This document shows, piece after piece, positions 1 through 64,000 of a DNA stretch of 64,000 nucleotides. Both the position numbers and the translations under genes were made by a program. A model generated the notes under the pieces. The model was not told where the DNA came from. It saw nothing but the letters and a program-made list of their open reading frames with translations, and made no database searches. This DNA is from Oligoflexia bacterium. Lineage in GTDB: Bacteria; Bdellovibrionota; UBA1018. Each line of letters opens with the position of its first letter. Position 1 is the first letter of the stretch. The DNA lies in contig CAIZRG010000017.1 of NCBI GenBank assembly GCA_903935335.1, positions 1 through 64,000 on the forward strand. Reading direction: 5' to 3'.

Positions 1-150
1 ATCCTGCTCTACCCATTGAAATCTCTTTCTCCTCCCCTCCTTAGATTCTGCAACAACCCACCCTCCTGGCCTCCTTTCAAAAAACCAGCCCTGGTTTCTT
101 TCAGAGGAGATTTCGCAATTTTTTCTTGAGATTTTTAAAATTTCACTCAC
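1..150 (-). CDS. Start of a biotin-carrier-like protein (partial, runs off the window)
   Basis: An open frame begins with GTG at 148-150 and stays open for 50 codons to the window edge. Its start overlaps the TGA of the upstream biotin carboxylase (GTGA), and a G-run just upstream can serve as ribosome binding site, so the two are probably translationally coupled. The visible peptide is rich in Trp, Arg and Glu. The upstream protein stops after the biotin-carboxylase domain, so a separate biotinyl (BCCP) subunit is expected exactly here. The biotin-attachment motif (MKM) would lie outside the window, so the function is inferred from position only. Confidence 0.5.
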   Translation of the reverse strand, partial: MSEILKISRKNCEISSERNQGWFFERRPGGWVVAESKEGRRKRFQWVEQD

Positions 151-1610
151 TTCATCCCCCCATTCTTAGCAAAAGCAAACCACGGAGATGGATCAATTTC
201 AGCTTCTGAGTGTTTTTGAGGTCCGAGTTTTCCAAATCCTTCCACCCTTGCGGCAGCCAAAATGTCCAGTTCTTCTTGACTGGGATAATAGGAAAAATTT
301 GAAAAATCGTTCTCCAAAAATCCGGTATGAACTTTCCCCTCTTTAACTTGAGGATGATTCACCAACGATCTTAAATAACTTTGATTGCATCCTATCCCTA
401 GAATCACCGTCTCATCTAAGGCGTAACGAAGCCTTGCTAAAGCCTGTTGACGAGTTGAAGCATGAACGATCAATTTGCCTAACATGGAATCAAACTGAGT
501 TCCAACCTCTTGTCCTTCTTCAATTCCACTTTCAACTCGAATCCCAGCCCCAGTTGGCCATCGAAGGACTTTTATTTTCCCAGGTGTTGGAATAAATCCT
601 TGGGCCGGATCTTCTGCATAAAGACGAACTTCAATGGCATGACCACGAGCGGAGGGAGACTCATTGAAGATATTCTGGCCACCTTGGGCTTGAACTATCT
701 GTGCCCAAACGAGATCCACTCCTGTCACAAATTCAGTCACAGGATGCTCTACCTGTAGTCGAGTATTCATCTCAAGAAAATAATACTGACCTGATTCATC
801 AAGAATAAATTCAACGGTCCCAGCACTTCGATAATGAGTGGCTCGAACCAGCTTCAGAGCTTCATCAAAGAGCCCCTCACGTATACTTTGTGAAAGATGA
901 GGTGCTCTTGCTTCTTCCCAAATTTTCTGATGTCGTCGCTGTAAAGAGCATTCCCGGTCATGGAGATGAATTCCTCCTCCTTCACCATCTCCAAAAACTT
1001 GAACTTCAATGTGTCGAGGTTGATGTAAACATTTCTCTAGGAAAAGAGTCCCATCTCCAAAAGCTGTGATGGCCTCCAAACTAGCACTCTCTGCAAAGCT
1101 CAACAACTCATCTGAAGAGCTGACTCGCCTCATTCCTTTACCCCCTCCGCCTGCTGAGGCTTTTAATAAAAGGGGAAATCCTATTTTTTTTGCTGCTAAA
1201 CTAATATCTTGACCTCTCTCGACCCTCACCCAAGGCAGGGTAGGAACTTTTTGACTCACGGCAAGCTCCTTAGCCGTAATCTTACCGCCCATCAGCTCCA
1301 GGGTTGCAGGTCGAGGTCCTATAAAAATGAAGCCTGCACTCTCTACAGCCCGTGCAAAAGCAGGTCTCTCTGATAAAAAACCATATCCAGGATGAACAAA
1401 ATGAACTTTAGATTCCTGTGCTGCCCTGACAACAGAGGTAATATCTAGGTAGCTAGAGACCTTTTTCACCTCATCTGCATAAGTCAGATGACGAGCATCT
1501 TCATCTCCTGGGGCTACAATAGCTACAGTCGAAAGACCCATTTCTCGGCAAGTCTGAAAAATACGGCAAGCAATTTCAGAGCGGTTCGCCACTAAAACTT
1601 TTTTATTCAT
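147..1610 (-). CDS. mccA: Biotin carboxylase subunit of an acyl-CoA carboxylase (likely methylcrotonyl-CoA carboxylase alpha)
   Basis: The protein (487 aa) carboxylates biotin using ATP and bicarbonate, the first half-reaction of acyl-CoA carboxylases. The order is classical: an N-terminal Rossmann-like domain starting MNKKVLVANRSEIACRI, an ATP-grasp domain with the glycine loop KASAGGGGKGMR (about residue 150), the EVQVFGD and HDRECSLQRRHQK motifs, the EMNTRLQVEHPVTE catalytic segment, and the C-terminal domain with EVRLYAEDP. Alpha subunits of methylcrotonyl- and propionyl-CoA carboxylases usually reach about 650 aa with a fused biotinyl domain. This one ends before that domain, so the carrier is probably the next gene. 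The start overlaps the upstream hydratase by 8 bases. Assignment to leucine breakdown rests on the neighbouring hydratase and carboxyltransferase. Confidence 0.9.
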   Translation of the reverse strand: MNKKVLVANRSEIACRIFQTCREMGLSTVAIVAPGDEDARHLTYADEVKKVSSYLDITSVVRAAQESKVHFVHPGYGFLSERPAFARAVESAGFIFIGPRPATLELMGGKITAKELAVSQKVPTLPWVRVERGQDISLAAKKIGFPLLLKASAGGGGKGMRRVSSSDELLSFAESASLEAITAFGDGTLFLEKCLHQPRHIEVQVFGDGEGGGIHLHDRECSLQRRHQKIWEEARAPHLSQSIREGLFDEALKLVRATHYRSAGTVEFILDESGQYYFLEMNTRLQVEHPVTEFVTGVDLVWAQIVQAQGGQNIFNESPSARGHAIEVRLYAEDPAQGFIPTPGKIKVLRWPTGAGIRVESGIEEGQEVGTQFDSMLGKLIVHASTRQQALARLRYALDETVILGIGCNQSYLRSLVNHPQVKEGKVHTGFLENDFSNFSYYPSQEELDILAAARVEGFGKLGPQKHSEAEIDPSPWFAFAKNGGMK

Positions 1611-2409
1611 GGCCGAACCAAGAAGGCCTACGCTTTTCTAAAAAAGCACAAACCCCTTCTTGCCCTTCTTTTGAAACTCTCAGGTCAGCTAATGTTTTGG
1701 CAACGTACTCCAAGCAATCCGGAAACTGTGAACGCCGTTCTGGCCAAGAGAGATCTAAAACTAATCGCTTAGCCACAGACAGAGCGTTAGGACTACACTG
1801 AAGAATATTTTTTAGTGTTTCTTTCACAGCCGGTTCCAACAAAGAAACATCAGCAACAACCCGATGAACTAAACCTACTTCCTGAGCTCGATGTGCTTCA
1901 AATCTCTCAGCACTCATAAAAAGTGCCCTAGAATGGGAAGCTCCAATTTTAGAAATAACAAATGGACCAATACAAGCAGGAACAATTCCCAATCTCACTT
2001 CACTCAAACTAAACTGAGTGTTAGCCACTGCAATAACCACATCACAGACACTGACTAACCCAACCCCACCTCCAATAGCAGCACCCTGCACGGCTCCCAA
2101 AACAAGTTTAGGACACTCATTTAAAGCTGCAAACATCTGAGTGAGTTTTCGAGTATCCTGAAGGTTTTCCTCATAGCTAGACTGAGCTCCTTGTCTCATC
2201 CAGTTTAAGTCTCCTCCAGCACAAAAAGTACTTCCTTCCCCACTCAGAACAACTGCGCGAACTTCTGATTTTAAAGCATCTGTAGTAAAAACCTCAGTAA
2301 GCTCACTGATCATTATCGAATCAAATGCATTACGAATCTCAGGACGACTCAAAACAACCCTTAAAACCCCCTGTGCATCAAAAAAAACTTTTAGCGTTCG
2401 ATATTGCAT
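1603..2409 (-). CDS. Enoyl-CoA hydratase/isomerase family protein, likely methylglutaconyl-CoA hydratase
   Basis: A 268-aa crotonase-fold protein. The oxyanion-hole segments are visible as FCAGGDLNWMR (about residue 63) and GAAIGGGVGLVSVCD (about residue 109). The catalytic-region motif FSLSEVRLGIVPA follows near residue 132, with Glu in the usual place. The AGGDLNWM form is typical of methylglutaconyl-CoA hydratases, which hydrate the product of methylcrotonyl-CoA carboxylase in leucine degradation. It sits directly upstream of the biotin carboxylase with overlapping ends, so both are likely on one transcript. A related crotonase acting on another enoyl-CoA cannot be excluded from sequence alone. 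Confidence 0.88.
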   Translation of the reverse strand: MQYRTLKVFFDAQGVLRVVLSRPEIRNAFDSIMISELTEVFTTDALKSEVRAVVLSGEGSTFCAGGDLNWMRQGAQSSYEENLQDTRKLTQMFAALNECPKLVLGAVQGAAIGGGVGLVSVCDVVIAVANTQFSLSEVRLGIVPACIGPFVISKIGASHSRALFMSAERFEAHRAQEVGLVHRVVADVSLLEPAVKETLKNILQCSPNALSVAKRLVLDLSWPERRSQFPDCLEYVAKTLADLRVSKEGQEGVCAFLEKRRPSWFGHE

Positions 2410-2576
2410 AATATCCCTTTTAAAGTATGTTTATGCCTTTCTGCACTTGGAATACAAGCTACTTAGCATAATAAATTAAAGAAAGGTATGCTATCTATCA
2501 TATTTTTTTATTTGACATATGACTCGGGTTGCAGCAGAACTTGATCACATTAAATTATGTAGGAGGAATACAACAA

Positions 2577-2885
2577 ATGAAATCATTCAACACGCGCGAA
2601 ATTTCCAACAGAACTTGTCACATTATTCGAGACGAGAGGCTGTCCAGGGATCTAACGCAAATCGAACTAGCCGGAGAGCTTGGAATCTCACAGTCTGCGC
2701 TGTCCAAAATTGAAAACCTAGCAATGATGCCAACCTTGATTCCATGGCTCAAATTCTGCTCTGCCTTTGGATTGCCAGCTAATCTTCCCTTAGACGAAAA
2801 ACTTTATAAGGGCTGGATGAAAGATCATGAAAAAAAATCCGGCAAAGGAGCAAAAAAGACAGCTCGAGCTCATCTCGATAATTAG
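2577..2885 (+). CDS. Small XRE-type helix-turn-helix regulator
   Basis: A 102-aa protein with an N-terminal HTH of the Cro/C1 type: RDLTQIELAGELGISQSALSKIE, here split as RDLTQIELAGELG and ISQSALSKIE, residues about 25-47. It has a Lys-rich C-terminus. A TTG at 2529 would add 16 residues, but the ATG at 2577 is preceded by a perfect AGGAGG at 2561-2566, so the later start is chosen. The gene lies between the leftward hydratase/biotin-carboxylase genes and the rightward carboxyltransferase, so it is well placed to control both halves of the locus. Its ligand is unknown; an acyl-CoA-responsive role is only a guess. Confidence 0.82.
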   Translation: MKSFNTREISNRTCHIIRDERLSRDLTQIELAGELGISQSALSKIENLAMMPTLIPWLKFCSAFGLPANLPLDEKLYKGWMKDHEKKSGKGAKKTARAHLDN

Positions 2886-2976
2886 CCCGAGTTCATATCA
2901 TCTTCTAGGCTCCTCTCCCAGAAAGTTCTTTATTTTCTAGGGGAGGAGCTCGAAGAAGAACGGATAAGACCCAAAC

Positions 2977-4584
2977 ATGCCAGTGATCCAATCCCAAATT
3001 AAAACAAGCTCTGAAGAATTTAAAAAAAATACAGCTCAAAATCATCAACTCGCCTCTGAACTTGAAGCAAAGATTGCTCAAGTTAGACAAGGAGGGGGGC
3101 TAGCAGCCAGAGCCAAACATGAAAAGCGAGGAAAACTCTTCGCCAGAGACAGAATTAAAAAACTAATAGATCCAGGGACAATTTTCTTAGAACTATCACC
3201 GTTAGCTGCAATAGAAGCTTATGATGGAACAGCTCCTTGCGCAGGAATCATTACTGGAATGGGCTTAGTCGAGGGTCAAGAAGTCGTGATCATCGCTAAT
3301 GATGCCACTGTAAAAGGAGGAACTTACTTCCCTCTCACTGTAAAAAAACACCTTAGAGCTCAAGAAATTGCCCAAGAAAACCACTTACCTTGCATTTATC
3401 TAGTCGACTCTGGAGGAGCTTTTCTCCCCATGCAATCTGAGGTTTTTCCTGACCGAGAGCACTTTGGTAGAATCTTTTATAACCAAGCCCAAATGTCTGC
3501 TCTAGGCATTCCACAAATTGCAGTGGTGATGGGCTCTTGTACAGCAGGCGGAGCCTACGTTCCAGCCATGTCCAACGAAACAATTATCGTTAAAAATCAG
3601 GGCACCATCTTCTTAGGAGGCCCTCCCTTAGTTAAAGCTGCTACGGGGGAGATTGTCACTGCTGAACAATTAGGGGGTGGAGATGTTCACTGTCGAATCT
3701 CAGGAGTTTGTGACCATCTTGCCGAGAATGATGTGCATGCTCTTGAAATCACGAGAAATATTATTGCCCACCTCAATTCAAAAAAACCTTTAGAAATCAA
3801 AAGAAAACCCGTCATAGACCCTCTTTACGACCCAGAAGAAATTGCTGGGATTATTCCAACTGACCCTAGAAAATCCTTCGATATCCGAGAAATCATCGCC
3901 AGAGTTGTTGACGGCTCTCAGTTTCAGGAGTTTAAAGCGCTTTATGGAACCACTCTCGTTTGTGGTTTTTCTCATATTTGGGGTTATCCGATTGGAATTT
4001 TAGGAAATAATGGAGTTTTATTGAGCGAAAGCGCTTTAAAAGCAACTCATTTCATTGAACTTTGTACTCAAAGAAAAATTCCGCTTTTATTTTTACAAAA
4101 CATTACAGGCTTCATGGTGGGGAAAAAATATGAAAGTGGAGGCATTGCTAAGGATGGAGCCAAAATGGTAACAGCCGTGGCCAATGCAAACGTCCCTAAG
4201 TTCACCTTGGTTGTAGGTGGAAGCTATGGAGCTGGTAACTATGGAATGTGCGGTAGGGCTTACCAACCCCGCTTTTTATGGATGTGGCCAAACTCCAGAA
4301 TCTCCGTCATGGGAGGAGAACAAGCAGCACAAGTTCTGTCCCAAGTTAAAATTGAACAACTTGAAGCTCAAGGAAAAACCCTCACTCCCCAGGAAATCGA
4401 AAGCATCCAGAAACCCATTCAACAGCAGTATGAACGAGAAGGAAGTCCATATACGAGCACTTCACGACTTTGGGATGACGGAATTTTAATTCCTTGGAAG
4501 ACTCGAGAAACTTTATCTCTATCTCTATCGGCTTGCCATCATGCTCCAATCAAAAATACCCAGTTTGGAGTTTTTCGAATGTAA
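2977..4584 (+). CDS. mccB: Acyl-CoA carboxylase carboxyltransferase (beta) subunit, methylcrotonyl-CoA carboxylase type
   Basis: The 535-aa protein transfers the carboxyl group from carboxybiotin to an acyl-CoA. It contains both crotonase-like carboxyltransferase halves. The N-terminal half has [49 protein letters not shown] and [12 protein letters not shown]; the C-terminal half has [27 protein letters not shown] and [16 protein letters not shown]. The [11 protein letters not shown] and FMVGKKYE segments match the methylcrotonyl-CoA branch of the family better than the propionyl branch. Length is normal. An in-frame stop just upstream leaves ATG 2977 as the start, with only a weak ribosome site. 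It lies 91 bases after the regulator gene and faces away from the biotin-carboxylase genes. Confidence 0.93.
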
Positions 4585-4633
4585 AAAGCTCCTGGATCAA
4601 AAGCAGCCTGTGTGCACAAATTTTATAAATTGA

Positions 4634-5764
4634 CTAGGCAAAGTCTTCAGTCACGTGAGGTCGTCCATTCCAAATTTTAAGACTAGCTTGGGCTTTTCCA
4701 TCAACGTACTCGATAAAAGCATAGGTTCTGAGAATTTTATGTCCCAAAGTCGACATATCTAAACTAGTAATGGGAATCCATGTCCCTGTATTGATATACT
4801 GTTTTCCACCCGGAAAGATCCGGGAAGCAGCTTGGTGATTATGACCCAAAATCACGATATCAAAGGCTAAATGATCCCGATCAGGATCAGTCAACTGCGA
4901 TTCAACCATTTCTTCTAGGGAGGGTCGATGAAAAATCTCAAGAATGAGAAGAAAAGTCTTTCTTAAACGAGCAAACCTCATAGGATGAGAAATAAATCTC
5001 ATTTTAATAAAAAACCAAGCAGCATAAATTCCATTCATTAGGAAAAACATAGGCTCTAAGAGCAAGGATAAACGAATGTAGAGCCTAAAAGGCTGAACTT
5101 GATTAATATAGCTTCGCTGGAGTTTGACACGATTGACAAATCCAAGAACAAAAAAGCTACCAAAAGGTAAATTTTGAATTTTCTTAATCCCTTGCTTTGT
5201 TTTACGCTCAATAAACAAATTTTTTTCATCAAAATGATTAATCACTTCGTACTGATGCCCATGATCAATACATATCCGATCAAAAATATATCGATCTTTT
5301 TGAAATTGAACTTGGTCTGGACTCTGTGGATTCAGTCTTTCAACAATCAATGATTGAACCTGCGGCCAAAGCAAAGCCGCATCATGATTCCCCCAACGAA
5401 ATACAATTTTCTTGCCTCGCTTTAAAAAAAGTTGAAGAGCATTAAAAACAATTGGATGCCCTTCAAGAATCGACTGAAATTTCAAAACAGCAGCAGGTTC
5501 TTCTACTTCTAAAGGAAACTCTAATACATCGACTGACATCTTTTTTTCAGGAATGGGAATAACAGCCAGAGGATCAAAAAAATCCCCATTAATCACCAAT
5601 TCAACATCATAGTGCTCATAGCTCCCAGTACTATAAAACTCAAGGAACTCCTGAAATCGATCATCTTCATGAAAATCCTCTAAAGGATTTTTTCGACCAC
5701 TTTTGAGCCACTTTCCGAGTGAAAGATGAAAGTCACTAACAACAAGCTTTATTTTGTAGAGCAC
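4634..5764 (-). CDS. Calcineurin-like metallophosphoesterase
   Basis: A 376-aa protein with the metallophosphoesterase metal-ligand blocks in order: SDFHLS (residue 10), NGDFFD (about 60), RWGNHDA (about 123), DHGHQYE (about 167) and ILGHNHQ (about 318), followed by YINTGTW. The arrangement recalls LpxH/YkuE-type enzymes, but the protein is much longer. The extra middle part contains hydrophobic stretches around residues 210-250 that could contact a membrane. No signal peptide is seen, so it is probably cytoplasmic or peripheral on the inner membrane. The substrate cannot be read from the sequence; a phospholipid or UDP-sugar lipid phosphoester is possible. It converges on the carboxyltransferase gene. 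Confidence 0.85.
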   Translation of the reverse strand: MLYKIKLVVSDFHLSLGKWLKSGRKNPLEDFHEDDRFQEFLEFYSTGSYEHYDVELVINGDFFDPLAVIPIPEKKMSVDVLEFPLEVEEPAAVLKFQSILEGHPIVFNALQLFLKRGKKIVFRWGNHDAALLWPQVQSLIVERLNPQSPDQVQFQKDRYIFDRICIDHGHQYEVINHFDEKNLFIERKTKQGIKKIQNLPFGSFFVLGFVNRVKLQRSYINQVQPFRLYIRLSLLLEPMFFLMNGIYAAWFFIKMRFISHPMRFARLRKTFLLILEIFHRPSLEEMVESQLTDPDRDHLAFDIVILGHNHQAASRIFPGGKQYINTGTWIPITSLDMSTLGHKILRTYAFIEYVDGKAQASLKIWNGRPHVTEDFA

Positions 5765-5782
5765 AAAACTAAGGAATTGTGC

Positions 5783-6037
5783 TTACTGCTTGTTAGCACC
5801 TTGGGCTTTTGATTCTTGAAATAGTACTTCCTTAGCTTCCTCAATAGACGTAATCTCAGGCTTCTTTAAATCTGGATTATTAGTGTTTGCTATCTTTTCA
5901 CATTCCTTACATTCAGTTTCTCCAGTTTGATCTGCTGCATTTGCAATCGGCAAGTAGCTTATCCCTAAAAATCCACCCAGAACAAAACCTAACGCGATTA
6001 AATTTATTGATTTTTTTAAATTCTTGAATGTGATCAT
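5783..6037 (-). CDS. Small secreted protein of unknown function
   Basis: An 84-aa product with a Sec signal peptide: a Lys-rich start (ITFKNLKKS), a hydrophobic core (LIALGFVLGGFLG) and a likely cleavage after ANA at about residue 35. The mature part is about 50 residues, acidic, and includes a close cysteine pair, CKEC, suggesting metal binding or a disulfide. A GGGGG ribosome site precedes the ATG at good spacing. It lies 18 bases upstream of the metallophosphoesterase in the same orientation, so the two may be co-transcribed. No family is recognised. Confidence 0.7.
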   Translation of the reverse strand: MITFKNLKKSINLIALGFVLGGFLGISYLPIANAADQTGETECKECEKIANTNNPDLKKPEITSIEEAKEVLFQESKAQGANKQ

Positions 6038-6196
6038 TTTTTTATACCCCCAGATTTAGATTTTATTTAATTTTACAGCACTTTACTTCTTCATGTCAAC
6101 TCATCCTAAAAAATAGTTTAATCAAATTGATTTTATGCTATTATGCTTTCCTCACTGTTCAATCAATTTGGAAAAATTCTTTTAGTGGAGACAAGC

Positions 6197-7420
6197 ATGA
6201 TTTTAAAGCCAATTCACTTCTTTTGTTTTCATTTATTTATTTCGTTTATTTTAATTCCGTATTCTTCAGAAGCTTTTCAGCACCAGTTCCACCCCGAAAT
6301 AAAACCAGCTCTAGGATATGGATTAAACGTGAAAAACCCGAATCAATCTTACCCGAATTGTTATGAGTTCCGTCATTTTAAAAGTCAATTTTACAATACC
6401 TTCTCCTACACTTCGAAAGTAATCGAGTCACAGGCGGATCTCAATCGAGAATTAGGATTTTCATCTCTCATGGATGCTTATTATCTATTTCACCAGGTTC
6501 ACCAGGGCCCAAGCAAAATACTCTTTAATTACAAACCGTTATCTAACCGAGAGAGTCTTACCTGGCTCGTTGCTGCTCAACAAAAAATGGAGTTAGATTT
6601 TCTTAAAAATCTATTCCTAAGACATGAATACCATAATCTTTCAGTAAAAGAGCTTTCACAAACCTGTGGACCAGAAATTGTAACAGAGCAGCACAAAACA
6701 GTCTCTATTTTCTTACTCATGACTTTCCATGGGGTTTCATCAGAAATCAAAGAACTATTTAAAAGCACCTTAAGTGATCTTGATCCAAAAACTCTAACAC
6801 AGGAAGGAACGACTACAAAAGAAGTAACTCGAATTCTAGAAATAGCTCTACTCAGAAAAGAACTTGAAGCTTATGCTTTTTATTTTGAAAACAATAAAAT
6901 TATCCCAATCCATCAGGTCACATCAAATACCTTTGATCGATCAAAGTTTCATATCAACGAAGCTCTTCAAATGATGAAAAACGGACCTCAAGAGCTTCTC
7001 TACAGACTTCAAGGTACTCCCACTTTATTTAAAACTCTTCCTATTGAAAAAATTTTAAATCAATCGGGATCTTCTTTCGAGCCCCCTATAGAACCCAAGG
7101 AGGATCTTAAGAAGAACGAAATACATGCTAGCAAAATTGAAAAAATATACAATAACTCCGTATTTGTTTTGAATCAAATAAATCGATCAACTAAAATAAC
7201 CAGCACAATTTCTCAAGAATTTCCAACAGAAATAATAATTAAATCAGAATGCAACTTATGCACTTACCAAAAAGCATTCGAACTCCTTCAAGAAAGAGGG
7301 AGAAAGTGCTGGGCGGAGAACACATCAGAATCCTGTGAAACTCTAGATATTATGAATGAATTTTTTAAAACTGATTCAATCTTAAAAACCTTAAACGCCC
7401 CCTCTGAATCTCTACACTAA
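6197..7420 (+). CDS. Secreted protein of unknown function
   Basis: Reading from the ATG at 6197 (GGAG at 6187-6190) gives 407 aa. The frame is open back to 6143, but the upstream ATG lacks a ribosome site and would bury the signal peptide. Residues 1-27 form a signal peptide (PIHFFCFHLFISFILIPYSSEA). The mature protein is hydrophilic and mostly helical in appearance, with a CNLCTY cysteine pair and further cysteines near the C-terminus. No domain is recognised. Its stop codon overlaps that of the convergent YD-repeat gene (the shared bases are CTAA at 7417-7420). Confidence 0.75.
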   Translation: MILKPIHFFCFHLFISFILIPYSSEAFQHQFHPEIKPALGYGLNVKNPNQSYPNCYEFRHFKSQFYNTFSYTSKVIESQADLNRELGFSSLMDAYYLFHQVHQGPSKILFNYKPLSNRESLTWLVAAQQKMELDFLKNLFLRHEYHNLSVKELSQTCGPEIVTEQHKTVSIFLLMTFHGVSSEIKELFKSTLSDLDPKTLTQEGTTTKEVTRILEIALLRKELEAYAFYFENNKIIPIHQVTSNTFDRSKFHINEALQMMKNGPQELLYRLQGTPTLFKTLPIEKILNQSGSSFEPPIEPKEDLKKNEIHASKIEKIYNNSVFVLNQINRSTKITSTISQEFPTEIIIKSECNLCTYQKAFELLQERGRKCWAENTSESCETLDIMNEFFKTDSILKTLNAPSESLH

Positions 7421-9108
7421 AAAGACAGATTGACTCCAGCAGGACGAATAATCTCCAATAGATTTTGAAAAGCAGAAGTCACCTGAAAAGCGATTTTTCT
7501 TCCTGCTGGGCTTTCTACTTTTTTAATTTCTCCGCTGTTTGTATAAGTCACTGAAATTGTCCCTAAAGAAGGATCTGTAATTTGAATAGGCTTTGAATTT
7601 TCATTGTATTTAAATGATATCTGTTTTTTATCTTGATCAATAAGTGTTAAAATTCTTCCGCTTGAATCATAAATAATTTTAACTTTTTTCCCTTCAGAAT
7701 TTTTTGCGAAAATAAGATTATATTTTTTATCATAATCAAATTGAGCCCACATTATTTTTTTTCGATCTGCTTTGAAATACCGAGAAACTTTGCTAACTTT
7801 TCCAGCTTGAGAGTCGTAAGTAAGCTCAGTAACTTCCGACGGAGTTTCTTTTCTTTTAACATGCCCTTTCTGATCATAATCAAATGTTGTAATCTCATCA
7901 TCTTTTTGAATTCTAACAGGAAGTCCAAATGCTTCATTGTAAACAGTCTCTGTTCGCTGACCATCTAAAGTGGTAACCATTTTCTCAGTCCACTCTTCAC
8001 CATCATGTTTTCTTTTAGAAAAATACTCATATTGACTTTTTGAAATTATTTTTCCATCTGAAGTTTTCATAGTCACTTCAATTTCAGAATGACTACCTGC
8101 AGCAGAGCCTGTCTTATAGATGTATTCTGATAAAGTTCCATCTCTATCTTTTACGCTTTTAATATTTTCATTTTGATTTAAACGATAGTAAGTCATTAAC
8201 TGAGTCGTTTTGTCCGAATACCCAATAAAAATCAGATTATGATGCCCTTCGGTATCATATTTATATTCATAAATATGACCATCTGCGTCTTGACTCCGAA
8301 TTAGCTCAGCCAGTGAATTATACTGATATTCAGCTTTCTTTGAGTTCTCACCTTCAATTTTCTTAAGCAAACCTCGATTGTCATACTCGAGAAAAATTTT
8401 TCTATTAAAGTTATCAACTATTTTTTGAATATGCCCATCTTTTCCATATGACAGTTGGATGAAATTCCCATTTTTATCTGATATTTTTTGGAGTTTTCCT
8501 GCATCATCAAATTTTTCAAGTTTTCCAGAGTCAAAATTTCGAATATAACCACCAACAATTTTTGTCAAATATTGATAGCTAAAACGATTTGAACGAAGCT
8601 GAGTTCCAGTAGCTAGCTGTCTAGGTTGAATCTTGCCTTGAGAACGAAACTTCTCCCATTCAATATTTCTAAAATTAGCATCTTTTTTTAAACGATCTCG
8701 ATAAGAATTGAGAGCAACTGCATCACCAGCAACTCCTAACTTTTGAGCTATTTTAACAATTTCTTCTACCGATCGATTTAATTCATCTGCTTTATAGACC
8801 AATGGAGTAAAACGATTTTCTGCTCCACTCCCGTACTCATGCACAATTACACTGCCATCCACAGAAACTGTCAAATAGCATTCATACTCATTTCCCCAAC
8901 CCCATCCAAACATCCCTTTGTAAGGAGTCTTTGAATTATAAATTCTATCAATTTTAGGCTCAAATCCACCTGAATAAACTATGTCTGTATATCCTATAAA
9001 AAAATTTCCATTTTTCAAGCTTACACTTGCTTGAATTTGGAATGAAAAAGCGATAGTAATCGCAAAAAAAATCCAATAAAAAATAACTCTGCTTTTGCGA
9101 CTATTCAT
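7417..9108 (-). CDS. Secreted YD-repeat (Rhs-like) protein
   Basis: The frame opens at 9135, but ATG 9106-9108 follows GGGGGA and places a signal peptide (VIFYWIFFAITIAFSF, ending near QASV) at the N-terminus; this start gives 563 aa. An N-terminal DUF6531-like segment (GNFFIGYTDIVYSGGFEPKIDRIYNS, here shortened to GNFFIGYTDIV and PKIDRIYNS) leads into many imperfect YD repeats such as YGKDGHIQKI, YDNRGLLKKI and YDTEGHHNLI. Rhs/YD repeats form large extracellular beta-shells. This protein has no recognisable C-terminal toxin tip and is short for an Rhs effector. It is the last gene downstream of tadB in the same direction, so it may be transcribed with the pilus operon. Confidence 0.8.
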   Translation of the reverse strand: MNSRKSRVIFYWIFFAITIAFSFQIQASVSLKNGNFFIGYTDIVYSGGFEPKIDRIYNSKTPYKGMFGWGWGNEYECYLTVSVDGSVIVHEYGSGAENRFTPLVYKADELNRSVEEIVKIAQKLGVAGDAVALNSYRDRLKKDANFRNIEWEKFRSQGKIQPRQLATGTQLRSNRFSYQYLTKIVGGYIRNFDSGKLEKFDDAGKLQKISDKNGNFIQLSYGKDGHIQKIVDNFNRKIFLEYDNRGLLKKIEGENSKKAEYQYNSLAELIRSQDADGHIYEYKYDTEGHHNLIFIGYSDKTTQLMTYYRLNQNENIKSVKDRDGTLSEYIYKTGSAAGSHSEIEVTMKTSDGKIISKSQYEYFSKRKHDGEEWTEKMVTTLDGQRTETVYNEAFGLPVRIQKDDEITTFDYDQKGHVKRKETPSEVTELTYDSQAGKVSKVSRYFKADRKKIMWAQFDYDKKYNLIFAKNSEGKKVKIIYDSSGRILTLIDQDKKQISFKYNENSKPIQITDPSLGTISVTYTNSGEIKKVESPAGRKIAFQVTSAFQNLLEIIRPAGVNLSF

Positions 9109-9135
9109 ATATCCCCCAAAAAACAGTTTAATCAA

Positions 9136-10002
9136 TTAAACATCAATTTTCACTATTTTCATAATGACAAAAAATCCTACAACTTCCAATAAAATTATAC
9201 CCATAATGATAATCCATCCAACAGGAGTTGTATAGAGAGGTCTCATAAAGTCTGGATCTGTTTGATAAAACACTCCAGCTAATATAGGTGGGATCATCAT
9301 AACAAATACACCTTGATAAAACCCTTGAGCTGTTAACGCGCTAATTTTGTTCTCAACTTTAATTCTTTCTCTAATCGTACTAACAATTGTATCAAATGTT
9401 TCTGCAAGATTACCTCCAGTTTCTTTCAAAATATTGACGGAAGTCACAAACATCTCAACATCATCTGTCTTAATTCTTGAAGAAAGATTTGTAAAAGCAT
9501 CCTCTAAAGAAACACCTAATTTATTTTCGCTTAAAACTAAACTAAATTCTTGTTGAATTGGATTTGGCATCTCTTGAGTTACTAACGATAATGATTGAAC
9601 AACAGATAGTCCTGACTTTAACCCATTTGACATAAGACTCAATGCGTCTACCATCTGTAATACAAATTTATCTACTCTTTTATTATAAATATAGTCAACA
9701 ATAGGTTTTGGAATTTTCCATCCGAAAATAGTCATCATAATCGCAAACGGGATACCAGGAAATAACTTAGGAAGAAAAGCAAGAAAAACAAACGACCCCA
9801 TCCCAAAACTTAAACAAAACAAATACAGGAGGATTTTTTGTGGAGGAATCTCAATAAACATCCTGCTAAGCTTTTCTACAATATAATCCCGAGTCCCTAA
9901 AGACTGAAATCGAATCCAGTCTAAAAATATTTTATTGTAATGATATGAGATAATAAAAACAGCGATTCCAAATCCTAAAACCCCAGAAAGTTTTAATATC
10001 AT
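9136..10002 (-). CDS. tadB: Tad pilus inner-membrane platform protein TadB (type II secretion F domain)
   Basis: A 288-aa membrane protein with a central T2SSF domain (RVDKFVLQMVDALSLMSNGL, about residues 115-240). Transmembrane segments lie near the N-terminus (about residues 3-20), at about 58-100 and in two helices at the end. The GLSVVQSLSLV and ETGGNLAETFDTI motifs are typical of TadB/TadC. It overlaps the upstream TadZ-TadA gene by ATGA (9999-10002), so the two are translationally coupled. With the distant TadC (23217-24137) it should form the platform that the TadA ATPase drives. Confidence 0.93.
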   Translation of the reverse strand: MILKLSGVLGFGIAVFIISYHYNKIFLDWIRFQSLGTRDYIVEKLSRMFIEIPPQKILLYLFCLSFGMGSFVFLAFLPKLFPGIPFAIMMTIFGWKIPKPIVDYIYNKRVDKFVLQMVDALSLMSNGLKSGLSVVQSLSLVTQEMPNPIQQEFSLVLSENKLGVSLEDAFTNLSSRIKTDDVEMFVTSVNILKETGGNLAETFDTIVSTIRERIKVENKISALTAQGFYQGVFVMMIPPILAGVFYQTDPDFMRPLYTTPVGWIIIMGIILLEVVGFFVIMKIVKIDV

Positions 10003-12164
10003 GAAGTTTTACCTGCAAACAAGTTTCTAGATATCTTCATTCCTTTAGCTTCCATTTCTTCTACAAACTTTGGAATAAAACCTGTAGGAACAAATCTTCC
10101 TATAATTTTTCTTTTTTTATCAAGCCCTTCTTGCTTAAAAACAAAAATGTCTTGCAGGCTAACTACTTCTCCTTGCATTCCTGTCACTTCAGTGATGTAA
10201 GTAACTTTTCTACTTCCATCACTTAATCTTGACTGCTGAATAATCAGTCCTACAGCAGAGGCAATATTTTCTTTAATTGCTTTTGCAGGAAGTCCTAGAC
10301 CTGCCATCATAACTAAGGTTTCAAGTCGCCCAAGACACTCTCGGGGATTGTTAGAATGCAAAGTTGTCAGGGAACCTGAATGCCCAGTATTCATTGCTTG
10401 AAGCATATCAAGGGCTTCTCCACCTCGGCACTCTCCAACAACAATTCGATCAGGCCTCATTCTTAGACAGCATTTAATCAAATCTCGAATACTTACTTCC
10501 CCTTCTCCTTCAATATTTTTAGGACGAGTTTCTAGTCTCACGACATGATCTTGACCCAATTGAAGCTCAGCTGAATCCTCAACTGTAATAATTCTTTCAC
10601 TTGCTGGTATAAAGTTAGACAAGACATTTAATAGAGTTGTTTTCCCGGACCCAGTTCCACCCGAAACTACAATATTAAGCTTGGCTTCAACACAACATCT
10701 CAAAAAATCAGCAATTTCTTCAGTCATCGACCCAAATAAAACTAAGTCTTTATACTCAATCCTCTTTTTTGGAAATTTCCGAATTGTAATGGTTGGACCC
10801 CGAAGTGCGAGAGGGGGAATAATCACATGAACTCGTGAACCATCAGTTAATCGAGCATCTACATAAGGAACTTTTTCATCAACTCTTCGACCCAGGGGAG
10901 TAACAATTCGCTCAATCACGTTCATCATTTGTTGCTCACTAGAAAAGTTCACTTTAGAGAGCTGAGGTTTTCCAGCTTTTTCAATGTAAATTTGATCTCG
11001 GGCGTTCACCATGATTTCAGTTACTGAATCATCTGCTAACATGTCCTCAAGAGGTCCTAAGCCTAAAGCCTCATCCAATACTTCTTTAACCATTTGTGCC
11101 TTAAGTTCACGAGTGTTCAAAAGGCCGCCTGAATCTTCTGTATTAAGGATATCTAAAATTCCCTTTTGAGTTTTTTCCCTTAAAATAGCGAGTTGCTTAG
11201 GGTCCTTGGTATCAGTATTCATTTTTTTAAGATCCATTTGTTCCACTAATGCCTTATGGATCCTGAGTTTCATCGCAGTCCAAGCATCCATAGGCGCAGC
11301 TAAGCTACGCCCACCAGGCCCACCACCTTCTTTACCAGATTCCTGAGCTCCATTAGGGGATTGGCTTTGCGCTGCTTTTGCAACTACACCAGTGGGCTTT
11401 TTAAGACGGGCAAGATTTTCAAGCAAGTTTGTCTGTTGAACTTTTCTAATCACATCATGATAGGCACGAGCAATAGGTGTACTTGCTGCACCAATACATA
11501 TAGGAGTACTTTTTGCTAAAGATGCATCACAAGTTGAAACATCCTCAGGAATTGCTGCAAATATATTTATATTTAAATTTTTCTGAATTATTTGTGGATT
11601 AATAATGTTAGCCTGAGAATATCGATTTACGATGACCTGAACCATTTCAGGTGGGAACAGAAGTTCTTGAATTTTTGATAAAACTCTTTTTGTCTGATTG
11701 ATAACAATTACATCAGCAGTTGTTATAACAAAAATAGCAGCTGCATATTCAAATGTTTTTAATGCCCAAGGATCCATTCCGTTTCCACAATCAATTACCG
11801 AAAGATTAAAAATAGATGTCACACCCTTCAAGAATTTTCCTAATCCATCAATATCTAAATCACGAGCTACGATTGATTCCTTTGGAGCTCCAATATAACT
11901 ATATCCAGCTGGGGCATTCACCATAAACGGAGATAAAGTTTTAGGATCAATCGGTCCTGGGGGCATTTTAGATATATCTACAATATTCTTTTGAGGATTT
12001 TGACCTAAAATTATATTTTGGTCACCTAAACTTGATAAATCAAGATCAACAATGAGAGGTCTTTGCTTAAACTCTTGAAGATACGCAATAGCTATATTAG
12101 CAGAAAAAACACTCTTACCCACTCCACCTTTTCCACCCACGACTGCAATGATGTGTCCTGCCAT
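9999..12164 (-). CDS. tadA: Fused TadZ (MinD/ParA-like) - TadA (CpaF secretion ATPase) protein
   Basis: A single 721-aa frame carries two proteins that are usually separate. Residues about 1-250 are a ParA/MinD ATPase with the deviant Walker [10 protein letters not shown] at 10-18 and [10 protein letters not shown] shortly after; this corresponds to TadZ/CpaE without its N-terminal receiver-like domain. A Gly/Ser/Gln-rich linker (about 255-290) follows. Residues about 300-721 are a CpaF-type hexameric ATPase with Walker [10 protein letters not shown] (about 501-509), the Asp box [11 protein letters not shown], Walker [12 protein letters not shown] and the His box [12 protein letters not shown]. 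The fusion would tether the pole-finding ATPase to the pilus motor. Seen directly: both domains in one frame with no stop between them. Confidence 0.93.
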
Positions 12165-12180
12165 AAAGCGACTCTCTTTC

Positions 12181-13785
12181 TTATTTAGATTTTACTCTAA
12201 AATTCTTTTTTAAATCTTGAGTTCCATCCGATGCGTTTTCAATAATTTGAGGTGTTACAAAGATGACAAATTGAGATTTTTGTTTCCTAAATGCTTTAGA
12301 ATGTAGCAAAGTAAAAAGTGGACTAGTTCCCTGATCAAAAGATCCCGACTGAGGTGAATCTTTATTAAAATCAGTTCCAATAGTACTTGAGGTCACTCCA
12401 GCCACAGCAGCACTTTCAGTCGACTTGACATAGATTTTCGTTGTTACTTTGTGCGTGGCTGTAGTCGGAGCTGCCCCTGCTGTAGGAGGCCTGCCCGTTA
12501 GATTTGTTTGATCCAGCTCTAAATCCATCTGAATGTCTTCTGAGTGACCCAAAATCGTTGGTGTTATAGCCACTGTTAGACCTACCCCTTTACTGGCTGA
12601 AGTCACTTGTCCATTAGCTCCAGTTTGTGCAAATGGAAACTCAGTTTGTTCAACAAGTTTTGCCGGTTGACCACTGCGTACAATGATTGTTCCAGTCTTT
12701 AAAATTCGAGCAAAACCTGCAGCTTGCGTGTTGTAAAGCTTGGGCAACAAACTAGAAATCGTTCCACTAAAAGTAGGCCCAGTACTAGCCCCTGCTGCTC
12801 CAGCTTGAGTTTGACCTACTGAAATCTGAGGATCTGAGGTAAACCCAGGCTGCCATTGGAAACCAAAGATTTTATTATAATCTTTAGCTAATTCGACAAA
12901 GTGAACCGTGATTCGAACTAATTTTTCCTCTTTTTTTGGAGGACGAGGATTCACAATGATAAAATTTTGAATTAAACTACGAGGTGCTAATCGTTGAACT
13001 GATGGGTCTTTTTCCATAAAACTTCCAGGTCTTAAGTCCGGTAAATATAAAGAAGCCACTGATGCAGCTCTCTTGGCTTGATCGATATTATCAGTAGTCC
13101 CTTCTAAGAAAATCATCCCATTTACAACTCGAGTCGTCACATTTGGAGCAAAAGAAACAATATCTTCTTGAATTTTCTCAGATAGAAATTTCATTGATAA
13201 TGGAGAAAGAGTTGACATATTTAACACAAATTCTGAATAAGTTCGATCCTGAATCACAGTCAATAATCGCCCATAATCAGCAGGTACCAATACTTCTCCT
13301 TCGACAACAACTTTGGGTCCAACAATACGAATATCAAGCCCTTCAACATCTCTGAGAAGATTTCGAATCTCAGAAGCAATCCTCAGGAGATTCGAACCTG
13401 TCACTCGCACAATAAAAATAAGACGAATTGTTCCATCATTATCTCGAATTGTAACCGTTGTCTCTCCAGCCTTAAGAGGCTTAAAAATGAGTTGTCTTTT
13501 TTCACCAATTTTTACAAGAGTCGTTGTCAAAACCTGGGGGTTTCCATAACTAATTCCGTTAGCTCCAGCATTAGCCTCAAAATCAAGATCGACGGCCTTA
13601 TCCTCCCCAGTACTCAGAAGAAGATACCGTTTATCAGAAACACCCTCTGATTCATCATTAGTCAATTTTGATCGTTGATACTTGTTTTTTCGAGTCACAG
13701 GATCTTCAGCAGCTGCATCTGGAGATAAAATCTTAACTCCAAAAAAAAGAATGATCAAATAGAAGACCCCAAAAAGACGTATCAT
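12181..13785 (-). CDS. cpaC: Tad pilus outer-membrane secretin (RcpA/CpaC family)
   Basis: A 534-aa secretin. It has an N-terminal signal peptide (FGVFYLIILFFGVKILSPDAAA). A pilus/secretin N-domain follows, with a BON-like repeat (VNGMIFLEGTTDNIDQAKRA), then a secretin core from about residue 280 with SLLPKLYNTQAAGFARILK and the ILGHSEDIQMDLELD segment. The end has the usual KSQFVIFVTPQIIE strand. It forms the gated outer-membrane ring through which the Flp pilus emerges. It starts within the end of cpaB (overlap 13782-13785) and is followed 16 bases later by tadZ-tadA. Confidence 0.92.
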   Translation of the reverse strand: MIRLFGVFYLIILFFGVKILSPDAAAEDPVTRKNKYQRSKLTNDESEGVSDKRYLLLSTGEDKAVDLDFEANAGANGISYGNPQVLTTTLVKIGEKRQLIFKPLKAGETTVTIRDNDGTIRLIFIVRVTGSNLLRIASEIRNLLRDVEGLDIRIVGPKVVVEGEVLVPADYGRLLTVIQDRTYSEFVLNMSTLSPLSMKFLSEKIQEDIVSFAPNVTTRVVNGMIFLEGTTDNIDQAKRAASVASLYLPDLRPGSFMEKDPSVQRLAPRSLIQNFIIVNPRPPKKEEKLVRITVHFVELAKDYNKIFGFQWQPGFTSDPQISVGQTQAGAAGASTGPTFSGTISSLLPKLYNTQAAGFARILKTGTIIVRSGQPAKLVEQTEFPFAQTGANGQVTSASKGVGLTVAITPTILGHSEDIQMDLELDQTNLTGRPPTAGAAPTTATHKVTTKIYVKSTESAAVAGVTSSTIGTDFNKDSPQSGSFDQGTSPLFTLLHSKAFRKQKSQFVIFVTPQIIENASDGTQDLKKNFRVKSK

Positions 13786-14615
13786 CGTTTCCCAGGCCCT
13801 CCTTTTAATTTAGCAGCATCAGATCCTAATAAATCTCCAAAGACAGTAGAAGGAACATTAACCCGATCCGTATCATCATTATTTCTTAATGAAAGAGTAA
13901 TAGCACTATCTCCACCTGCTAAAATTAAGGCGATCATTTGGGCTTGAATAGGCTCAACTTCTAAGGTGACTGAAGCAAAACTAAAATCTTCTACTAAGGA
14001 CCGGATCTTATTGGGGCCTCCAAAAGGATCTGCTTCTACTGTACGAGCGACATTATTAGACACGTATCTCCCAATCGAAAGAACCACCACATCCTGAAGA
14101 ATAGTTTTTGCTATTTTGTTTTCCTTCCCTCCGCCCATATCAATGATTGCAAGTAAATCTACACGATCTCCAGGCTTAACAAGCTTTGCCACTCCACTCG
14201 TTTCATTCACAGGAACAGCAATGGCTCTTCTACCAGGAGCAATCTGTGGAGCTAAACCAGTACGAATACTAGCCTCAGTTAATTTATTATAAGTAATCTG
14301 TTCTCCTTTTTTAACAGGAACGACTGCAACTGTTCCCGCTAAACCTTTTAGAGTCCGAGATGTTTCTTTGTCTTCTTCTTTCTTTTCTAGAGAAATAGCA
14401 GCAGGCTCTAGAAATCTTTTTGGAATAAGCTTAAACTCAAGCATCGTCTCATTGACAGTCTCCATCTCCTTGATATCACGTCGTGCTGTAATCACTAAAA
14501 CTTCTGTTCCAAACTTCTTTCTTGCTTCATCCTCAATACTAGAAACATAACTTTGAACAAAAAAAACAGCTAAAACACCCATCACCAACGAGAGAGTCAG
14601 AGCTTTATTGTTCAT
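13782..14615 (-). CDS. cpaB: Tad pilus assembly protein CpaB (RcpC)
   Basis: A 277-aa protein with an N-terminal membrane anchor (LTLSLVMGVLAVFFVQSYV). Next comes an SAF-like domain (DIKEMETVNETMLEFKLIPK and further) and then the RcpC/CpaB signature, seen as RRAIAVPVNETSGVAKLVKPGDRVDLLAI (split here as RRAIAVPVNETSG and KPGDRVDLLAI) around residues 130-158. CpaB sits in the periplasm with the secretin and may bind peptidoglycan. It overlaps the secretin start by ATGA-type coupling and overlaps the end of the upstream tadE-like gene by 11 bases. Confidence 0.9.
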   Translation of the reverse strand: MNNKALTLSLVMGVLAVFFVQSYVSSIEDEARKKFGTEVLVITARRDIKEMETVNETMLEFKLIPKRFLEPAAISLEKKEEDKETSRTLKGLAGTVAVVPVKKGEQITYNKLTEASIRTGLAPQIAPGRRAIAVPVNETSGVAKLVKPGDRVDLLAIIDMGGGKENKIAKTILQDVVVLSIGRYVSNNVARTVEADPFGGPNKIRSLVEDFSFASVTLEVEPIQAQMIALILAGGDSAITLSLRNNDDTDRVNVPSTVFGDLLGSDAAKLKGGPGKR

Positions 14616-15150
14616 ATTTCATTGGACTCCCACAAAAATTATTAAATACTGCCTGCTCGCTTAGAGCTGAAGGTCCTACTGCTGTTAAAAAATTAGAGGC
14701 TAATGGAAGAATAGGAGAACTTCCTACTCCACCCCCCACAAATAAAGTTTGAGTACATAATGTCACTGTATTTCTAATCCGGACTAAAGACCTAAAATCA
14801 GGTTCTTGGTTAGACTCATCAGAGCCTCTAATTAATGGATTTCTCGAAATCATTTGAACAGTTGCTTTAGGTTTAACTAAACTGTCATCATTTCCAATCG
14901 AATTATCCATCACACCTAAAATAAATTGGTTAGTTGAAGTTGAAATAAGTCGTTGTTGTTTTTTTAGAGTGGGATAGTATGCATTATTAAAAGTTAGAAA
15001 CAAAGCCTGAGCTCTAGCATATTGTTGATCAACAATTGCAATCTGGATCGCTGTATTTATCCTAACTAAAATCGTTGTAAATCCTATCATCACAGGAAGC
15101 ATTAAAAGAAATTCGAAAACACTTTGACCAGATTCATTATTAGCATCCAT
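14605..15150 (-). CDS. TadE-like minor pseudopilin
   Basis: A 181-aa product from ATG 15148-15150; an upstream extension of the frame is rejected because it lies within the previous gene. The class III leader is clear: NNESG cut before QSVFEF, with Glu at +5, then a hydrophobic helix (LLMLPVMIGFTTILV). The rest is a hydrophilic ectodomain with two cysteines (CTQ and CGS) that may form a disulfide. TadE/TadF-type minor pilins are processed by the locus's own peptidase and help pilus biogenesis. It overlaps the upstream tadE-like gene by 11 bases. Confidence 0.85.
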   Translation of the reverse strand: MDANNESGQSVFEFLLMLPVMIGFTTILVRINTAIQIAIVDQQYARAQALFLTFNNAYYPTLKKQQRLISTSTNQFILGVMDNSIGNDDSLVKPKATVQMISRNPLIRGSDESNQEPDFRSLVRIRNTVTLCTQTLFVGGGVGSSPILPLASNFLTAVGPSALSEQAVFNNFCGSPMKYEQ

Positions 15151-15697
15151 TATCAAAAAACCAGCGCTTCCCACCCATATCACTTCGACACTCAGAATCT
15201 GTAGGCTCACGCCCCAACCAACTTTCTGAAGTCAGAGTAACAGAGTTCACTGAATTTGATGCTTTTCCCCCTGCCCCAGCTAAAGGCAAGAGAAAAAGTT
15301 TACTCTTAAAAGTATATCGGACTCCTTGCATCCAACTGAAGTGTAAATCTGTAGGAGAATATTGAGAAGCAGGACCAGCTTGAAATCCTCCTGGATCGCC
15401 ACCACCAACTCCCTTGGCAATACTAGGGAATTTATCTACACCAGCTTGTCCAGCAGATTTTTTCAACATGTAAACAATCACATCTTTCGAACGAGATTTT
15501 TGATCCTCTTCAGTAGGTCCTGCAGCAAAAAAAGCCCTAGCTGACATAAAAGTGGCATAATGAACATAATTACCAAAAGAGAAAACCATACTGAGTTGAA
15601 AAAAGAATAGAACATAAGCGAGCAAAAGAATTAAAGTTAACGCAAATTCGATCGTAGACTGCCCACTTTCATTACAAAAAATATTTTTATATTTCAT
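15140..15697 (-). CDS. TadE-like minor pseudopilin
   Basis: A 185-aa protein starting MKYKNIFCNESG, then QSTIEF (class III cleavage with Glu at +5), followed by a transmembrane helix (LTLILLLAYVLFFFQLSMV). The NYVHYATFMSARAFFA segment after the helix is typical of TadE proteins. The ectodomain is Gly-rich around residues 90-110. Its ATG directly follows the stop of the Flp-like gene upstream (TAAATG), and its end overlaps the next tadE-like gene, so all are on one polycistronic message. Confidence 0.85.
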   Translation of the reverse strand: MKYKNIFCNESGQSTIEFALTLILLLAYVLFFFQLSMVFSFGNYVHYATFMSARAFFAAGPTEEDQKSRSKDVIVYMLKKSAGQAGVDKFPSIAKGVGGGDPGGFQAGPASQYSPTDLHFSWMQGVRYTFKSKLFLLPLAGAGGKASNSVNSVTLTSESWLGREPTDSECRSDMGGKRWFFDNGC

Positions 15698-16018
15698 TTA
15701 ATGATCCGGATTAAAGAATACTCTAAAATTATTGTTTCCTCCACCCGTATCAGCCCTTGGATGATAGGCAGGTCCACCATCATCATATCCCTTTGCTTTC
15801 ACATGTCCGTACCGATATGCAGCTGAAAAAGTCGTAGTAATAGAATTAGTAATTTTTTTATCAAGACCCAATCGACTGATTCCTTTAGATACTCCTAAGT
15901 AAATTCCTAAAATTATAGCCATCATTAAAACATATTCAATCATGGCTTGACCTTGATTATTTTTGATTATTATAATTATTTTTTCTATTTTAAATTTTAA
16001 TTTTATATCTAAGATCAA
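15698..16018 (-). CDS. Third Flp-like prepilin with an extended C-terminus
   Basis: The best start is TTG 16016-16018, overlapping the prepilin peptidase stop (TTGA) and giving 106 aa. An open frame extends further upstream but only inside the peptidase gene. The leader is basic and Ile-rich and ends NNQG. It is followed by QAMIEYVLMM, which matches the Flp rule of Glu +5 and Tyr +6, then a hydrophobic helix. Unlike ordinary Flp pilins (about 50-60 aa mature), it continues for about 50 more residues in a Gly/Asn/His-rich tail (DDGGPAYHPRADTGGGNNN). It may be a minor or tip pilin; that role is inferred. Confidence 0.75.
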   Translation of the reverse strand: MILDIKLKFKIEKIIIIIKNNQGQAMIEYVLMMAIILGIYLGVSKGISRLGLDKKITNSITTTFSAAYRYGHVKAKGYDDGGPAYHPRADTGGGNNNFRVFFNPDH

Positions 16019-16563
16019 AACAAACTCCCAAATCCCATCCCATGAAATGGATTTTTTAGCATCACCCAAATCGCTGCAACCGCCATAGGCAATCCGAAAG
16101 GGATAGTCTGAGAAGAATCGATCTTAGGCCATTGAACAAGAAGCTCTTTAATCAAAATTGAAATTAAAAATGAGAGCATTTTTTTTGAAAAATTCAAAAA
16201 TTTTCTATTAAAAATAAGAGTTAAAATGGATATAAATCCACCCAGCAATATGGACAATAATGCTACGTCTAAGACGTATCGATACCCTCCCCAAGCTCCA
16301 AAGACCATCAAAAGCTTCACATCTCCACCCCCTAAAACCTTAAATCCAAATAATCCTCCGAATAGAATCAAACCAGATAGCATTCCTAGAATAGACTGTA
16401 ATCCACCCTCTGCCCCAAGGTTAAATATTGAGTAAATGAATCCCAGTAATGCAGCAGGAATCGTAAAAAAATTAAATATTTTTCTAAAGGATAGATCCAT
16501 AATCACCGCAAAAAAGGAGATTAGGATAATGGAGTTTTGAAAAAATTCAGTTTTCCCAGACAC
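16015..16563 (-). CDS. tadV: Prepilin peptidase TadV/CpaA (A24 family)
   Basis: A 182-aa polytopic membrane aspartic protease that removes the leaders of the Flp and TadE pilins. The two catalytic aspartates are visible in IMDLSFRKIFN (about residue 23) and in FKVLGGGDVKLL (about residue 78, the GxGD motif). About five to six hydrophobic helices are present. It starts with GTG 16561-16563, overlapping the end of the second flp gene by 17 bases; no good ATG is available at the right place. The size is right for the short, methylase-free TadV type. Confidence 0.9.
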   Translation of the reverse strand: MSGKTEFFQNSIILISFFAVIMDLSFRKIFNFFTIPAALLGFIYSIFNLGAEGGLQSILGMLSGLILFGGLFGFKVLGGGDVKLLMVFGAWGGYRYVLDVALLSILLGGFISILTLIFNRKFLNFSKKMLSFLISILIKELLVQWPKIDSSQTIPFGLPMAVAAIWVMLKNPFHGMGFGSLF

Positions 16564-16771
16564 TCAAAGGTGCTCTTCCAGTTTTTAAGTCTTTTTCAAG
16601 CTCTCCTCCCAACCTAAGAACAGCTTGATCCAAGGACTGGATAATTTTTTTGGCTAATGCTGATGCTCCAACAACACAAGCTGATAGAATCAATAAATAT
16701 TCTACCATCCCTTGACCTGATTCATCTTGAAATAGATTGGTAATTAAATTTTTATTTGCTTTAATTACCAT
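16547..16771 (-). CDS. flp: Flp-type major pilin (second copy)
   Basis: The ATG at 16769-16771 overlaps the stop of the first flp gene, giving 74 aa; upstream starts would lie inside that gene. The leader ends DESG and is cut before QGMVEYLLIL, with Glu +5 and Tyr +6 exactly as in Flp pilins. A hydrophobic helix (LLILSACVVGASALA) follows, then an amphipathic tail rich in Lys and Glu. It is probably translationally coupled to the first flp gene, since no independent ribosome site is obvious. Confidence 0.88.
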   Translation of the reverse strand: MVIKANKNLITNLFQDESGQGMVEYLLILSACVVGASALAKKIIQSLDQAVLRLGGELEKDLKTGRAPLSVWEN

Positions 16772-16949
16772 CGCTTTGAGTAGCTTTATCAATTTGACCT
16801 CCAACATTATCAAGTATTCCTGTTAATTTTGCTTGGAATGTCGTCTTAAATTTCATAGCCACCATAACAACTACAGCCAAGATGAGAATATACTCTGTTG
16901 TTGACTGACCCAGATCATCATTCCAGAGTCTTTTTAGATATCTATTCAT
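16761..16949 (-). CDS. flp: Flp-type major pilin (first gene of the pilin operon)
   Basis: A 62-aa prepilin with leader NRYLKRLWNDDLG, cut before QSTTEYILIL (Glu +5, Tyr +6), then the hydrophobic stretch VVVMVAMKF and a short hydrophilic tail. It has the best translation start in the locus: AGGAGG at 16956-16961, six bases before ATG 16947-16949. It lies first behind a strong sigma-70-like promoter (17020-17047), as expected for a major structural subunit that must be made in excess. Length and composition fit the Flp family. Confidence 0.92.
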   Translation of the reverse strand: MNRYLKRLWNDDLGQSTTEYILILAVVVMVAMKFKTTFQAKLTGILDNVGGQIDKATQSDGN

Positions 16950-17019
16950 GTTTTTCCTCCTCTCACCTCTAGATGAATCACTTATCGGAACTCATAAATT
17001 AAACCTAACATTCTTTTAA

Positions 17020-17047
17020 ATTATATAATTTAAATATAAATAGTCAA
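17020..17047 (-). promoter_or_regulatory. Sigma-70-type promoter of the flp-tad operon
   Basis: On the minus strand, TTGACT (17042-17047) and a perfect TATAAT (17020-17025) are separated by 16 bases of AT-only sequence. Transcription would start near 17013, giving a leader of about 60 bases before the first flp ATG. The promoter lies between the phosphatase gene stop and flp, so pilins can be transcribed independently of the upstream regulatory genes. Confidence 0.72.
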
Positions 17048-17073
17048 ATCAGGTTAAATTTGACACAGAAGAA

Positions 17074-17835
17074 CTAAAAAATAATGGCGACTAAAGTGGC
17101 ATTATCGTGATAAATTGAATCCTGGAGTATTTGATTGAAGTCTTGCATTGATTTTTCTAGTGATTTTTTTATATTTTTTCTTTGAATTTCAACTAGTTGA
17201 TTGACAAGTCCTTCGGGAATCCCATCACTTGCAAAAATAACCCAATCCCCTTGCTTAATTTTGTATTCAACAATTTCAGGCTCGAGATCTTCTGAAATCC
17301 CTAAAGCTATGAGCGGGACATCTAAATTTTTTTTCTCTTGAATCGACAATGGGTCACAAAGTCGTTTAAAATTTCTAGGCATAACTAGCTTGACTTGTCT
17401 TTGATCCCTAAAAAGCCAGGCTTCACATACCCCTACATTAGCAATGGCTAGTAAATCGCCATCTACAAAACCAGCAATGAGAGATGCCCCTCCTCGTTCA
17501 TGGATTGATTTCCCCTGATTGATTTTCCTGAGTTTTTGATTTGCAAAAATTAAAGAATTAAAAAGAACATTACCAGCAAGTGAAAAATAGCTCCTCAAAA
17601 TAAAAGGTAAAGTAGCCTCTAAATCCCCCGCTTCTTTAAAAAGAAAGCTTCGAACTGCCTCACACGCAGTTTTTGATGCTTTTAGACCAGAAATAGGACC
17701 ACCAAATCCATCTGCAACAACAAAAATTCCTTTTTCTCGGTCGACCCAATGAAAGTCTTCTTGACTAGGAAATACCCCTTGTGAGCTAAAGGTTAAAATA
17801 AATCTTGCTCTTAAGCCACTACCGTCTTGAGTCAC
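17074..17835 (-). CDS. PP2C-family Ser/Thr protein phosphatase
   Basis: A 253-aa metal-dependent phosphatase. The metal-binding motifs are present: SQEDFHWV (residue about 24), FVVADGFGG (about 37-45, the DGxxG type), ANVGVCEAWLF, WVIFASDGIPEGL (about 205) and the final YHDNATLVAIIF with the DN pair. It starts in the ATGA overlap with the FHA-TPR gene upstream (17832-17835), so the two are coupled. Next to four FHA domains, it is the obvious enzyme to reverse the phosphothreonine marks those domains read. No kinase lies in the window. Confidence 0.9.
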   Translation of the reverse strand: MTQDGSGLRARFILTFSSQGVFPSQEDFHWVDREKGIFVVADGFGGPISGLKASKTACEAVRSFLFKEAGDLEATLPFILRSYFSLAGNVLFNSLIFANQKLRKINQGKSIHERGGASLIAGFVDGDLLAIANVGVCEAWLFRDQRQVKLVMPRNFKRLCDPLSIQEKKNLDVPLIALGISEDLEPEIVEYKIKQGDWVIFASDGIPEGLVNQLVEIQRKNIKKSLEKSMQDFNQILQDSIYHDNATLVAIIF

Positions 17836-20159
17836 TTTGGAGAAGTCTCATCTTTCTGAAAATAATGGGCCAACTTTCTTTGAGCTCGTTCATAGTAGAT
17901 ATCATCTTCGGGAGCAATAACGATGCACTCCTGAAACATTTTTTTTGCCATTACAAAATCACTGTAACTTTCTGCTAGAATGGCTTCTGTATAAATGATT
18001 TTTGCCCGATCGTGGAGGATGCCTCTCACACGAGTCACTCCGAGATGCCCTTCTGAATTTGATGAATCAATATGAATTACTTTTTTATAGAGACTGAAGG
18101 CCTTTGCATATTCTCCTGAGCTTTCCATCTGTTTGGCTTCTAGCAGAATAGGTTCTCTCAAATTTTTAATTGCTCGATGGCATGAAGCAATTTCATTTTT
18201 TGCTATAATAGGAAGTTTTTTGTCAGTGGTTTCAATACCTAAAACCTTTTCAAATTGAGTAATTGCAGAATGATATTTTTTAGTGTGTTTTAGATTTAAA
18301 CCTTCTTGATAAAATAACCAAGCTCTTTTATCGATATCTTCTTGAACTTGTCTTTGTTGCTCCTTAATTCGAGCTGCTTCTTCAATTGCTTCAATCTCTT
18401 TTTTCCATTTTGTCACACTCCCATTATCTGGATCTATAGCTAATATTTCTGGAAACATCTCCTGTGCTTGATCGTAAAGTTTTTTTTCCATTTTTTGACG
18501 AGTTTGCTCTACAAGTTGAGCAATTTTTCCTCTTAACTTATCTTCTTCTTCTTTTTTGCGACGCTCTTCCTCTAAAACGTCCATTTTACGTTTACCTTCT
18601 CTTGCATACCTTTGAATTTCTCTGGAATCTTTATATTCTGGAATAATTGAAAATATTTTTTCAATTTCAAATAAAGCTTTATCGTATTCTTTATTTTTAT
18701 AATAATCAAAAGCAATACTATGTTGAGATTCAATAAATTGTCTTTTTTCTGCTGGTATTGAGTCAAAAGTTGCAACTACACTAATGGCCGGCGACACAAT
18801 TGGAGTTGGTTTTTTAGATTGAGTATCTTTCTTTTTTCCTACGGAAGGTTCATCTTCTTCCATCAGCCAACTCCCCAAAAGAATCAGTGCTACAATTACA
18901 ATGTACTGGGTTCGCTTTGGAAGAACTCTAAATTTTTCAAGTAAAGACCCTCTTCCACTGGATGAAGACGTTATACCCGTAATTCCAGGAATACCGCCCA
19001 TAGAAGCATCTAGGGGCACTTGAGGTGCAGAAAAACTTTCTTGCACTCCTAAATTTTGAGCTAATCCTATTTCTCCTGGCTGCTCTGCGGGTGGAAGTTC
19101 CACTGAAAAATCTAAATTTCTTGAGCTTTCTTCCTCTACACTTTCTACAACTGCAGGCACTGAAATAAATTCTTTTTCTTGAGCAGCATAATCTGCACTC
19201 ATTGCTTTAAACTGAAACTCAACCCCCCCCACCTTGATAAGGTCATCCCCCTCCAGTTCTTTGTCCTTGATTTTTACTCCATTGACAAAAGTACCATTTA
19301 CAGAGTCAAGATCTTTGACAAAAAACTGAGACCCTAAACGGGTAATCACCGTATTTTTTCGAGAGGCTTTCTTATCATTGAGAACAATATCACAATCTTT
19401 TCCTCGACCTATTGAGACAAGATCTTTATTTAACTCATAGACATCGACATTGGCTAATCCATGAGGAAAAATGAGCTTCACAATAATTTTTGTGACTGCC
19501 CCTATCTTTGTCTTTCCGTCATCTTCAACCCTATCGAAGGGCTGACTCACTTCTTCTACTTCTTTTGAATCCAACAAAAGTTTGGGACTCAACTCACTAG
19601 CTCCGTCTGAAAAACCTTGTTGCTCTATCTCGTTTTGTTGCTGAAGTTGGCCATCTTGAGATAATTGAGATAGAGGTTTGAGATCTTGAGTCTGCAATGT
19701 ATTCATCGATGGGCCCATACCCCCAAATTCATCTGCGCCGAAGGGTTTTAATTCTGCTATAGACTCAACCCCAGAAATCAATCCAGTATCTAAAACCTGT
19801 AAAGAAGCTGAATCTACTCCAGAAGTAGGAAGAACTTTAGATTGGACTTGATCTTGAGCTTGCAGCTTAGAAAAGGAAACTCTAACCATGAAAGGACCGA
19901 CAATGAGGACATCACCTTCCTTTAAAACAGCTTCCGAACATTCAACCCCATTGACTACCAAAGGCGCAAACTCACTCTTATTTTGAACCTGAACGGAGTT
20001 CCCAGTGCTACGGAATAAAGCGTGATGTCGAGAAATTGATCGATCCTGAATTCGAATAGCACACCCTTCAGCTCTTCCAAGTAAAGCCTCTCCTTGAAAA
20101 GAATGAGTTTTTTGGACAACTCCATCCCTCATAACAGTTAGAACAACGGAAGAACTCAT
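17832..20159 (-). CDS. Membrane protein with two FHA domains and C-terminal TPR-like repeats
   Basis: A 775-aa protein. FHA domain 1 (residues about 5-95) shows LLGRAEGCAIRI and SISRHHALFR. A Gln/Ser/Glu-rich linker follows. FHA domain 2 (about 222-312) has SIGRGKDCDIVL and NGTFVNGVKI. A single membrane helix lies at about 417-436 (QYIVIVALILLGSWLM). The C-terminal half is helical, with a long charged coiled coil and TPR-like repeats (about 465-770). FHA2 keeps the GR..S..NG pattern for phosphothreonine binding, although its SRKH-type position reads SRKN. The topology suggests cytoplasmic phosphopeptide reading linked to a repeat scaffold across the membrane. It overlaps both neighbours by ATGA. 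Confidence 0.88.
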   Translation of the reverse strand: MSSSVVLTVMRDGVVQKTHSFQGEALLGRAEGCAIRIQDRSISRHHALFRSTGNSVQVQNKSEFAPLVVNGVECSEAVLKEGDVLIVGPFMVRVSFSKLQAQDQVQSKVLPTSGVDSASLQVLDTGLISGVESIAELKPFGADEFGGMGPSMNTLQTQDLKPLSQLSQDGQLQQQNEIEQQGFSDGASELSPKLLLDSKEVEEVSQPFDRVEDDGKTKIGAVTKIIVKLIFPHGLANVDVYELNKDLVSIGRGKDCDIVLNDKKASRKNTVITRLGSQFFVKDLDSVNGTFVNGVKIKDKELEGDDLIKVGGVEFQFKAMSADYAAQEKEFISVPAVVESVEEESSRNLDFSVELPPAEQPGEIGLAQNLGVQESFSAPQVPLDASMGGIPGITGITSSSSGRGSLLEKFRVLPKRTQYIVIVALILLGSWLMEEDEPSVGKKKDTQSKKPTPIVSPAISVVATFDSIPAEKRQFIESQHSIAFDYYKNKEYDKALFEIEKIFSIIPEYKDSREIQRYAREGKRKMDVLEEERRKKEEEDKLRGKIAQLVEQTRQKMEKKLYDQAQEMFPEILAIDPDNGSVTKWKKEIEAIEEAARIKEQQRQVQEDIDKRAWLFYQEGLNLKHTKKYHSAITQFEKVLGIETTDKKLPIIAKNEIASCHRAIKNLREPILLEAKQMESSGEYAKAFSLYKKVIHIDSSNSEGHLGVTRVRGILHDRAKIIYTEAILAESYSDFVMAKKMFQECIVIAPEDDIYYERAQRKLAHYFQKDETSPK

Positions 20160-21133
20160 CCGCCGTCCTCCCCTTTCATTTCCTTCAGAGTTTTTTCAAA
20201 CTGGTCCTTGGCTTCCACGTAAGAAGGACTACTTTGATCTCGATATAAAAGACGCATGGCACCTTCAAAATGAGCTTTTGCTTCTCTTAACCTCCCTGCT
20301 TGATAGGATTTTTTTCCATTTTCGAGATGATTTTTAACTGCAGAATTCAAAGAATTATTACAATTTTCAAGATAAAGGGTCGCCAAGGTATTCCCTGGGC
20401 TGATCTGAAGAACTGTTTCAAATTGAGTTCGAGCACGGCTATAATTTCCAGCTAAGTATTCCCGAAAACCATCTTTAAAAAAAATTTCAGCTGTTTTATT
20501 TTTTTCTAATTGAGGTAAAAATGAAGCCAGATCTTTGGAGTGATCTACAGATTTTTTAATTGGCAAAGAACGAGGACGATCCGTATCTCCTAAGAAAAGA
20601 TAAAGAAAAACACCCAAAACACCTAAGACTAGAATTTTTTTTAAATTATTCTCATTGGATCCAGAAGAGTTTTGAGTCGAATTCAAACCTGATAGTGCCT
20701 TAGGTATTTTTAATGGATTATCTAAACGACGCTGATCAACCTGAAGCTGATCCATACTTCGGGGTGGCGCAACCAACATCATGGTACCCACCTCAGAAGT
20801 GATAAACTCCAAGGTTGTTTCTCCCACGGTGAAACGATCATTGATTTTTAGTGAAGCCTCTTGGGTAGACGCTCCATTCAATAAAATTCCATTTGCACTT
20901 TTTAAATCTTTGATTCTCCAACCTAAAGAAGTAGCTTTGAGTTCAGCATGAACTCGCGAAGCTTTTAGGTCAGAAATGATAATATCATTTTCTTCACCTC
21001 GACCTATCGTAGCTCTTGCACCACAAATCACATAAACAGCTCCATAATCAGGTCCTTGAACAACCTTCAGGCGTGCGAGCTCCCCATTTTGACGACTGAC
21101 TTGAGTCTGCTTGAACCTTATCGCATTTGGCAT
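20156..21133 (-). CDS. FHA-domain membrane protein with TPR-like C-terminus
   Basis: A 325-aa protein with an N-terminal FHA domain (about residues 15-115) showing TIGRGEENDIII, KASRVHAELK and NGILLNGAS. It has one membrane helix at about 166-183 (ILVLGVLGVFLYLFLG) and a TPR-like tail with YLAGNYSRARTQFETVL and YQAGRLREAKAHFEGAM. It looks like a shorter relative of the next gene product and overlaps it by ATGA. All expected phosphothreonine-contacting residues (Gly-Arg, Ser-Arg-x-His, Asn-Gly) are present. In the pilus locus it may assemble regulatory or inner-membrane components. Confidence 0.88.
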   Translation of the reverse strand: MPNAIRFKQTQVSRQNGELARLKVVQGPDYGAVYVICGARATIGRGEENDIIISDLKASRVHAELKATSLGWRIKDLKSANGILLNGASTQEASLKINDRFTVGETTLEFITSEVGTMMLVAPPRSMDQLQVDQRRLDNPLKIPKALSGLNSTQNSSGSNENNLKKILVLGVLGVFLYLFLGDTDRPRSLPIKKSVDHSKDLASFLPQLEKNKTAEIFFKDGFREYLAGNYSRARTQFETVLQISPGNTLATLYLENCNNSLNSAVKNHLENGKKSYQAGRLREAKAHFEGAMRLLYRDQSSPSYVEAKDQFEKTLKEMKGEDGG

Positions 21134-21140
21134 TCCATTC

Positions 21141-22787
21141 TCATGATTCGATTCTCACCGCAGCAAGCAGATAGCATCGAGCCTGACCCCCTAAAGAACC
21201 AAAAGCTCCAGCATAGATTTTATAAGAAATCCCAGAAAAATCGTAATCCTCACTCACGCCCTCACCTCCAGTTGGGGCTCGACTCAAAATATCTTTTGTA
21301 AAAACAACCATGGATTGATCCCGAGCAACCACCGACATTTCCTGGCCTAAAGCTGACTCAGAGCGAATTCCACTAGCCTCTTCAAACTGTGAGTTCAAAT
21401 AAACAATTTTTTGATTGGAATCAAAAATCATCAAACCAAACTTTGAAAAATCGCCAATCATTTTAAGAGGTCCAAGATATTCTTCAACTAATGAAGAATA
21501 ATCTCCTCCTGTTGTTAAAGACCCCAGTAAAGAGGAGTTAGATTTTGGAATTCTTTGAATTGCAGAATTAATAATATCCCAAAGAGAATTCATTTCTTCA
21601 AATTTATATTCTCGAGTTACTTGAGATATATCACCTTTTAAAGCCTTGTCCATATCCTCATTCAAAACTTGGAAAGGTTTCAAAGTTAATTTATAAAGAA
21701 TAAGAAGAATAATTCCACCAAACAGCCCTGTTAAAATAAGTGTTTCTGCGTAAACCATTCCCATTTCTCCCAAATCAGGAGTCGCTAGAGTTGTATCAAC
21801 TGAAACAATAGCCATTCCAACGATGATGTTTTTTCCTGCAGCAGCACTCATGATTTTTACAGGTTCAACTGCAATCACAATACCTTCTTTTTCAGTAATG
21901 ACTCCTGTTTCTCGCCCACTTCGAAACAAATCTCTGGCTTTCACAGTAGCTATTGCCTCCTCTCCCGAGGCTAAGTACTGATTGAGTTTTGTCCCAGGAG
22001 CAAGAATTCGACTATCAAGATCAACGAGAACAGCAACCCGAACTCCTTCTGCATTTTCAACCATACCAATTTCAGTTTTTGTTTCAGCTCGAGCTGCAAG
22101 AAAGGGGGCATTTTTTTCAACAATTCCCTGAGCCATAAATTGAGCTCTTCGCCCACTTTCTTTTACAATCGCCGCACGACTAGATTCTAAAATAGGATAA
22201 ACAGAAATAATTAGATTTCCTAAAATAAATAAAGAAAAAATACTAATGCAAATAATTTTCCATTCATTTTTTAAGTTAATATTATATATAATAGGCATGA
22301 ATGTATGCTCGAAATACCAAAAAATCTTTCCTTTCAAATCTTTTGGAGCCTCATTTGCCCGAATCATAGCTGAATTTAATTCAGAATTAGAACTGAAGCC
22401 GATTCCCGCTAATTCTCCTGTTTTTATATTCCCTGGAGTAGAAAACTGAAGGGGATTACCAAAGCCCGACACTACAGGTGCTTTCTGTGAGGGCTTTGCA
22501 ACCATTTGGGTAAGCTCCAAGACATATTCCCCAATACTGATTCTCTCCCCAGGTTTTAAACTCCGAGACTTAATTAAAGCTCCATTTACAAAAGTTCCAT
22601 TTGAGCTTCCTTCATCTCTCAGTAGGACTTCTTGACCGTTCACTAACAAAACACAGTGCTTCTTAGAGATTTTAGAAGAGGGCAAAACAATCGAATTCCC
22701 AGCTTGCCTGCCAATTGAGGTTTCCCCTTCTTTAACTCCATAGGTACTTCCTCGGTTTGGCCCAGATACGACCGTTAACTTATACAT
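21141..22787 (-). CDS. FHA-domain transmembrane sensor with PAS-like C-terminus
   Basis: A 548-aa protein with an unusual order. An N-terminal FHA domain (residues 1-95) shows TSIGRQAGNSIVL, KISKKHCVLL and NGTFVNGA. A first membrane helix lies at about 177-198, followed by an extracytoplasmic sensor-like region of about 145 residues. A second helix lies at about 345-366, then a HAMP-like linker and a PAS-like domain at about 435-548 (FGLMIFDSNQKIVYLNSQFEEASG, cited in part as FDSNQKIVYLNSQFEEASG). No kinase, cyclase or output enzyme follows. It might sense an external cue and pass it to partners through phosphothreonine binding. It overlaps the DUF192 gene by 13 bases. Confidence 0.85.
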   Translation of the reverse strand: MYKLTVVSGPNRGSTYGVKEGETSIGRQAGNSIVLPSSKISKKHCVLLVNGQEVLLRDEGSSNGTFVNGALIKSRSLKPGERISIGEYVLELTQMVAKPSQKAPVVSGFGNPLQFSTPGNIKTGELAGIGFSSNSELNSAMIRANEAPKDLKGKIFWYFEHTFMPIIYNINLKNEWKIICISIFSLFILGNLIISVYPILESSRAAIVKESGRRAQFMAQGIVEKNAPFLAARAETKTEIGMVENAEGVRVAVLVDLDSRILAPGTKLNQYLASGEEAIATVKARDLFRSGRETGVITEKEGIVIAVEPVKIMSAAAGKNIIVGMAIVSVDTTLATPDLGEMGMVYAETLILTGLFGGIILLILYKLTLKPFQVLNEDMDKALKGDISQVTREYKFEEMNSLWDIINSAIQRIPKSNSSLLGSLTTGGDYSSLVEEYLGPLKMIGDFSKFGLMIFDSNQKIVYLNSQFEEASGIRSESALGQEMSVVARDQSMVVFTKDILSRAPTGGEGVSEDYDFSGISYKIYAGAFGSLGGQARCYLLAAVRIES

Positions 22788-23167
22788 AATTCATCTCCTA
22801 CTTGAATATGACTCGTTGCTACTGATCCGGCAGGTAACTCCAACGTATCGGATGCCAAGGAATCTCTGACAGGTAAAAGCCGCCAGGGTTTTAGATTTTC
22901 TTTTAAAGAGGTCACTTGATAAATTCCCCCTGATTTGGATTGGCCTTGTCTTTTTATAAAAACAACATCAATCGGAATACTCATCATCCACATATGAATA
23001 TCATTGCAAGGACTTAGGAGTAGTCCTTCTCCAGAACGAAGCAGCTTTTTCCCTATTAAGCCCCTCAATCGGTCCATAAATGACTCTGCCACGACACACT
23101 GATCGGCTATACAATAATTATTTTTAAGAGATTGAACCTGACATAATTTTGCCCTGCTTTTTGACAT
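22775..23167 (-). CDS. DUF192 family protein
   Basis: A 130-aa protein with the full DUF192 pattern: CVVAESFMDRLRGLIGKK, GLLLSPCNDIHMWMMSIPID, VVFI, the LPVRDSLASDTLELPAG stretch and a final GDEL. Many DUF192 proteins are secreted, but this one has no signal peptide. The family's function is unsettled. DUF192 genes are often found next to Tad pilus genes, and here it sits between tadC and the FHA genes with tight spacing, so a role in pilus biogenesis is plausible. Confidence 0.87.
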   Translation of the reverse strand: MSKSRAKLCQVQSLKNNYCIADQCVVAESFMDRLRGLIGKKLLRSGEGLLLSPCNDIHMWMMSIPIDVVFIKRQGQSKSGGIYQVTSLKENLKPWRLLPVRDSLASDTLELPAGSVATSHIQVGDELCIS

Positions 23168-23216
23168 TAAAAGTACTCTCTCCTATCAGTCATTCATTTC
23201 ATCTAGATGAAGTCAT

Positions 23217-24137
23217 TTAAGGCACTCCATTTGGATAGAGAAAACCTAAGGCAAAGGGACCAAAAATCATGAGCATTACTGCAGGCAGAATAAAAATGAC
23301 TAATGGCAATAAGACTTTTTGTGCTGCAGCTGCTCCTGCTTTTTCTGCTCGGACCATCCGTTCATTTCGAATCTGTTCAGACTGCTGCCTTAAAATCTTC
23401 CCAATGGAGGCTCCCATTTGATCTGCAGAAATCAAAATAGCAACAAAGGAGTTGATCTCCGACATTGAGATTCGAGCTGCCATTTCTCTCAATGCTTCTT
23501 GACGTGAAGATCCTACTTTAATTTCTTTTAAGAGCTGACCAAACTCTTCGACCAAAGGACTTGGCTTGGCTTTGTCAACAACTTTCCCAATTGCCCCCAC
23601 AAAATCTAATCCTGCCTCCGTAGAAAGTGCTAATAAATCAACAATAAATGGCATAGATCGAATGATCTTTTTTTGACGATCCTGAATTCGACTCCCGACC
23701 CAAAAATTTGGATAGAACCAACCTAAAGCTCCTGATCCTAAAATAGAATACCAAGCCAAGTCGATAAACTCACCTGCCTTTAAAAATCCACCCACAATCG
23801 GAAAAAATAAAATTAAAAGGAGCTTAAATGCAATCAATTCATCAGATGTGAGCTCTTCCTTTAAACCAGCAGCAATGAGTTTTCTCTTAAATTCTTTCCG
23901 TTTATTATCCCAAAAAACCTTGCCACGGAGCATCGGAACAATATATTGAGTAAAAAAAGGTCTGAGCAGCTTCACTAAAGGGTTACTGGCCTTGCGATCA
24001 CGAAGATCAGCTAAATTTTCTTGAGCCGCTCGACTTTCTTGCTCCTCAACGAGCATCCTGGCCAAAATAAAGGTTCCAAGACCCACTAAGGTGTAGGCAG
24101 TATAAAGAACGAACTGACCTCTTTCAATGGCACTCAT
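23217..24137 (-). CDS. tadC: Tad pilus inner-membrane platform protein TadC (type II secretion F domain)
   Basis: A 306-aa membrane protein. It has an N-terminal helix (FVLYTAYTLVGLGTFILARML), a cytoplasmic loop, and a T2SSF domain with MPFIVDLLALSTEAGLDFVGA (cited in part as PFIVDLLALSTEAGLDF) at about residues 165-290. A conserved membrane end follows (KVLLPLVIFILPAVMLMIFGP). This is the TadC partner of TadB. It is unusual that tadC leads the locus, about 13 kb upstream of tadB, with the FHA/PP2C signalling genes and pilins between them. Confidence 0.92.
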   Translation of the reverse strand: MSAIERGQFVLYTAYTLVGLGTFILARMLVEEQESRAAQENLADLRDRKASNPLVKLLRPFFTQYIVPMLRGKVFWDNKRKEFKRKLIAAGLKEELTSDELIAFKLLLILFFPIVGGFLKAGEFIDLAWYSILGSGALGWFYPNFWVGSRIQDRQKKIIRSMPFIVDLLALSTEAGLDFVGAIGKVVDKAKPSPLVEEFGQLLKEIKVGSSRQEALREMAARISMSEINSFVAILISADQMGASIGKILRQQSEQIRNERMVRAEKAGAAAAQKVLLPLVIFILPAVMLMIFGPFALGFLYPNGVP

Positions 24138-24234
24138 CGAGTTTGGGAATCTCCCAGAAACTCATCGGCTGATCCAAGCAAATCTCAAAGAAAGACTTGG
24201 ACATCTTTCAAAAAGAGCATAGAAATTCATTCTC

Positions 24235-25317
24235 ATGACACAAAAAGAAGCCTCCGAAGCCCTAGGCGAACTGTTTATTACTGGATTTAGTGGTCTTGAG
24301 CTCACAGAAAATTTTGTTCAGTGGGTTTCACGATCGCAAATTGGAGGAACTATCCTATTTGCTCATAACTATGAAAACCCAGCACAACTTGCAGAACTCA
24401 TCCATCAGATCCAAGAATGTCGGACTGAACTTCCCCTCTGGATTAGTGTGGATCAAGAAGGAGGTAGAGTTCAGAGATTTAAAAAAGGATTTACCCGAAT
24501 TCCTGATGCTGCAACCGTTGGATCCTTTAGATCTCCTCAGATCGCCTTTGAAATCTCTGCAGTCATTGCCAAAGAGCTCAAAGGCGTCGGAGTGAATCTT
24601 AATTTTTGTCCTGTAGGTGATATTCTCACTCATGCAAAAAACCCAGTCATTGGCAATCGTGCCTACGGCAGCAACCCAGATCTTGTCTCAAAAATATGCA
24701 CAGCCGTTATTCGTGGACACTTAGTACATCAGGTTCAGCCTTGCATGAAACACTTTCCAGGCCACGGAGATACGAGTGTCGACTCCCATTTTGCTCTTCC
24801 CAAAACAGATACTCCTCTTTCTGTTTTAAAAGAAAGAGAACTCAAACCCTTCTTAAAAGCTTTTCGATCCAAATGCTCCATGGTCATGGTTGCTCACATT
24901 CTCAATACTAAGATCGACTCCACTTACCCTGGTACACTTTCCCGAATTCTCCTTCAAGACCTCCTTCGCAATGAGCTCGGTTATGACAAACTCATCTTAA
25001 GCGACGATATGGAGATGAAAGCTATTACTGACCATTTTGGAGTAGATGAAGCTCCCGTCCTTGCTTTACAAGCTGGATGTGATCTTTTGATCTATCGATC
25101 CCAAGCTCAAGCAGAACATGCTTACTCAGCCTGTATCCATGCGATTGAAAAAGGAAAACTTCATCCAGAAATCATTTTAAAAGCCTGTGAACGGATTAGA
25201 GCTCTGAAGCAGAAGTGTCTCCTTCCTTATCACCCAATCGTCATTGCTGAAGTCGGAAAATCAGTAGGAACTCCAGAAAATTTAGCGACTGTACAAAAGC
25301 TAGAATCAGTTGCCTGA
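24235..25317 (+). CDS. nagZ: Beta-N-acetylhexosaminidase (glycoside hydrolase family 3, NagZ-like)
   Basis: A 360-aa GH3 enzyme that removes N-acetylglucosamine from muropeptides during cell-wall recycling. Visible motifs are ISVDQEGGRVQRF (about residue 77), the NagZ signature KHFPGHGDTSVDSH (about 176-189) with the catalytic His-Asp loop, and ILSDDMEMKAI (about 257) containing the nucleophile Asp. No signal peptide is present, fitting a cytoplasmic enzyme. The gene is divergent from tadC with a 97-base gap, in which no strong promoter is obvious. Confidence 0.92.
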   Translation: MTQKEASEALGELFITGFSGLELTENFVQWVSRSQIGGTILFAHNYENPAQLAELIHQIQECRTELPLWISVDQEGGRVQRFKKGFTRIPDAATVGSFRSPQIAFEISAVIAKELKGVGVNLNFCPVGDILTHAKNPVIGNRAYGSNPDLVSKICTAVIRGHLVHQVQPCMKHFPGHGDTSVDSHFALPKTDTPLSVLKERELKPFLKAFRSKCSMVMVAHILNTKIDSTYPGTLSRILLQDLLRNELGYDKLILSDDMEMKAITDHFGVDEAPVLALQAGCDLLIYRSQAQAEHAYSACIHAIEKGKLHPEIILKACERIRALKQKCLLPYHPIVIAEVGKSVGTPENLATVQKLESVA

Positions 25318-25363
25318 TACTTAAGAAATAGGTATCCCTAGTCCTCGGGAGACATCTTAAAAT

Positions 25364-26650
25364 ATGGGAAAAGAACGGGTTGTTGTTGTCACTGGAGCTA
25401 GGACTCCTTTTGTTCGGGCTAGAACCGTATTTCGCAATTTACCTCCATCCACATTAGGAGGTACAGTGCTCAGAGAAGTCATAGCAAAATCTGGTTTAGA
25501 TCCAAAAATAGTTGAAGAGCTTTACTTTGGCATCGTCAGCCCTCCAGCTGAAGGAACAAACGTCGCCCGAGAAGCTTTATTTGATTCTGGCCTTCCTCCA
25601 ACTATCCCCTGCACCACAGTAAACCGATACTGTGCTTCTGCAGCAGAAGCTATTGCTGGGATTGCTGGAAAAATTCAGTCCGGTCAAATTGATATTGGAC
25701 TTGCAGGAGGGGTAGAATCCATCAGCTCTGTTCAAGCACTTTTCAGCTTAGAAGCAACTTATTTTTTGCAAAACTTTGTCAAAGCAAAATCGATAGGGCA
25801 AAAACTATCCTGTCTTTCAAAATTTAAGCCTAAAATGCTCGTGCCTCAAGAACCAGGAATAAAAGAACCCACCACAGGCCTAACCATGGGACAATCAGGG
25901 GATCTCATGGCCAGAGCCTTTCAAGTGAGTCGAGAATCCCAAGATCAGTATGCCGTCGATAGTCATCTCAAAGCTCACCAAGCTTGGGAGAAAGGATTTT
26001 TTAAAACCCATGTCATTGCTGTAGCGACACCCGAAGGAACCGTAGTAGATCGAGATACGGATATCCGTGCGGATACATCTGTAGAGAAACTTTCCAAACT
26101 CAAACCCGTTTTTTACAAAGATGGAACTGTAACTGCTGGAAACGCAAGCCCGCTGACTGATGGAGCAGCATGCGTACTTCTGATGAGTGAATCCAAAGCC
26201 CGTGAATTAAAAATGCAACCGATCGGAGTCATCCGAAGTGTTGCAGCCGCTGGAGTTGATATCAAGAAAGAGCCATTGCTCATAGGTCCAGTTTTTGCGA
26301 TCCCCAAGGCTCTGAAACAAGCAGGAATCCAATGGAATGATCTTGATCTCATCGAAATGCATGAAGCATTTGCCGCGCAGGTTCTCTCTACCCTTCAAGC
26401 CATTGAGTCTAAGACCTGGGCAAAAGAAAAGCTCAATTCTGATCAAGCTATCGGCCAAATTGATCCTACAAAGCTCAATGTGAACGGAGGAAGCATCTCA
26501 TTAGGACATCCTTTTGGAGCAACGGGTGCACGTATTTTACTCCAAACTCTTCATGAACTCAGGTCTCGAAAGAAAAATCTAGGGTTACTCTCCATTTGTG
26601 CTGCTGGGGGATTGGGGATGGTTATGGTTGTTGAAGCAATCGATTCTTAA
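25364..26650 (+). CDS. Acetyl-CoA acyltransferase (thiolase, FadI-like)
   Basis: A 428-aa thiolase. The acyl-accepting Cys is in VNRYCASAAEA (about residue 90), the catalytic His in EMHEAFAAQ (about 335) and GGSISLGHPFGATGAR (about 375), and the second Cys in SICAAGGLGM near the end. The MHEAFAAQ, HPFGATG and CAAGGLG forms resemble the beta-oxidation (FadI/trifunctional beta-subunit) branch more than biosynthetic AtoB. It would cleave 3-ketoacyl-CoA. No FadJ-like partner is next to it. It is followed by a hairpin terminator and the sigma-54 activator gene. Confidence 0.92.
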   Translation: MGKERVVVVTGARTPFVRARTVFRNLPPSTLGGTVLREVIAKSGLDPKIVEELYFGIVSPPAEGTNVAREALFDSGLPPTIPCTTVNRYCASAAEAIAGIAGKIQSGQIDIGLAGGVESISSVQALFSLEATYFLQNFVKAKSIGQKLSCLSKFKPKMLVPQEPGIKEPTTGLTMGQSGDLMARAFQVSRESQDQYAVDSHLKAHQAWEKGFFKTHVIAVATPEGTVVDRDTDIRADTSVEKLSKLKPVFYKDGTVTAGNASPLTDGAACVLLMSESKARELKMQPIGVIRSVAAAGVDIKKEPLLIGPVFAIPKALKQAGIQWNDLDLIEMHEAFAAQVLSTLQAIESKTWAKEKLNSDQAIGQIDPTKLNVNGGSISLGHPFGATGARILLQTLHELRSRKKNLGLLSICAAGGLGMVMVVEAIDS

Positions 26651-26669
26651 ACAGAAATGAACTCTATTG

Positions 26670-26713
26670 ACACTCCTTTCTAAAAAGGATAGTGTTCTAA
26701 TCTTATTTTTTAA
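26670..26713 (+). terminator. Probable intrinsic terminator after the thiolase gene
   Basis: ACACT-CCTTT (26670-26679) pairs with AAAGG-AGTGT (26684-26695) around a short loop, with a two-base bulge. It is followed by a T-rich tract. The stem is moderate in GC, so efficiency is uncertain. It lies 20 bases after the thiolase stop. Confidence 0.42.
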
Positions 26714-26770
26714 TCTGATTTTTATGACTTTGCTTTTGGCATAGATATATGGTAAAAGGATGCACAGTTC

Positions 26771-28408
26771 ATGATGAAGGAAGTAGCATCTCTGCAAAAA
26801 CAAGCCATACAGCTTAGACTTCTTAATGAACTGTCCACCCATCTGCAAAGCTTATTGGAGTCGGATCATTTCTACCAAGAAATTGTAAATATCATTAAAA
26901 GTTATTTTAATTATTACTGCATTCATATTTGGAGTGTCAGCTCTGATCATTCAGCAACCCTCGAGGCTCAAGCGGGAGCCTATCGGAACCACCTCAAAAT
27001 TGGGTACACTTTAGCCCCCTACCAAGGGATCAACAGTGTTGTCATTAAAAGAAAAAAAAGTTACCTTTCCAATGACTTATCAGGGGACCCTAATTACACG
27101 AACCTTTCTTTTCCAGTCATTTCTAAATCTGAGCTTTGTGTCCCTATTATTAAAGACCATAAAGTAGTAGCCACTTTAAACATTGAGAGTGACCATAAAA
27201 ACGCATTTGATGAGGACGATATTGTCACCCTGGAAGCCATTGCTTCTCAAGTAGCTGTATCTATGACTAATCAAAAATTATACAGTGAAGCCAAGAGTTT
27301 TAATAAAAAGCTCCAGCAAGCTGTTGAAGAGAAAACCCTTGAACTCAGACAAGCTCACCAAAGAATTTTGGAACAACAAAGGCTTCTTCAAAAGGAAAAT
27401 AAGGCTTTAAAAACTCTAGTGAACCAGGACAACAAAGGGATGGGCATTGTAGGTCAGAGCCCCTCTGTTCTGAGTGTTTTAGCAATGGTTGACAAGATTG
27501 CCCCAACTACAGCAACAGTTCTGATTCAGGGAGAAAGTGGAACAGGTAAGGAACTCATTGCACGAAGGCTTCATTTCAAAAGCTTAAGGTTAGATCGACC
27601 TTACGTCATAGTCAATTGTGGAGCTCTGCAAGAATCACTTCTTGAGTCAGAGTTATTTGGCCATGAAAAAGGGGCTTTTACGGGTGCTATCTTACAAAAA
27701 ATGGGCCTTTGTGAAACTGCAGATGATGGAACTTTGTTTCTGGATGAAATTGGTGAAATGTCTTTAGGGATTCAGACTAAACTCCTTCGTTTCCTTCAAG
27801 AAGGAGAGTTTTATCGCATTGGCGGTAAACGCCCAATTCGTGTTGATGTTCGAGTTCTCAGTGCTACCAATCGCGATCTAGAAAAAGAAGTCAAGGAGGG
27901 TCGATTTCGGGAAGATCTTTTCTATCGTCTCAACACGATCACACTGCGAATGCCTCCTCTCAGAAAACGAAAAGAAGATATCCCAGATTTAGTTAACTTT
28001 TTTTTGAAGCATTCTAGATTTGGTGGAGGGACTCAGCAAATTAAGCGGATCGACCCACGTGTTATCGAAGTGTTTTCAAATTATAGCTGGCCAGGCAATA
28101 TTCGGGAGCTTCAAAACACGATTGAGCGACTGAAAATTCTTTCTGAAAACAATGAAATCCGCCTAGGGGACCTTCCCTTTACAATGAGGGCTCCCAAAAT
28201 ACGGCCAGAATCCCAAGACTTTGCCTTAGACTCACCCCTAGAGGATGTCGAGAAGGGACATATTCTGAGAACTCTTTCCTATCACCAAGGGAATAAAACA
28301 AAAACAGCCCAAAGTTTAGGGATTACAATCAAAACGCTCTACAATAAATTGCACCGATATGGAATACTTCAAAGTTCAACGGAAACAGCTGAAAACACAG
28401 TTCAATAA
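26771..28408 (+). CDS. Sigma-54-dependent transcriptional activator with GAF sensor domain
   Basis: A 545-aa bacterial enhancer-binding protein. A GAF domain occupies residues about 20-170 and leads into a long coiled coil (about 175-225). The AAA+ domain (about 230-460) has Walker A GESGTGKE (253-260), the sigma-54 contact loop GAFTGA (301-306), Walker B LFLDEIGEM and the arginine-finger region. The end is a Fis-type HTH (NKTKTAQSLGITIKTLYNKL). All ATPase and sigma-54-binding motifs are intact, so it should be active. Two adjacent ATGs open the frame, and either may be used. Target genes are not evident in the window. Confidence 0.93.
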   Translation: MMKEVASLQKQAIQLRLLNELSTHLQSLLESDHFYQEIVNIIKSYFNYYCIHIWSVSSDHSATLEAQAGAYRNHLKIGYTLAPYQGINSVVIKRKKSYLSNDLSGDPNYTNLSFPVISKSELCVPIIKDHKVVATLNIESDHKNAFDEDDIVTLEAIASQVAVSMTNQKLYSEAKSFNKKLQQAVEEKTLELRQAHQRILEQQRLLQKENKALKTLVNQDNKGMGIVGQSPSVLSVLAMVDKIAPTTATVLIQGESGTGKELIARRLHFKSLRLDRPYVIVNCGALQESLLESELFGHEKGAFTGAILQKMGLCETADDGTLFLDEIGEMSLGIQTKLLRFLQEGEFYRIGGKRPIRVDVRVLSATNRDLEKEVKEGRFREDLFYRLNTITLRMPPLRKRKEDIPDLVNFFLKHSRFGGGTQQIKRIDPRVIEVFSNYSWPGNIRELQNTIERLKILSENNEIRLGDLPFTMRAPKIRPESQDFALDSPLEDVEKGHILRTLSYHQGNKTKTAQSLGITIKTLYNKLHRYGILQSSTETAENTVQ

Positions 28409-28432
28409 AAATAAATAACAAGGGAGATGATT

Positions 28433-28849
28433 ATGGCTACAAAAGCACAGGGCAAAACAGCCCCAGCAAAAAAAGAGGTAACTAAAAAACCATCAGCACC
28501 CACGACTGAAAAAGGAACTAAAAAAGCTTCAAAATCAAACGATAAAGTGGGTGAGCTTCAACAAGAAAGTGAAGTCTCGTCGATTGATCCAGATGAACTA
28601 GAAGAACAACAAGATGCTGCAGCAGCTGAGTCTTCCCACTCAGAGGGAAATGCAGCAGCTCTAGCAGCGGCTACTGGAACACCCACTGAAATGTCTGCTT
28701 CATTCAAAAACTTTAGACATCATCCAGATATGGAAAATTTTTATCGGTTCATTTTCGATAACGATTTACGCCATGAAGCATTAGCCATTATCGATACAAT
28801 CATTCATGAAAAACAACAGCGTAAATTATCAAAAATGGCGAAACCTTAA
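28433..28849 (+). CDS. Ala/Lys-rich protein of unknown function
   Basis: A 138-aa product. The frame opens at ATG 28427, but AGGGAG at 28421-28426 is correctly spaced only for ATG 28433. The first 60 residues are low-complexity and rich in Lys, Ala, Thr and Pro (KAQGKTAPAKKEVTKK), followed by an acidic Gln/Glu/Ala stretch. The last 50 residues look folded and conserved-like (NFRHHPDMENFYRFIFDND, then HEALAIIDTIIHEKQQ). The tail resembles a small helical domain. The basic N-terminus could bind nucleic acid. No family is recognised. The purA-like gene follows after 22 bases. Confidence 0.75.
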   Translation: MATKAQGKTAPAKKEVTKKPSAPTTEKGTKKASKSNDKVGELQQESEVSSIDPDELEEQQDAAAAESSHSEGNAAALAAATGTPTEMSASFKNFRHHPDMENFYRFIFDNDLRHEALAIIDTIIHEKQQRKLSKMAKP

Positions 28850-28871
28850 GTCCAGCCCTTCATAGAGTAGG

Positions 28872-30137
28872 ATGAGTATCAACAGGATTATCATTGGAAC
28901 GCAGTGGGGGAATGAAGGCAAAGGAAAGGTTGTTGATTTCTATAGTTCCCAAGCCGAGTACATTGTTCGGTACCCAGGTGACAGTAACACCCATCATTTC
29001 ATCCCAAAAGGGGCTCTACAATCTGAGAAAACTTGGCTCATTGGAAATGGTGCAGTGATTGATCCCATTGTGTTTTTGAATAAAATAAGCCTATTGAATG
29101 CAGCATCTGTCTTTTCGTCTGCCCCACATGAGACCATCCGAGTGAGTGAACGAGCTCACTTGATCTTCTCTTATCACCGAAAGCTCGATCAGCTGCGCAA
29201 AGAACGGGATTCAAGAGATAACATTGAAACAACGATGCTAGGAGTTGGTCCAGCCTATGAAGATAAGGCTGCTCACCGAGGCATTCAAGTGATTGATTTA
29301 CTTCATCCCAAACGACTCTACGAAAAACTCAAAATTGCCATCGAAGAGAAAAATATTTTATTTAAGTATCATTTTAAAGCTGATGAAATAGAATTAGAGC
29401 CTCTTTATAGTTCCTGCCTACAACTTGGCAAACAGCTAGAACCCTTTGCAACAGATGTGCAAAGAGTTCTGACTGAGGCTCTCAAGCAAAAACGCCCTCT
29501 TTTATTTGAAGGCACTCAAGGAACTCTCCTTGACGTTGATCATGGAACTTACCCTGACGTAACCTGCTTTAATACAGTAGCTAGCCATGCGTTTACAGCT
29601 TCAGGACTTGGAGTTCCTGCAGTAGCACCCCAAGTCATTGGAATTGCAAAGGCGTATACGACTCGAGTGGGGAGAGGACCCTTCCCAACAGAAATTGAAA
29701 AGACTGATTCTGAAATTGCTCAAAAGATCTGTGAATTGGGAGATGAATTTGACGCAAATCAAAGCAAACCCAGACGAGTGGGTTGGTTAGATTTAGTTGC
29801 ATTAAAGCATGCTACTGAGGTGAATGGATTAACAGGTCTTGCTTTAATGAAAGCAGATATTTTACAAGATTTTGATTATGTGAAAATTTGCACAAGTTAC
29901 CGTTTAGCAGGAACCACTCTTTACGAGCTTCCTGCTTGTTTTGAGGATTACAAGGAGCTGGAACCTGCCTATGAGGTTCTGCCAGGGTCGACGAAGTTAG
30001 ACCCTCATCAGATTCATAGCCGAATCGACTTACCCATTGAACTGCAGACCTACATACGCGTCATCGAAGATTTTTTAGGCATTCCAATCATTCTACTTAG
30101 TATAGGCCCACAAAAAGAGGAAACCTTAGTTCTTTAG
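28872..30137 (+). CDS. Adenylosuccinate synthetase-like protein with altered catalytic residues
   Basis: A 421-aa PurA homologue. Retained are the P-loop frame GTQWGxEGKGK (9-19), the IMP-site block GVGPAYEDKAAHRG, EGTQGTLLDVDHGTYP with VTCFNT, AYTTRVGRGPFPTE, and the guanine-recognition motifs KAD (about 326-328) and SIGP near the end. Changed are three functional elements known from E. coli PurA. The catalytic base Asp13 is Asn14 here. The loop carrying His41 (GGHNAGHT) is missing: only GDSN stands before THHFIPKGA, about 12 residues shorter. The aspartate-binding loop TTGR is replaced by NQSK (about 293-302). Either the protein makes another product, or it works differently, or it is inactive. 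A normal purA may exist elsewhere in the genome. Confidence 0.88.
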   Translation: MSINRIIIGTQWGNEGKGKVVDFYSSQAEYIVRYPGDSNTHHFIPKGALQSEKTWLIGNGAVIDPIVFLNKISLLNAASVFSSAPHETIRVSERAHLIFSYHRKLDQLRKERDSRDNIETTMLGVGPAYEDKAAHRGIQVIDLLHPKRLYEKLKIAIEEKNILFKYHFKADEIELEPLYSSCLQLGKQLEPFATDVQRVLTEALKQKRPLLFEGTQGTLLDVDHGTYPDVTCFNTVASHAFTASGLGVPAVAPQVIGIAKAYTTRVGRGPFPTEIEKTDSEIAQKICELGDEFDANQSKPRRVGWLDLVALKHATEVNGLTGLALMKADILQDFDYVKICTSYRLAGTTLYELPACFEDYKELEPAYEVLPGSTKLDPHQIHSRIDLPIELQTYIRVIEDFLGIPIILLSIGPQKEETLVL

Positions 30138-30176
30138 CCTCGTTCCTTTTCTATCCATTTTGAATGACAGAACTGG

Positions 30177-30205
30177 TTGACGCAAAGACCCTATAAGTGT
30201 ACAAG
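30177..30205 (+). promoter_or_regulatory. Possible promoter of the tRNA-Lys gene
   Basis: TTGACG (30177-30182) and TACAAG (30200-30205) are 17 bases apart, about 55 bases upstream of the tRNA. The -35 box is good and the -10 box weak, so this is a tentative call. A second, weaker candidate pair lies closer at 30214-30243. Confidence 0.33.
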
Positions 30206-30259
30206 GTATGAAATTGAACTCGCTTGTCTGCACTAAGTCTATATCTGCGGAAATCAAGA

Positions 30260-30335
30260 GAGCCATTAGCTCAGTCGGTAGAGCATCACACTTTTAATGT
30301 GAGGGTCGATGGTTCGAATCCATCATGGCTCACCA
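30260..30335 (+). tRNA. tRNA-Lys (anticodon TTT), CCA encoded
   Basis: A full cloverleaf can be drawn by eye. The acceptor stem GAGCCAT pairs with ATGGCTC. The D arm is GCTC/GAGC with an AGTCGGTA loop, and the anticodon stem is TCACA/TGTGA around loop CTTTTAA. The variable loop is GGGTC, and the T arm GATGG/CCATC carries the invariant TTCGAAT loop. Discriminator A is followed by an encoded CCA at 30333-30335. The anticodon TTT reads lysine AAA and AAG codons. It is a single tRNA between the purA-like gene and bolA. Confidence 0.97.
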
Positions 30336-30434
30336 TGATTTGAGGAGTATATTAGGCACCGTTTGTTCCCTATAAATTTACCTTAGGTCAAAAATCCAAA
30401 TCGTGCTACAGAAGTGAACTAACAGGAAAAAATC

Positions 30435-30692
30435 ATGAACCCTATTGCACTTAAGCAAAGAATAGAAGCTCTGGCTCCTGCAACTGAAGCTCAGATCATG
30501 GATTTGACTGGAACACAGAATCACTATCAAGCCCTGATTGTTTCTCCAGCTTTTGAAGGACTTCTGACCATTGAGCGACATCGATTGGTATTTAGCTTAG
30601 TTCAGGCAGAAATCGATTCAGGAGAAGTTCATGCTTTGACCCTAAAAACTTATTCTCCCGAACAATTTAAAAAATTGAACCAAAAAAATTAA
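30435..30692 (+). CDS. BolA family protein
   Basis: An 85-aa BolA-fold protein with the conserved centre HYQALIVSPAFEGLLTIERH and the VHALTLKTYSPEQ C-terminal part. The family pairs with monothiol glutaredoxins in Fe-S cluster trafficking. It lies 15 bases upstream of exactly such a glutaredoxin, so the two are almost certainly an operon and a working pair. The bridging Fe-S ligand is normally a His, and the conserved VHALTLK histidine is present. Confidence 0.92.
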   Translation: MNPIALKQRIEALAPATEAQIMDLTGTQNHYQALIVSPAFEGLLTIERHRLVFSLVQAEIDSGEVHALTLKTYSPEQFKKLNQKN

Positions 30693-30707
30693 GAAAGGCA
30701 AAGTTCT

Positions 30708-31028
30708 ATGGCCCATCCTTTAACCTCTCAAGTAGAAGAAAAAATCAAGTCAGCCCCTGTCGTGATCTTTATGAAAGGAACACCCGACTTTCCTCAGTGT
30801 GGATTTTCATCCCGAGCTTGTCAGGTCCTGAAAGAGGCTGGAGCAGATTCTTTGCTTGGGGTCAATGTGCTTGAAGATGACGCTTTTTGGGATGCATTAG
30901 AAGATTTTACTCAGTGGCCTACAGTACCTCAGATTTTTGTGCACGGAAAATTTATCGGAGGTTGTGATATAGCCTGTGAAATGTATGAAAACGGGGAACT
31001 CCAAGAACTTATTCGACCCAAGTCTTAA
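30708..31028 (+). CDS. grxD: Monothiol glutaredoxin (Grx4/GrxD type)
   Basis: A 106-aa CGFS glutaredoxin with KGTPDFPQCGFSSRAC (active site Cys near residue 30), WPTVPQIFVHGKFIGGCDI for glutathione binding, and the usual helical end. Such proteins hold a 2Fe-2S cluster between two monomers or with BolA and deliver clusters to target proteins. It follows bolA by 15 bases. Its stop codon lies inside an 18-base perfect palindrome that it shares with the convergent small gene. Confidence 0.95.
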   Translation: MAHPLTSQVEEKIKSAPVVIFMKGTPDFPQCGFSSRACQVLKEAGADSLLGVNVLEDDAFWDALEDFTQWPTVPQIFVHGKFIGGCDIACEMYENGELQELIRPKS

Positions 31029-31039
31029 AATTTTAAGAC
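31022..31039. repeat. Perfect 18-bp palindrome spanning two convergent stop codons
   Basis: GTCTTAAAATTTTAAGAC reads the same on both strands. It contains the TAA of the glutaredoxin gene (31026-31028) and the TAA of the leftward 48-aa frame (31033-31035). It could form a weak hairpin in both transcripts, although it is AT-rich and lacks a T-tract on the plus strand. Confidence 0.6.
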
Positions 31040-31179
31040 ATCGGATAGGCTTTTTTCTTTTTGGCCCGTTTACTTCGCTCCACAGCCACTTTATGGCGAC
31101 GAGGCATTTCGCCTGCGAGATAAGCAGTTAATTGGTCTTGTCTACGTTTTCGGTGCTTGTTACTGAGTCTTTTTGACAT
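31033..31179 (-). CDS. Very basic 48-aa mini-protein
   Basis: A short frame from ATG 31177-31179 encodes 48 residues: MSKRLSNKHRKRRQDQLTAY at the start and RRHKVAVERSKRAKKKKAY near the end. About 40 percent of residues are Lys, Arg or His, with a neutral turn (LAGEMP) in the middle. The composition is like small ribosome-associated or nucleic-acid-binding proteins. No clear ribosome site precedes it, which lowers confidence. It converges on grxD with the two stops inside one palindrome. No family is recognised. Confidence 0.5.
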   Translation of the reverse strand: MSKRLSNKHRKRRQDQLTAYLAGEMPRRHKVAVERSKRAKKKKAYPMS

Positions 31180-31286
31180 TTTAATCGTCTAACATAACTC
31201 TGAGGAAATCACAATCAGCCTCTGTTTAAATTGACTTCTAGGCATCCTCTCGCTAGACCCTAAGCCCGAGGGAAGGAAGAAATTTG

Positions 31287-33086
31287 ATGGCAACCATTCT
31301 TCACCGTTTAGTAGCTTGGGCTGATTCTGATCCAAGCTGTGTAGCACAATCCTATAAAGAAGGCGGGGTGTGGAAATCCATCTCTGCTCGGGATTATTGT
31401 GATCGAGTCTACTGGCTTGCTTTATACCTTCAATCTCAAGGGATGCAGACACACAATGTCTTAACCCTACTTTCGTATAATTGCCCAGAGTGGGTGCATT
31501 GCAATTTGGCGGCTCAGCTTATGGGGGCTCAAGCTGCAGGAATTTATCCCAATTCAACTCAGAAAGACATCCATTATGTCTTAAATCATACGAACTCTTC
31601 CTTTCTGTGTGTACAGAATCGGGAGTACTATCAAAAGCTAGTTGGAGGAGCTTTCCCGGAGCTTCCTTCTCATATTAAGCAAGTGATTGTTTTTAATGGA
31701 GACACTTCTCTCTCCTCAAAGGCTATCGGCTATCAGACAGCTTTAGAAGAAGGCAAAAGATTAGCAGGATTGAAGGGTGCAAAATCTCTTTCTTCTTATT
31801 TACAAAGCCTTAACCCTAACCAAGGAGCTTTCCTGATTTACACTTCAGGAACCACAGGCAATCCCAAAGGAGCTATTCTTTCTCACGACAATTTAGTTTA
31901 CACGATTGATATCGGAATCAAGTATTGGCAACTCACTCGAGGTACTGGAGGAAGTCTCTTTTCTTTTCTCCCTTTGTGCCATATTGCTGAAGTTCTTCAA
32001 AACATTGGAGGAGGCATCGAGCTTCGATGGAATGTTAATTTTTGCTCCAAATTCGAAAATGTTTCTATTGAGCTTCCTCAAGTTCAACCCACTTTACTTC
32101 TTTGTGTGCCTCGTCTTTGGGAGAAAATGATGGAAGGAGTCATGAATCGGATTGATCATTCATCTGAGTTTAAGAAGAATCTAGCCTTATGGTCACTGAG
32201 AGTGGGATCAAAAGCCAGTGAGACCCTTCTGTTTAGCAAAAAGAAGTTAAAAATCTGGCATCGACTCCAGCTATGGGTAGCAGATCGTCTTGTGCTTTCA
32301 AAAATTAAGCGTTCCTTAGGACTAGCCCAAGCAAAGGTATTGGTATCAGGTGCAGCGGTTCTTCCCATTCATGTCTGTCGTTGGTTTCGGGCTTTAGGTT
32401 TGGAAATTGTAGAAGATTTTGGACAGACCGAATCAACTGGGATTATTTGTATGACTCAAAGAGGAGTAGATTGCGCAGGAACAATCGGTAAGCCTGTCCC
32501 TGGATTAGAGGTGAAAATTGAAGGAGACTCTGAGATTTTGACTCGAGGACGGCATGTTTTTAAAGGATATTTTAAAGACGAAAAAGCAACTGCAGAAGTA
32601 CTCACCGGAGGATGGCTTCATACTGGGGACTTAGGGGAGTTTGATCATCGAGGATTGATCAAAATGAAAGGCCGAAAAAAAGAAATTTTAAAAACTTCAG
32701 GAGGCAAAATGGTCGCTCCTCTACCCATTGAAGAAGCTTTGAAAGCAGCCCCGGGCATTAGTCAAGTCTGTATGGTGGGAGATGGGAGGAAGTTTTTATC
32801 GGCTTTAATTACTTTGACTGAATCCAAGCTGAATGAACTTTCAAAAGTCCACGGCACTTTAAAAGAGATCACGGTGACTGCGTCTTTTGTGATTGATGAG
32901 ATTAAGAAATATATTGATCAAATTAATGAATCTCTAGCAAGTTATGAGCAAATCAAACGATTTGCTGTTCTTTCCAAGGAATTTTCAATTGATTCGGGCG
33001 AAATGACTCCCACCTTAAAAATGAAGAGGAATGTGATTGAGTCCCATTACAAAGGAATCATTGAAAAACTCTATGAGTTACCCTGA
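31287..33086 (+). CDS. Long-chain acyl-CoA synthetase (AMP-dependent ligase)
   Basis: A 599-aa ANL-family enzyme that activates fatty acids to acyl-CoA through an acyl-adenylate. The P-loop is FLIYTSGTTGNPKGAILSH (about residue 187), the A5 motif EDFGQTESTGI (about 378), the A7/A8 motifs GWLHTGDLGEFD and KGRKKEILKTSGGKMVAP, and the catalytic Lys is expected near the end. The size and layout resemble the FadD15/long-chain group. GGAAGGAAG precedes ATG 31287; a TTG one codon earlier is possible. The Nudix gene overlaps its end by 14 bases. It may feed the thiolase-type beta-oxidation genes nearby. Confidence 0.92.
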   Translation: MATILHRLVAWADSDPSCVAQSYKEGGVWKSISARDYCDRVYWLALYLQSQGMQTHNVLTLLSYNCPEWVHCNLAAQLMGAQAAGIYPNSTQKDIHYVLNHTNSSFLCVQNREYYQKLVGGAFPELPSHIKQVIVFNGDTSLSSKAIGYQTALEEGKRLAGLKGAKSLSSYLQSLNPNQGAFLIYTSGTTGNPKGAILSHDNLVYTIDIGIKYWQLTRGTGGSLFSFLPLCHIAEVLQNIGGGIELRWNVNFCSKFENVSIELPQVQPTLLLCVPRLWEKMMEGVMNRIDHSSEFKKNLALWSLRVGSKASETLLFSKKKLKIWHRLQLWVADRLVLSKIKRSLGLAQAKVLVSGAAVLPIHVCRWFRALGLEIVEDFGQTESTGIICMTQRGVDCAGTIGKPVPGLEVKIEGDSEILTRGRHVFKGYFKDEKATAEVLTGGWLHTGDLGEFDHRGLIKMKGRKKEILKTSGGKMVAPLPIEEALKAAPGISQVCMVGDGRKFLSALITLTESKLNELSKVHGTLKEITVTASFVIDEIKKYIDQINESLASYEQIKRFAVLSKEFSIDSGEMTPTLKMKRNVIESHYKGIIEKLYELP

Positions 33087-33618
33087 GAATGTATTTGAAT
33101 CGGGTGAGAGAAAACTCATCCCAGCTGTTTTAGTTTATCTCTTTCGAGAAAAACAGGTTTTAATGATTCATCGAAACTCTCAAATCTCAGGGAAAGTGGA
33201 TCATCACGAAGGGAAGTGGAATGGTTTAGGTGGAAAATGTGAGAAAGATGAATCCCCTTTGGAAGCAGCTTGCCGTGAAGTGGAAGAGGAATCAGGATTT
33301 GTGTTTGATTCAAAGAATCCAAACTCTACACTGAAAAGCCTAGGGGTTTTGCAGTTTCCCAATTTTAAGCCTCAAAAAAATGAAGATTGGCTTGTCTTTG
33401 TCTTTAGCGGGATCATTCCACAGTCAGAAAACTTTAAGTACAATGAAACCCAGAATGAGGGCGATCTTCACTGGGTTTCAATCGATCAGGTTTTAAATCT
33501 TAATCTTTGGCCTGGAGACCATTTTTTTATTCCTTATGTGCTTCAGGGTAAGCCTTTTATGGGGACTCTCTGGTATCAGAATCAGCAAGTCGTAAGAACT
33601 TGGATTGAGGAACTTTAA
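33073..33618 (+). CDS. Nudix hydrolase (MutT/MTH1-like)
   Basis: Reading from ATG 33073, inside the end of the acyl-CoA synthetase gene, gives 181 aa. The Nudix box GKCEKDESPLEAACREVEEESGF (positions about 56-78, key residues G, E, REVEEESG) fits the consensus GX5EX7REUXEEXGU. The flanking sequence (WNGLGGKCE, GDLHWVSIDQVL, WPGDHFF) resembles 8-oxo-dGTP diphosphatases of the MTH1 group. The likely role is sanitising oxidised nucleotides, but other nucleoside diphosphate substrates are possible. The overlap suggests coupled translation. Confidence 0.9.
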   Translation: MSYPENVFESGERKLIPAVLVYLFREKQVLMIHRNSQISGKVDHHEGKWNGLGGKCEKDESPLEAACREVEEESGFVFDSKNPNSTLKSLGVLQFPNFKPQKNEDWLVFVFSGIIPQSENFKYNETQNEGDLHWVSIDQVLNLNLWPGDHFFIPYVLQGKPFMGTLWYQNQQVVRTWIEEL

Positions 33619-33637
33619 CTGCCCTCAAGCTAATATT

Positions 33638-33720
33638 ACGCAGTCACCAAGAGCTGCGTCAAACAAGCTTCTGAGATAGCCTACTTCTCACAATCAGAAG
33701 AATTACGCTACTTCAAGTAG
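33638..33720. repeat. Cluster of short inverted repeats after the Nudix gene
   Basis: Three small inverted repeats lie in a row: ACGCAG/CTGCGT (33638-33643 and 33654-33659), CTTCTGA/TCAGAAG (33668-33674 and 33694-33700) and CTACTT-C-AAGTAG (33708-33720). The first could weakly terminate the synthetase-Nudix transcript. The last is inside the tail of a decayed gene on the other strand. Their function is unknown. Confidence 0.4.
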
Positions 33721-33962
33721 AAGACTATCGACAATACTCACTGGCTTCTGTACATCCCCACGTTTTCCTTTTTCCGCAATAAGACTCACCAACCCGACTG
33801 CTGTTAATCGGTAAGAATTTTTCTTATTGCTTCCAAGGACTCAAAATATTCTCCACGAATAGCTCCTGAACTCCCCTTTTTAGAGTCCCACCTACGAGCA
33901 ACATCCATTAACTCTGACTCAAATTGCTTTTTCGACTTAATTTGAATTCTCTTCACTTTCAT
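33703..33962 (-). pseudogene. Decayed antitoxin-like HTH gene (TumA/COG4190-like remnant)
   Basis: An internal ATG at 33960-33962 follows GGGAGGG, an ideal ribosome site, and opens a 52-residue segment starting MKVKRIQIKSKKQFES. It continues with IRGEYFESLEAIRKILTD, which resembles the N-terminal part of small HTH antitoxin-like regulators of the COG4190/TumA type. The frame then stops at 33804. In the next frame the sequence continues LTAVGLVSLIAEKGKRGDV and SIVDSLLLEVA down to the stop at 33703, resembling the C-terminal strand of the same family. The HTH core between is missing. Family assignment is from memory of the pattern and is tentative. Confidence 0.5.
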
Positions 33963-34712
33963 TTTTTGCCCTCCCATGGATTGCCATAACTCCCACATCT
34001 CTGAGATGTCAGTTTCACCCGTTTCAGTGTCACTAGGCCTCCCACTTCTCATGAGTCGCTGCTGACCGAACCAGCTCTGTAAAGTGAGCCCAGTCTCTTT
34101 TCGAAAGAGCCTCTGGGCGTTACGAAGAGATATTCCTGAGCTTTTGCAAAGCTCTGCAAACCCTTGATCACCGGAAATGTTCTTCATGATAAGAGAAGCG
34201 AGCTTCTTTAAACGAGGGTCAACGGGTGCTGGCAAATGAAGGCTTAACGCACAATGATGCTTTTGTTTCATTATTTGATCCAGCATCACCTGAAAGACTC
34301 GAAAATCATCAACTCTCAGCGATTTCTTGTAGTCCACTGTAATAGCATAATTAAAAAGCTCCTTAAACAAAGGAGAGACCACAAAAGGAAAGCACTCTCT
34401 AGCAGAAATTTGACTCGAAGATTTTTTAGAAAAATAGAGATTGTTTACTGATACTTCTTTTGAAAAAGTCACAGTATGAGCGCATCTCTCCGGTATCCAG
34501 ATCGCTCTGTTCGAAGGACAAATCCAGGTACCATCTTCCGTCTGGATTTGGGCTGACCCCACTGCAATGTGAAGTACCTGGTTAAAATCATGTCGATGAG
34601 GAAGGGCATCCTCTCTCAACTTTGTATAATCGGATCGCAATGCACCAAATGAGCCTGGAAAAGAGAGATGCACGAATTCAATTTCTGAAAAGTTTTTTCT
34701 TTGCAATCTCAT
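33804..34712 (-). pseudogene. AraC-family regulator, truncated and joined to an unrelated C-terminus
   Basis: The frame encodes 302 aa. Residues about 1-150 are an AraC-type cupin sensor (ALPHRHDFNQVLHIAVGS, CPSNRAIWIPERCAHTV). They are followed by the first of the two HTH motifs (ELCKSSGISLRNAQRLFRKE) and the helix TGLTLQSWFGQQRLMRSG. The second HTH, needed for normal AraC DNA binding, is absent. Instead the frame runs through an unrelated segment (TETGETDISEMWELWQS) into the antitoxin-like remnant described separately. So it is probably a truncated, non-functional gene, although the chimera is one open frame and could be translated. It belongs to the decayed patch with the cyclase pseudogene and the DJ-1/PfpI gene. 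Confidence 0.7.
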
Positions 34713-34855
34713 ATGAAAACAATCTTAAATCATTTCGTCTCTTTTAAACAAGTTTTTGACGCGAGGACAAAAGCAATTTTTGATGAAATAAACGATATTC
34801 AGTGAAGTCTCAATTATTTACAATTGTGACCACTCAATGCAGAGGTCTATTTTAT

Positions 34856-35496
34856 ATGAAAATCGATCTAACCTATAAAATTCAAAAGAAAACTGTCAAT
34901 CATCTGATGAACTTCTGGAAAATACGCAGAGATAGAAGTTGCTTTGTTGAAAAAAGGTCACGTGGGTACCCATCTTGATATTATGAATTTTAATTCCATT
35001 CCTTTGGATTATTGCCTTTCAAATGGAAAGATTTTTTCGGTTTCTAAGATCAGAGACCGAGATATTGAACTCAGTGACCTTTCTCCCGAAGTTCAAATTC
35101 AGGAGGGAGATTTTGTGTTGTTCCATACCGGCTTCATAAATGAACAAGAATATGGAACAAAAAAGTATTTTCAAAACCATCCTCAGTTTTCATTTCAGCT
35201 GATTGACTACTTGAGAAGTAAAAAAAATCCGATTTATTGGACTTGATGCTGCAGGTGTCCGCCGTGGGTCGGAACATCATTCCGCTGATGAAAACTGTGC
35301 CCGAGACGGAGTATTTATTATTGAAAACCTGGTGAATCTTGGGCAACTTTTTGAACACATCACTCAAACTCAATCTCTCCGAATCCACTGCCTCTGGTGG
35401 GAAATGGAAAATGCTACAGGAATTCCCTGTAGAGTCGTTGCAGATGTGGAAACGGTTCCCAGCACTCAGTGTTGTAAGCATTGCAAGGCCGGGTAA
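34856..35496 (+). pseudogene. Cyclase-family (kynurenine-formamidase-like) pseudogene with two frameshifts
   Basis: Three frames must be joined to read the protein. Frame one, from ATG 34856, gives MKIDLTYKIQKKTVNHLMN. After a shift near the A-run at about 34913-34922, a second frame gives KYAEIEVALLKKGHVGTHLD, including the HxGTHxD metal motif, and then EGDFVLFHTGFINEQEYG. A second shift at the run of eight A at about 35220-35228 leads to FIGLDAAGVRRGSEHHSADE, FIIENLVNLGQL and the GIPCRVVADV end. This is the normal order of cyclase-family enzymes. One shift at a homopolymer could be a sequencing error; two suggest decay. Confidence 0.8.
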
Positions 35497-35681
35497 ACCA
35501 GTCTTTTTATGAAATAATTGTACTGGCTGGCTCACAGCTTTGCATGATATGTACTTCTGGTTTAGAGATCATCGAACCTATTTTTCTTGGGCTTTCCTCC
35601 TGACTTCTCGCCCTCTTCGATCAAAGACGACAGTAGACCAAGCTCACCATTGAATGGGCATTTTTTAGATTGAGGTAAATA

Positions 35682-36299
35682 GTGGAAATAGCAATTTTAC
35701 TTTTTGTTGGAATCACGGCATTGGATGCGATTGGACCCTATGAGGTTCTTAGCCGCATGCCTAACACCCGTGTAAAATTTGTCGGGAAACAAGTGGGTCC
35801 TGTTAAAACAGATAATCAGATGTGCACCGTTGTCGCAGACTACTCGATTACGGATGTTAGAAAGCCGGATATTCTGGTGATTCCAGGAGGATGGGGAGCA
35901 GATGAGGTAATGAAGGACCTTCAGATCTTGGAATGGGTTCAAAGTGTTCATCAAACTTCGATTTGGACCACCTCAGTTTGTACGGGTTCTCTTGTCCTGG
36001 CGTCTACCGGAATTTTGAAGGGGCAAGAAGCGACAACTCATTGGACTGCATTAGAGGAGTTGAAAGCTCTTGGCGCTTCGGCAGTCTCTAAACGAGTTGT
36101 AAAGTCAGGTAAAATTGTAACTTCAGCTGGAGTATCGGCAGGAATTGACATGGCTCTCCAGTTATCCGCATGGATAGGTGGAGAAGACTTGGCAAAAAAA
36201 ATTCAATTGAGTATGGAATATGATCCTCAACCACCGTTTGATGCTGGAACCCCTGCAAAAGCGGGAGACAAGATTGTGTGCATGATCAATAATAAATAG
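35682..36299 (+). CDS. DJ-1/PfpI (ThiJ) family protein
   Basis: A 205-aa protein from GTG 35682, with GAGG at 35672-35675. The family pattern is intact: the acidic residue in LDAIGPYEVL (about residue 19), IPGGWGADEV, and the nucleophile-elbow Cys in TTSVCTGSLVLAS (about 102), followed by ATTHWTALEEL. The layout resembles isonitrile hydratase and the GATase1-like sensor domain of GATase-AraC regulators. Exact activity (hydratase, glyoxalase or chaperone) cannot be told. It is the only apparently intact gene of the AraC-cyclase-DJ-1 patch, a combination often found together in other bacteria. Confidence 0.88.
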   Translation: MEIAILLFVGITALDAIGPYEVLSRMPNTRVKFVGKQVGPVKTDNQMCTVVADYSITDVRKPDILVIPGGWGADEVMKDLQILEWVQSVHQTSIWTTSVCTGSLVLASTGILKGQEATTHWTALEELKALGASAVSKRVVKSGKIVTSAGVSAGIDMALQLSAWIGGEDLAKKIQLSMEYDPQPPFDAGTPAKAGDKIVCMINNK

Positions 36300-36350
36300 C
36301 TTTCGCTCCGAAGGGGGTTTGGCACCCAGATGTACTTGACTTTTTTTTAA

Positions 36351-36376
36351 GAACCGTTAGGGGTTCATTTCTTCTC
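36351..36376 (+). terminator. Weak hairpin after the DJ-1/PfpI gene
   Basis: GAACC (36351-36355) pairs with GGTTC (36362-36366) around a 6-base loop, followed by a T-rich but interrupted tract. With only five pairs it is a weak terminator at best. Confidence 0.25.
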
Positions 36377-36416
36377 TATTGTCCAAAAATGGGAGTCACT
36401 TTGTCTATTTGATTTC

Positions 36417-37706
36417 CTAGTGGGTTTCCTGGGTGAGGTATTCTAAGAGTTCATTCTGGGATTTCTTTCTCATTTCCCAAAAAGTGTGAGTTTCAATCTG
36501 ACTGAAGAAGACATCATAATATTTTCCAAAAGTCTTGTTTGCTCCTTCATAGCTGAGAGGGTCTATTTTTTGGGTTACTTCTCTCAAGCTTTCTAGAGTT
36601 TTTTCAGAAATTTCATTTCTGAGGTCTGGGTCTGTTATGATTTTTTCTAATAGAAAGTCTGTACTTATTCGAGCTGCGCTTAGGGATTCCTGAAGTGAAT
36701 GTCCACCCACCGCACAGATACTTGCCCAAACCGATAAAATAAAAAGTCTGACCTCTTCCGGATTTAAGTCTGCTTTTGATTTCAAGAGAGAAGCAAGAGC
36801 GATATTTGTGCTCCCAGATAGTCCGCAGCGAATTGGAATTTGAAGTTGATTCATGGATCGGTTGAAGTTGCCATCATTTGTGTCGACATGGCAAATATCC
36901 CACGCAGGAGCCCATGAACGGCCATCAGATGTTCCAAGCTTAGGAATGTCGAAACGGGCAATCCCATATTGATTTCTAAGAACTCCATTGTGCTTATCAA
37001 ATCTCATCCCACGCTCTTGTGTGATAACTTGATAAATTTCATCTCGAATTTCAGTCATTTTTGAGCCAATTCCAAGTCCATCTTGTTTTTTTGCGTTAAA
37101 TAATAGAAATTCGAGAGATAAAGCGAAAGATTCTCCATTCTTGATTTTAACAAGCTTATCGTCAAACTCAAAATTTTCGATGAAATGGAGTGTAGTGAAA
37201 ATGGCTTGATCCCATCTTTCACTTGCTATTGCAAACCAACTTTCTGTATGATTTTCAATGTAGATTTTATCCATTTTTTGAAATATTTTTATGTAAATAG
37301 CAGAAATAATTTTGTTAAGTTCTGAATCATGGATTATGTTTTTTACAAGGAAAGATTCATAGATACTGCTGATATTAATGTTTTTAAACTGATCAGGGAG
37401 TTGTTTTTCTTTTTCTGATTCAGATTTTCGAAATTCATTATGATTTTCAATAATTGTAAAAAAAGGGTCAGCTTCTATTTTTAAGTGATTTTTTGTTTCT
37501 TTTAAATTCATAAGATTTAAATAATAAGAATAGTGAGGAAATTCTGGCTGGTTGAAGTTTCTAACAGGATCTACTGTAACAGGATCTACCGCTTGATGTT
37601 TTTGGCATGCAGAAAGAAACAAGAGAGAAAGAGCTGTAGAAAACCAAAGACAGTTCAGATTTTTTATTTTACTGATAAAAGTGAGTCGTATAGAAACGGC
37701 TGTCAT
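36417..37706 (-). CDS. Putative lipoprotein of unknown function
   Basis: A 429-aa protein with a lipoprotein signal: a basic start, hydrophobic core LWFSTALSLLFLSAC and lipobox LSAC with Cys at about residue 34, so about 395 mature residues anchored to a membrane. The mature part is hydrophilic and mainly helical, with a cysteine-containing region near the middle (WDICHVDTNDGNFNRSMN, IPIRCGLSGSTNIALAS). No known domain is recognised. No ribosome site is seen before ATG 37704-37706, and no better start exists. Its upstream region is very AT-rich. Confidence 0.75.
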   Translation of the reverse strand: MTAVSIRLTFISKIKNLNCLWFSTALSLLFLSACQKHQAVDPVTVDPVRNFNQPEFPHYSYYLNLMNLKETKNHLKIEADPFFTIIENHNEFRKSESEKEKQLPDQFKNINISSIYESFLVKNIIHDSELNKIISAIYIKIFQKMDKIYIENHTESWFAIASERWDQAIFTTLHFIENFEFDDKLVKIKNGESFALSLEFLLFNAKKQDGLGIGSKMTEIRDEIYQVITQERGMRFDKHNGVLRNQYGIARFDIPKLGTSDGRSWAPAWDICHVDTNDGNFNRSMNQLQIPIRCGLSGSTNIALASLLKSKADLNPEEVRLFILSVWASICAVGGHSLQESLSAARISTDFLLEKIITDPDLRNEISEKTLESLREVTQKIDPLSYEGANKTFGKYYDVFFSQIETHTFWEMRKKSQNELLEYLTQETH

Positions 37707-38126
37707 AAAAGTTACTTCACTTAGAGCTATATATAAGTTTTATTTTCTGAGATCTCTTTGGAGATTTATTATTATTAAAATTGGTTCTTCTTTTTTAGAA
37801 GGATTCAATTTCGAGAGAATTATACTTCAATTTAATATAAAAATAAACAAGAAATGATTTAAGGAGCTTTCTAAAAATAGAAAAACAATTAATGTAATTT
37901 AAAAAAATAAATATATAAACTTTTTTAATTGCATTTTATGTATTGAAGTCTACCCCTTCATACCCGAAAAGACATTTTCTTAAACAGAACTTAGGCCTTT
38001 GGTCAGCTTTTAGACCATGCTAATTCCTTCTGTTGTGTTTTTATTCCGAGCACTTTGGAAATGAACCAAACCCCGTTAAAAATAGTCTTTTTTTGAAATT
38101 CTTTAACTGCTAGAATACTACAGTGT
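37707..38126. other. AT-rich intergenic stretch with no gene found
   Basis: These 420 bases separate the lipoprotein gene from nth. The sequence is very AT-rich, especially 37840-37930. I see no convincing frame, RNA structure or strong terminator. A short inverted repeat, TGGTC/GACCA, lies around 38000-38015. Promoter elements for the lipoprotein gene probably lie in the first 100 bases, but none is clear enough to call. Confidence 0.5.
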
Positions 38127-38792
38127 CTAAGTAACTCCTATTTTTGGACAGTCTTGAGATACCACACAAGAGGAGCATAAAGCTTTTCTTGCCTTACAAG
38201 TTTTCCTGCCATGATCAATGATGAGATGATTATAAATGTTCCAATCCTCTTGAGGCAGGATTTTCATGAGATCCTGTTCAATTTTTGCAGGATCTGAATG
38301 AGAAGTAAAACCCATCCTTCGACTTAAACGTCCGACGTGGGTATCTACAACTAGAGATGGGACTGAAAAGGCAACTCCCAATACAACATTCGCTGTTTTT
38401 CTTCCTACCCCTCGGAGACGAGTTAACTGATCAAGATCCGCAGGAACTTGTCCTTGAAACTGGTCCACTAAAATTTGAGAAGTTTCATGAATAGCTCTTG
38501 CTTTATTTCTAAAAAAATTTATGGAACGAATCAGTAATTCAATTTCTTCAACACCAGCTCTGGACATTTCATAGGGAGTTGAAAATCTTTTAAAAAGCTC
38601 AGGAGTTACTTGATTCACACGCTCATCAGTACACTGAGCAGAAAGAATTGTGGCAACCAAAAGCTCAAAAGGACTTGAAAATCGCAGACTACACTTCGCA
38701 TCTGGATATTCTTTCTTTAAAATCTTTAGAATTTTTTCAATTCTTTTATTTTTTAGTGCGGTTTTTCCCTGAACCCTTTGAATGGAAGTCAT
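38127..38792 (-). CDS. nth: Endonuclease III (DNA glycosylase/AP lyase)
   Basis: A 221-aa base-excision repair enzyme for oxidised pyrimidines. Seen are the helix-hairpin-helix with catalytic Lys (LRGVGRKTANVVLG), the catalytic Asp in LVVDTHVGRLSRRMG, and the C-terminal Fe-S cluster cysteines in CKARKALCSSCVVSQDC with C-X6-C-X2-C-X5-C spacing. Length is normal (E. coli 211). It starts four bases after the stop of the PolX-like gene, so both are probably one operon for DNA repair. Confidence 0.96.
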   Translation of the reverse strand: MTSIQRVQGKTALKNKRIEKILKILKKEYPDAKCSLRFSSPFELLVATILSAQCTDERVNQVTPELFKRFSTPYEMSRAGVEEIELLIRSINFFRNKARAIHETSQILVDQFQGQVPADLDQLTRLRGVGRKTANVVLGVAFSVPSLVVDTHVGRLSRRMGFTSHSDPAKIEQDLMKILPQEDWNIYNHLIIDHGRKTCKARKALCSSCVVSQDCPKIGVT

Positions 38793-38796
38793 GAGT

Positions 38797-40440
38797 TTAC
38801 CTGAGAGATACCCGTTTGAACCATTGCTCGACTTCGCTTGCCGTCTTTGTATTTAAAACCTGAGTGGCAGGTAAAAGCGCTTTTCGAGCTACAGCCACTC
38901 CATAGCAAGTATCTTTTAATCCTTGAGTAGAATGAGCATCTGGATTCACCGAAGTCCATGCCCTTGTAGCTCGCATCTGGGGCCCCCAACGCCAATCTAA
39001 GTCTAAACGTGCAGGATTTGCATTTGTTTCAACTGCAACCTCACATCGAGCTGCTTCTGTAATGACAGCTTCCATATCAAAATCAGCTGCTTTTCTTCCC
39101 AAAAGAAGTCTCCCCGTAGGATGCCCGAGAAACCGTGTATAAGGGTTTTGAATGGCCTTTAAAATTCGATCCGTCATCTGTTCTCGGTTCATCTGTAATC
39201 GGGAGTGGACGGAGGCAATCACAAAATCAAATTTCTCTAGAACTTGAGGGGAATAATCCAAAGAACCATCTGCTAAAATATCACTTTCGATTCCCCAAAA
39301 AACTCGGATCTTTGGGTATTTGGCCTGGACCCTCTGAACTTCAGTTTCCTGTTCTTTTAAATCTGCCTCCCTCAGCCCTTGAGCATAAAATGCGGATTGA
39401 CTGTGATCTGAAATCCCAATGTACTCATAACCTAAACGGTCAGCCTCTCTGACCATTTCTTCTAAACTCGCAGTCCCATCTGAACGAGTCGTATGATTGT
39501 GAAAAACACCTCGAATTCCATCCCAAGAAAGAAGTTGATCTAGCTTTCCTGCTCTGGCTAGCTCAACTTCCTCTCCCGTTTCTCTGAGCTCTGGAGAGAT
39601 CCAAGGAAGACTGAGCTTCTGATAAAAAGCTTCTTCAGTCTCTGCTTCAAAATAAGCCGGACTTCCTAATGCTTTCCAGTGAGCTTCTGTAGCAGTCGTC
39701 TTGGCTAATTCATATCCAAAGTGAGAAGAATGAACCCAGTGAAGCTTCACTAAAATGAAAGATCCGCTTTGAGATCCTTGATCCTTGAAAAATCGATCCA
39801 CAACTTGTTCAGCCAAAGCCTGAACGCAAAGTTGAGAATCCTTTTCGATTAAAAACTCAAGACAATCAAAAATTTCAAGTCTTCTTCTAAAAGCACCGGT
39901 CAAACTCACCTTGAGGCCGCCGCAAGCTTTTGAAAGATACTCTAGGAGTTTCTGTGCTTGATGATTGACATCACTCCAACACTGAAAACCTAAATGAGAT
40001 TTTTGAAATAAAATTCCTTCTAGAATGTGAGCTTGAGCCTTAACCCCAAACCCTTTCAGGCTCACCAATCGATTCTCGTGACAAGCATACTCTAACTCAG
40101 CTAACGACTGAATCCCTAATTGCTCAATCAAAGTTCTAGCCTTCTTTGGGCCTAAACCTGGAATTTGGGTGAACTCAAGCATTCCTGAAGGGATCGAACT
40201 CAAAAGTTCATCCCGCACCCCAGAGGAGTTGTCCAAAAGATACTCTTCAATCACAGAAGCAATTCCGAGCCCAATCCCAGGAAGCTCCGTCAATGTTTTT
40301 TGTTTGGCTCGATCCTCAAGATCTTTCCTTCCCTCAAGAATCTTAACAGCCTTCTCATAGGCACTGACTTTGAAAGGACTGTCCCCCCTCAGTTGCATGA
40401 GACGACGGATTTCTTTCAAGAGCTCGATCACTTTTTGCAT
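38797..40440 (-). CDS. PolX-family protein with intact PHP domain but degenerate polymerase site
   Basis: A 547-aa protein with the PolX order: an N-terminal helix-hairpin-helix region (LTELPGIGLGIASVIEEYL, TQIPGLGPKKARTLIEQLG), a Pol beta-like nucleotidyltransferase region (about residues 175-300) and a PHP phosphoesterase domain (about 325-547). PHP metal ligands are present: FHNHTTRSDG, GISDHSQS, WGIESDI, SVHSRL, GHPTGRLL and NPDAHS. The polymerase signature is lost. GSxxRG...DxD reads TGAFRRRLEIFDCLEFLI, and the third Asp position reads VKLHWV. It should therefore be a PHP nuclease or phosphoesterase using the rest as a DNA-binding scaffold. It is followed directly by nth. Confidence 0.9.
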   Translation of the reverse strand: MQKVIELLKEIRRLMQLRGDSPFKVSAYEKAVKILEGRKDLEDRAKQKTLTELPGIGLGIASVIEEYLLDNSSGVRDELLSSIPSGMLEFTQIPGLGPKKARTLIEQLGIQSLAELEYACHENRLVSLKGFGVKAQAHILEGILFQKSHLGFQCWSDVNHQAQKLLEYLSKACGGLKVSLTGAFRRRLEIFDCLEFLIEKDSQLCVQALAEQVVDRFFKDQGSQSGSFILVKLHWVHSSHFGYELAKTTATEAHWKALGSPAYFEAETEEAFYQKLSLPWISPELRETGEEVELARAGKLDQLLSWDGIRGVFHNHTTRSDGTASLEEMVREADRLGYEYIGISDHSQSAFYAQGLREADLKEQETEVQRVQAKYPKIRVFWGIESDILADGSLDYSPQVLEKFDFVIASVHSRLQMNREQMTDRILKAIQNPYTRFLGHPTGRLLLGRKAADFDMEAVITEAARCEVAVETNANPARLDLDWRWGPQMRATRAWTSVNPDAHSTQGLKDTCYGVAVARKALLPATQVLNTKTASEVEQWFKRVSLR

Positions 40441-40501
40441 GCCTTCATCTTACCATTTTTATCGAAAATTCCCTACCTTTCCCTTCAAAAGCCTTTAGAC
40501 G

Positions 40502-40530
40502 TTGAAACCCTGATCACATAGGAGTATAGA
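40502..40530 (+). promoter_or_regulatory. Possible promoter of the gap-pgk-tpiA operon
   Basis: TTGAAA (40502-40507) and TATAGA (40525-40530) are 17 bases apart. Transcription would begin only a few bases before the gap ATG at 40540, giving an almost leaderless message, so the call is tentative. Confidence 0.33.
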
Positions 40531-40539
40531 AGTTGGAAC

Positions 40540-41553
40540 ATGCCAAAATCAATTCAAGTTGGGATCAATGGATTTGGAAGAATTGGACGAGTCATTACTC
40601 GATTAGCACTTTCACAAGATGGGATTGAGATTGTAGGAATTAATGACCTATCCAAACCAGAGCAAATGGCGCATCTCCTTAAATACGACTCAGTTCATGG
40701 CACTCTCAAAGAGGAAGTGCGAATTGAGGGAAACATTTTACACGTAGGTTCTAGAAAAATTCAACTCTCAGCTGAAAAAGACCCCACTGCTTTACCTTGG
40801 GGAAAACTAGGAGCCTCCATTGTACATGAGTGCACAGGTGCATTTTTGGAGCGAGAAAAGGCTGCATTACATCTCAAAAGTGGAGCTCAGAAAATTATTA
40901 TCTCCTCTCCTTCAAAAGATCCAGATATCACCCTTTGTCTCGGGGTCAATCAGGATGAATACGACCCTAAAAAACATACGGTCGTATCGAATGCCTCTTG
41001 CACAACCAACTGCCTAGCCCCTGTAGTGAAAGTTCTGGATGATCAATTTGGTGTTGTACGGGGGATGATGCTGACCGTACATAGCTATACGAATGACCAA
41101 AACGCTCTGGACCTTGCGCACAAAGACCCTCGTCGAGCTAGAGCTGCAGCCCTTTCTCAAATTCCTACGACAACAGGAGCTGCCAAAGCCGTAGCCCAGG
41201 TGATCCCGCACCTCAAAGGCAAGCTTGATGGCCTTGCCATTCGGGTTCCCACTCCTAATGTTTCGCTGGTGGATTTCTCAGGTGAACTCAAAAAAGCGAC
41301 GACCCGAGACGAAATCAATCAAGCCTTTAAAAAAGCGTCTGAAGGACCTCTCCAAGGAATTTTAGGTTACTCCACGGTTCCTTTAGTTTCTATCGATTTT
41401 AACGGTTGCCAAAACAGCTCTACCGTCGATGCAGAGCTCACCCATCTCATCGATGGGACCCTTGTCAAAGTCATTGCTTGGTATGACAACGAAACGGGAT
41501 ATTCCGCTCGGATGCTCGATGTTACTCGCTTTATAACAAGCAAAGGGCTCTAA
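40540..41553 (+). CDS. gap: Glyceraldehyde-3-phosphate dehydrogenase
   Basis: A 337-aa enzyme that oxidises glyceraldehyde 3-phosphate to 1,3-bisphosphoglycerate. The NAD-binding start is INGFGRIGRVITRLA, the catalytic Cys is in SNASCTTNCLAP (about residue 153), the catalytic His is in MLTVHSYTNDQN, and the end has SWYDNE-like VIAWYDNETGYSARM. ARAAALSQIPTTTGAAKAV is the usual phosphate-binding segment. It is the first gene of a rightward gap-pgk-tpiA operon; pgk begins one base after its stop codon. Confidence 0.97.
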   Translation: MPKSIQVGINGFGRIGRVITRLALSQDGIEIVGINDLSKPEQMAHLLKYDSVHGTLKEEVRIEGNILHVGSRKIQLSAEKDPTALPWGKLGASIVHECTGAFLEREKAALHLKSGAQKIIISSPSKDPDITLCLGVNQDEYDPKKHTVVSNASCTTNCLAPVVKVLDDQFGVVRGMMLTVHSYTNDQNALDLAHKDPRRARAAALSQIPTTTGAAKAVAQVIPHLKGKLDGLAIRVPTPNVSLVDFSGELKKATTRDEINQAFKKASEGPLQGILGYSTVPLVSIDFNGCQNSSTVDAELTHLIDGTLVKVIAWYDNETGYSARMLDVTRFITSKGL

Positions 41554-41554
41554 A

Positions 41555-42760
41555 ATGTCAGCCAACAAACTTCTTCCGTTTCAACTCAATACCATTAGGG
41601 ATCTTCAAATTTCAGGAAGAACTGTTTTTCTCAGAGTCGATTTTAATGTTCCGTTAAGTACCCCCAACGAGCAAGGAGAAAGACATGTCGAGGATGAAAC
41701 ACGGATTCAAGAAGCTTTGCCAACCATTCGACTCGCAATCGAAAAGGGAGCTAAAATCATCATTGCTTCCCATTTAGGGCGGCCTCAAGGAAGAAAAAAT
41801 CCAGAATTTAGCTTAGAACCCATAGCTTCCTGCCTGGCAGAGATGCTAGGCAAAGAAGTCACTCTTGCCAATGACTGTGTAGGAGAAGGAATTGAGCTCA
41901 TGAGTAAGAGCTTAAAAAATGGACAGATTCTTCTTCTAGAAAATCTTAGATTTTATCCAGGGGAAGAAGCTAATGATCCTGAATTTTCAAAACGACTTTC
42001 TCATCTAGCTGAAGTCTATATCTCTGATGCCTTTGGTGCTGTACATCGAAAACATGCCTCGACTTATGGAGTCCCCACTCTTCTCTTAGAAAGAGGAATC
42101 GGACTTCTTATAGAAAAGGAGCTAGCGTTCTTAGACCCCCTTCTTCATCAACCCAAGAGGCCCTTTTACGCTCTTCTAGGTGGATCCAAAGTTACCGATA
42201 AAATGAAGACTGTGGCATCTTTGATCAGAAAAGTGGATGGATTGATGATTGGAGGCGCAATGGCTCATGCCTTCTGGGCAGCTCAAGGAGACACAGTTCC
42301 TAGTGATACTAAGCCAATCAGTGCCAATGATGTGGAGGCAGCACGTCTGCTCATGAAAGATGCAAAGCGCCGAGAAATTCCACTCCTCCTGCCATCGGAT
42401 ACGGTTAAAGGCTTTGATATTGGACCTGAGACCCTTCAAAAATTTTCAAACTTTCTGCAACAGGCAGGTACGATCTTTTGGAATGGCCCTCTAGGCTGGT
42501 TTGAAAACGCTGACTACTCTCACGGAACCTTTGAAATCGCAAAAGCCATTGCTCAAACCTCAGCCATCAAGATTGTTGGAGGAGGAGATACCGTATCAGC
42601 TGTCAAAAAATCAGGGTTTGCTGAAAAATATGATCACTTATCTACGGGAGGTGGAGCTTTACTCGAATATCTCGAGGGGAATGGGCTACCTGGAATTGAA
42701 ATTTTAAGACTGACCCATCCTCAGTTGGCCAAACTCCAAAACCCAGTTTTAGAAGAATAG
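41555..42760 (+). CDS. pgk: Phosphoglycerate kinase
   Basis: A 401-aa glycolytic kinase. The N-terminal substrate block is VFLRVDFNVPL, followed by KIIIASHLGRPQG and LLLENLRFYPGEE. The hinge region has ALLGGSKVTDKM, and the nucleotide-binding end is KIVGGGDTVSAVKKSGF and LSTGGGALLEYLEG. Length is normal. It starts directly after gap and is followed by tpiA after a 17-base gap containing GGAGG, so the three enzymes are one transcription unit. Confidence 0.97.
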   Translation: MSANKLLPFQLNTIRDLQISGRTVFLRVDFNVPLSTPNEQGERHVEDETRIQEALPTIRLAIEKGAKIIIASHLGRPQGRKNPEFSLEPIASCLAEMLGKEVTLANDCVGEGIELMSKSLKNGQILLLENLRFYPGEEANDPEFSKRLSHLAEVYISDAFGAVHRKHASTYGVPTLLLERGIGLLIEKELAFLDPLLHQPKRPFYALLGGSKVTDKMKTVASLIRKVDGLMIGGAMAHAFWAAQGDTVPSDTKPISANDVEAARLLMKDAKRREIPLLLPSDTVKGFDIGPETLQKFSNFLQQAGTIFWNGPLGWFENADYSHGTFEIAKAIAQTSAIKIVGGGDTVSAVKKSGFAEKYDHLSTGGGALLEYLEGNGLPGIEILRLTHPQLAKLQNPVLEE

Positions 42761-42777
42761 ATTCTTTCGGAGGATCC

Positions 42778-43599
42778 ATGATAAAAATTGGGCTAAAACC
42801 CAGAGGGATTTGGATTGCTGGTAATTGGAAAATGAACTTTGGCCCAAAAGAAACTCAAGATTTTTTTTCAGATTTAAGAACTGCAATCCAATTACATTGG
42901 GACTTAAAAGATTCAGAGTTTTTACATCAAGGACAACTCAGGGCCTGTTTAATTCCTCCAGTAATCTGCCTTCAGCAAGCTTTACTAGAAGCACAAAACC
43001 TCCCTTTTCCACTTGAAATTATAGCTCAAAATGCCCACTGGGAAACCCAAGGAGCGTTTACTGGAGAAATCTCAGGACCCATGCTTAAGGAAATTGGAAT
43101 TCCGGGTGTCCTCATTGGACATTCTGAACGACGGCAGTTTTTTGGAGAAACCAATGCCTCAGCTAGACTACGCGTAGAAAGTCTTTTAAAGCAAGGGTTT
43201 CACGTGATTTTATGTATTGGTGAAACACGGATTGAAAGAGATCATGGAAAAACTCAGGAGATTTTGTCTCAACAAATCCAAGAAATTCTTTCTGAAATTA
43301 AGTTTTCTCAAGGCCGTTTCATCCTGGCCTATGAACCTATCTGGGCTATCGGTACAGGTCTTACGGCCACTCCTACTCAGACCAATGAAGCTCATCAACA
43401 AATTCGAAAAGCTCTTGAAGACCTGCGGCAACCACAAGCTACGAATACGCCTATCCTTTACGGAGGGAGTGTCACCCCCCAAAATGCAAAGGCCCTTCTC
43501 TCCTGCTCCGAAGTCGATGGACTTCTCTTCGGTGGAGCAAGCCTAAAAGCAGAAAGCTTCCTTGCCGTTCTCAAGTCTGCACTTCAACTCAAAAGCTAA
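42778..43599 (+). CDS. tpiA: Triose-phosphate isomerase
   Basis: A 273-aa enzyme interconverting dihydroxyacetone phosphate and glyceraldehyde 3-phosphate. The catalytic Lys is in GNWKMNF, the catalytic His in IGHSERRQFFGE and the Glu in LAYEPIWAIGTG. The phosphate loops GGSVTP and LFGGASLKAESF are near the end. It is about 20 residues longer than usual because of an extension at the N-terminus and a longer loop near residue 40. GGAGG precedes the ATG. Its end overlaps the convergent outer-membrane-like gene by 11 bases. Confidence 0.96.
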   Translation: MIKIGLKPRGIWIAGNWKMNFGPKETQDFFSDLRTAIQLHWDLKDSEFLHQGQLRACLIPPVICLQQALLEAQNLPFPLEIIAQNAHWETQGAFTGEISGPMLKEIGIPGVLIGHSERRQFFGETNASARLRVESLLKQGFHVILCIGETRIERDHGKTQEILSQQIQEILSEIKFSQGRFILAYEPIWAIGTGLTATPTQTNEAHQQIRKALEDLRQPQATNTPILYGGSVTPQNAKALLSCSEVDGLLFGGASLKAESFLAVLKSALQLKS

Positions 43600-44434
43600 A
43601 ACCCACTTTAGTTCCTAAAGAATGAGTTCCAGCTGAGCTATAAGCTCCTTCAAGAGTAACGCGAAGCCCTATATTGGGAGGTTTCAAACTCAGCCCAATC
43701 AAAGCTAGAACTCCTCCTCCTGGATCAGCTGCAATAGAGTCGATCCCTGGAAGAGGATCCCCGGTGATATTCACATTAAGTCCTCCTGTGACATACTGAT
43801 AACCTAACCCGAGATAAGGGTCGGCAAATTCGAGTTTTTTAGAAACAAGAAGCATAGGGGTCCATGTCACAGCATCTAAGCTCACATCAATGGTTCGATC
43901 TAAGATAGAAAGATTTCCCACGGGTAAATGGACTGAATTGCGACTTAAGCGGATTGCCCATGTAGGCCCTTCTTCTGGATGAGATAGAACAATCTTTAAA
44001 TCGATTCCCCAAATCAAATACCCCTGATATGAAAGAATCGCCCCTCCCACATCAACTGAGTTAGAAATACCTTTATGAAAATTTAATTCTCTTATAGAAG
44101 GTAAATCAGGAATAAAAGGAAGATCAAGACCATACCCTTGCAGTTCATCAAAAAGCTCATTGGGGATTTGAACTAAATGAAACTCAACCCCAAGATCAAA
44201 CCCAAACTGAGTCCCTAGGGGAGTTGCAGGTTCCATGGGCCGGTGATTAAATACTAAACCAAAAGTTCTCACCAGTGGAGAAACCACTTCTTTTGCTAGA
44301 AGGCCTGGGAGATTATTTAAAAGATTATCTAGCGAAAGAACAGAAGCAGCACTCACCGGGATACAACACCCCAGGATAACGCATCCAATCAAAACAAAAG
44401 GGCGATATTTCTTCGAAATCCCCACCATTCTCAA
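43589..44434 (-). CDS. Probable outer-membrane beta-barrel protein of unknown function
   Basis: A 281-aa protein with a Sec signal peptide (YRPFVLIGCVILGCCIPVSAA). The mature part has alternating hydrophobic strands (VDVGGAILSYQGYLIWGIDL, LGLGYQYVTGGLNVNI) and ends with LGTKVGFSF, a terminal Phe typical of outer-membrane barrels. It has DUF-like features but no family I can name. It overlaps the tpiA end by 11 bases in the convergent direction and lies downstream of secG, separated by about 30 bases. Confidence 0.72.
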   Translation of the reverse strand: MRMVGISKKYRPFVLIGCVILGCCIPVSAASVLSLDNLLNNLPGLLAKEVVSPLVRTFGLVFNHRPMEPATPLGTQFGFDLGVEFHLVQIPNELFDELQGYGLDLPFIPDLPSIRELNFHKGISNSVDVGGAILSYQGYLIWGIDLKIVLSHPEEGPTWAIRLSRNSVHLPVGNLSILDRTIDVSLDAVTWTPMLLVSKKLEFADPYLGLGYQYVTGGLNVNITGDPLPGIDSIAADPGGGVLALIGLSLKPPNIGLRVTLEGAYSSAGTHSLGTKVGFSF

Positions 44435-44463
44435 ACAAGTTTAACTAAACCCACTCAAAAAAG

Positions 44464-44805
44464 TTACTTTTTTACTGCGGAAGGACTTACTGCAGAACTT
44501 GGAGATGCACTGGGTGATGGACTCGCCCCCTGAGCAGGAACAGAAGCAGTTGCTGATCCTTCAAAAAGACTTTTGCGCCCCTGACTGCCCATCAAGGTAA
44601 GAACAACTGAAGTCACCATAAAAACAGCAGCAGTCCCTGAGGTAAATCGAGTAAAAAAATTGGCCCCTCCCGAACTCCCAAACACAGTCTGACTGGAGCC
44701 TGACAGAGAAGTACTAATCTCAGCTCCCTTCCCAGACTGAACGAGAACGACTAGGACCAGCAAAATACAGGCAAAAACATGAATCACCGATACCAGAGTG
44801 TGCAT
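44464..44805 (-). CDS. secG: Preprotein translocase subunit SecG
   Basis: A 113-aa membrane protein with two helices (LVSVIHVFACILLVLVVLVQ and AAVFMVTSVVLTLMG). The conserved loop between them is GKGAEISTSLSGSSQTVFG, then the FFTRFT stretch. SecG is the small subunit of the SecYEG protein-export channel. A low-complexity Ala/Ser/Pro tail (SPSPSASPSSAVSPSA) follows the second helix, as in many relatives. It lies between the EF-G gene (4 bases) and the barrel protein gene. Confidence 0.93.
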   Translation of the reverse strand: MHTLVSVIHVFACILLVLVVLVQSGKGAEISTSLSGSSQTVFGSSGGANFFTRFTSGTAAVFMVTSVVLTLMGSQGRKSLFEGSATASVPAQGASPSPSASPSSAVSPSAVKK

Positions 44806-44808
44806 ATT

Positions 44809-46911
44809 CTATTTACTTTCCTTGGCTTTTTTCTCCTGATGCTTTTTCACCATCTCTTCTTGGTTTTGTTTAGGAACTGGGGAGTACTCCAAAAACTCCA
44901 TGGTAAACTCACCCTTACCTTGAGTAGCAGAGCGAAGGTCGGTTGAGTACCCAAACATTTCATTCAGGGGAACCTTAGCTTCAATAATCGCATACCCTTC
45001 ATTTGAGGTGCTGTTCACAATAATTCCTCGTCTTTGATTGATCTGACCCATCACAGATCCTTGAAACTCTTCAGGAGCTTGGGTTTCAAGCTTCATAATC
45101 GGCTCAAGAACTACAGGGCCTGCTTTTTCATAAGCCTCACGAAAGCCCATCAAAGCAGCTGTCTTAAACGCTTGCTCCGAAGAATCCACATCATGGCTTG
45201 CTCCATCGTTAATCAACGCTCGAACCCCGACTATGGGAAACCCAATCAGTCGACCTTCTTTAATCGCTTCCTGAAAACCTTTATCACAAGCCGGAATAAA
45301 CTCTCTTGGAATCGATCCCCCCACAATATCATCGACAAACTCATAGGTTACAGCTGCATCAGCAGGCAGCGGCTCAATATAGCCCACCACTTTCCCAAAC
45401 TGACCCGAACCCCCTGTCTGCTTCTTATGAGTGTAGTTAAACTCTCCACGCCTCGTGATTGTCTCACGGAAAGCCACTTGCGGCTTGCCCACAACCACCT
45501 CACAATTGTATTCTCGCTTAATCCGCTCACAGTAAATTTCAAGATGAAGTTCACCCATTCCACTAATAATCGTTTGGGCAGACTCCTCATCCCGATGAAC
45601 TCGAAAGGTCGGATCTTCTTTGGTAAATTTATTCAACGCCTTGGAAAAGTTTCCTTGTCCAGTTTTATCTTTGGGTGCAATCGCCAATGAAATAACAGCA
45701 TTTGGAATAAACATGGACGTCATCGTATACTTAATCGTTCCATCAGTAAACGTGTCACCGGATGCACAATCCACCCCAAACATGGCCACAATATCGCCAG
45801 CTTGAGACTCTTCAATGTCATGCATTTCATCAGCATGCATTTGAACTAACCTAGGAATCTTCACTTTCTTGTCATTAGCTGAGTTAAAAATCACATCTCC
45901 TTTTTTAACCCTTCCTTGGTAAATTCGCATATAAGTCAACTGGCCATACCGACCATCATCCAGCTTAAATGCAAGTCCTACAAAGGGAAGTTCAGAGTCT
46001 GATTTCAAAATCACTTTTGCTTCACTCTTGTGCTGATCGAGTGCAATGTTTTCCTTTTGATCTGGGCTGGGAAGATAATAGGTTACAGCATCTAATAAAA
46101 GCTGTACCCCTTTGTTTTTATAAGCTGAACCCGTCATCACAGGGGTAAAATTCAAGCTGAGAGTAGCCTTCCGGATAGCAGCTCGAAGCTCATCCACAGT
46201 GGGCTGCTGCCCTTCGATGAACTTGTTTCCGACAAGTTCATCGAACTCACCTACGGCTGCAATGAGCTCTTCTCGGTAGGTCTTGCTTTCTTCTAAAATT
46301 TCAGCCGGCACATCCTCTTCCCGAATATTTTCTCCGTTATCTCCATCAAAATAAAAAGCCCGAAAAGTCACAAGATCTACAACCCCTCGAAACTGATCCT
46401 CAGCACCAATCGGATAGGTAATAAGGTGAGCATTGTGACTGAGCTTCTCGCGAAGCATCTTAACACCCCGAAACGGATTAGCCCCAGCACGGTCCATCTT
46501 ATTAATAAAACAAATCCTAGGAACCTTATAGCGTTTCATCTGCCGATCCACAGTAATAGACTGGGATTGAACACCAGCCACAGAACAAAGCACCAAGACC
46601 GCCCCGTCCAGCACTCTGAGAGAACGCTCCACTTCAATCGTAAAATCAACATGGCCAGGAGTATCAATCAAGTTAACATTGTATCCCTTCCACTCACAGT
46701 AAGTCGCAGCTGACTGAATCGTGATCCCCTTCTCACGCTCCAAATCCATAAAGTCCATGGTAGCTCCAACCCCTGACTTTCCCTTGACTTCCTCAATCTT
46801 ATGAATTTTTTTCGTATAAAAAAGAACTCGCTCGGAGAGAGTTGTTTTACCTGAATCAATATGAGCAGAAATACCGATGTTACGAACTTTATCCGTTGAA
46901 ATGCGGGCCAT
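44809..46911 (-). CDS. fusA: Elongation factor G, mitochondrial-EFG1-like type
   Basis: A 700-aa translational GTPase that moves tRNAs through the ribosome. G1 is [10 protein letters not shown]2 lies in [15 protein letters not shown]3 is DTPGHVDF, G4 is NKMD, and domains II-V follow with normal length. The segment [18 protein letters not shown] is longer than in E. coli EF-G and matches mitochondrial EF-G1 and the spdEFG1 group of spirochaetes, planctomycetes and deltaproteobacteria. In such organisms a second EF-G performs ribosome recycling. The gene is outside a str ribosomal operon, next to secG. AAGGAG precedes the ATG. Confidence 0.95.
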
Positions 46912-46939
46912 GAACTTTCTCCTTAAAAACGTTTGCAGA

Positions 46940-46967
46940 GTTTTACAAAAACGACCCGTTTAATCAA
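46940..46967 (-). promoter_or_regulatory. Possible promoter of fusA
   Basis: On the minus strand, TTGATT (46962-46967) and TAAAAC (46940-46945) are 16 bases apart, giving a leader of about 20-25 bases that contains AAGGAG before the fusA ATG. Both boxes are partial matches. Confidence 0.4.
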
Positions 46968-47059
46968 GTGAAAAATCCTTGAGTTTCAGGTTTTTAGATA
47001 CATGCCCATCCTGTTTCACCACTCCAAGCAATGTCTTCCTTTTTGAACCTTTTGAGCTT

Positions 47060-47620
47060 ATGATCTCACAACAACCTATGAAGCACTTTTTTTGGATTGA
47101 CCTTGAAATGACGGGTTTAGATGAGAAAAAAGACTCTATTTTAGAAATTGCCGTAGTCATAACGGATTTAGATTTCAAGCCTGTCCATGAGTTTCACCGA
47201 ATCGTTTACCAACCACCGGAAATTTTAGAAAATATGAACGATTGGTGCAAAAAAACCCATGGAGACAGTGGCCTGACTGCCGCAGTTGCCTTGGGTACTC
47301 CACTGGCTCAAGTAGAAATTGATTTAGTTGAACTCCTAAATCGTTATTTTAGCACAAAAGACCGAGTCCCCCTTGCTGGAAACTCGGTTGGTAACGACAA
47401 GCGATTTATTGATTTTTACATGCCGAAACTTTCAAGTAGGCTTCATTATCGATTGATTGATGTTAGCTCATTTAAGGAAATTTTTCGTGAAAAATATGGT
47501 CTTTCAGTAGAGAAAAAAAATGGCCACCGGGCTTTAGATGACATCTATGAATCGATTCGGGAACTCCAGTACTTTCTATCTTTTATCCATATCCCGCCAC
47601 CTCAAGAAAGTCTTCTATGA
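47060..47620 (+). CDS. orn: Oligoribonuclease
   Basis: From ATG 47060 the protein has 186 aa, close to the usual 181; the frame is open further upstream, but those residues match nothing. It is a DEDD 3'-5' exonuclease that finishes RNA decay by degrading 2-5-mers. The motifs are WIDLEMTGL (Exo I), AGNSVGNDKRFIDFYMP (Exo II) and HRALDDIYESI (Exo III). It also degrades pGpG made from cyclic di-GMP, which links loosely to the HD-GYP protein nearby. It overlaps the deaminase gene by 4 bases (ATGA). Confidence 0.94.
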   Translation: MISQQPMKHFFWIDLEMTGLDEKKDSILEIAVVITDLDFKPVHEFHRIVYQPPEILENMNDWCKKTHGDSGLTAAVALGTPLAQVEIDLVELLNRYFSTKDRVPLAGNSVGNDKRFIDFYMPKLSSRLHYRLIDVSSFKEIFREKYGLSVEKKNGHRALDDIYESIRELQYFLSFIHIPPPQESLL

Positions 47621-48060
47621 AAGAGCCTCAAAGACCCAGCTTTGAACAAATTTACCTTGATCTTGCTTTTACTCTAGCAAAGCGATCCACTTGTCATCGC
47701 CTCCAGGTGGGGACAGTGATCACAAGCACAGATTTTCGTAAAGTCTTAGCCATTGGCTATAATGGAAATGCCACAGGCCTTCATAATGGCTGCGACCGGG
47801 ATGAAGCAGGTAACTGCGGGTGCCTTCACTCTGAAGAAAACGCAGTAATTAACTGCGATGCCCCCCGATTTACTGAAAAAATGGTCTTTGTCACTCACCT
47901 CCCCTGTGCCCAATGCGCTAAGCGACTGATCAATTTAGGGGGAGTAAAAAAAGTTTATTATGGACTGGACTACCGTCTAAAAGACTCCATAGAAATTCTC
48001 AGCTCTGTAGGTATTCCATGTGTCTCAACCCCCTTTAAACAGAACACTCAAGCTGTTTAA
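47617..48060 (+). CDS. dCMP deaminase-like cytidine/deoxycytidylate deaminase
   Basis: A 147-aa zinc deaminase. The zinc ligands and catalytic Glu are in CLHSEENAVIN (His-x-Glu) and LPCAQCAKRLI (PCxxC). The N-terminal substrate region is CHRLQVGTVI and IGYNGNATGLHNGCD, typical of deoxycytidylate deaminases (ComEB group) that make dUMP for thymidylate synthesis. It begins in the ATGA overlap with orn and is followed by queF 19 bases later, so the three are likely one operon. Confidence 0.9.
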   Translation: MKEPQRPSFEQIYLDLAFTLAKRSTCHRLQVGTVITSTDFRKVLAIGYNGNATGLHNGCDRDEAGNCGCLHSEENAVINCDAPRFTEKMVFVTHLPCAQCAKRLINLGGVKKVYYGLDYRLKDSIEILSSVGIPCVSTPFKQNTQAV

Positions 48061-48079
48061 CTTGAGCGGAAGATAAACG

Positions 48080-48919
48080 ATGCAAAATAATAAAACGAAT
48101 GTCATTCTATCACACTCACCTCTTGGTAAAAAATCAACTTACATTAATACCTATACACCCTCTTTACTTTTCCCACTTCCAAGGAAGAAAAAAAGAGATG
48201 AAATAGGTATTTCTGATCCACTCCCCTTTGAAGGTTTTGATTTTTGGACTGGCTTTGAAATTTCTTGGCTCAATCTCAAGGGGAAACCTATTGTTGCAAT
48301 TGGAAAATTTAGAATTCCTGCTCACTCAAAATACTTAATTGAATCAAAGTCTTTTAAACTTTACTTGAACTCGTTTAATCATTCTCAATTTGAATCTTTC
48401 GATGAAGTCAAAGAGATGATGAAAAAGGACGTTTCAAATGCTTTAGAGAGCTCTGCGGATGTTTGTCTTTACTCACTTGATCAAGGGCCTAAAACAATTA
48501 CAGAGCCCAAAGGGTTCTGTCTAGATCATCTAGACATTGAATGTAATCAGTACCTCCCAGAGGTATCCTATTTAAAAACTGAAAAAGAGTGGATGATAGA
48601 GTCATTCCATACAAATCTACTTAAATCAAATTGCCTTGTCACCGGGCAGCCGGACTGGGGAACTATTGAAATCAACTATGAAGGACGAAAAATCAGCCAC
48701 TCTGGTTTTCTTAAATACATTGTATCTCTCAGAAACCATAATGAGTTCCATGAACAATGTGTTGAGCGTATTTTTATGGATATTATGAATCAATGTAAAC
48801 CAAAAAATCTATCTGTTTATGCTCGATATACACGTCGAGGGGGGCTTGACATTAATCCTTTTAGAACGAATCTAAATATAGAATTTCAAAACATTCAAGA
48901 TCGTTTTGTCAGACAATAA
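48080..48919 (+). CDS. queF: NADPH-dependent 7-cyano-7-deazaguanine reductase (QueF)
   Basis: A 279-aa long-type QueF, which reduces preQ0 to preQ1 in queuosine biosynthesis. Visible are the family motif LIESKSFKLYLNSFN (about residue 95), the catalytic Cys in LKSNCLVTGQPDWG (about 186) and SGFLKYIVSLRNHNEFHEQC, and the ending YTRRGGLDINPFRTN. The length matches the two-fold repeated E. coli form, not the short B. subtilis form. GGAAGA precedes the ATG. There is only a 19-base gap before it, with no room for a preQ1 riboswitch. Confidence 0.95.
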   Translation: MQNNKTNVILSHSPLGKKSTYINTYTPSLLFPLPRKKKRDEIGISDPLPFEGFDFWTGFEISWLNLKGKPIVAIGKFRIPAHSKYLIESKSFKLYLNSFNHSQFESFDEVKEMMKKDVSNALESSADVCLYSLDQGPKTITEPKGFCLDHLDIECNQYLPEVSYLKTEKEWMIESFHTNLLKSNCLVTGQPDWGTIEINYEGRKISHSGFLKYIVSLRNHNEFHEQCVERIFMDIMNQCKPKNLSVYARYTRRGGLDINPFRTNLNIEFQNIQDRFVRQ

Positions 48920-48930
48920 GAAATCTAAAC

Positions 48931-49173
48931 TTAGCTCGCCTTTTCAAGCTCAGCTTTTTTTATAATAACCTCTCTGCGACTCAAAAGCATCGTCTTCATT
49001 TTTTCAAGAGCTCTACAAATCTGAGCCATCTGCTCTAAGATCAACGGATTGCTCAACTCCTGGTTTTTTTCTTGGAGTTTCTCTAAAACACAACCAGCTA
49101 CTAGCATAGCTACCCCTAGGGTATTAGCTACATCATGAATAAATTTTCGCTCTTCATTGGGTTCATTCGGCAT
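48931..49173 (-). CDS. Tiny histidine-kinase dimerisation (HisKA-like) protein
   Basis: An 80-aa protein that looks like the DHp/HisKA part of a histidine kinase only. The H-box is KFIHDVANTLGVAML, with His at about residue 13, followed by one long helix and a second helix (LILEQMAQICRALEKMKTML). There is no ATP-binding domain. It could receive and pass on phosphate, like a histidine phosphotransfer protein, or bind the receiver encoded 23 bases upstream. The role is inferred. Confidence 0.72.
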   Translation of the reverse strand: MPNEPNEERKFIHDVANTLGVAMLVAGCVLEKLQEKNQELSNPLILEQMAQICRALEKMKTMLLSRREVIIKKAELEKAS

Positions 49174-49195
49174 AGATATTATCCAAATTAACCTT

Positions 49196-49657
49196 TCATA
49201 CTAAAGCTTTTCTTTTTTCAAAAACTTCACCGAGCATATTGTTAATGGTCTCTCGAAGCTCCCCGGGCCAAAAAGGTTTAGGCAAAAAACTAGGGCATGA
49301 TTTTTTACCCATCGTAACCTCTAAAAAAGCTTCTACTGGAATTCCAGACATCAACAAAAAAGGCATTGAAGGATCCAGCTCTTTGCATTTTTCAAAAATA
49401 CTGAGTCCATTCACAGAATCGGGTAAAAGATAGTCTGCAATCACAAAATCAAATCGAGATTTTTGAATCTGATCCATAGCCTCTTGAGCAGTCGTAACCC
49501 AATTCACATCCACGTCATTACTCACAGAACTTAGAATCCTAAAAATAGCTGCCTTCAAGCAAAGATCATCTTCAACAATTAAGACCTTAATTTTTACTTT
49601 AGAATTTCCATTTTCTCTCGGAAGATTTTGGTCGCTCTGAGCTTCACTCATACCCAT
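49196..49657 (-). CDS. Stand-alone response regulator receiver protein
   Basis: A 153-aa receiver domain without an output domain. The acidic pocket is VLIVEDDLC, the phosphorylation site is Asp in FVIADYLLPDS (about residue 73), the Thr/Ser position is LLMSGIP and the Lys is in FLPKPFWPGEL. An N-terminal tail of about 20 residues precedes it. It is co-oriented with the tiny HisKA-like gene downstream, so the pair may be a minimal phosphorelay step. Confidence 0.88.
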   Translation of the reverse strand: MGMSEAQSDQNLPRENGNSKVKIKVLIVEDDLCLKAAIFRILSSVSNDVDVNWVTTAQEAMDQIQKSRFDFVIADYLLPDSVNGLSIFEKCKELDPSMPFLLMSGIPVEAFLEVTMGKKSCPSFLPKPFWPGELRETINNMLGEVFEKRKALV

Positions 49658-49815
49658 CTCCTTCTTTCAAAAGGCTAAGCCTTTGTTTAAATCAATAATA
49701 TATTAAATTAGTATGGTAATGAATCCTATCTTCGTGGTTTTTTCACCACAGTTCCATAAAGTGCTATAGTTCTTCAGGAAATGTTTTTGGGTTGAAATTG
49801 AATTTTAATCACTAT

Positions 49816-50547
49816 CTAACTGAACTTCAGCGGCACTTTCTTTCGGACTAAGCGATACCCTAAACCACGGACTGACTGAATCATGTACTGAGTCACTTCA
49901 ATTTTCTTCCTAAGATCACTGATATGAGAGTCCACTGTTCGATTTACAACATGTACTTGCTTACCCCAAACCCAATCAATCAGTTCATCTCGAGACAACC
50001 GTTTTTCTTCATTTTTAGCTAAAACTAACAGCAATCTAAACTCAATTGGAGTCATATCAATAAGAATGTCTTGATGATCTTTGAAATAATATACCTTTTG
50101 CATTGAAAGAATAAATTTAATACCATCTAAAACATAAATTTGATCTTCTTCAGATTTTTTCTTGGCTTTTCTAAGCTTAGAAAAAACCCGAGCTTTTAAT
50201 TCTCTTAGATCAATTGGCTTGACTAAATAATCATCGGCACCAAGGACAAAAGCTGTCACTTTATCATCAATAGAATTTCTTCCTGTTAAAATGATTACAG
50301 GAGTTTTCTGATGAGTTTCTTCTTCTTGAATTTTCGAACAAAATTTTAACCCCTCTCCATCAGGTAATGAAAGATCGAGAAGAATTAAATCGTACCGCTT
50401 TTGACTCAAAAGAGCCCTCGCTTCTCCAAAAGTTCCTACTGAGTCACATTTCACTTCTTTTGAAAACTCCCTTTCAACTTCATCTCGAAAATCAGGATCA
50501 TCTTCAATCCATAAGATTTTGGAACCCGAATAAACATCCAGCATCAT
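49816..50547 (-). CDS. OmpR/PhoB-type response regulator
   Basis: A 243-aa transcription factor. The receiver (1-125) has IEDDPDF, phosphorylation site LILLDLSLPDGEG (about residue 57) and YLVKPIDLRELKARV. The C-terminal winged helix (145-240) shows LTPIEFRLLL-type MTPIEFRLLLVLAKN, RDELIDWVWG and VDSHISDLRKKIE with RGLGYRL at the end. All key residues are present. It overlaps the HD-GYP gene upstream by ATGA, so both are coupled; a cognate kinase is not in the window. Confidence 0.93.
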   Translation of the reverse strand: MMLDVYSGSKILWIEDDPDFRDEVEREFSKEVKCDSVGTFGEARALLSQKRYDLILLDLSLPDGEGLKFCSKIQEEETHQKTPVIILTGRNSIDDKVTAFVLGADDYLVKPIDLRELKARVFSKLRKAKKKSEEDQIYVLDGIKFILSMQKVYYFKDHQDILIDMTPIEFRLLLVLAKNEEKRLSRDELIDWVWGKQVHVVNRTVDSHISDLRKKIEVTQYMIQSVRGLGYRLVRKKVPLKFS

Positions 50548-51938
50548 TGAATGGGTCCTGCCATTGACTGCGAAGATAGAAAATGGCGATTTATCGTAAA
50601 AGCCTCAGAAAGTGCTGATAAAAACTCTAGACTCAGAAGATTGGACTGAGTATCCATTAATCGAGACAAAGCTTCTTTGGGAGAAATTCCAGGAGAGTTT
50701 GGATTTTTAACAACAAGAGAGCAAAATTCGTCAGCAACAGCAACAAGGCGTGCAACAGGATGAGTCATCGCTTTACTGAGTTGTTGTGGATACCCCACCC
50801 CTCCCTCCCTTTCATGATGATGTAAAACAGCTTGAACTAAATCGGATGGAATAGATGCAATCTTTGATAAAATAGAAGCTCCTTTTGTTGGATGCGATTC
50901 ATAAATTTTTAGCTCTTCTGGAGTAAGACTCCTTCTCTCTTTATTGAGGATATCTGCATCAATTTCCTTAAAACCAACATCATGAAGTAAACCTGCTAGA
51001 GCAACTTTATAAAGAGTCTCCTGGCTCTTCCAACCCACTTGCCGTGCAATGATCACTGAATATAAACTCACTCCCAGACTATGAGCATAAAGAAAATTGC
51101 AATGTGAATTTAAAGAATAAATAATATCAAGTGTTTTTTCCTGTTGTGCTAAAAAGAAAACAGCATTTTCAGCAATTCCTTTTGCATCCAAAATCAAATT
51201 TTGATCCAACTCTTGAAAGCAAGTTTGTTCAAAAAAAAGTTCTGTTGTATGCTTCATTAAATTTAAAACTTTTTCTTGTTTAATGTTTTTTTCAGTTCTT
51301 AAAACTTTTCCAAGACAAAGTGTCATTTTTAAATATGAATAAAAATCATCTTTCTCTAAATAAAGATATCGGATCCCTTTTTGTTTGAGAGACTGAATTC
51401 TTTCTTCTGAAATATCTTCTGCTGCATTTGCTACTTTTATAAACTTATTTTTTGATAGTTTAATATATAAACCAAAAGAAAACTTGTTCCCAAATATGAA
51501 ATCATCGATACTTAATTTACAGTATTGATCTTCTAAACGTTGCTCTTGTTCAATTTTTTCATTTTCAATCTGACAAATCTTAAAAACCACCTGAATTAAC
51601 ATCTCAGCATGAATGGGCTTAGTCAAAAACCCAGCCGCCCCAAGCCGCATTGCTTCACTCTCATCCATCACCTCAGAAAACTCTGCCATGAGAACAACAG
51701 GAGAATTTGTCATGCGCTTAGCATAATGTAAAAGCTCAATCCCACTATTGACAGTAGCTCCCATTTGAACGTCTGACAAAATAATATGGAAGCTTTCACC
51801 TTGAAGGAGTTCTTGCGCGGCAAGACCATCAGCCAGACAAAACACCAAAAACCCTTCTTGGGATAGAACTTTTTTTATACTTTCTCGAGATATTTCATCA
51901 TCCTCAACAAGAAGAACTCGATATCTGGTTTCTGCCAT
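50544..51938 (-). CDS. Response regulator with HD-GYP cyclic di-GMP phosphodiesterase domain
   Basis: A 464-aa protein. The receiver at 1-125 has VEDDEISRE, the phosphorylation Asp in IILSDVQMG (about 55) and FLTKPIHAE. A middle region of about 140 residues follows. The HD-GYP domain (about 280-430) has YAHSLGVSLYS, GLLHDVGFKEID (HD pair), HPTKGASIL and HHHEREGGVGYPQ, the GYP motif. All metal ligands appear present, so it should hydrolyse cyclic di-GMP. GGGGG precedes the ATG. Together with oligoribonuclease it could complete cyclic di-GMP turnover. Confidence 0.93.
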   Translation of the reverse strand: MAETRYRVLLVEDDEISRESIKKVLSQEGFLVFCLADGLAAQELLQGESFHIILSDVQMGATVNSGIELLHYAKRMTNSPVVLMAEFSEVMDESEAMRLGAAGFLTKPIHAEMLIQVVFKICQIENEKIEQEQRLEDQYCKLSIDDFIFGNKFSFGLYIKLSKNKFIKVANAAEDISEERIQSLKQKGIRYLYLEKDDFYSYLKMTLCLGKVLRTEKNIKQEKVLNLMKHTTELFFEQTCFQELDQNLILDAKGIAENAVFFLAQQEKTLDIIYSLNSHCNFLYAHSLGVSLYSVIIARQVGWKSQETLYKVALAGLLHDVGFKEIDADILNKERRSLTPEELKIYESHPTKGASILSKIASIPSDLVQAVLHHHEREGGVGYPQQLSKAMTHPVARLVAVADEFCSLVVKNPNSPGISPKEALSRLMDTQSNLLSLEFLSALSEAFTINRHFLSSQSMAGPIQ

Positions 51939-51966
51939 TTTTCCCCCTGGATTTTTGTTCCAAACC

Positions 51967-52731
51967 TTAATCTTTCAGTTCCAAGAGAATGGGGCAATGG
52001 TCTGAGCCTCTTACCTTGATCTGATGATCAACTTGGACAAGCCGATGGGTCATAGCCTGATTCACGACAAAATAATCCAACCGCCAACCCACATTTTTTT
52101 CTCTCACACCTGGCCGATAACTCCACCAAGTATAATGCCCCGGACCAGACTCAAACTCTCTGAAAGCGTCAATATATCCTTGCTGCATCAACTGATTAAA
52201 CCATGATCTTTCTTCAGGAAGAAAACCTGCATTGTTTTCATTGGATTTAGGGTTCTTTAAATCAATGGCTCGATGAGCAATATTAAAATCCCCACAAATC
52301 ACCACATCTCTTCCTTGGGCTGTTACCCTATTACAATATTCAAGGATTTTTTCACAAAATTCCAGTTTATATCCTAAACGAGCATGATCTCGCTGACTGT
52401 TTGGGAAATACGCATTCACTAAAATAAACTGTGGAGTTTCAGCAATAAGCACTCTTCCCTCTGCATCGATTTCAGGAACCCCAAGACCAACTTGAACAGT
52501 CAAGATTTCCTTCTTTGAATAAATCCCAACACCACTATAGCCTGCCTTTTGAGCCGAGTGCCAATAGGAGTAATAACCTAAGGGATGAAGTAAAGTTTCT
52601 TCCAATTGCTCGGGGCGGGCTTTCGTTTCCTGAATACAAATAAAGTCAGGATTCACCTCTTTAAGCCAGGGATAGAAATGAACTCGAAAGACTGCTCTCA
52701 CTCCATTCACATTCCACGATGCAATTTTCAT
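51967..52731 (-). CDS. xthA: Exodeoxyribonuclease III
   Basis: A 254-aa AP endonuclease/3'-exonuclease for base-excision repair. Motifs are ASWNVNGVRA, CIQETKAR with the metal Glu, SGVGIYSKKE, VICGDFNIAH, and the end WRLDYFVVN with GSDHCPILLEL (catalytic Asp-His). Length is normal. It starts four bases after the end of the DUF2079 membrane protein gene, in the same direction. Confidence 0.95.
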   Translation of the reverse strand: MKIASWNVNGVRAVFRVHFYPWLKEVNPDFICIQETKARPEQLEETLLHPLGYYSYWHSAQKAGYSGVGIYSKKEILTVQVGLGVPEIDAEGRVLIAETPQFILVNAYFPNSQRDHARLGYKLEFCEKILEYCNRVTAQGRDVVICGDFNIAHRAIDLKNPKSNENNAGFLPEERSWFNQLMQQGYIDAFREFESGPGHYTWWSYRPGVREKNVGWRLDYFVVNQAMTHRLVQVDHQIKVRGSDHCPILLELKD

Positions 52732-52735
52732 AAAA

Positions 52736-54484
52736 TTACCGACTTCCTTGGGGCTGGGAGTAAAGGGACCAAGCCCCCTGTTTCCACCTCATCAACCAAG
52801 GCTCTTGAAAACCGCAGTCCCGAGCCAAACGTCTGAAGTAATCAAAATCAATTTCGTGAGAGTCTCGAAGAAGCACAAAATCTGGGCACTTCCTTGGGAG
52901 CAAAAAAACCTCGGGCCATCGCATGACCCATTTTCTTCCTGCAACCCAAGGACCGGCTAATTCATCAGCTGAAAGAGAAGCAGATTCAGGGATTTGCTTA
53001 AGTTTTTCTCTCAATGAAGAAACCTCCTGAGATGAAACCCAAAACTCTCGCAACTCCATGATCGGATCAGACCTCATTTGAAGCAAACTCCAGAACACCC
53101 ACACCCCAAGAAGTGTGTTTGACCGATAGTACCTCAGGGCAAGCAAAGTTAAGGCTGCCAGCACAGGCCAAATTTCTAAAACATAATGAAATTCAGACCG
53201 GCGCAGTGGAAGATATGTAGCAAGAGCGGCACTCCCTAATGAAGGCAAAGCAACTAAAAACCAACTTAAACTAATAAGATTTTTACGAATTAAAATTAAA
53301 GGAATAAATAACCAAGGAGAAAAAAGAGTGATTCCATATTTTATGAGCTCCCAAGCTCCTACGGTTCGAATCACAATCCTGGGATCCTGGATCAGTGTTC
53401 TAAAAAAATCTGTCAAGTTATTTCCGAGATAGCTATAATAACGGAGAAAATAGTTCTTATCAATAGGGTGACCTAAATTTTCAAAACGAATAAAAAAATA
53501 AAGGAGTCCAAAAGCACTCAAAACTAATAAAAGGGAAAATAACAGGCTTTCTTTTTTCTGAGCTTTTGTATGAACTAGAAAAACTGCCCAAACCATGAAA
53601 AAAAATGAAACATCTAGTAAGAGAATCTCTTTTGAACCGGCTGCTATCAAAAGTAAAACAAATGCAATGAAGCGAGTTCTCCATTTCTGATGAGGCCAGG
53701 CACGCCCTTCTCCTAAAACCAAAGCAAAAGCCCACGAAAGACAACAAAAAGCTATAGCGTTTTCATGAAATCCCCATTTTAAATTGCCCCAAAAACTTTC
53801 AAAGCTAAACAGAATCAGTGTCAAAGCTCTGAGCCATTTTTTACGATATTCTTCTGAAATTCCTTCTATTTTTGAAGCTAGAAAAATCCAAGATAGCCCT
53901 CCCCCAAAAAGTAGAATCGGTTGCAAAACCGGAAGGAAAAGCGGACTTTTTTTAAAAATTACAAAAAGAGGAACCAATAACGCCAAGGAGGGAGAAAAAT
54001 GATCAGACAAAAAATCACCTGCTCCACTGATCGTGCTATGAAACCCTAATCCTTGAGACAAACTCCATAATATTTGATGAAAAATCCCTACATCATAGAG
54101 AGTCGTTCTCAAGGAAAAAGCCTGTAAAACTGAGAGCGCCAGAGAAACCCCTAAAGCACTCAAAGCAAAACACCATCGAAACCTTGGGATCATCAAGGCT
54201 TCGAAAAATTTCTGAGCTCCTTTTAAAATAAAACTTTTTTGGCGAGTCTGAGGCAAAAGAAAATAGAAAAATCCAACCAAAAGCAGGATGATTCTCCGTA
54301 GATCAGGGCCATGCTTCAGATAGAGATGGCCCTGCCATCGCACTCCCCCCATGAACCAGACTCCTAAAAAAAAGAGCAAAACTCCATCTAAAACTCTGAT
54401 TAAGAATGCGCTTAGGATAACTCTTCGAGCCATCCCCTGGGAGGAAACTGGAATGAAATCACAGTCCTTCGAATTTCTGTGCAA
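52736..54484 (-). CDS. DUF2079 polytopic membrane protein
   Basis: A 582-aa integral membrane protein with about ten to twelve hydrophobic helices. The DUF2079 signature is visible as TTLYDVGIFHQILWSLSQG followed by DFLSDHFSPSLALLVPLF (about residues 130-175). WGNLKWGFHENAIAFCCLSWA fits the next conserved block. Members resemble lipid-linked-sugar glycosyltransferases of the GT-C fold, but the activity is unproven. A large polar loop lies at the C-terminus. The start is uncertain: a first ATG 54482-54484 or the downstream ATG at MARRVILSAF (about residue 18) are both possible. Confidence 0.87.
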   Translation of the reverse strand: MHRNSKDCDFIPVSSQGMARRVILSAFLIRVLDGVLLFFLGVWFMGGVRWQGHLYLKHGPDLRRIILLLVGFFYFLLPQTRQKSFILKGAQKFFEALMIPRFRWCFALSALGVSLALSVLQAFSLRTTLYDVGIFHQILWSLSQGLGFHSTISGAGDFLSDHFSPSLALLVPLFVIFKKSPLFLPVLQPILLFGGGLSWIFLASKIEGISEEYRKKWLRALTLILFSFESFWGNLKWGFHENAIAFCCLSWAFALVLGEGRAWPHQKWRTRFIAFVLLLIAAGSKEILLLDVSFFFMVWAVFLVHTKAQKKESLLFSLLLVLSAFGLLYFFIRFENLGHPIDKNYFLRYYSYLGNNLTDFFRTLIQDPRIVIRTVGAWELIKYGITLFSPWLFIPLILIRKNLISLSWFLVALPSLGSAALATYLPLRRSEFHYVLEIWPVLAALTLLALRYYRSNTLLGVWVFWSLLQMRSDPIMELREFWVSSQEVSSLREKLKQIPESASLSADELAGPWVAGRKWVMRWPEVFLLPRKCPDFVLLRDSHEIDFDYFRRLARDCGFQEPWLMRWKQGAWSLYSQPQGSR

Positions 54485-54525
54485 GTTGCCCTTTCCTGTT
54501 TTATAAACACTTTTGAGGAAAATTC

Positions 54526-55311
54526 ATGCATAATCTAGTATTAAAACCATTTGAAGGAAAAAAAGCTCTCATTCTAGGTGTGGCCAATGAGAGAAGTTTA
54601 GCTTGGTCAATTGCACAACACCTCTATCAAGGGGGAGCAAGACTTGCGTTCACCTACCAGGGTGAGGCTTTGGAGCGCCGAGTTCGGCCTCTTGCTGAAT
54701 CAGTTCAAGCGGATATCATCTATCCTTGCAATGTCTCAGAGGACTCGCACCTGGATTCGCTTTTTGCTGAAATCAAAAATCAATGGGGCGGAATGGATAT
54801 CCTCATTCACTCGGTAGCCTTTGCTAATAAAGAAGATCTCGAAGGTCGATTTGTTCATACTTCTCGAGAGGGCTTTCGAATTGCCATGGATATCAGTGCT
54901 TTTAGTTTAATCGCAACAGCTCGTAGAGCTGAGCCTCTCATGGAAGGTCGAGAAGGCTCGATTATTACACTTTCTTACTATGGAGCCCAAAAAGTAGTAC
55001 CCAACTACAACATTATGGGGGTTGCTAAGGCAGCTCTAGAAGCAAGTGTTCGATATCTTGCCTACGACCTAGGCCCTAAAAAAATTCGAGTGAATGCAAT
55101 CTCAGCTGGACCTGTGAAAACCTTGGCCGCAGCAGGCATCAAAAATTTTAAATCCATGCTTGCAGCTTCCGAGGAAAAAACCCCACTCCATGAAAACATC
55201 AGCGCAGACGATGTTGGATCCCTTTCTGCTTTTCTTTGCTCATCCTATGCTAAGCACATTACGGGAAGCACTCTTTACGTCGATAGTGGAGCTCATATTA
55301 TGGGAGTTTAA
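54526..55311 (+). CDS. fabI: Enoyl-[acyl-carrier-protein] reductase (NADH)
   Basis: A 261-aa short-chain dehydrogenase of the FabI type, catalysing the last step of each fatty-acid elongation round. The NADH-binding start is LILGVANERSLAWSIAQ, HSVAFANKEDLEG follows, and the catalytic Tyr and Lys are in YYGAQKVVPNYNIMGVAK (Y-x6-K). INAISAGPVKTLAAAG is the usual substrate-loop region. GAGGA precedes the ATG. It is divergent from the DUF2079 gene. A 13-base AT-only inverted repeat and then a small-RNA candidate follow it. Confidence 0.96.
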   Translation: MHNLVLKPFEGKKALILGVANERSLAWSIAQHLYQGGARLAFTYQGEALERRVRPLAESVQADIIYPCNVSEDSHLDSLFAEIKNQWGGMDILIHSVAFANKEDLEGRFVHTSREGFRIAMDISAFSLIATARRAEPLMEGREGSIITLSYYGAQKVVPNYNIMGVAKAALEASVRYLAYDLGPKKIRVNAISAGPVKTLAAAGIKNFKSMLAASEEKTPLHENISADDVGSLSAFLCSSYAKHITGSTLYVDSGAHIMGV

Positions 55312-55352
55312 TGGAAAGTTGAGTGGCAAACAGGAATTGCCCATACCGGCCC

Positions 55353-55379
55353 AAAAATTAAAAAACTTTTTTAATTTTT
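55353..55379 (+). repeat. AT-only perfect inverted repeat after fabI
   Basis: AAAAATTAAAAAA (55353-55365) and TTTTTTAATTTTT (55367-55379) are perfect reverse complements around a single C. It could end fabI transcription weakly, in either direction, but has no G or C in its stem. It stands between the fabI stop and the promoter of the candidate small RNA. Confidence 0.6.
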
Positions 55380-55382
55380 CTC

Positions 55383-55411
55383 TTGCTATCTACAAAAAAA
55401 ATTATTATAAC
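55383..55411 (+). promoter_or_regulatory. Promoter for the candidate small RNA
   Basis: TTGCTA (55383-55388) and TATAAC (55406-55411) are separated by exactly 17 bases. The predicted transcription start is near 55418. No coding frame follows, but a strong terminator lies about 70-110 bases downstream. Confidence 0.55.
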
Positions 55412-55417
55412 CAGATC

Positions 55418-55530
55418 AATTTCAAGTCGTTTTCGCGGGCATCCCACTTCCCCCCCCACACACTGAATGAGGTGCCCGTGGCTGTAAAGGACTCGGAGGA
55501 GCAATCCTCCGAGTCCTTTATTGTTTTCTT
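55418..55530 (+). ncRNA. Candidate small RNA of about 110 nt
   Basis: Between fabI and the next gene, a promoter-like pair and an intrinsic terminator bracket a sequence with its own structure. CGCGGGCA (55434-55441) pairs with TGCCCGTG (55473-55480), allowing one G-T pair. The enclosed loop carries a run of eight to nine C (about 55452-55457 and flanks, within CTTCCCCCCCCACACA). A second hairpin is the terminator, with stem GGACTCGGAGGA and GNRA-type loop GCAA. An exposed C-run can pair with ribosome binding sites, as in several known regulatory RNAs. It does not match 4.5S, 6S or tmRNA. Existence is inferred from sequence only. Confidence 0.5.
55489..55528 (+). terminator. Strong intrinsic terminator
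   Basis: GGACTCGGAGGA (55489-55500) pairs perfectly with TCCTCCGAGTCC (55505-55516) around GCAA, followed by TTTATTGTTTTC. Twelve GC-rich pairs and a T-tract make this the clearest terminator in the window. The T-tract is on the plus strand; on the minus strand only a few T follow, so it may be weakly bidirectional for the converging gene. Confidence 0.88.
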
Positions 55531-55534
55531 TTAT

Positions 55535-57007
55535 TTAGCCAGCTTTACGAAGTTCCTGAACTCCTCGATATTCTTGTGCTTTTAAGCTATGCCTCCGAAG
55601 CAGCCTGAGAAAGTTACTTCGATCCAGTTTAGCTTCTCTGGCGGAAGAGGAAACATTCCCTTTATTTTTTTCAAGAGTTCGAATCAAATAATCCCTCTCA
55701 AAAGCCTCAGACCATCTTTTTTTGTTCTCAGTATAGCTCAATGAAGATGCTGTCATTTGAGAAAGGTTACCAGAAAAACTGACTTCCAGCTTTTGGAATG
55801 AGAGACGCTGGGAGCTTTTAGAGTCTGCAACCCAAGCAAATCTTTCTACCTCATTCCAAAGCTCTACTAAATTGCCAGGCCAAGAATATTGAGACCAGCT
55901 ATTTTGTAAATCAGGATTAAACCCTTGAAAATTTTGACCCAAGGTCCGAAAACACCTTTCAGCAAATTGAGTCGCTAAAGGAAGAATATCTTCGGGTCGC
56001 TCTCTAAGGGGTGGCACTGTAATCAGAGTTTTACCTAAAAAGTTTTTAAAATCTTCCCTTTTCCCGTTTAAAAATTCCTCCTGAATTCCCTGAACAGCAG
56101 CAATGACTCGAACATCAAACACAACCTCAGCTGAGGACCCCACCCTTCGAAAACTTTTTGCCTTGAGGGCTTGCAAAAGTTTAGATTGAGCTTCTTCATT
56201 CAAGCTCTCTATCCGATCTAAGAACAAAGTCCCCTCATGAGCTAATTCTAAGGCACCTCGCCGAAGGTCCTTCCGATCCAAACTTCCATATTGCTCATAT
56301 CCATAAAGCTCGTGGTCGATCTCATAAGGAGAAAATTGAGCACAATTTAAAACAATCCAAGGACCTCGATTTCTTTGCGAGCCCAGATGAATAGCCCAAG
56401 CAACCCCCTGTGCACCGCTACCTTTCTCTCCGAACAGCAAAACAGGAGGCTCCTCGGCAATCCCTCGCATCACATCTCTCCGTAGACTCACCAAGGTTTC
56501 ATTCACAGTTTGCATAGAGCGAGACTTTGATGAAAAGCAAAATCGTTCTTCTAATACTCCTTCAGCTCTTTTCAACCGAGCTTTGGCACGAGAAATCCAG
56601 CGAGCATTTCTAAGCTCTTGCTCGTATTCATTCAAACGAGTCATCACAGACTCAACTATGTCTTCCATCCTGAAGGGCTCAATAAAGTAGTCCTTTACTT
56701 GACTTTTTAGAGCTCCTAAAATCTCAACTTCATTTCGTTCACGAGCAATTCCTATCACTCCAAGAGCACGATCTTTCTGTCTTGCTTCATTAACAAATTG
56801 ACGAGCTCTACCCGAAAAAGCTTGAAAATTAACCAAAACCAGATGAAACCTCTCTAACCTGAGAAGAACAGATAGAGATCTCTCAAGATGAGCAACAAAA
56901 ACTGTCCCCATTTTTCTTCGCTCGAATTCGATTTTTAAGGATTGACACATTTTTTCATCATCATCAATAATTAAAATTCTCATTAACATATTCGTCTTTT
57001 CGGACAC
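55535..57007 (-). CDS. NtrC-like protein with degenerate receiver and AAA+ domains
   Basis: A 490-aa protein with the layout of a sigma-54 activator: receiver (1-125), AAA+ (about 160-400) and Fis-type HTH (NKGNVSSSAREAKLDRSNFLR, cited as GNVSSSAREAKLDRSNFL) at the end. Key residues are lost in each functional part. The receiver phosphorylation site reads LVLVNFQAF (Asn for Asp). Walker A reads GEKGSGAQG (about 192) with Ala for the essential Lys. The GAFTGA loop is replaced by YGSLDRKD, and Walker B reads LFLDRIESL with Arg for Glu. It can probably not hydrolyse ATP or remodel sigma-54 but may still bind DNA. The GTG start is uncertain; ATGs lie at residues 7 and 9. Confidence 0.87.
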   Translation of the reverse strand: MSEKTNMLMRILIIDDDEKMCQSLKIEFERRKMGTVFVAHLERSLSVLLRLERFHLVLVNFQAFSGRARQFVNEARQKDRALGVIGIARERNEVEILGALKSQVKDYFIEPFRMEDIVESVMTRLNEYEQELRNARWISRAKARLKRAEGVLEERFCFSSKSRSMQTVNETLVSLRRDVMRGIAEEPPVLLFGEKGSGAQGVAWAIHLGSQRNRGPWIVLNCAQFSPYEIDHELYGYEQYGSLDRKDLRRGALELAHEGTLFLDRIESLNEEAQSKLLQALKAKSFRRVGSSAEVVFDVRVIAAVQGIQEEFLNGKREDFKNFLGKTLITVPPLRERPEDILPLATQFAERCFRTLGQNFQGFNPDLQNSWSQYSWPGNLVELWNEVERFAWVADSKSSQRLSFQKLEVSFSGNLSQMTASSLSYTENKKRWSEAFERDYLIRTLEKNKGNVSSSAREAKLDRSNFLRLLRRHSLKAQEYRGVQELRKAG

Positions 57008-57017
57008 AGGGAACTTT

Positions 57018-57443
57018 TCACTGAGTTTTATTCAATTCTTTTTCATCTGGCTTCCACTTCACTGCAATGGCCTGACAAAGAACTTGACCCTCCATGCCAT
57101 CATCTGAACATTCAGCGGAAGGATACATTTCACGCCTTCCATCCTCTAGGAAAACAACCGATTTGACATCAATCACTGCATCTCCTCCTTGAGTTTTTGC
57201 AATTTTTACCAAATCTCTAACAGCTTTATTAAAATAATTATGACACAGAGCATTTTCTTCATGATTGGGATCTAAAGAAATAAAGTTCGATTTAGCTCTA
57301 ACGACCCCTAAGACCTGATAAGGTCTTTGGACATCTCCAAAAAAAGCGAGCTCCTTTGGAAAGGAATAAGCCTTATGCTTTGGAGTTGGCATTGAGCTAC
57401 AAGCCAAAAAAGAAATAGATAGCAATGATAATATTTTATTCAT
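57018..57443 (-). CDS. Small putative lipoprotein
   Basis: A 141-aa protein with a lipoprotein signal, LSLLSISFLACSS, lipobox LAC with Cys at about residue 15. The mature part contains QVLGVVRAKSNF and GGDAVIDVKSVVFLEDG, a pattern like the small alpha/beta lipoproteins and YbjQ-like domains that share a GxDAVIxV motif. Three further cysteines lie near the end. It precedes the degenerate NtrC-like gene by 10 bases in the same direction. Function unknown. Confidence 0.75.
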   Translation of the reverse strand: MNKILSLLSISFLACSSMPTPKHKAYSFPKELAFFGDVQRPYQVLGVVRAKSNFISLDPNHEENALCHNYFNKAVRDLVKIAKTQGGDAVIDVKSVVFLEDGRREMYPSAECSDDGMEGQVLCQAIAVKWKPDEKELNKTQ

Positions 57444-57534
57444 AGATGTACCTACAAAACTCGTTTGAATTTCAACCTAAAACAGGTGTAGCATTTTATA
57501 AATGTTATCAAAATTATTTTTAGGGATATCTTTA

Positions 57535-58149
57535 ATGGGTTCAGAATGGGTTCTTTACTTCCTAGTCACAATCTCTCTCTTTTCCATGACTATCATTTTT
57601 GAAAGAACGTGGTTTTATCGGGTATCGGCTCGAGGAATCACATCATTTCGAATTAAAATTCGAGAAGAGATTTTAAAAGGTAACTCAGAAAATGCTTTAG
57701 AAACAGCTAAAACAAGAGTTCTAAATCAATTAGCACCTGATTTAGAGTCAGAAATGATCTTTATCATACTTTCCCATTCTCAATATTCTTCTGAAATCTT
57801 GACACAACTTGCTCAAGATGCAGTGGTACGAGCTAGACTAGCCTGGGATAAAAACCTTCATATCCTTGCTACCATTGGAAATAACGCTCCTTTTGTTGGG
57901 CTCTTTGGAACAGTTCTTGGAATCATTAAGGCTTTCCATGACTTATCTGAACAAACTGGGACAGGCCCCCAAACTGTAACATCAGGAATCTCTGAAGCCT
58001 TAGTTGCAACTGCAGTAGGACTCCTGGTTGCAATTCCTGCAGTCATTGCTTTCAATCTTTTTCAACGCCGAGTTAAATCAGGTTTATTGCAAGCAGAAGC
58101 ATTGAAAAGTTTTTTAATAGGAAACTTAACTCAATCTACGAAAGATTAA
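57535..58149 (+). CDS. MotA/TolQ/ExbB proton channel family protein
   Basis: From ATG 57535, with AGGGAT at 57522-57527, the protein has 204 aa; an upstream ATG at 57502 lacks a ribosome site. Three membrane helices are seen: WVLYFLVTISLFSMTIIFE, a long second one in HILATIGNNAPFVGLFGTVLGI, and VATAVGLLVAIPAVIAFNLF. The APFVGLFGTVLGI and TAVGLLVAIPAV motifs are diagnostic for ExbB/TolQ. With the ExbD-like protein encoded next, it forms a proton-driven motor energising an outer-membrane or cell-envelope process. No TonB or TolA is in the window. Confidence 0.92.
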   Translation: MGSEWVLYFLVTISLFSMTIIFERTWFYRVSARGITSFRIKIREEILKGNSENALETAKTRVLNQLAPDLESEMIFIILSHSQYSSEILTQLAQDAVVRARLAWDKNLHILATIGNNAPFVGLFGTVLGIIKAFHDLSEQTGTGPQTVTSGISEALVATAVGLLVAIPAVIAFNLFQRRVKSGLLQAEALKSFLIGNLTQSTKD

Positions 58150-58162
58150 TCGGGATATTTGT

Positions 58163-58579
58163 ATGGCAGGAAACTTAGGAGAAATCTCAGAAGACGAGCT
58201 CATTTCAGGAATTAATATAACTCCTCTGGTTGATGTTGTCTTAGTCTTACTCATCATTTTTATGATCACCGCACCATCAATCTATCAGTCAACTATAAAA
58301 ATTCAACTCCCCAAGGCTAAAACAACGAGTCAAACCAATGAAAGTCATCTTCATTTCTTAATTAATTCTGAAGGTCAACTTTTCTGGAATAAGACCTCGA
58401 TGGATTGGAAAACACTCAAAAATCAACTCAAAGAACTCGCTCAACCCTCACAGAAAACAGCCATTATTTCTGCCGATGAAAAAGCTTACCATGGAACAGT
58501 CATCCGCTTAATAGATGCTCTCCAAGAAGTTGGACTGAGTCAATTTTCACTTCAGGTAGAATCCGTTTCATCACGATAA
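58163..58579 (+). CDS. ExbD/TolR family protein
   Basis: A 138-aa partner of the ExbB-like channel. One N-terminal helix follows the conserved NITPLVDVVLVLLIIFMITAP segment (cited in part: ITPLVDVVLVLLIIF), with the proton-carrying Asp in PLVDVVL. The rest is a periplasmic domain with the TolR/ExbD fold, including AIISADEKAYHGTVIRLIDAL. It starts 13 bases after the exbB-like stop. Whether the pair serves TonB-type uptake, Tol-Pal or gliding cannot be told here. The feo operon on the other strand hints at iron uptake. Confidence 0.93.
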   Translation: MAGNLGEISEDELISGINITPLVDVVLVLLIIFMITAPSIYQSTIKIQLPKAKTTSQTNESHLHFLINSEGQLFWNKTSMDWKTLKNQLKELAQPSQKTAIISADEKAYHGTVIRLIDALQEVGLSQFSLQVESVSSR

Positions 58580-58591
58580 AACCTAAGTCTG

Positions 58592-58783
58592 TCATGAACA
58601 CTTGCAATTGGAACAAGGTGTTTTCGCTGAAATCTGACCTCTTACCCAGATAGCCCACTTTATTTTACCACACTTCAATAACCATTCTGAGAGAAAACCT
58701 GCTAAAAATTTTCTAAAAATCTGAATTCCTATTTTAGCAAAAACTAAACTTACAATTCCAAATACAATCATGTCTTGATTCAT
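58592..58783 (-). CDS. FeoB-associated Cys-rich small membrane protein
   Basis: A 63-aa frame with a hydrophobic N-terminal helix (MIVFGIVSLVFAKIGIQIF), a basic middle and the cysteine-rich end CSNCKCS. This is the pattern of FeoB-associated Cys-rich membrane proteins that often follow feoB. It lies 25 bases downstream of feoB in the same direction. Assignment rests on the position and the helix-plus-Cys pattern; the sequence itself is short. Confidence 0.62.
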   Translation of the reverse strand: MNQDMIVFGIVSLVFAKIGIQIFRKFLAGFLSEWLLKCGKIKWAIWVRGQISAKTPCSNCKCS

Positions 58784-58808
58784 TTTTTAAAGTTCCACTT
58801 TTTAAAAT

Positions 58809-60713
58809 CTAACCTAATCCTATTCTTACTGAAATTTGATACGTCAGGAAAGATCCGAAATAAGCCAGCCCTGTCATATAAACTAAAATGAATGCCGGCC
58901 ATCGAAGCGAATGAGTCTCTCGATGGGCTACTGCTAAAGTTGAAAAACATTGACAGGCTAAAACATACCAAACAAGTAAGCTCAAAGCAGTAGCTACACT
59001 CCACTCCTTGGCAATTCTTTCACCTAAAAGATGAGAGCCCCCTTCTTTCTCATCCATCGCATAAACAGTTGCTAAAGATCCCAACATGATTTCTCGAGCA
59101 GCAAAACCTGGAATCAAAGCCACCGCTATTTTCCAATTAAAGCCCAAGGGTTTCACCCCGGGCTCTAACCAACGCCCCAGTTGTCCTGCAAGGCTATAAG
59201 AAATAGCAGGACCCGGCTCTCCTGGTAAGGGCTTTGGATAGGATGCTAAAAACCAAAGAAGAATCGAAGCAGTCAGAATCACAGTACCAGCCCGGTAAAT
59301 AAAAAGCTTTCCTCGGTTTAAAAGACCTAAAAAAATATCTCTCAAGTTGGGCCATTTATAAGTAGGCAACTCCATGAGCAAGACTGAGTTAGCACCTTGT
59401 AAAAACGACTTCCTAAAAATGACAGCCATCAAAAGAGCCATCACAACTCCAGAAAAGTAAAGACCTACCATCACTAGTCCTTGAAGCCTTAAGGGACCTA
59501 AAATGACTCTATTTGGAATAAAAGCAGCAATCAATAAAGAGTAAATGGGCAATCGAGCTGAGCAGGTCATCAAAGGAGAGATTAAAATAGTTGTCAAACG
59601 GTCTCTTCTATTTTCAATCGTACGAGCTGCCATGATTCCTGGAATGGCACAAGCAAACGAAGACAAAAGAGGAATAAAAGCTCTCCCATGTAAGCCCACT
59701 CGTGCCATAAGCCGATCCATCAGGAACGCAGCTCTGGACATATAACCAGAATCCTCTAGAAATAAAAGAAACGCAAAAAGCAATAATATTTGAGGTAAAA
59801 AAACGAGCACTGAACCAACTCCAGCCAGCACTCCATCCACTAGCAAACTTTGAAGTGGACCTTCAGGTATCTTTCGGTGAATGACCTCCCCTAAAAAACC
59901 AATCGAGTCCTTAATCCAATCCATTGGAACTTGAGCCCAAGTAAAAATAGCCTGAAACACAAAAGCTAAAACGAAGATCAAAAATAAACTTCCCCAAATC
60001 GGATGCAAGACTACCTGGTCGATTCGATCCGTCCATACTGTAAATTGAGGTAAGCATCGAGTTGCTAAAGCTAAAATTCGATCAATTTCCAAAAATCGCT
60101 TTTTAATCTCAGCTTCACCCCATTTCTGAAACTGAGGGGAAATTTGGCTTTGAGCCATCTTAAGATCTCTCCCCTTCAAGGCCTCCTTTTGAAGCTCTGT
60201 TGTCAGCTCAGCAATCCCTCTTTTCCTAGGAGCAACAGTGGGAATCACAGGAAATCCAAGCTCCCGTGACAAAACCTTCAAATCAAGATCTAAGCCCCGC
60301 TGTAAAGCTAAGTCCATCATATTCAGGGCTAGAACTAAGGGCTTTCCTAGGTCTCGAAGCTCCAACACAAAGCCCAAACTCCTTTCAAGCTGAGTAGCAT
60401 CCGCCACTGCTAACAAAACATCGGGAGAAGATCGATCTGGATGAAACCCTAATACCACATCTCGAGTAATCTCTTCATCGGGAGTCCTGGATGAAAGACT
60501 ATAGCTTCCTGGTAAGTCTAAAAGACTGAGAGTCACACCAGAACCGGTTAAAACTCGGCCCTCTTTACATTCCACGGTAACACCGGGATAGTTTCCGACT
60601 TTTGCCCTTCCCCCCGTCATCGCATTAAAAAGAGATGTCTTTCCGCAATTAGGGTTTCCTAACAAAGCAATTTCAATTGGTTTTTCCTGGTTCAAACTCA
60701 CTCCAAAATTCAT
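58809..60713 (-). CDS. feoB: Ferrous iron transporter FeoB
   Basis: A 634-aa protein joining an N-terminal GTPase to a polytopic membrane permease for Fe(II). G1 is LLGNPNCGKTSLFNAMTGG, the switch region GNYPGVTVE, G3 LLDLPGSYSLSSRTPDEE and the G4 motif NMMD. Gate motifs are VGSVLVFLPQILLLF and SFACAIPGIMAART, both with Cys or hydrophobic residues seen in the family. It is shorter than E. coli FeoB (773) but has the full core. A 14-base tandem duplication lies in front of its start codon. It follows feoA and an ArsR regulator. Confidence 0.94.
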   Translation of the reverse strand: MNFGVSLNQEKPIEIALLGNPNCGKTSLFNAMTGGRAKVGNYPGVTVECKEGRVLTGSGVTLSLLDLPGSYSLSSRTPDEEITRDVVLGFHPDRSSPDVLLAVADATQLERSLGFVLELRDLGKPLVLALNMMDLALQRGLDLDLKVLSRELGFPVIPTVAPRKRGIAELTTELQKEALKGRDLKMAQSQISPQFQKWGEAEIKKRFLEIDRILALATRCLPQFTVWTDRIDQVVLHPIWGSLFLIFVLAFVFQAIFTWAQVPMDWIKDSIGFLGEVIHRKIPEGPLQSLLVDGVLAGVGSVLVFLPQILLLFAFLLFLEDSGYMSRAAFLMDRLMARVGLHGRAFIPLLSSFACAIPGIMAARTIENRRDRLTTILISPLMTCSARLPIYSLLIAAFIPNRVILGPLRLQGLVMVGLYFSGVVMALLMAVIFRKSFLQGANSVLLMELPTYKWPNLRDIFLGLLNRGKLFIYRAGTVILTASILLWFLASYPKPLPGEPGPAISYSLAGQLGRWLEPGVKPLGFNWKIAVALIPGFAAREIMLGSLATVYAMDEKEGGSHLLGERIAKEWSVATALSLLVWYVLACQCFSTLAVAHRETHSLRWPAFILVYMTGLAYFGSFLTYQISVRIGLG

Positions 60714-60739
60714 TCCCGAAAGTTTATTCCCGAAAGTTT
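60712..60739. repeat. Tandem 14-bp duplication between feoA and feoB
   Basis: The unit ATTCCCGAAAGTTT occurs twice head to tail (60712-60725 and 60726-60739). On the coding (minus) strand each copy contains GGGA. One copy lies too close to the feoB ATG and the other too far, so the duplication changes the spacing of possible ribosome sites. Confidence 0.85.
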
Positions 60740-60992
60740 ATTCAATGACAACCTCAATTGCATTAGCCTCACTTCGCCTCAAAGCAATCATCGACCCTCG
60801 AATTCTCACTGCAATAGGATCTCCTCCAAACGGAGATTCATGAACAACTTGAACAGATTCTCCCTCTAAGAAACCCATTTCTAAAAGCCTAGTCCGCCAC
60901 TCAGAACTGAATCCTTGAAGTTGAATCCCACTAATCCTAGCTTGAGTTCCTCTTTTTAAGGTTCCCAACCTAACTTTGCTCTTCCCATTCAC
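60738..60992 (-). CDS. feoA: Ferrous iron transport protein FeoA
   Basis: An 84-aa SH3-like protein that assists FeoB on its cytoplasmic side. The core reads LGTLKRGTQARISGI, RTRLLEMGFLEGESVQVV and GDPIAVRIRGSMIALRRSEA, all typical of FeoA. It starts in the ATGA overlap with the ArsR-type gene (60989-60992) and ends 25 bases before feoB, so regulator, feoA and feoB are one operon. Confidence 0.92.
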   Translation of the reverse strand: MNGKSKVRLGTLKRGTQARISGIQLQGFSSEWRTRLLEMGFLEGESVQVVHESPFGGDPIAVRIRGSMIALRRSEANAIEVVIE

Positions 60993-61315
60993 AAAAACTC
61001 CTCAACATGTTTCATTCCTTCTTGAAGAAGTTGATTAATATGTTCGTCATCAAGCGAGTAATAGGAAGTCCGACCTGCTCTGCGAACATTGACGAGCTTG
61101 AGATTTCGGAGCGTCCTCAAATGATGACTCACAGCCGGCTGGCTCATGGACAACTGAAAAGCAATGTTCCCAACGCTCGTTTCACTCTGAGATAAAAGCC
61201 AAACAATCTTGATCCGGGAGGAGTCTCCCAAAGCCTGAAAAGTCTCAGCTAACAATAAAAACCTTTTTTTAAACCGTAAGGTTTCAGCTCGATTCGGCAC
61301 CGTCTGTAAATGCAT
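60989..61315 (-). CDS. ArsR/SmtB-family metal-sensing repressor of the feo operon
   Basis: A 108-aa winged-helix regulator with LAETFQALGDSSRIKIVWLL, the recognition helix region FQLSMSQPAVSHHLRTLR and wing RRAGRTSYY. The last helix holds Asp90-x-His92, ten residues, His103, two residues, Glu106. This has the same spacing as the alpha-5 zinc site of SmtB/CzrA, so it should bind a divalent metal. No CxC arsenic-type motif is present. The ATG at 61313-61315 lies within the operator and has no ribosome site, so translation may be leaderless; TTG at about residue 21, after AAAAAAAGG, is an alternative start. Confidence 0.88.
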   Translation of the reverse strand: MHLQTVPNRAETLRFKKRFLLLAETFQALGDSSRIKIVWLLSQSETSVGNIAFQLSMSQPAVSHHLRTLRNLKLVNVRRAGRTSYYSLDDEHINQLLQEGMKHVEEFL

Positions 61316-61351
61316 AAACAGTTGTTTATATGTTTATAACAGAAGTGTCAA
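61314..61351 (-). promoter_or_regulatory. Promoter and metal-regulator operator of the feo operon
   Basis: On the minus strand, a perfect TTGACA (61346-61351) is followed 15 bases later by TATAAA (61325-61330). Over the -10 box and start codon lies the inverted repeat ATAAACA-nn-TGTTTAT (61314-61329), with a further half-site at 61331-61337. This fits an ArsR-family operator for autoregulation. A strong -35 box with a 15-base spacer is unusual. Confidence 0.62.
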
Positions 61352-61387
61352 GAAACGCTCAAAGAATGATTTGAGTGAAGGTTGAAG

Positions 61388-61416
61388 TTGAACTTATGCT
61401 GAGAATCCCATAAAAC
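61388..61416 (+). promoter_or_regulatory. Possible promoter of thrS
   Basis: TTGAAC (61388-61393) and TAAAAC (61411-61416) are 17 bases apart, leaving a leader of about 20 bases with GGAT before the ATG at 61442. Each box is a partial match. No T-box or long leader is seen. Confidence 0.4.
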
Positions 61417-61441
61417 AAGAAATCATAAACTGGATATTTCT

Positions 61442-63301
61442 ATGAAACTACCTATGGATACACCGACAAAGAGCGAAGCTCTCTACAAAATTCGACATAG
61501 CCTAGCCCATATCATGGCTGAAGCTGTCTTACAATTGAGACCCCATACGAAGCTTGGATTTGGCCCACCTATTGATAACGGATTTTATTATGATTTCATC
61601 CTTTCTGCTCCACTGACAGAGGAAGATTTCCCTGAAATTGAAAAGCGGATGCGGAAACTAATCCAAGAAGGGTTTGCCTTTGAGCGAGAAGAACTCCCTC
61701 GTCAAGAGGCACTCTCTCGACTCGACGAAATGGGAGAGCCCTATAAAAAAGAATATGCTCAAGAACTGTTTGAGAAGAAAAACCTCAAAACCCTCAGCTT
61801 CTACCGAACAGGACCATTTTTAGATATGTGTGATGGGCCTCATGTGGACAACACCCGGACTTTACCCATTCAAGGCTTTAAGCTCCGAAGCTTAGCAGGG
61901 GCCTATTGGCGTGGAGATTCTAAAAACCAGATGATGACCCGAATCTACGCCTGGGCTTTTGAAACTCGGACAGAGCTGGATGCTCAAATTCAAGCTTACC
62001 AAAAAGCTCAAGAGCGTGATCACAAAAAACTAGGCAAGGAACTAGAGATCTTCACCATTGATGATACCGTAGGCAAGGGGCTTCCCCTTTGGCTCCCCAA
62101 TGGAACTGTCATCCGAGATGAACTGGAAAAGCTCATGCGAGAACTTGAGTTCAAGGGAGACTACCAGCGGGTTTGTACCCCTCATCTAGCTAAGGCTGAA
62201 CTTTACTATCAAACAGGTCACCTCCCTTACTATGCAGCCCACATGTACCCAATGATGGAGCTCAAAGAATCGAGCCCTCTAGAACTCTCTGAAGAGGTCT
62301 CCCGTGCTCCACGAGCTGAGGGCACCCAGGAAGTTTATTACTTAAAACCCATGAACTGTCCTCATCACCACAAAATCTATGCCTCAAAGATGAGGAGTTA
62401 CCGGGATCTCCCTCTTCGCTTAGCTGAGTATGGGCAAGTTTATCGATTTGAAGACTCAGGTGCACTTTCAGGCCTTTTACGAGTTCGGGGCATGTGCATG
62501 AATGACGCCCACATTTATTGTACGAAAGATCAGATCAAACAAGAATTTCTGAAAGTCATGGATTTACATCGGGAAGTTTATGAAATTTTAAAAATCACCT
62601 CGTATCACCTAAGATTTTCAACTTGGGATCCTCAAGATCCGAAAGGAAAAGAAAAGTACGTCAATCAACCTGAAGCCTGGGAGTGGACACAAAAGATTGT
62701 CTATGAAGCCATGCTTGAAAGTGGTCTACCTTTTATCGAAGGAAAGGGCGAAGCGGCCTTCTACGGACCTAAAATTGATGTTCAGTTCAAGACAGTGACT
62801 GGAAGAGAAGAAACGGCGAGTACCAATCAACTCGATTTTGCTATTCCAGAAAGGCTGAACCTCAAATATGTGGGTGCAGACAACCAGGAGCATCGACCTT
62901 ATATTATCCATCGTGCCCCCTTAGGAACCCATGAACGCTTTATTGCTTTCTTAATTGAACATTATGGAGGAGCCTTTCCAACATGGCTAGCCCCCATCCA
63001 GGTAAAAATTCTGACAGTGAGTGAAAAATTTACAGAATATGCAAACAAAGTAGTCACTCAATTACGAAGCCATCAAATTCGGGCAGAGCTTGAGTCATCT
63101 TCAGACACCATCAGCAAAAAAATCCGTAACGCTTCTCGCTTGAAGATTCCAAACCTTTTGATCATCGGAGAAAGAGAACAATCAGAGGGTACGGTCACCC
63201 TTCGAAGATTTGGACATGAAGCACAAAAAACCCTGGCCTTAGATCATTTGACGCAGCTTCTTTTAAAAACTATTCAGACTCGAGGAAAATTAGATGAATA
63301 G
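61442..63301 (+). CDS. thrS: Threonine--tRNA ligase without an N-terminal TGS domain
   Basis: A 619-aa class II synthetase. It begins almost at once with the editing domain: RHSLAHIMAEAV (HxxxH, about residue 19) and MCDGPHVDNT (Cys-x3-His, about 138). The catalytic core has LKPMNCPHHHKIYAS (zinc Cys), motif 2 VYRFEDSGALSGLLRVRG, NDAHIYC (zinc His) and motif 3 IIHRAPLGTHERF (zinc His). A C-terminal anticodon-binding domain follows (about 520-619). The usual TGS domain of about 60 residues is absent, and no upstream in-frame ATG would supply it. The middle has an insertion (ESSPLELSEEVSRAPRAEG) not typical of E. coli. Confidence 0.94.
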   Translation: MKLPMDTPTKSEALYKIRHSLAHIMAEAVLQLRPHTKLGFGPPIDNGFYYDFILSAPLTEEDFPEIEKRMRKLIQEGFAFEREELPRQEALSRLDEMGEPYKKEYAQELFEKKNLKTLSFYRTGPFLDMCDGPHVDNTRTLPIQGFKLRSLAGAYWRGDSKNQMMTRIYAWAFETRTELDAQIQAYQKAQERDHKKLGKELEIFTIDDTVGKGLPLWLPNGTVIRDELEKLMRELEFKGDYQRVCTPHLAKAELYYQTGHLPYYAAHMYPMMELKESSPLELSEEVSRAPRAEGTQEVYYLKPMNCPHHHKIYASKMRSYRDLPLRLAEYGQVYRFEDSGALSGLLRVRGMCMNDAHIYCTKDQIKQEFLKVMDLHREVYEILKITSYHLRFSTWDPQDPKGKEKYVNQPEAWEWTQKIVYEAMLESGLPFIEGKGEAAFYGPKIDVQFKTVTGREETASTNQLDFAIPERLNLKYVGADNQEHRPYIIHRAPLGTHERFIAFLIEHYGGAFPTWLAPIQVKILTVSEKFTEYANKVVTQLRSHQIRAELESSSDTISKKIRNASRLKIPNLLIIGEREQSEGTVTLRRFGHEAQKTLALDHLTQLLLKTIQTRGKLDE

Positions 63302-63346
63302 GAACCGCTATTCATTTCTCTCTCGTTACGGTATTATAAAAAAGGA

Positions 63347-64000
63347 ATGGAAATACCATCAGGATACATGAAGGTTTCGCCCGTTTTCTTACAGGCAGAA
63401 GAGCCACTCCAAGTGAGTCTTTATATCTTCATGCCATTAAACAAAAAAGTAGTCCCTTATCAAAAAAAAGGTGAAATTCTTCCGACCGCTAAGTTATTGG
63501 AACTCATGAAGCTCTCCTCTTCAGTCATTCTTACTCCAATAAACGAAGGTTCCGGTGCCATGGACGAGGTCGTTCAAGATATCGCACAAGATCTAGAGAC
63601 CTCCGGATCAATCCATGAAAAAACGAGTGAAGCTGCTTCCCGAGTCGTTCAGTCTTTAGCACAGATTCAAGAGATTGCTTCTGAAGAAGTTCGGCTCACA
63701 GAAACTCATTCCATCTTAGACGAATCCTCTAAAATGGTAACCTCGATTGTAAGTTTATTGAAGGAATCTGGATCAAAAAAAGGGTTTCAAAAAGTTTTAA
63801 CAAACCTAAAAAGTGATCATAGCTCATTAGAGTCTCACCATCGGCATACTTCGGCCTTAGCAGTCCTTCTTCTGCTCTCTTTTGGGGAAGGAAACTCAAG
63901 TGATGTGGCTGACCTTGCCTTTGCAAGCTCAATTCATGACTTAGGACTCAAGTCTCTTCCTGAAGCGGAACTCCTACGCCACGTACAAGGAGATGAAATT
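63347..64000 (+). CDS. HD-domain protein (partial, runs off the window)
   Basis: An open frame from ATG 63347 (or ATG 63368, with AGGA just upstream) continues to the window end without a stop, 218 codons. The first 150 residues are a helical region resembling the N-terminal part of HD-GYP-type proteins (EIPSGYMKVSPVFLQAEEPL, LTPINEGSGAMDEVVQDIAQ). Then SLESHHRHTSALAVLLLLSF and FASSIHDLGLKSLPEAELL show the HD-domain start and the catalytic His-Asp pair. The GYP motif, if present, lies outside the window. It is probably a cyclic di-GMP phosphodiesterase or a related HD regulator. Confidence 0.75.
   Translation, partial: MEIPSGYMKVSPVFLQAEEPLQVSLYIFMPLNKKVVPYQKKGEILPTAKLLELMKLSSSVILTPINEGSGAMDEVVQDIAQDLETSGSIHEKTSEAASRVVQSLAQIQEIASEEVRLTETHSILDESSKMVTSIVSLLKESGSKKGFQKVLTNLKSDHSSLESHHRHTSALAVLLLLSFGEGNSSDVADLAFASSIHDLGLKSLPEAELLRHVQGDEI

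Follow-up and report, generated by a model that had tools for sequence, protein, structure and literature searches.

Adenylosuccinate synthetase (PurA; EC 6.3.4.4; PF00709) is among the most conserved metabolic enzymes, and its catalytic base and acid are Asp13 and His41. The phage enzymes PurZ and PurZ0 are 2-aminoadenylosuccinate synthetases. Asp13 is conserved in 99% of the prokaryotic PurA sequences surveyed (PMC12884076), phage PurZ has Ser at the Asp13 site and keeps the tip of the aspartate loop (PMC8342488, PMC12884076), and the ligand contacts of H. pylori PurA have been published (PMC11276676).

Here we describe a purA homologue located in a window of 64,000 nucleotides, i.e. the whole stretch of DNA that was analysed (contig CAIZRG010000017.1 of the Oligoflexia bacterium assembly GCA_903935335.1). 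The genome that the window belongs to is called G000 below. A preliminary description had proposed a special function for the encoded protein, either as a ligase that uses a different amine or nucleotide, or as a nucleotide-binding regulator.

Identity and genomic position of the gene

The homologue and its neighbours are:

26771..28408, + strand: GAF/sigma-54 activator; its place upstream of purA is conserved in relatives and serves as a synteny marker
28427..28849, + strand: ORF of 140 aa, conserved upstream neighbour; purA starts 22 bp downstream of it
28872..30137, + strand: purA homologue, 421 aa, ATG start, intact frame; the only PF00709 gene of G000
30260..30335, + strand: tRNA-Lys(TTT), downstream of purA

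In a profile search, the PF00709 match spans positions 1-415/416 with 413 bits. The predicted structure (AlphaFold, pLDDT 81.5) superimposes on PurA of E. coli and Bacillus with a Foldseek TM score of 0.90; the alignment behind the model contained canonical relatives, and this biases it towards a PurA fold. One NCBIfam equivalog cut-off was passed (429 vs 402 bits); TIGR00184 gave a score of 385, below its cut-off of 395.6. The P-loop lysines, Asn38, Gln224, Thr239 and Arg305 are kept. The preliminary description had left room for a second, canonical purA elsewhere in the genome. However, no second PF00709 gene was found in G000, which carries only the copy at 28872-30137.

In relatives purA is preceded by a thiolase gene, the sigma-54 activator and the small ORF, in this order; in G002 and G021, the two relatives read, a class-V aminotransferase gene separates the small ORF from purA. 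This order is preserved in the window, except for the aminotransferase gene, which is missing. Since the gene order is common to the relatives, the window gene is the ancestral purA at its original site, neither of phage origin nor a transferred paralogue.

Lesions in the active site

The following sites of the protein are changed or kept:

28896..28928, + strand: P-loop GTQWGNEGKGK, in which Asn (codon AAT, 28911-28913) replaces Asp13; other P-loop residues kept
28974..29000, + strand: PGDSNTHHF, junction at which 12 residues are deleted in frame (41-52 or 42-53 in E. coli numbering)
29223..29252, + strand: IMP/aspartate loop IETTMLGVGP, replacing IGTTxRGIGP (G127E, R131L)
29274..29276, + strand: R143H; in PurA this Arg reaches into the active site of the neighbouring subunit
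29751..29774, + strand: aspartate-binding loop DANQSKPR, replacing GATTGRPR
29850..29858, + strand: KAD (Lys331/Asp333), guanine-recognition motif, kept
30099..30110, + strand: SIGP, GTP-site motif, kept

An alignment with 30 relatives and E. coli PurA confirmed most of what the preliminary description had read from the sequence: Asn (AAT codon) in place of the P-loop Asp, NQSK in place of the TTGR loop (ATTGR to ANQSK) and the retained nucleotide motifs KAD, SIGP, GVGPAYEDK and EGTQGTLLD, all of which are present. The shortening, given there as about 12 residues, amounts to exactly 12 residues that are absent between Asn38 and Ile55-Pro56 (aligned as YPGDSNTH------------HFIPKGA), with Gly36, Gly40 and their neighbours substituted at the junction. 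The claimed loss of the His41 loop holds, whereas the loss of His41 itself depends on the alignment: within N38-T-H-H a His is found at Asn38+3, which corresponds to the His41 site when residues 42-53 are taken as the deleted ones. Whichever alignment is chosen, the loop after NTHH is gone and Gly40 is replaced, in a region where the model confidence is <50. Changes beyond those listed earlier are G127E, R131L, R143H, S240C, S241F and R303K.

Mapped on the published contacts (PMC11276676), the residues of the GTP side are kept (the P-loop minus Asp13, K331, D333, S414 and G416), with the exception of Thr42, which lies within the deleted loop. Lost from the IMP/aspartate side are the aspartate loop, G127, R131, R303 and R143, the last of which reaches into the neighbouring subunit. 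Judged by known PurA chemistry, the protein has very probably lost synthetase activity.

Comparison with relatives and other genes of the genome

Columns of the PurA alignment that are at least 97% constant across 30 relatives were taken as invariant (n=124). The window protein departs at 34 of them, 28 by substitution and 6 by deletion (28/118 invariant positions still present are thus substituted), and the other PurA sequences in the same alignment depart at 0-7%. The same test applied to further proteins of G000 yielded 0/140 departures for GuaA, 3/105 for PurH, 1/55 for PurQ and 23/269 for PurL. The lesion pattern of the window PurA is far beyond chance. In the tree, the PurA branch of G000 has a length of 0.756 substitutions per site, the median being 0.254, and for GuaA the corresponding values are 0.461 and 0.32; the speed-up of PurA beyond the general rate of the genome is roughly two-fold.

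D13, H41 and TTGR are kept in every related-genome PurA that covers these positions. The same applies, where covered, to additionally fetched relatives, among them a second family whose set of purine genes is reduced. Because all covering relatives keep these residues, the lesions represent a loss within one lineage. The relatives, to which the preliminary description had pointed with respect to Asp13 and the loop, are normal, and a reading error is not the explanation. No sister PurA sharing the lesions was found among 35 family genomes or in a GTDB contig scan, in which the peptide patterns of the window matched only in Synergistaceae. With no such sequence to pair it with, selection on the gene can be judged only indirectly and not by dN/dS.

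Two relatives deserve separate mention. G012, the sister on the tree, gave no purA or purB match, but this carries no weight, since the genome is 82% complete and the region around purB did not turn up in it. The purA of G038 (L147) has normal catalytic residues and one in-frame TAG inside the match, which makes it a pseudogene or an error.

A dismantled purine pathway

G000 is a draft genome (94% complete, 59 contigs), and its gene absences rest on searches with E. coli queries and with PurB, PurC and PurE of relatives. Neither PF10397 nor TIGR00928 had a match, and thus no purB was found. In eight relatives purB has the same neighbours. These are contiguous on contig C16 of G000, where the glycosyltransferase gene ends at 5133 and the next family gene starts at 5591, and purB is absent from the gap of about 0.46 kb between them. 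For purF, purD, purN, purM, purE and purC, E. coli queries delivered nothing convincing in G000, whereas the same queries gave scores up to 1e-107 in two relatives. The E. coli PurC query was blind even in those two, and the PurC of a relative, used instead, found no match in G000. Relatives possess one cluster purF-purD-purN-purL-purQ-purH-purM, of which G000 retains only purL-purQ-purH; these lie on one contig between unrelated genes.

Present in G000 are guaA, guaB, two hpt and adk. E. coli Apt, Add and DeoD queries gave no match, and neither did PF03219 for an ATP/ADP translocase as a source of adenine nucleotides. The preliminary description had seen the counter-case to a special function in a sole purA within a purine-prototrophic genome. 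The gene is indeed the only purA, but G000 is not a purine prototroph. Its GMP branch is intact, with GuaA free of deviations; hence IMP can be converted to GMP, whereas no known route to AMP is left, and the cell would therefore have to import adenine nucleotides or nucleosides. The losses in PurA are explained by a context that the preliminary description had left out: G000 no longer has purB, nor most of the de novo pathway for purines.

GuaB of G000 (383 aa, L068:2488-3639) lacks the CBS (Bateman) domains seen in the GuaB of a relative, which fits a changed purine balance. In PurL (L060:11943-15149, contig C18) motif residues are lost (TDNGAGGLSSSVGE -> TNNGAGGLSLSVGQ), HCK became HYQ and three residues are inserted, while the frame is open and 8-9% of the invariant positions are damaged. 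The adjacent purQ and purH look nearly normal. In three other genomes of the same family (G013, G026 and G031; 93-97% complete) purA, PF10397 purB, purH and guaA gave no matches. Purine synthesis seems to have been lost more than once in this family.

An Asn13 paralogue in Synergistaceae

In Synergistaceae we observed a PurA paralogue with an Asn13 P-loop (L036, L037, L039 at about 5977-7281, and L038). It carries D13N, H41R, R131Q, Q224D, T239M and R303E, and retains the P-loop lysine K16 and K-x-D. The gene is the last of a conserved run, transketolase - ftsE - ftsX - M23 peptidase - S41 peptidase - deacetylase - purA-like, and a normal PurA is encoded elsewhere in the same genomes. With a pairwise dN/dS of 0.04-0.12 the paralogue is strongly constrained. 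It looks like a retained pseudoenzyme, is possibly tied to cell division, and provides a precedent for a retained PurA without the usual active site, although the window protein is no close relative of it.

Discussion

We tentatively and narrowly favour, with a probability of about 0.46, that the window PurA is a retained non-synthetase, i.e. a pseudoenzyme, rather than a decaying relic. The AMP branch and most of de novo purine synthesis have been dismantled in this lineage while the ancestral purA remains. The protein, which by known PurA chemistry should no longer form adenylosuccinate, may persist as a pseudoenzyme that still folds, possibly binds GTP and has some role other than that of a synthetase, and its frame would have been held open longer than neutral decay allows. 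Of the special function suggested earlier, one part stands: an ordinary PurA is very unlikely, and a regulator that binds nucleotides survives as a candidate, as does any retained protein without catalysis in the wider sense. A reaction with a different amine or of the PurZ type is unsupported.

Invariant positions are broken at 19/50 active-site sites vs 9/68 elsewhere (Fisher p=0.002), a result that is supportive only, as the active-site class was drawn up after the changes had been seen and losses within one loop are correlated. The purA frame contains neither stop codons nor frameshifts. If all invariant changes were drift, about 109 missense changes and about 5.4-7.6 stops would be expected, while none of the latter was seen (P 0.0005-0.004, assuming a simple mutation model and comparing the window PurA with column majorities). 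A conservative hand estimate based on the non-active-site rate of 9/68 still gives about 59 missense changes and 3.6 stops (P ~0.03). The lack of stops favours some retained role and is no proof, and long weak selection followed by recent nulls would equally leave open frames. Counting against retention are the accelerated PurA branch and the relic-like erosion of invariant positions outside the active site.

It is quite possible that purA is a relic that drifts without function since the loss of the AMP branch and has not yet met a stop or frameshift. The loss of purine genes is pathway-wide, PurL is damaged as well (8-9% of invariant positions, including the motif change given above), and changes at 23% of the invariant and 23% of the 80-99% conserved positions form a near-uniform layer on normal divergence. 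However, neither stops nor frameshifts occur in purA, against an expectation of about 4-7 stops (P about 0.001-0.03), nor in purL, for which a similar number would be expected. In addition, the codon-position GC of purA is normal and lesions are more frequent in the active site. An undisrupted reading frame in purA goes along with a strongly relaxed amino-acid constraint and with changes that are commoner in the active site.

A ligase with a changed substrate, either a different amine or a different nucleotide as in PurZ, is improbable. The fold, the P-loop lysines, Asn38, Gln224, Thr239 and Arg305 are kept, and PurZ shows that the family is able to change its substrate (PMC8342488). However, the aspartate-binding loop has a different sequence, R131, R143, R303 and the P-loop Asp are lost, and no PurB is available to process a succinyl product. 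PurZ itself keeps the tip of the aspartate loop and has Ser rather than Asn, and against the PurZ profile NF038379 the window protein scores 59.5 with a cut-off of 300. A PurZ-like function was rejected as unlikely on the strength of profile score, residues and structure.

That the protein is still an unusual but functional adenylosuccinate synthetase is very improbable: it passes one NCBIfam equivalog cut-off (429 vs 402 bits) and has the His at Asn38+3, but it has lost an Asp13 that is 99% conserved across prokaryotic PurA (PMC12884076), misses TIGR00184 (385 vs 395.6) and lacks a purB partner. An assembly or sequencing artefact, or gaps that mimic gene loss, is hardly credible; the genome is indeed an incomplete draft, but many independent lesions lie in one open frame, and the old purB site and the purL-Q-H neighbourhood are each contiguous on single contigs.

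A PurA of full length whose IMP/aspartate half is lost, in a genome that has no PurB, would mark either the collapse of a pathway midway or the birth of a pseudoenzyme. The automatic profile label 'adenylosuccinate synthase' would be wrong for it. The paralogue beside ftsEX makes the idea of a retained pseudoenzyme directly testable in a second lineage. It is conceivable, if rather doubtful, that Asn13 pseudoenzymes which retain the GTP site, have lost IMP/aspartate binding and play a non-metabolic, perhaps regulatory role arose from PurA repeatedly, in this lineage and in Synergistaceae. In any case the window gene is a PurA orthologue without synthetase residues in a dismantled pathway and no new enzyme class; its product is most likely an enzyme that is broken or has been put to another use, not a novel type of ligase.

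Comparison with known systems

With PurA of E. coli and H. pylori the window protein shares the fold (TM 0.90), the length and the ancestral genomic position, as well as the P-loop lysines, the guanine-recognition K-x-D, Asn38, Gln224 and Thr239. It differs in Asn for Asp13, the 12-residue loop deletion after Asn38, the replaced aspartate loop, R131L, R143H, G127E and R303K, and in the lack of PurB in the genome. PurZ and PurZ0 likewise have a residue other than Asp at position 13. However, PurZ combines Ser with a kept aspartate-loop tip, whereas the window protein has Asn and has lost the loop, and the structural match to PurZ and PurZ0 is weak (TM about 0.5-0.6 by query length). The Synergistaceae paralogue shares the change of Asp13 to Asn, the loss of IMP/aspartate residues and the retention of Lys16 and K-x-D. 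In contrast to the window protein, to which it is only about 34% identical, it keeps the loop with His41 changed to Arg, lies in an ftsEX operon and has a normal PurA beside it in the genome; an independent origin of the two proteins is most likely.
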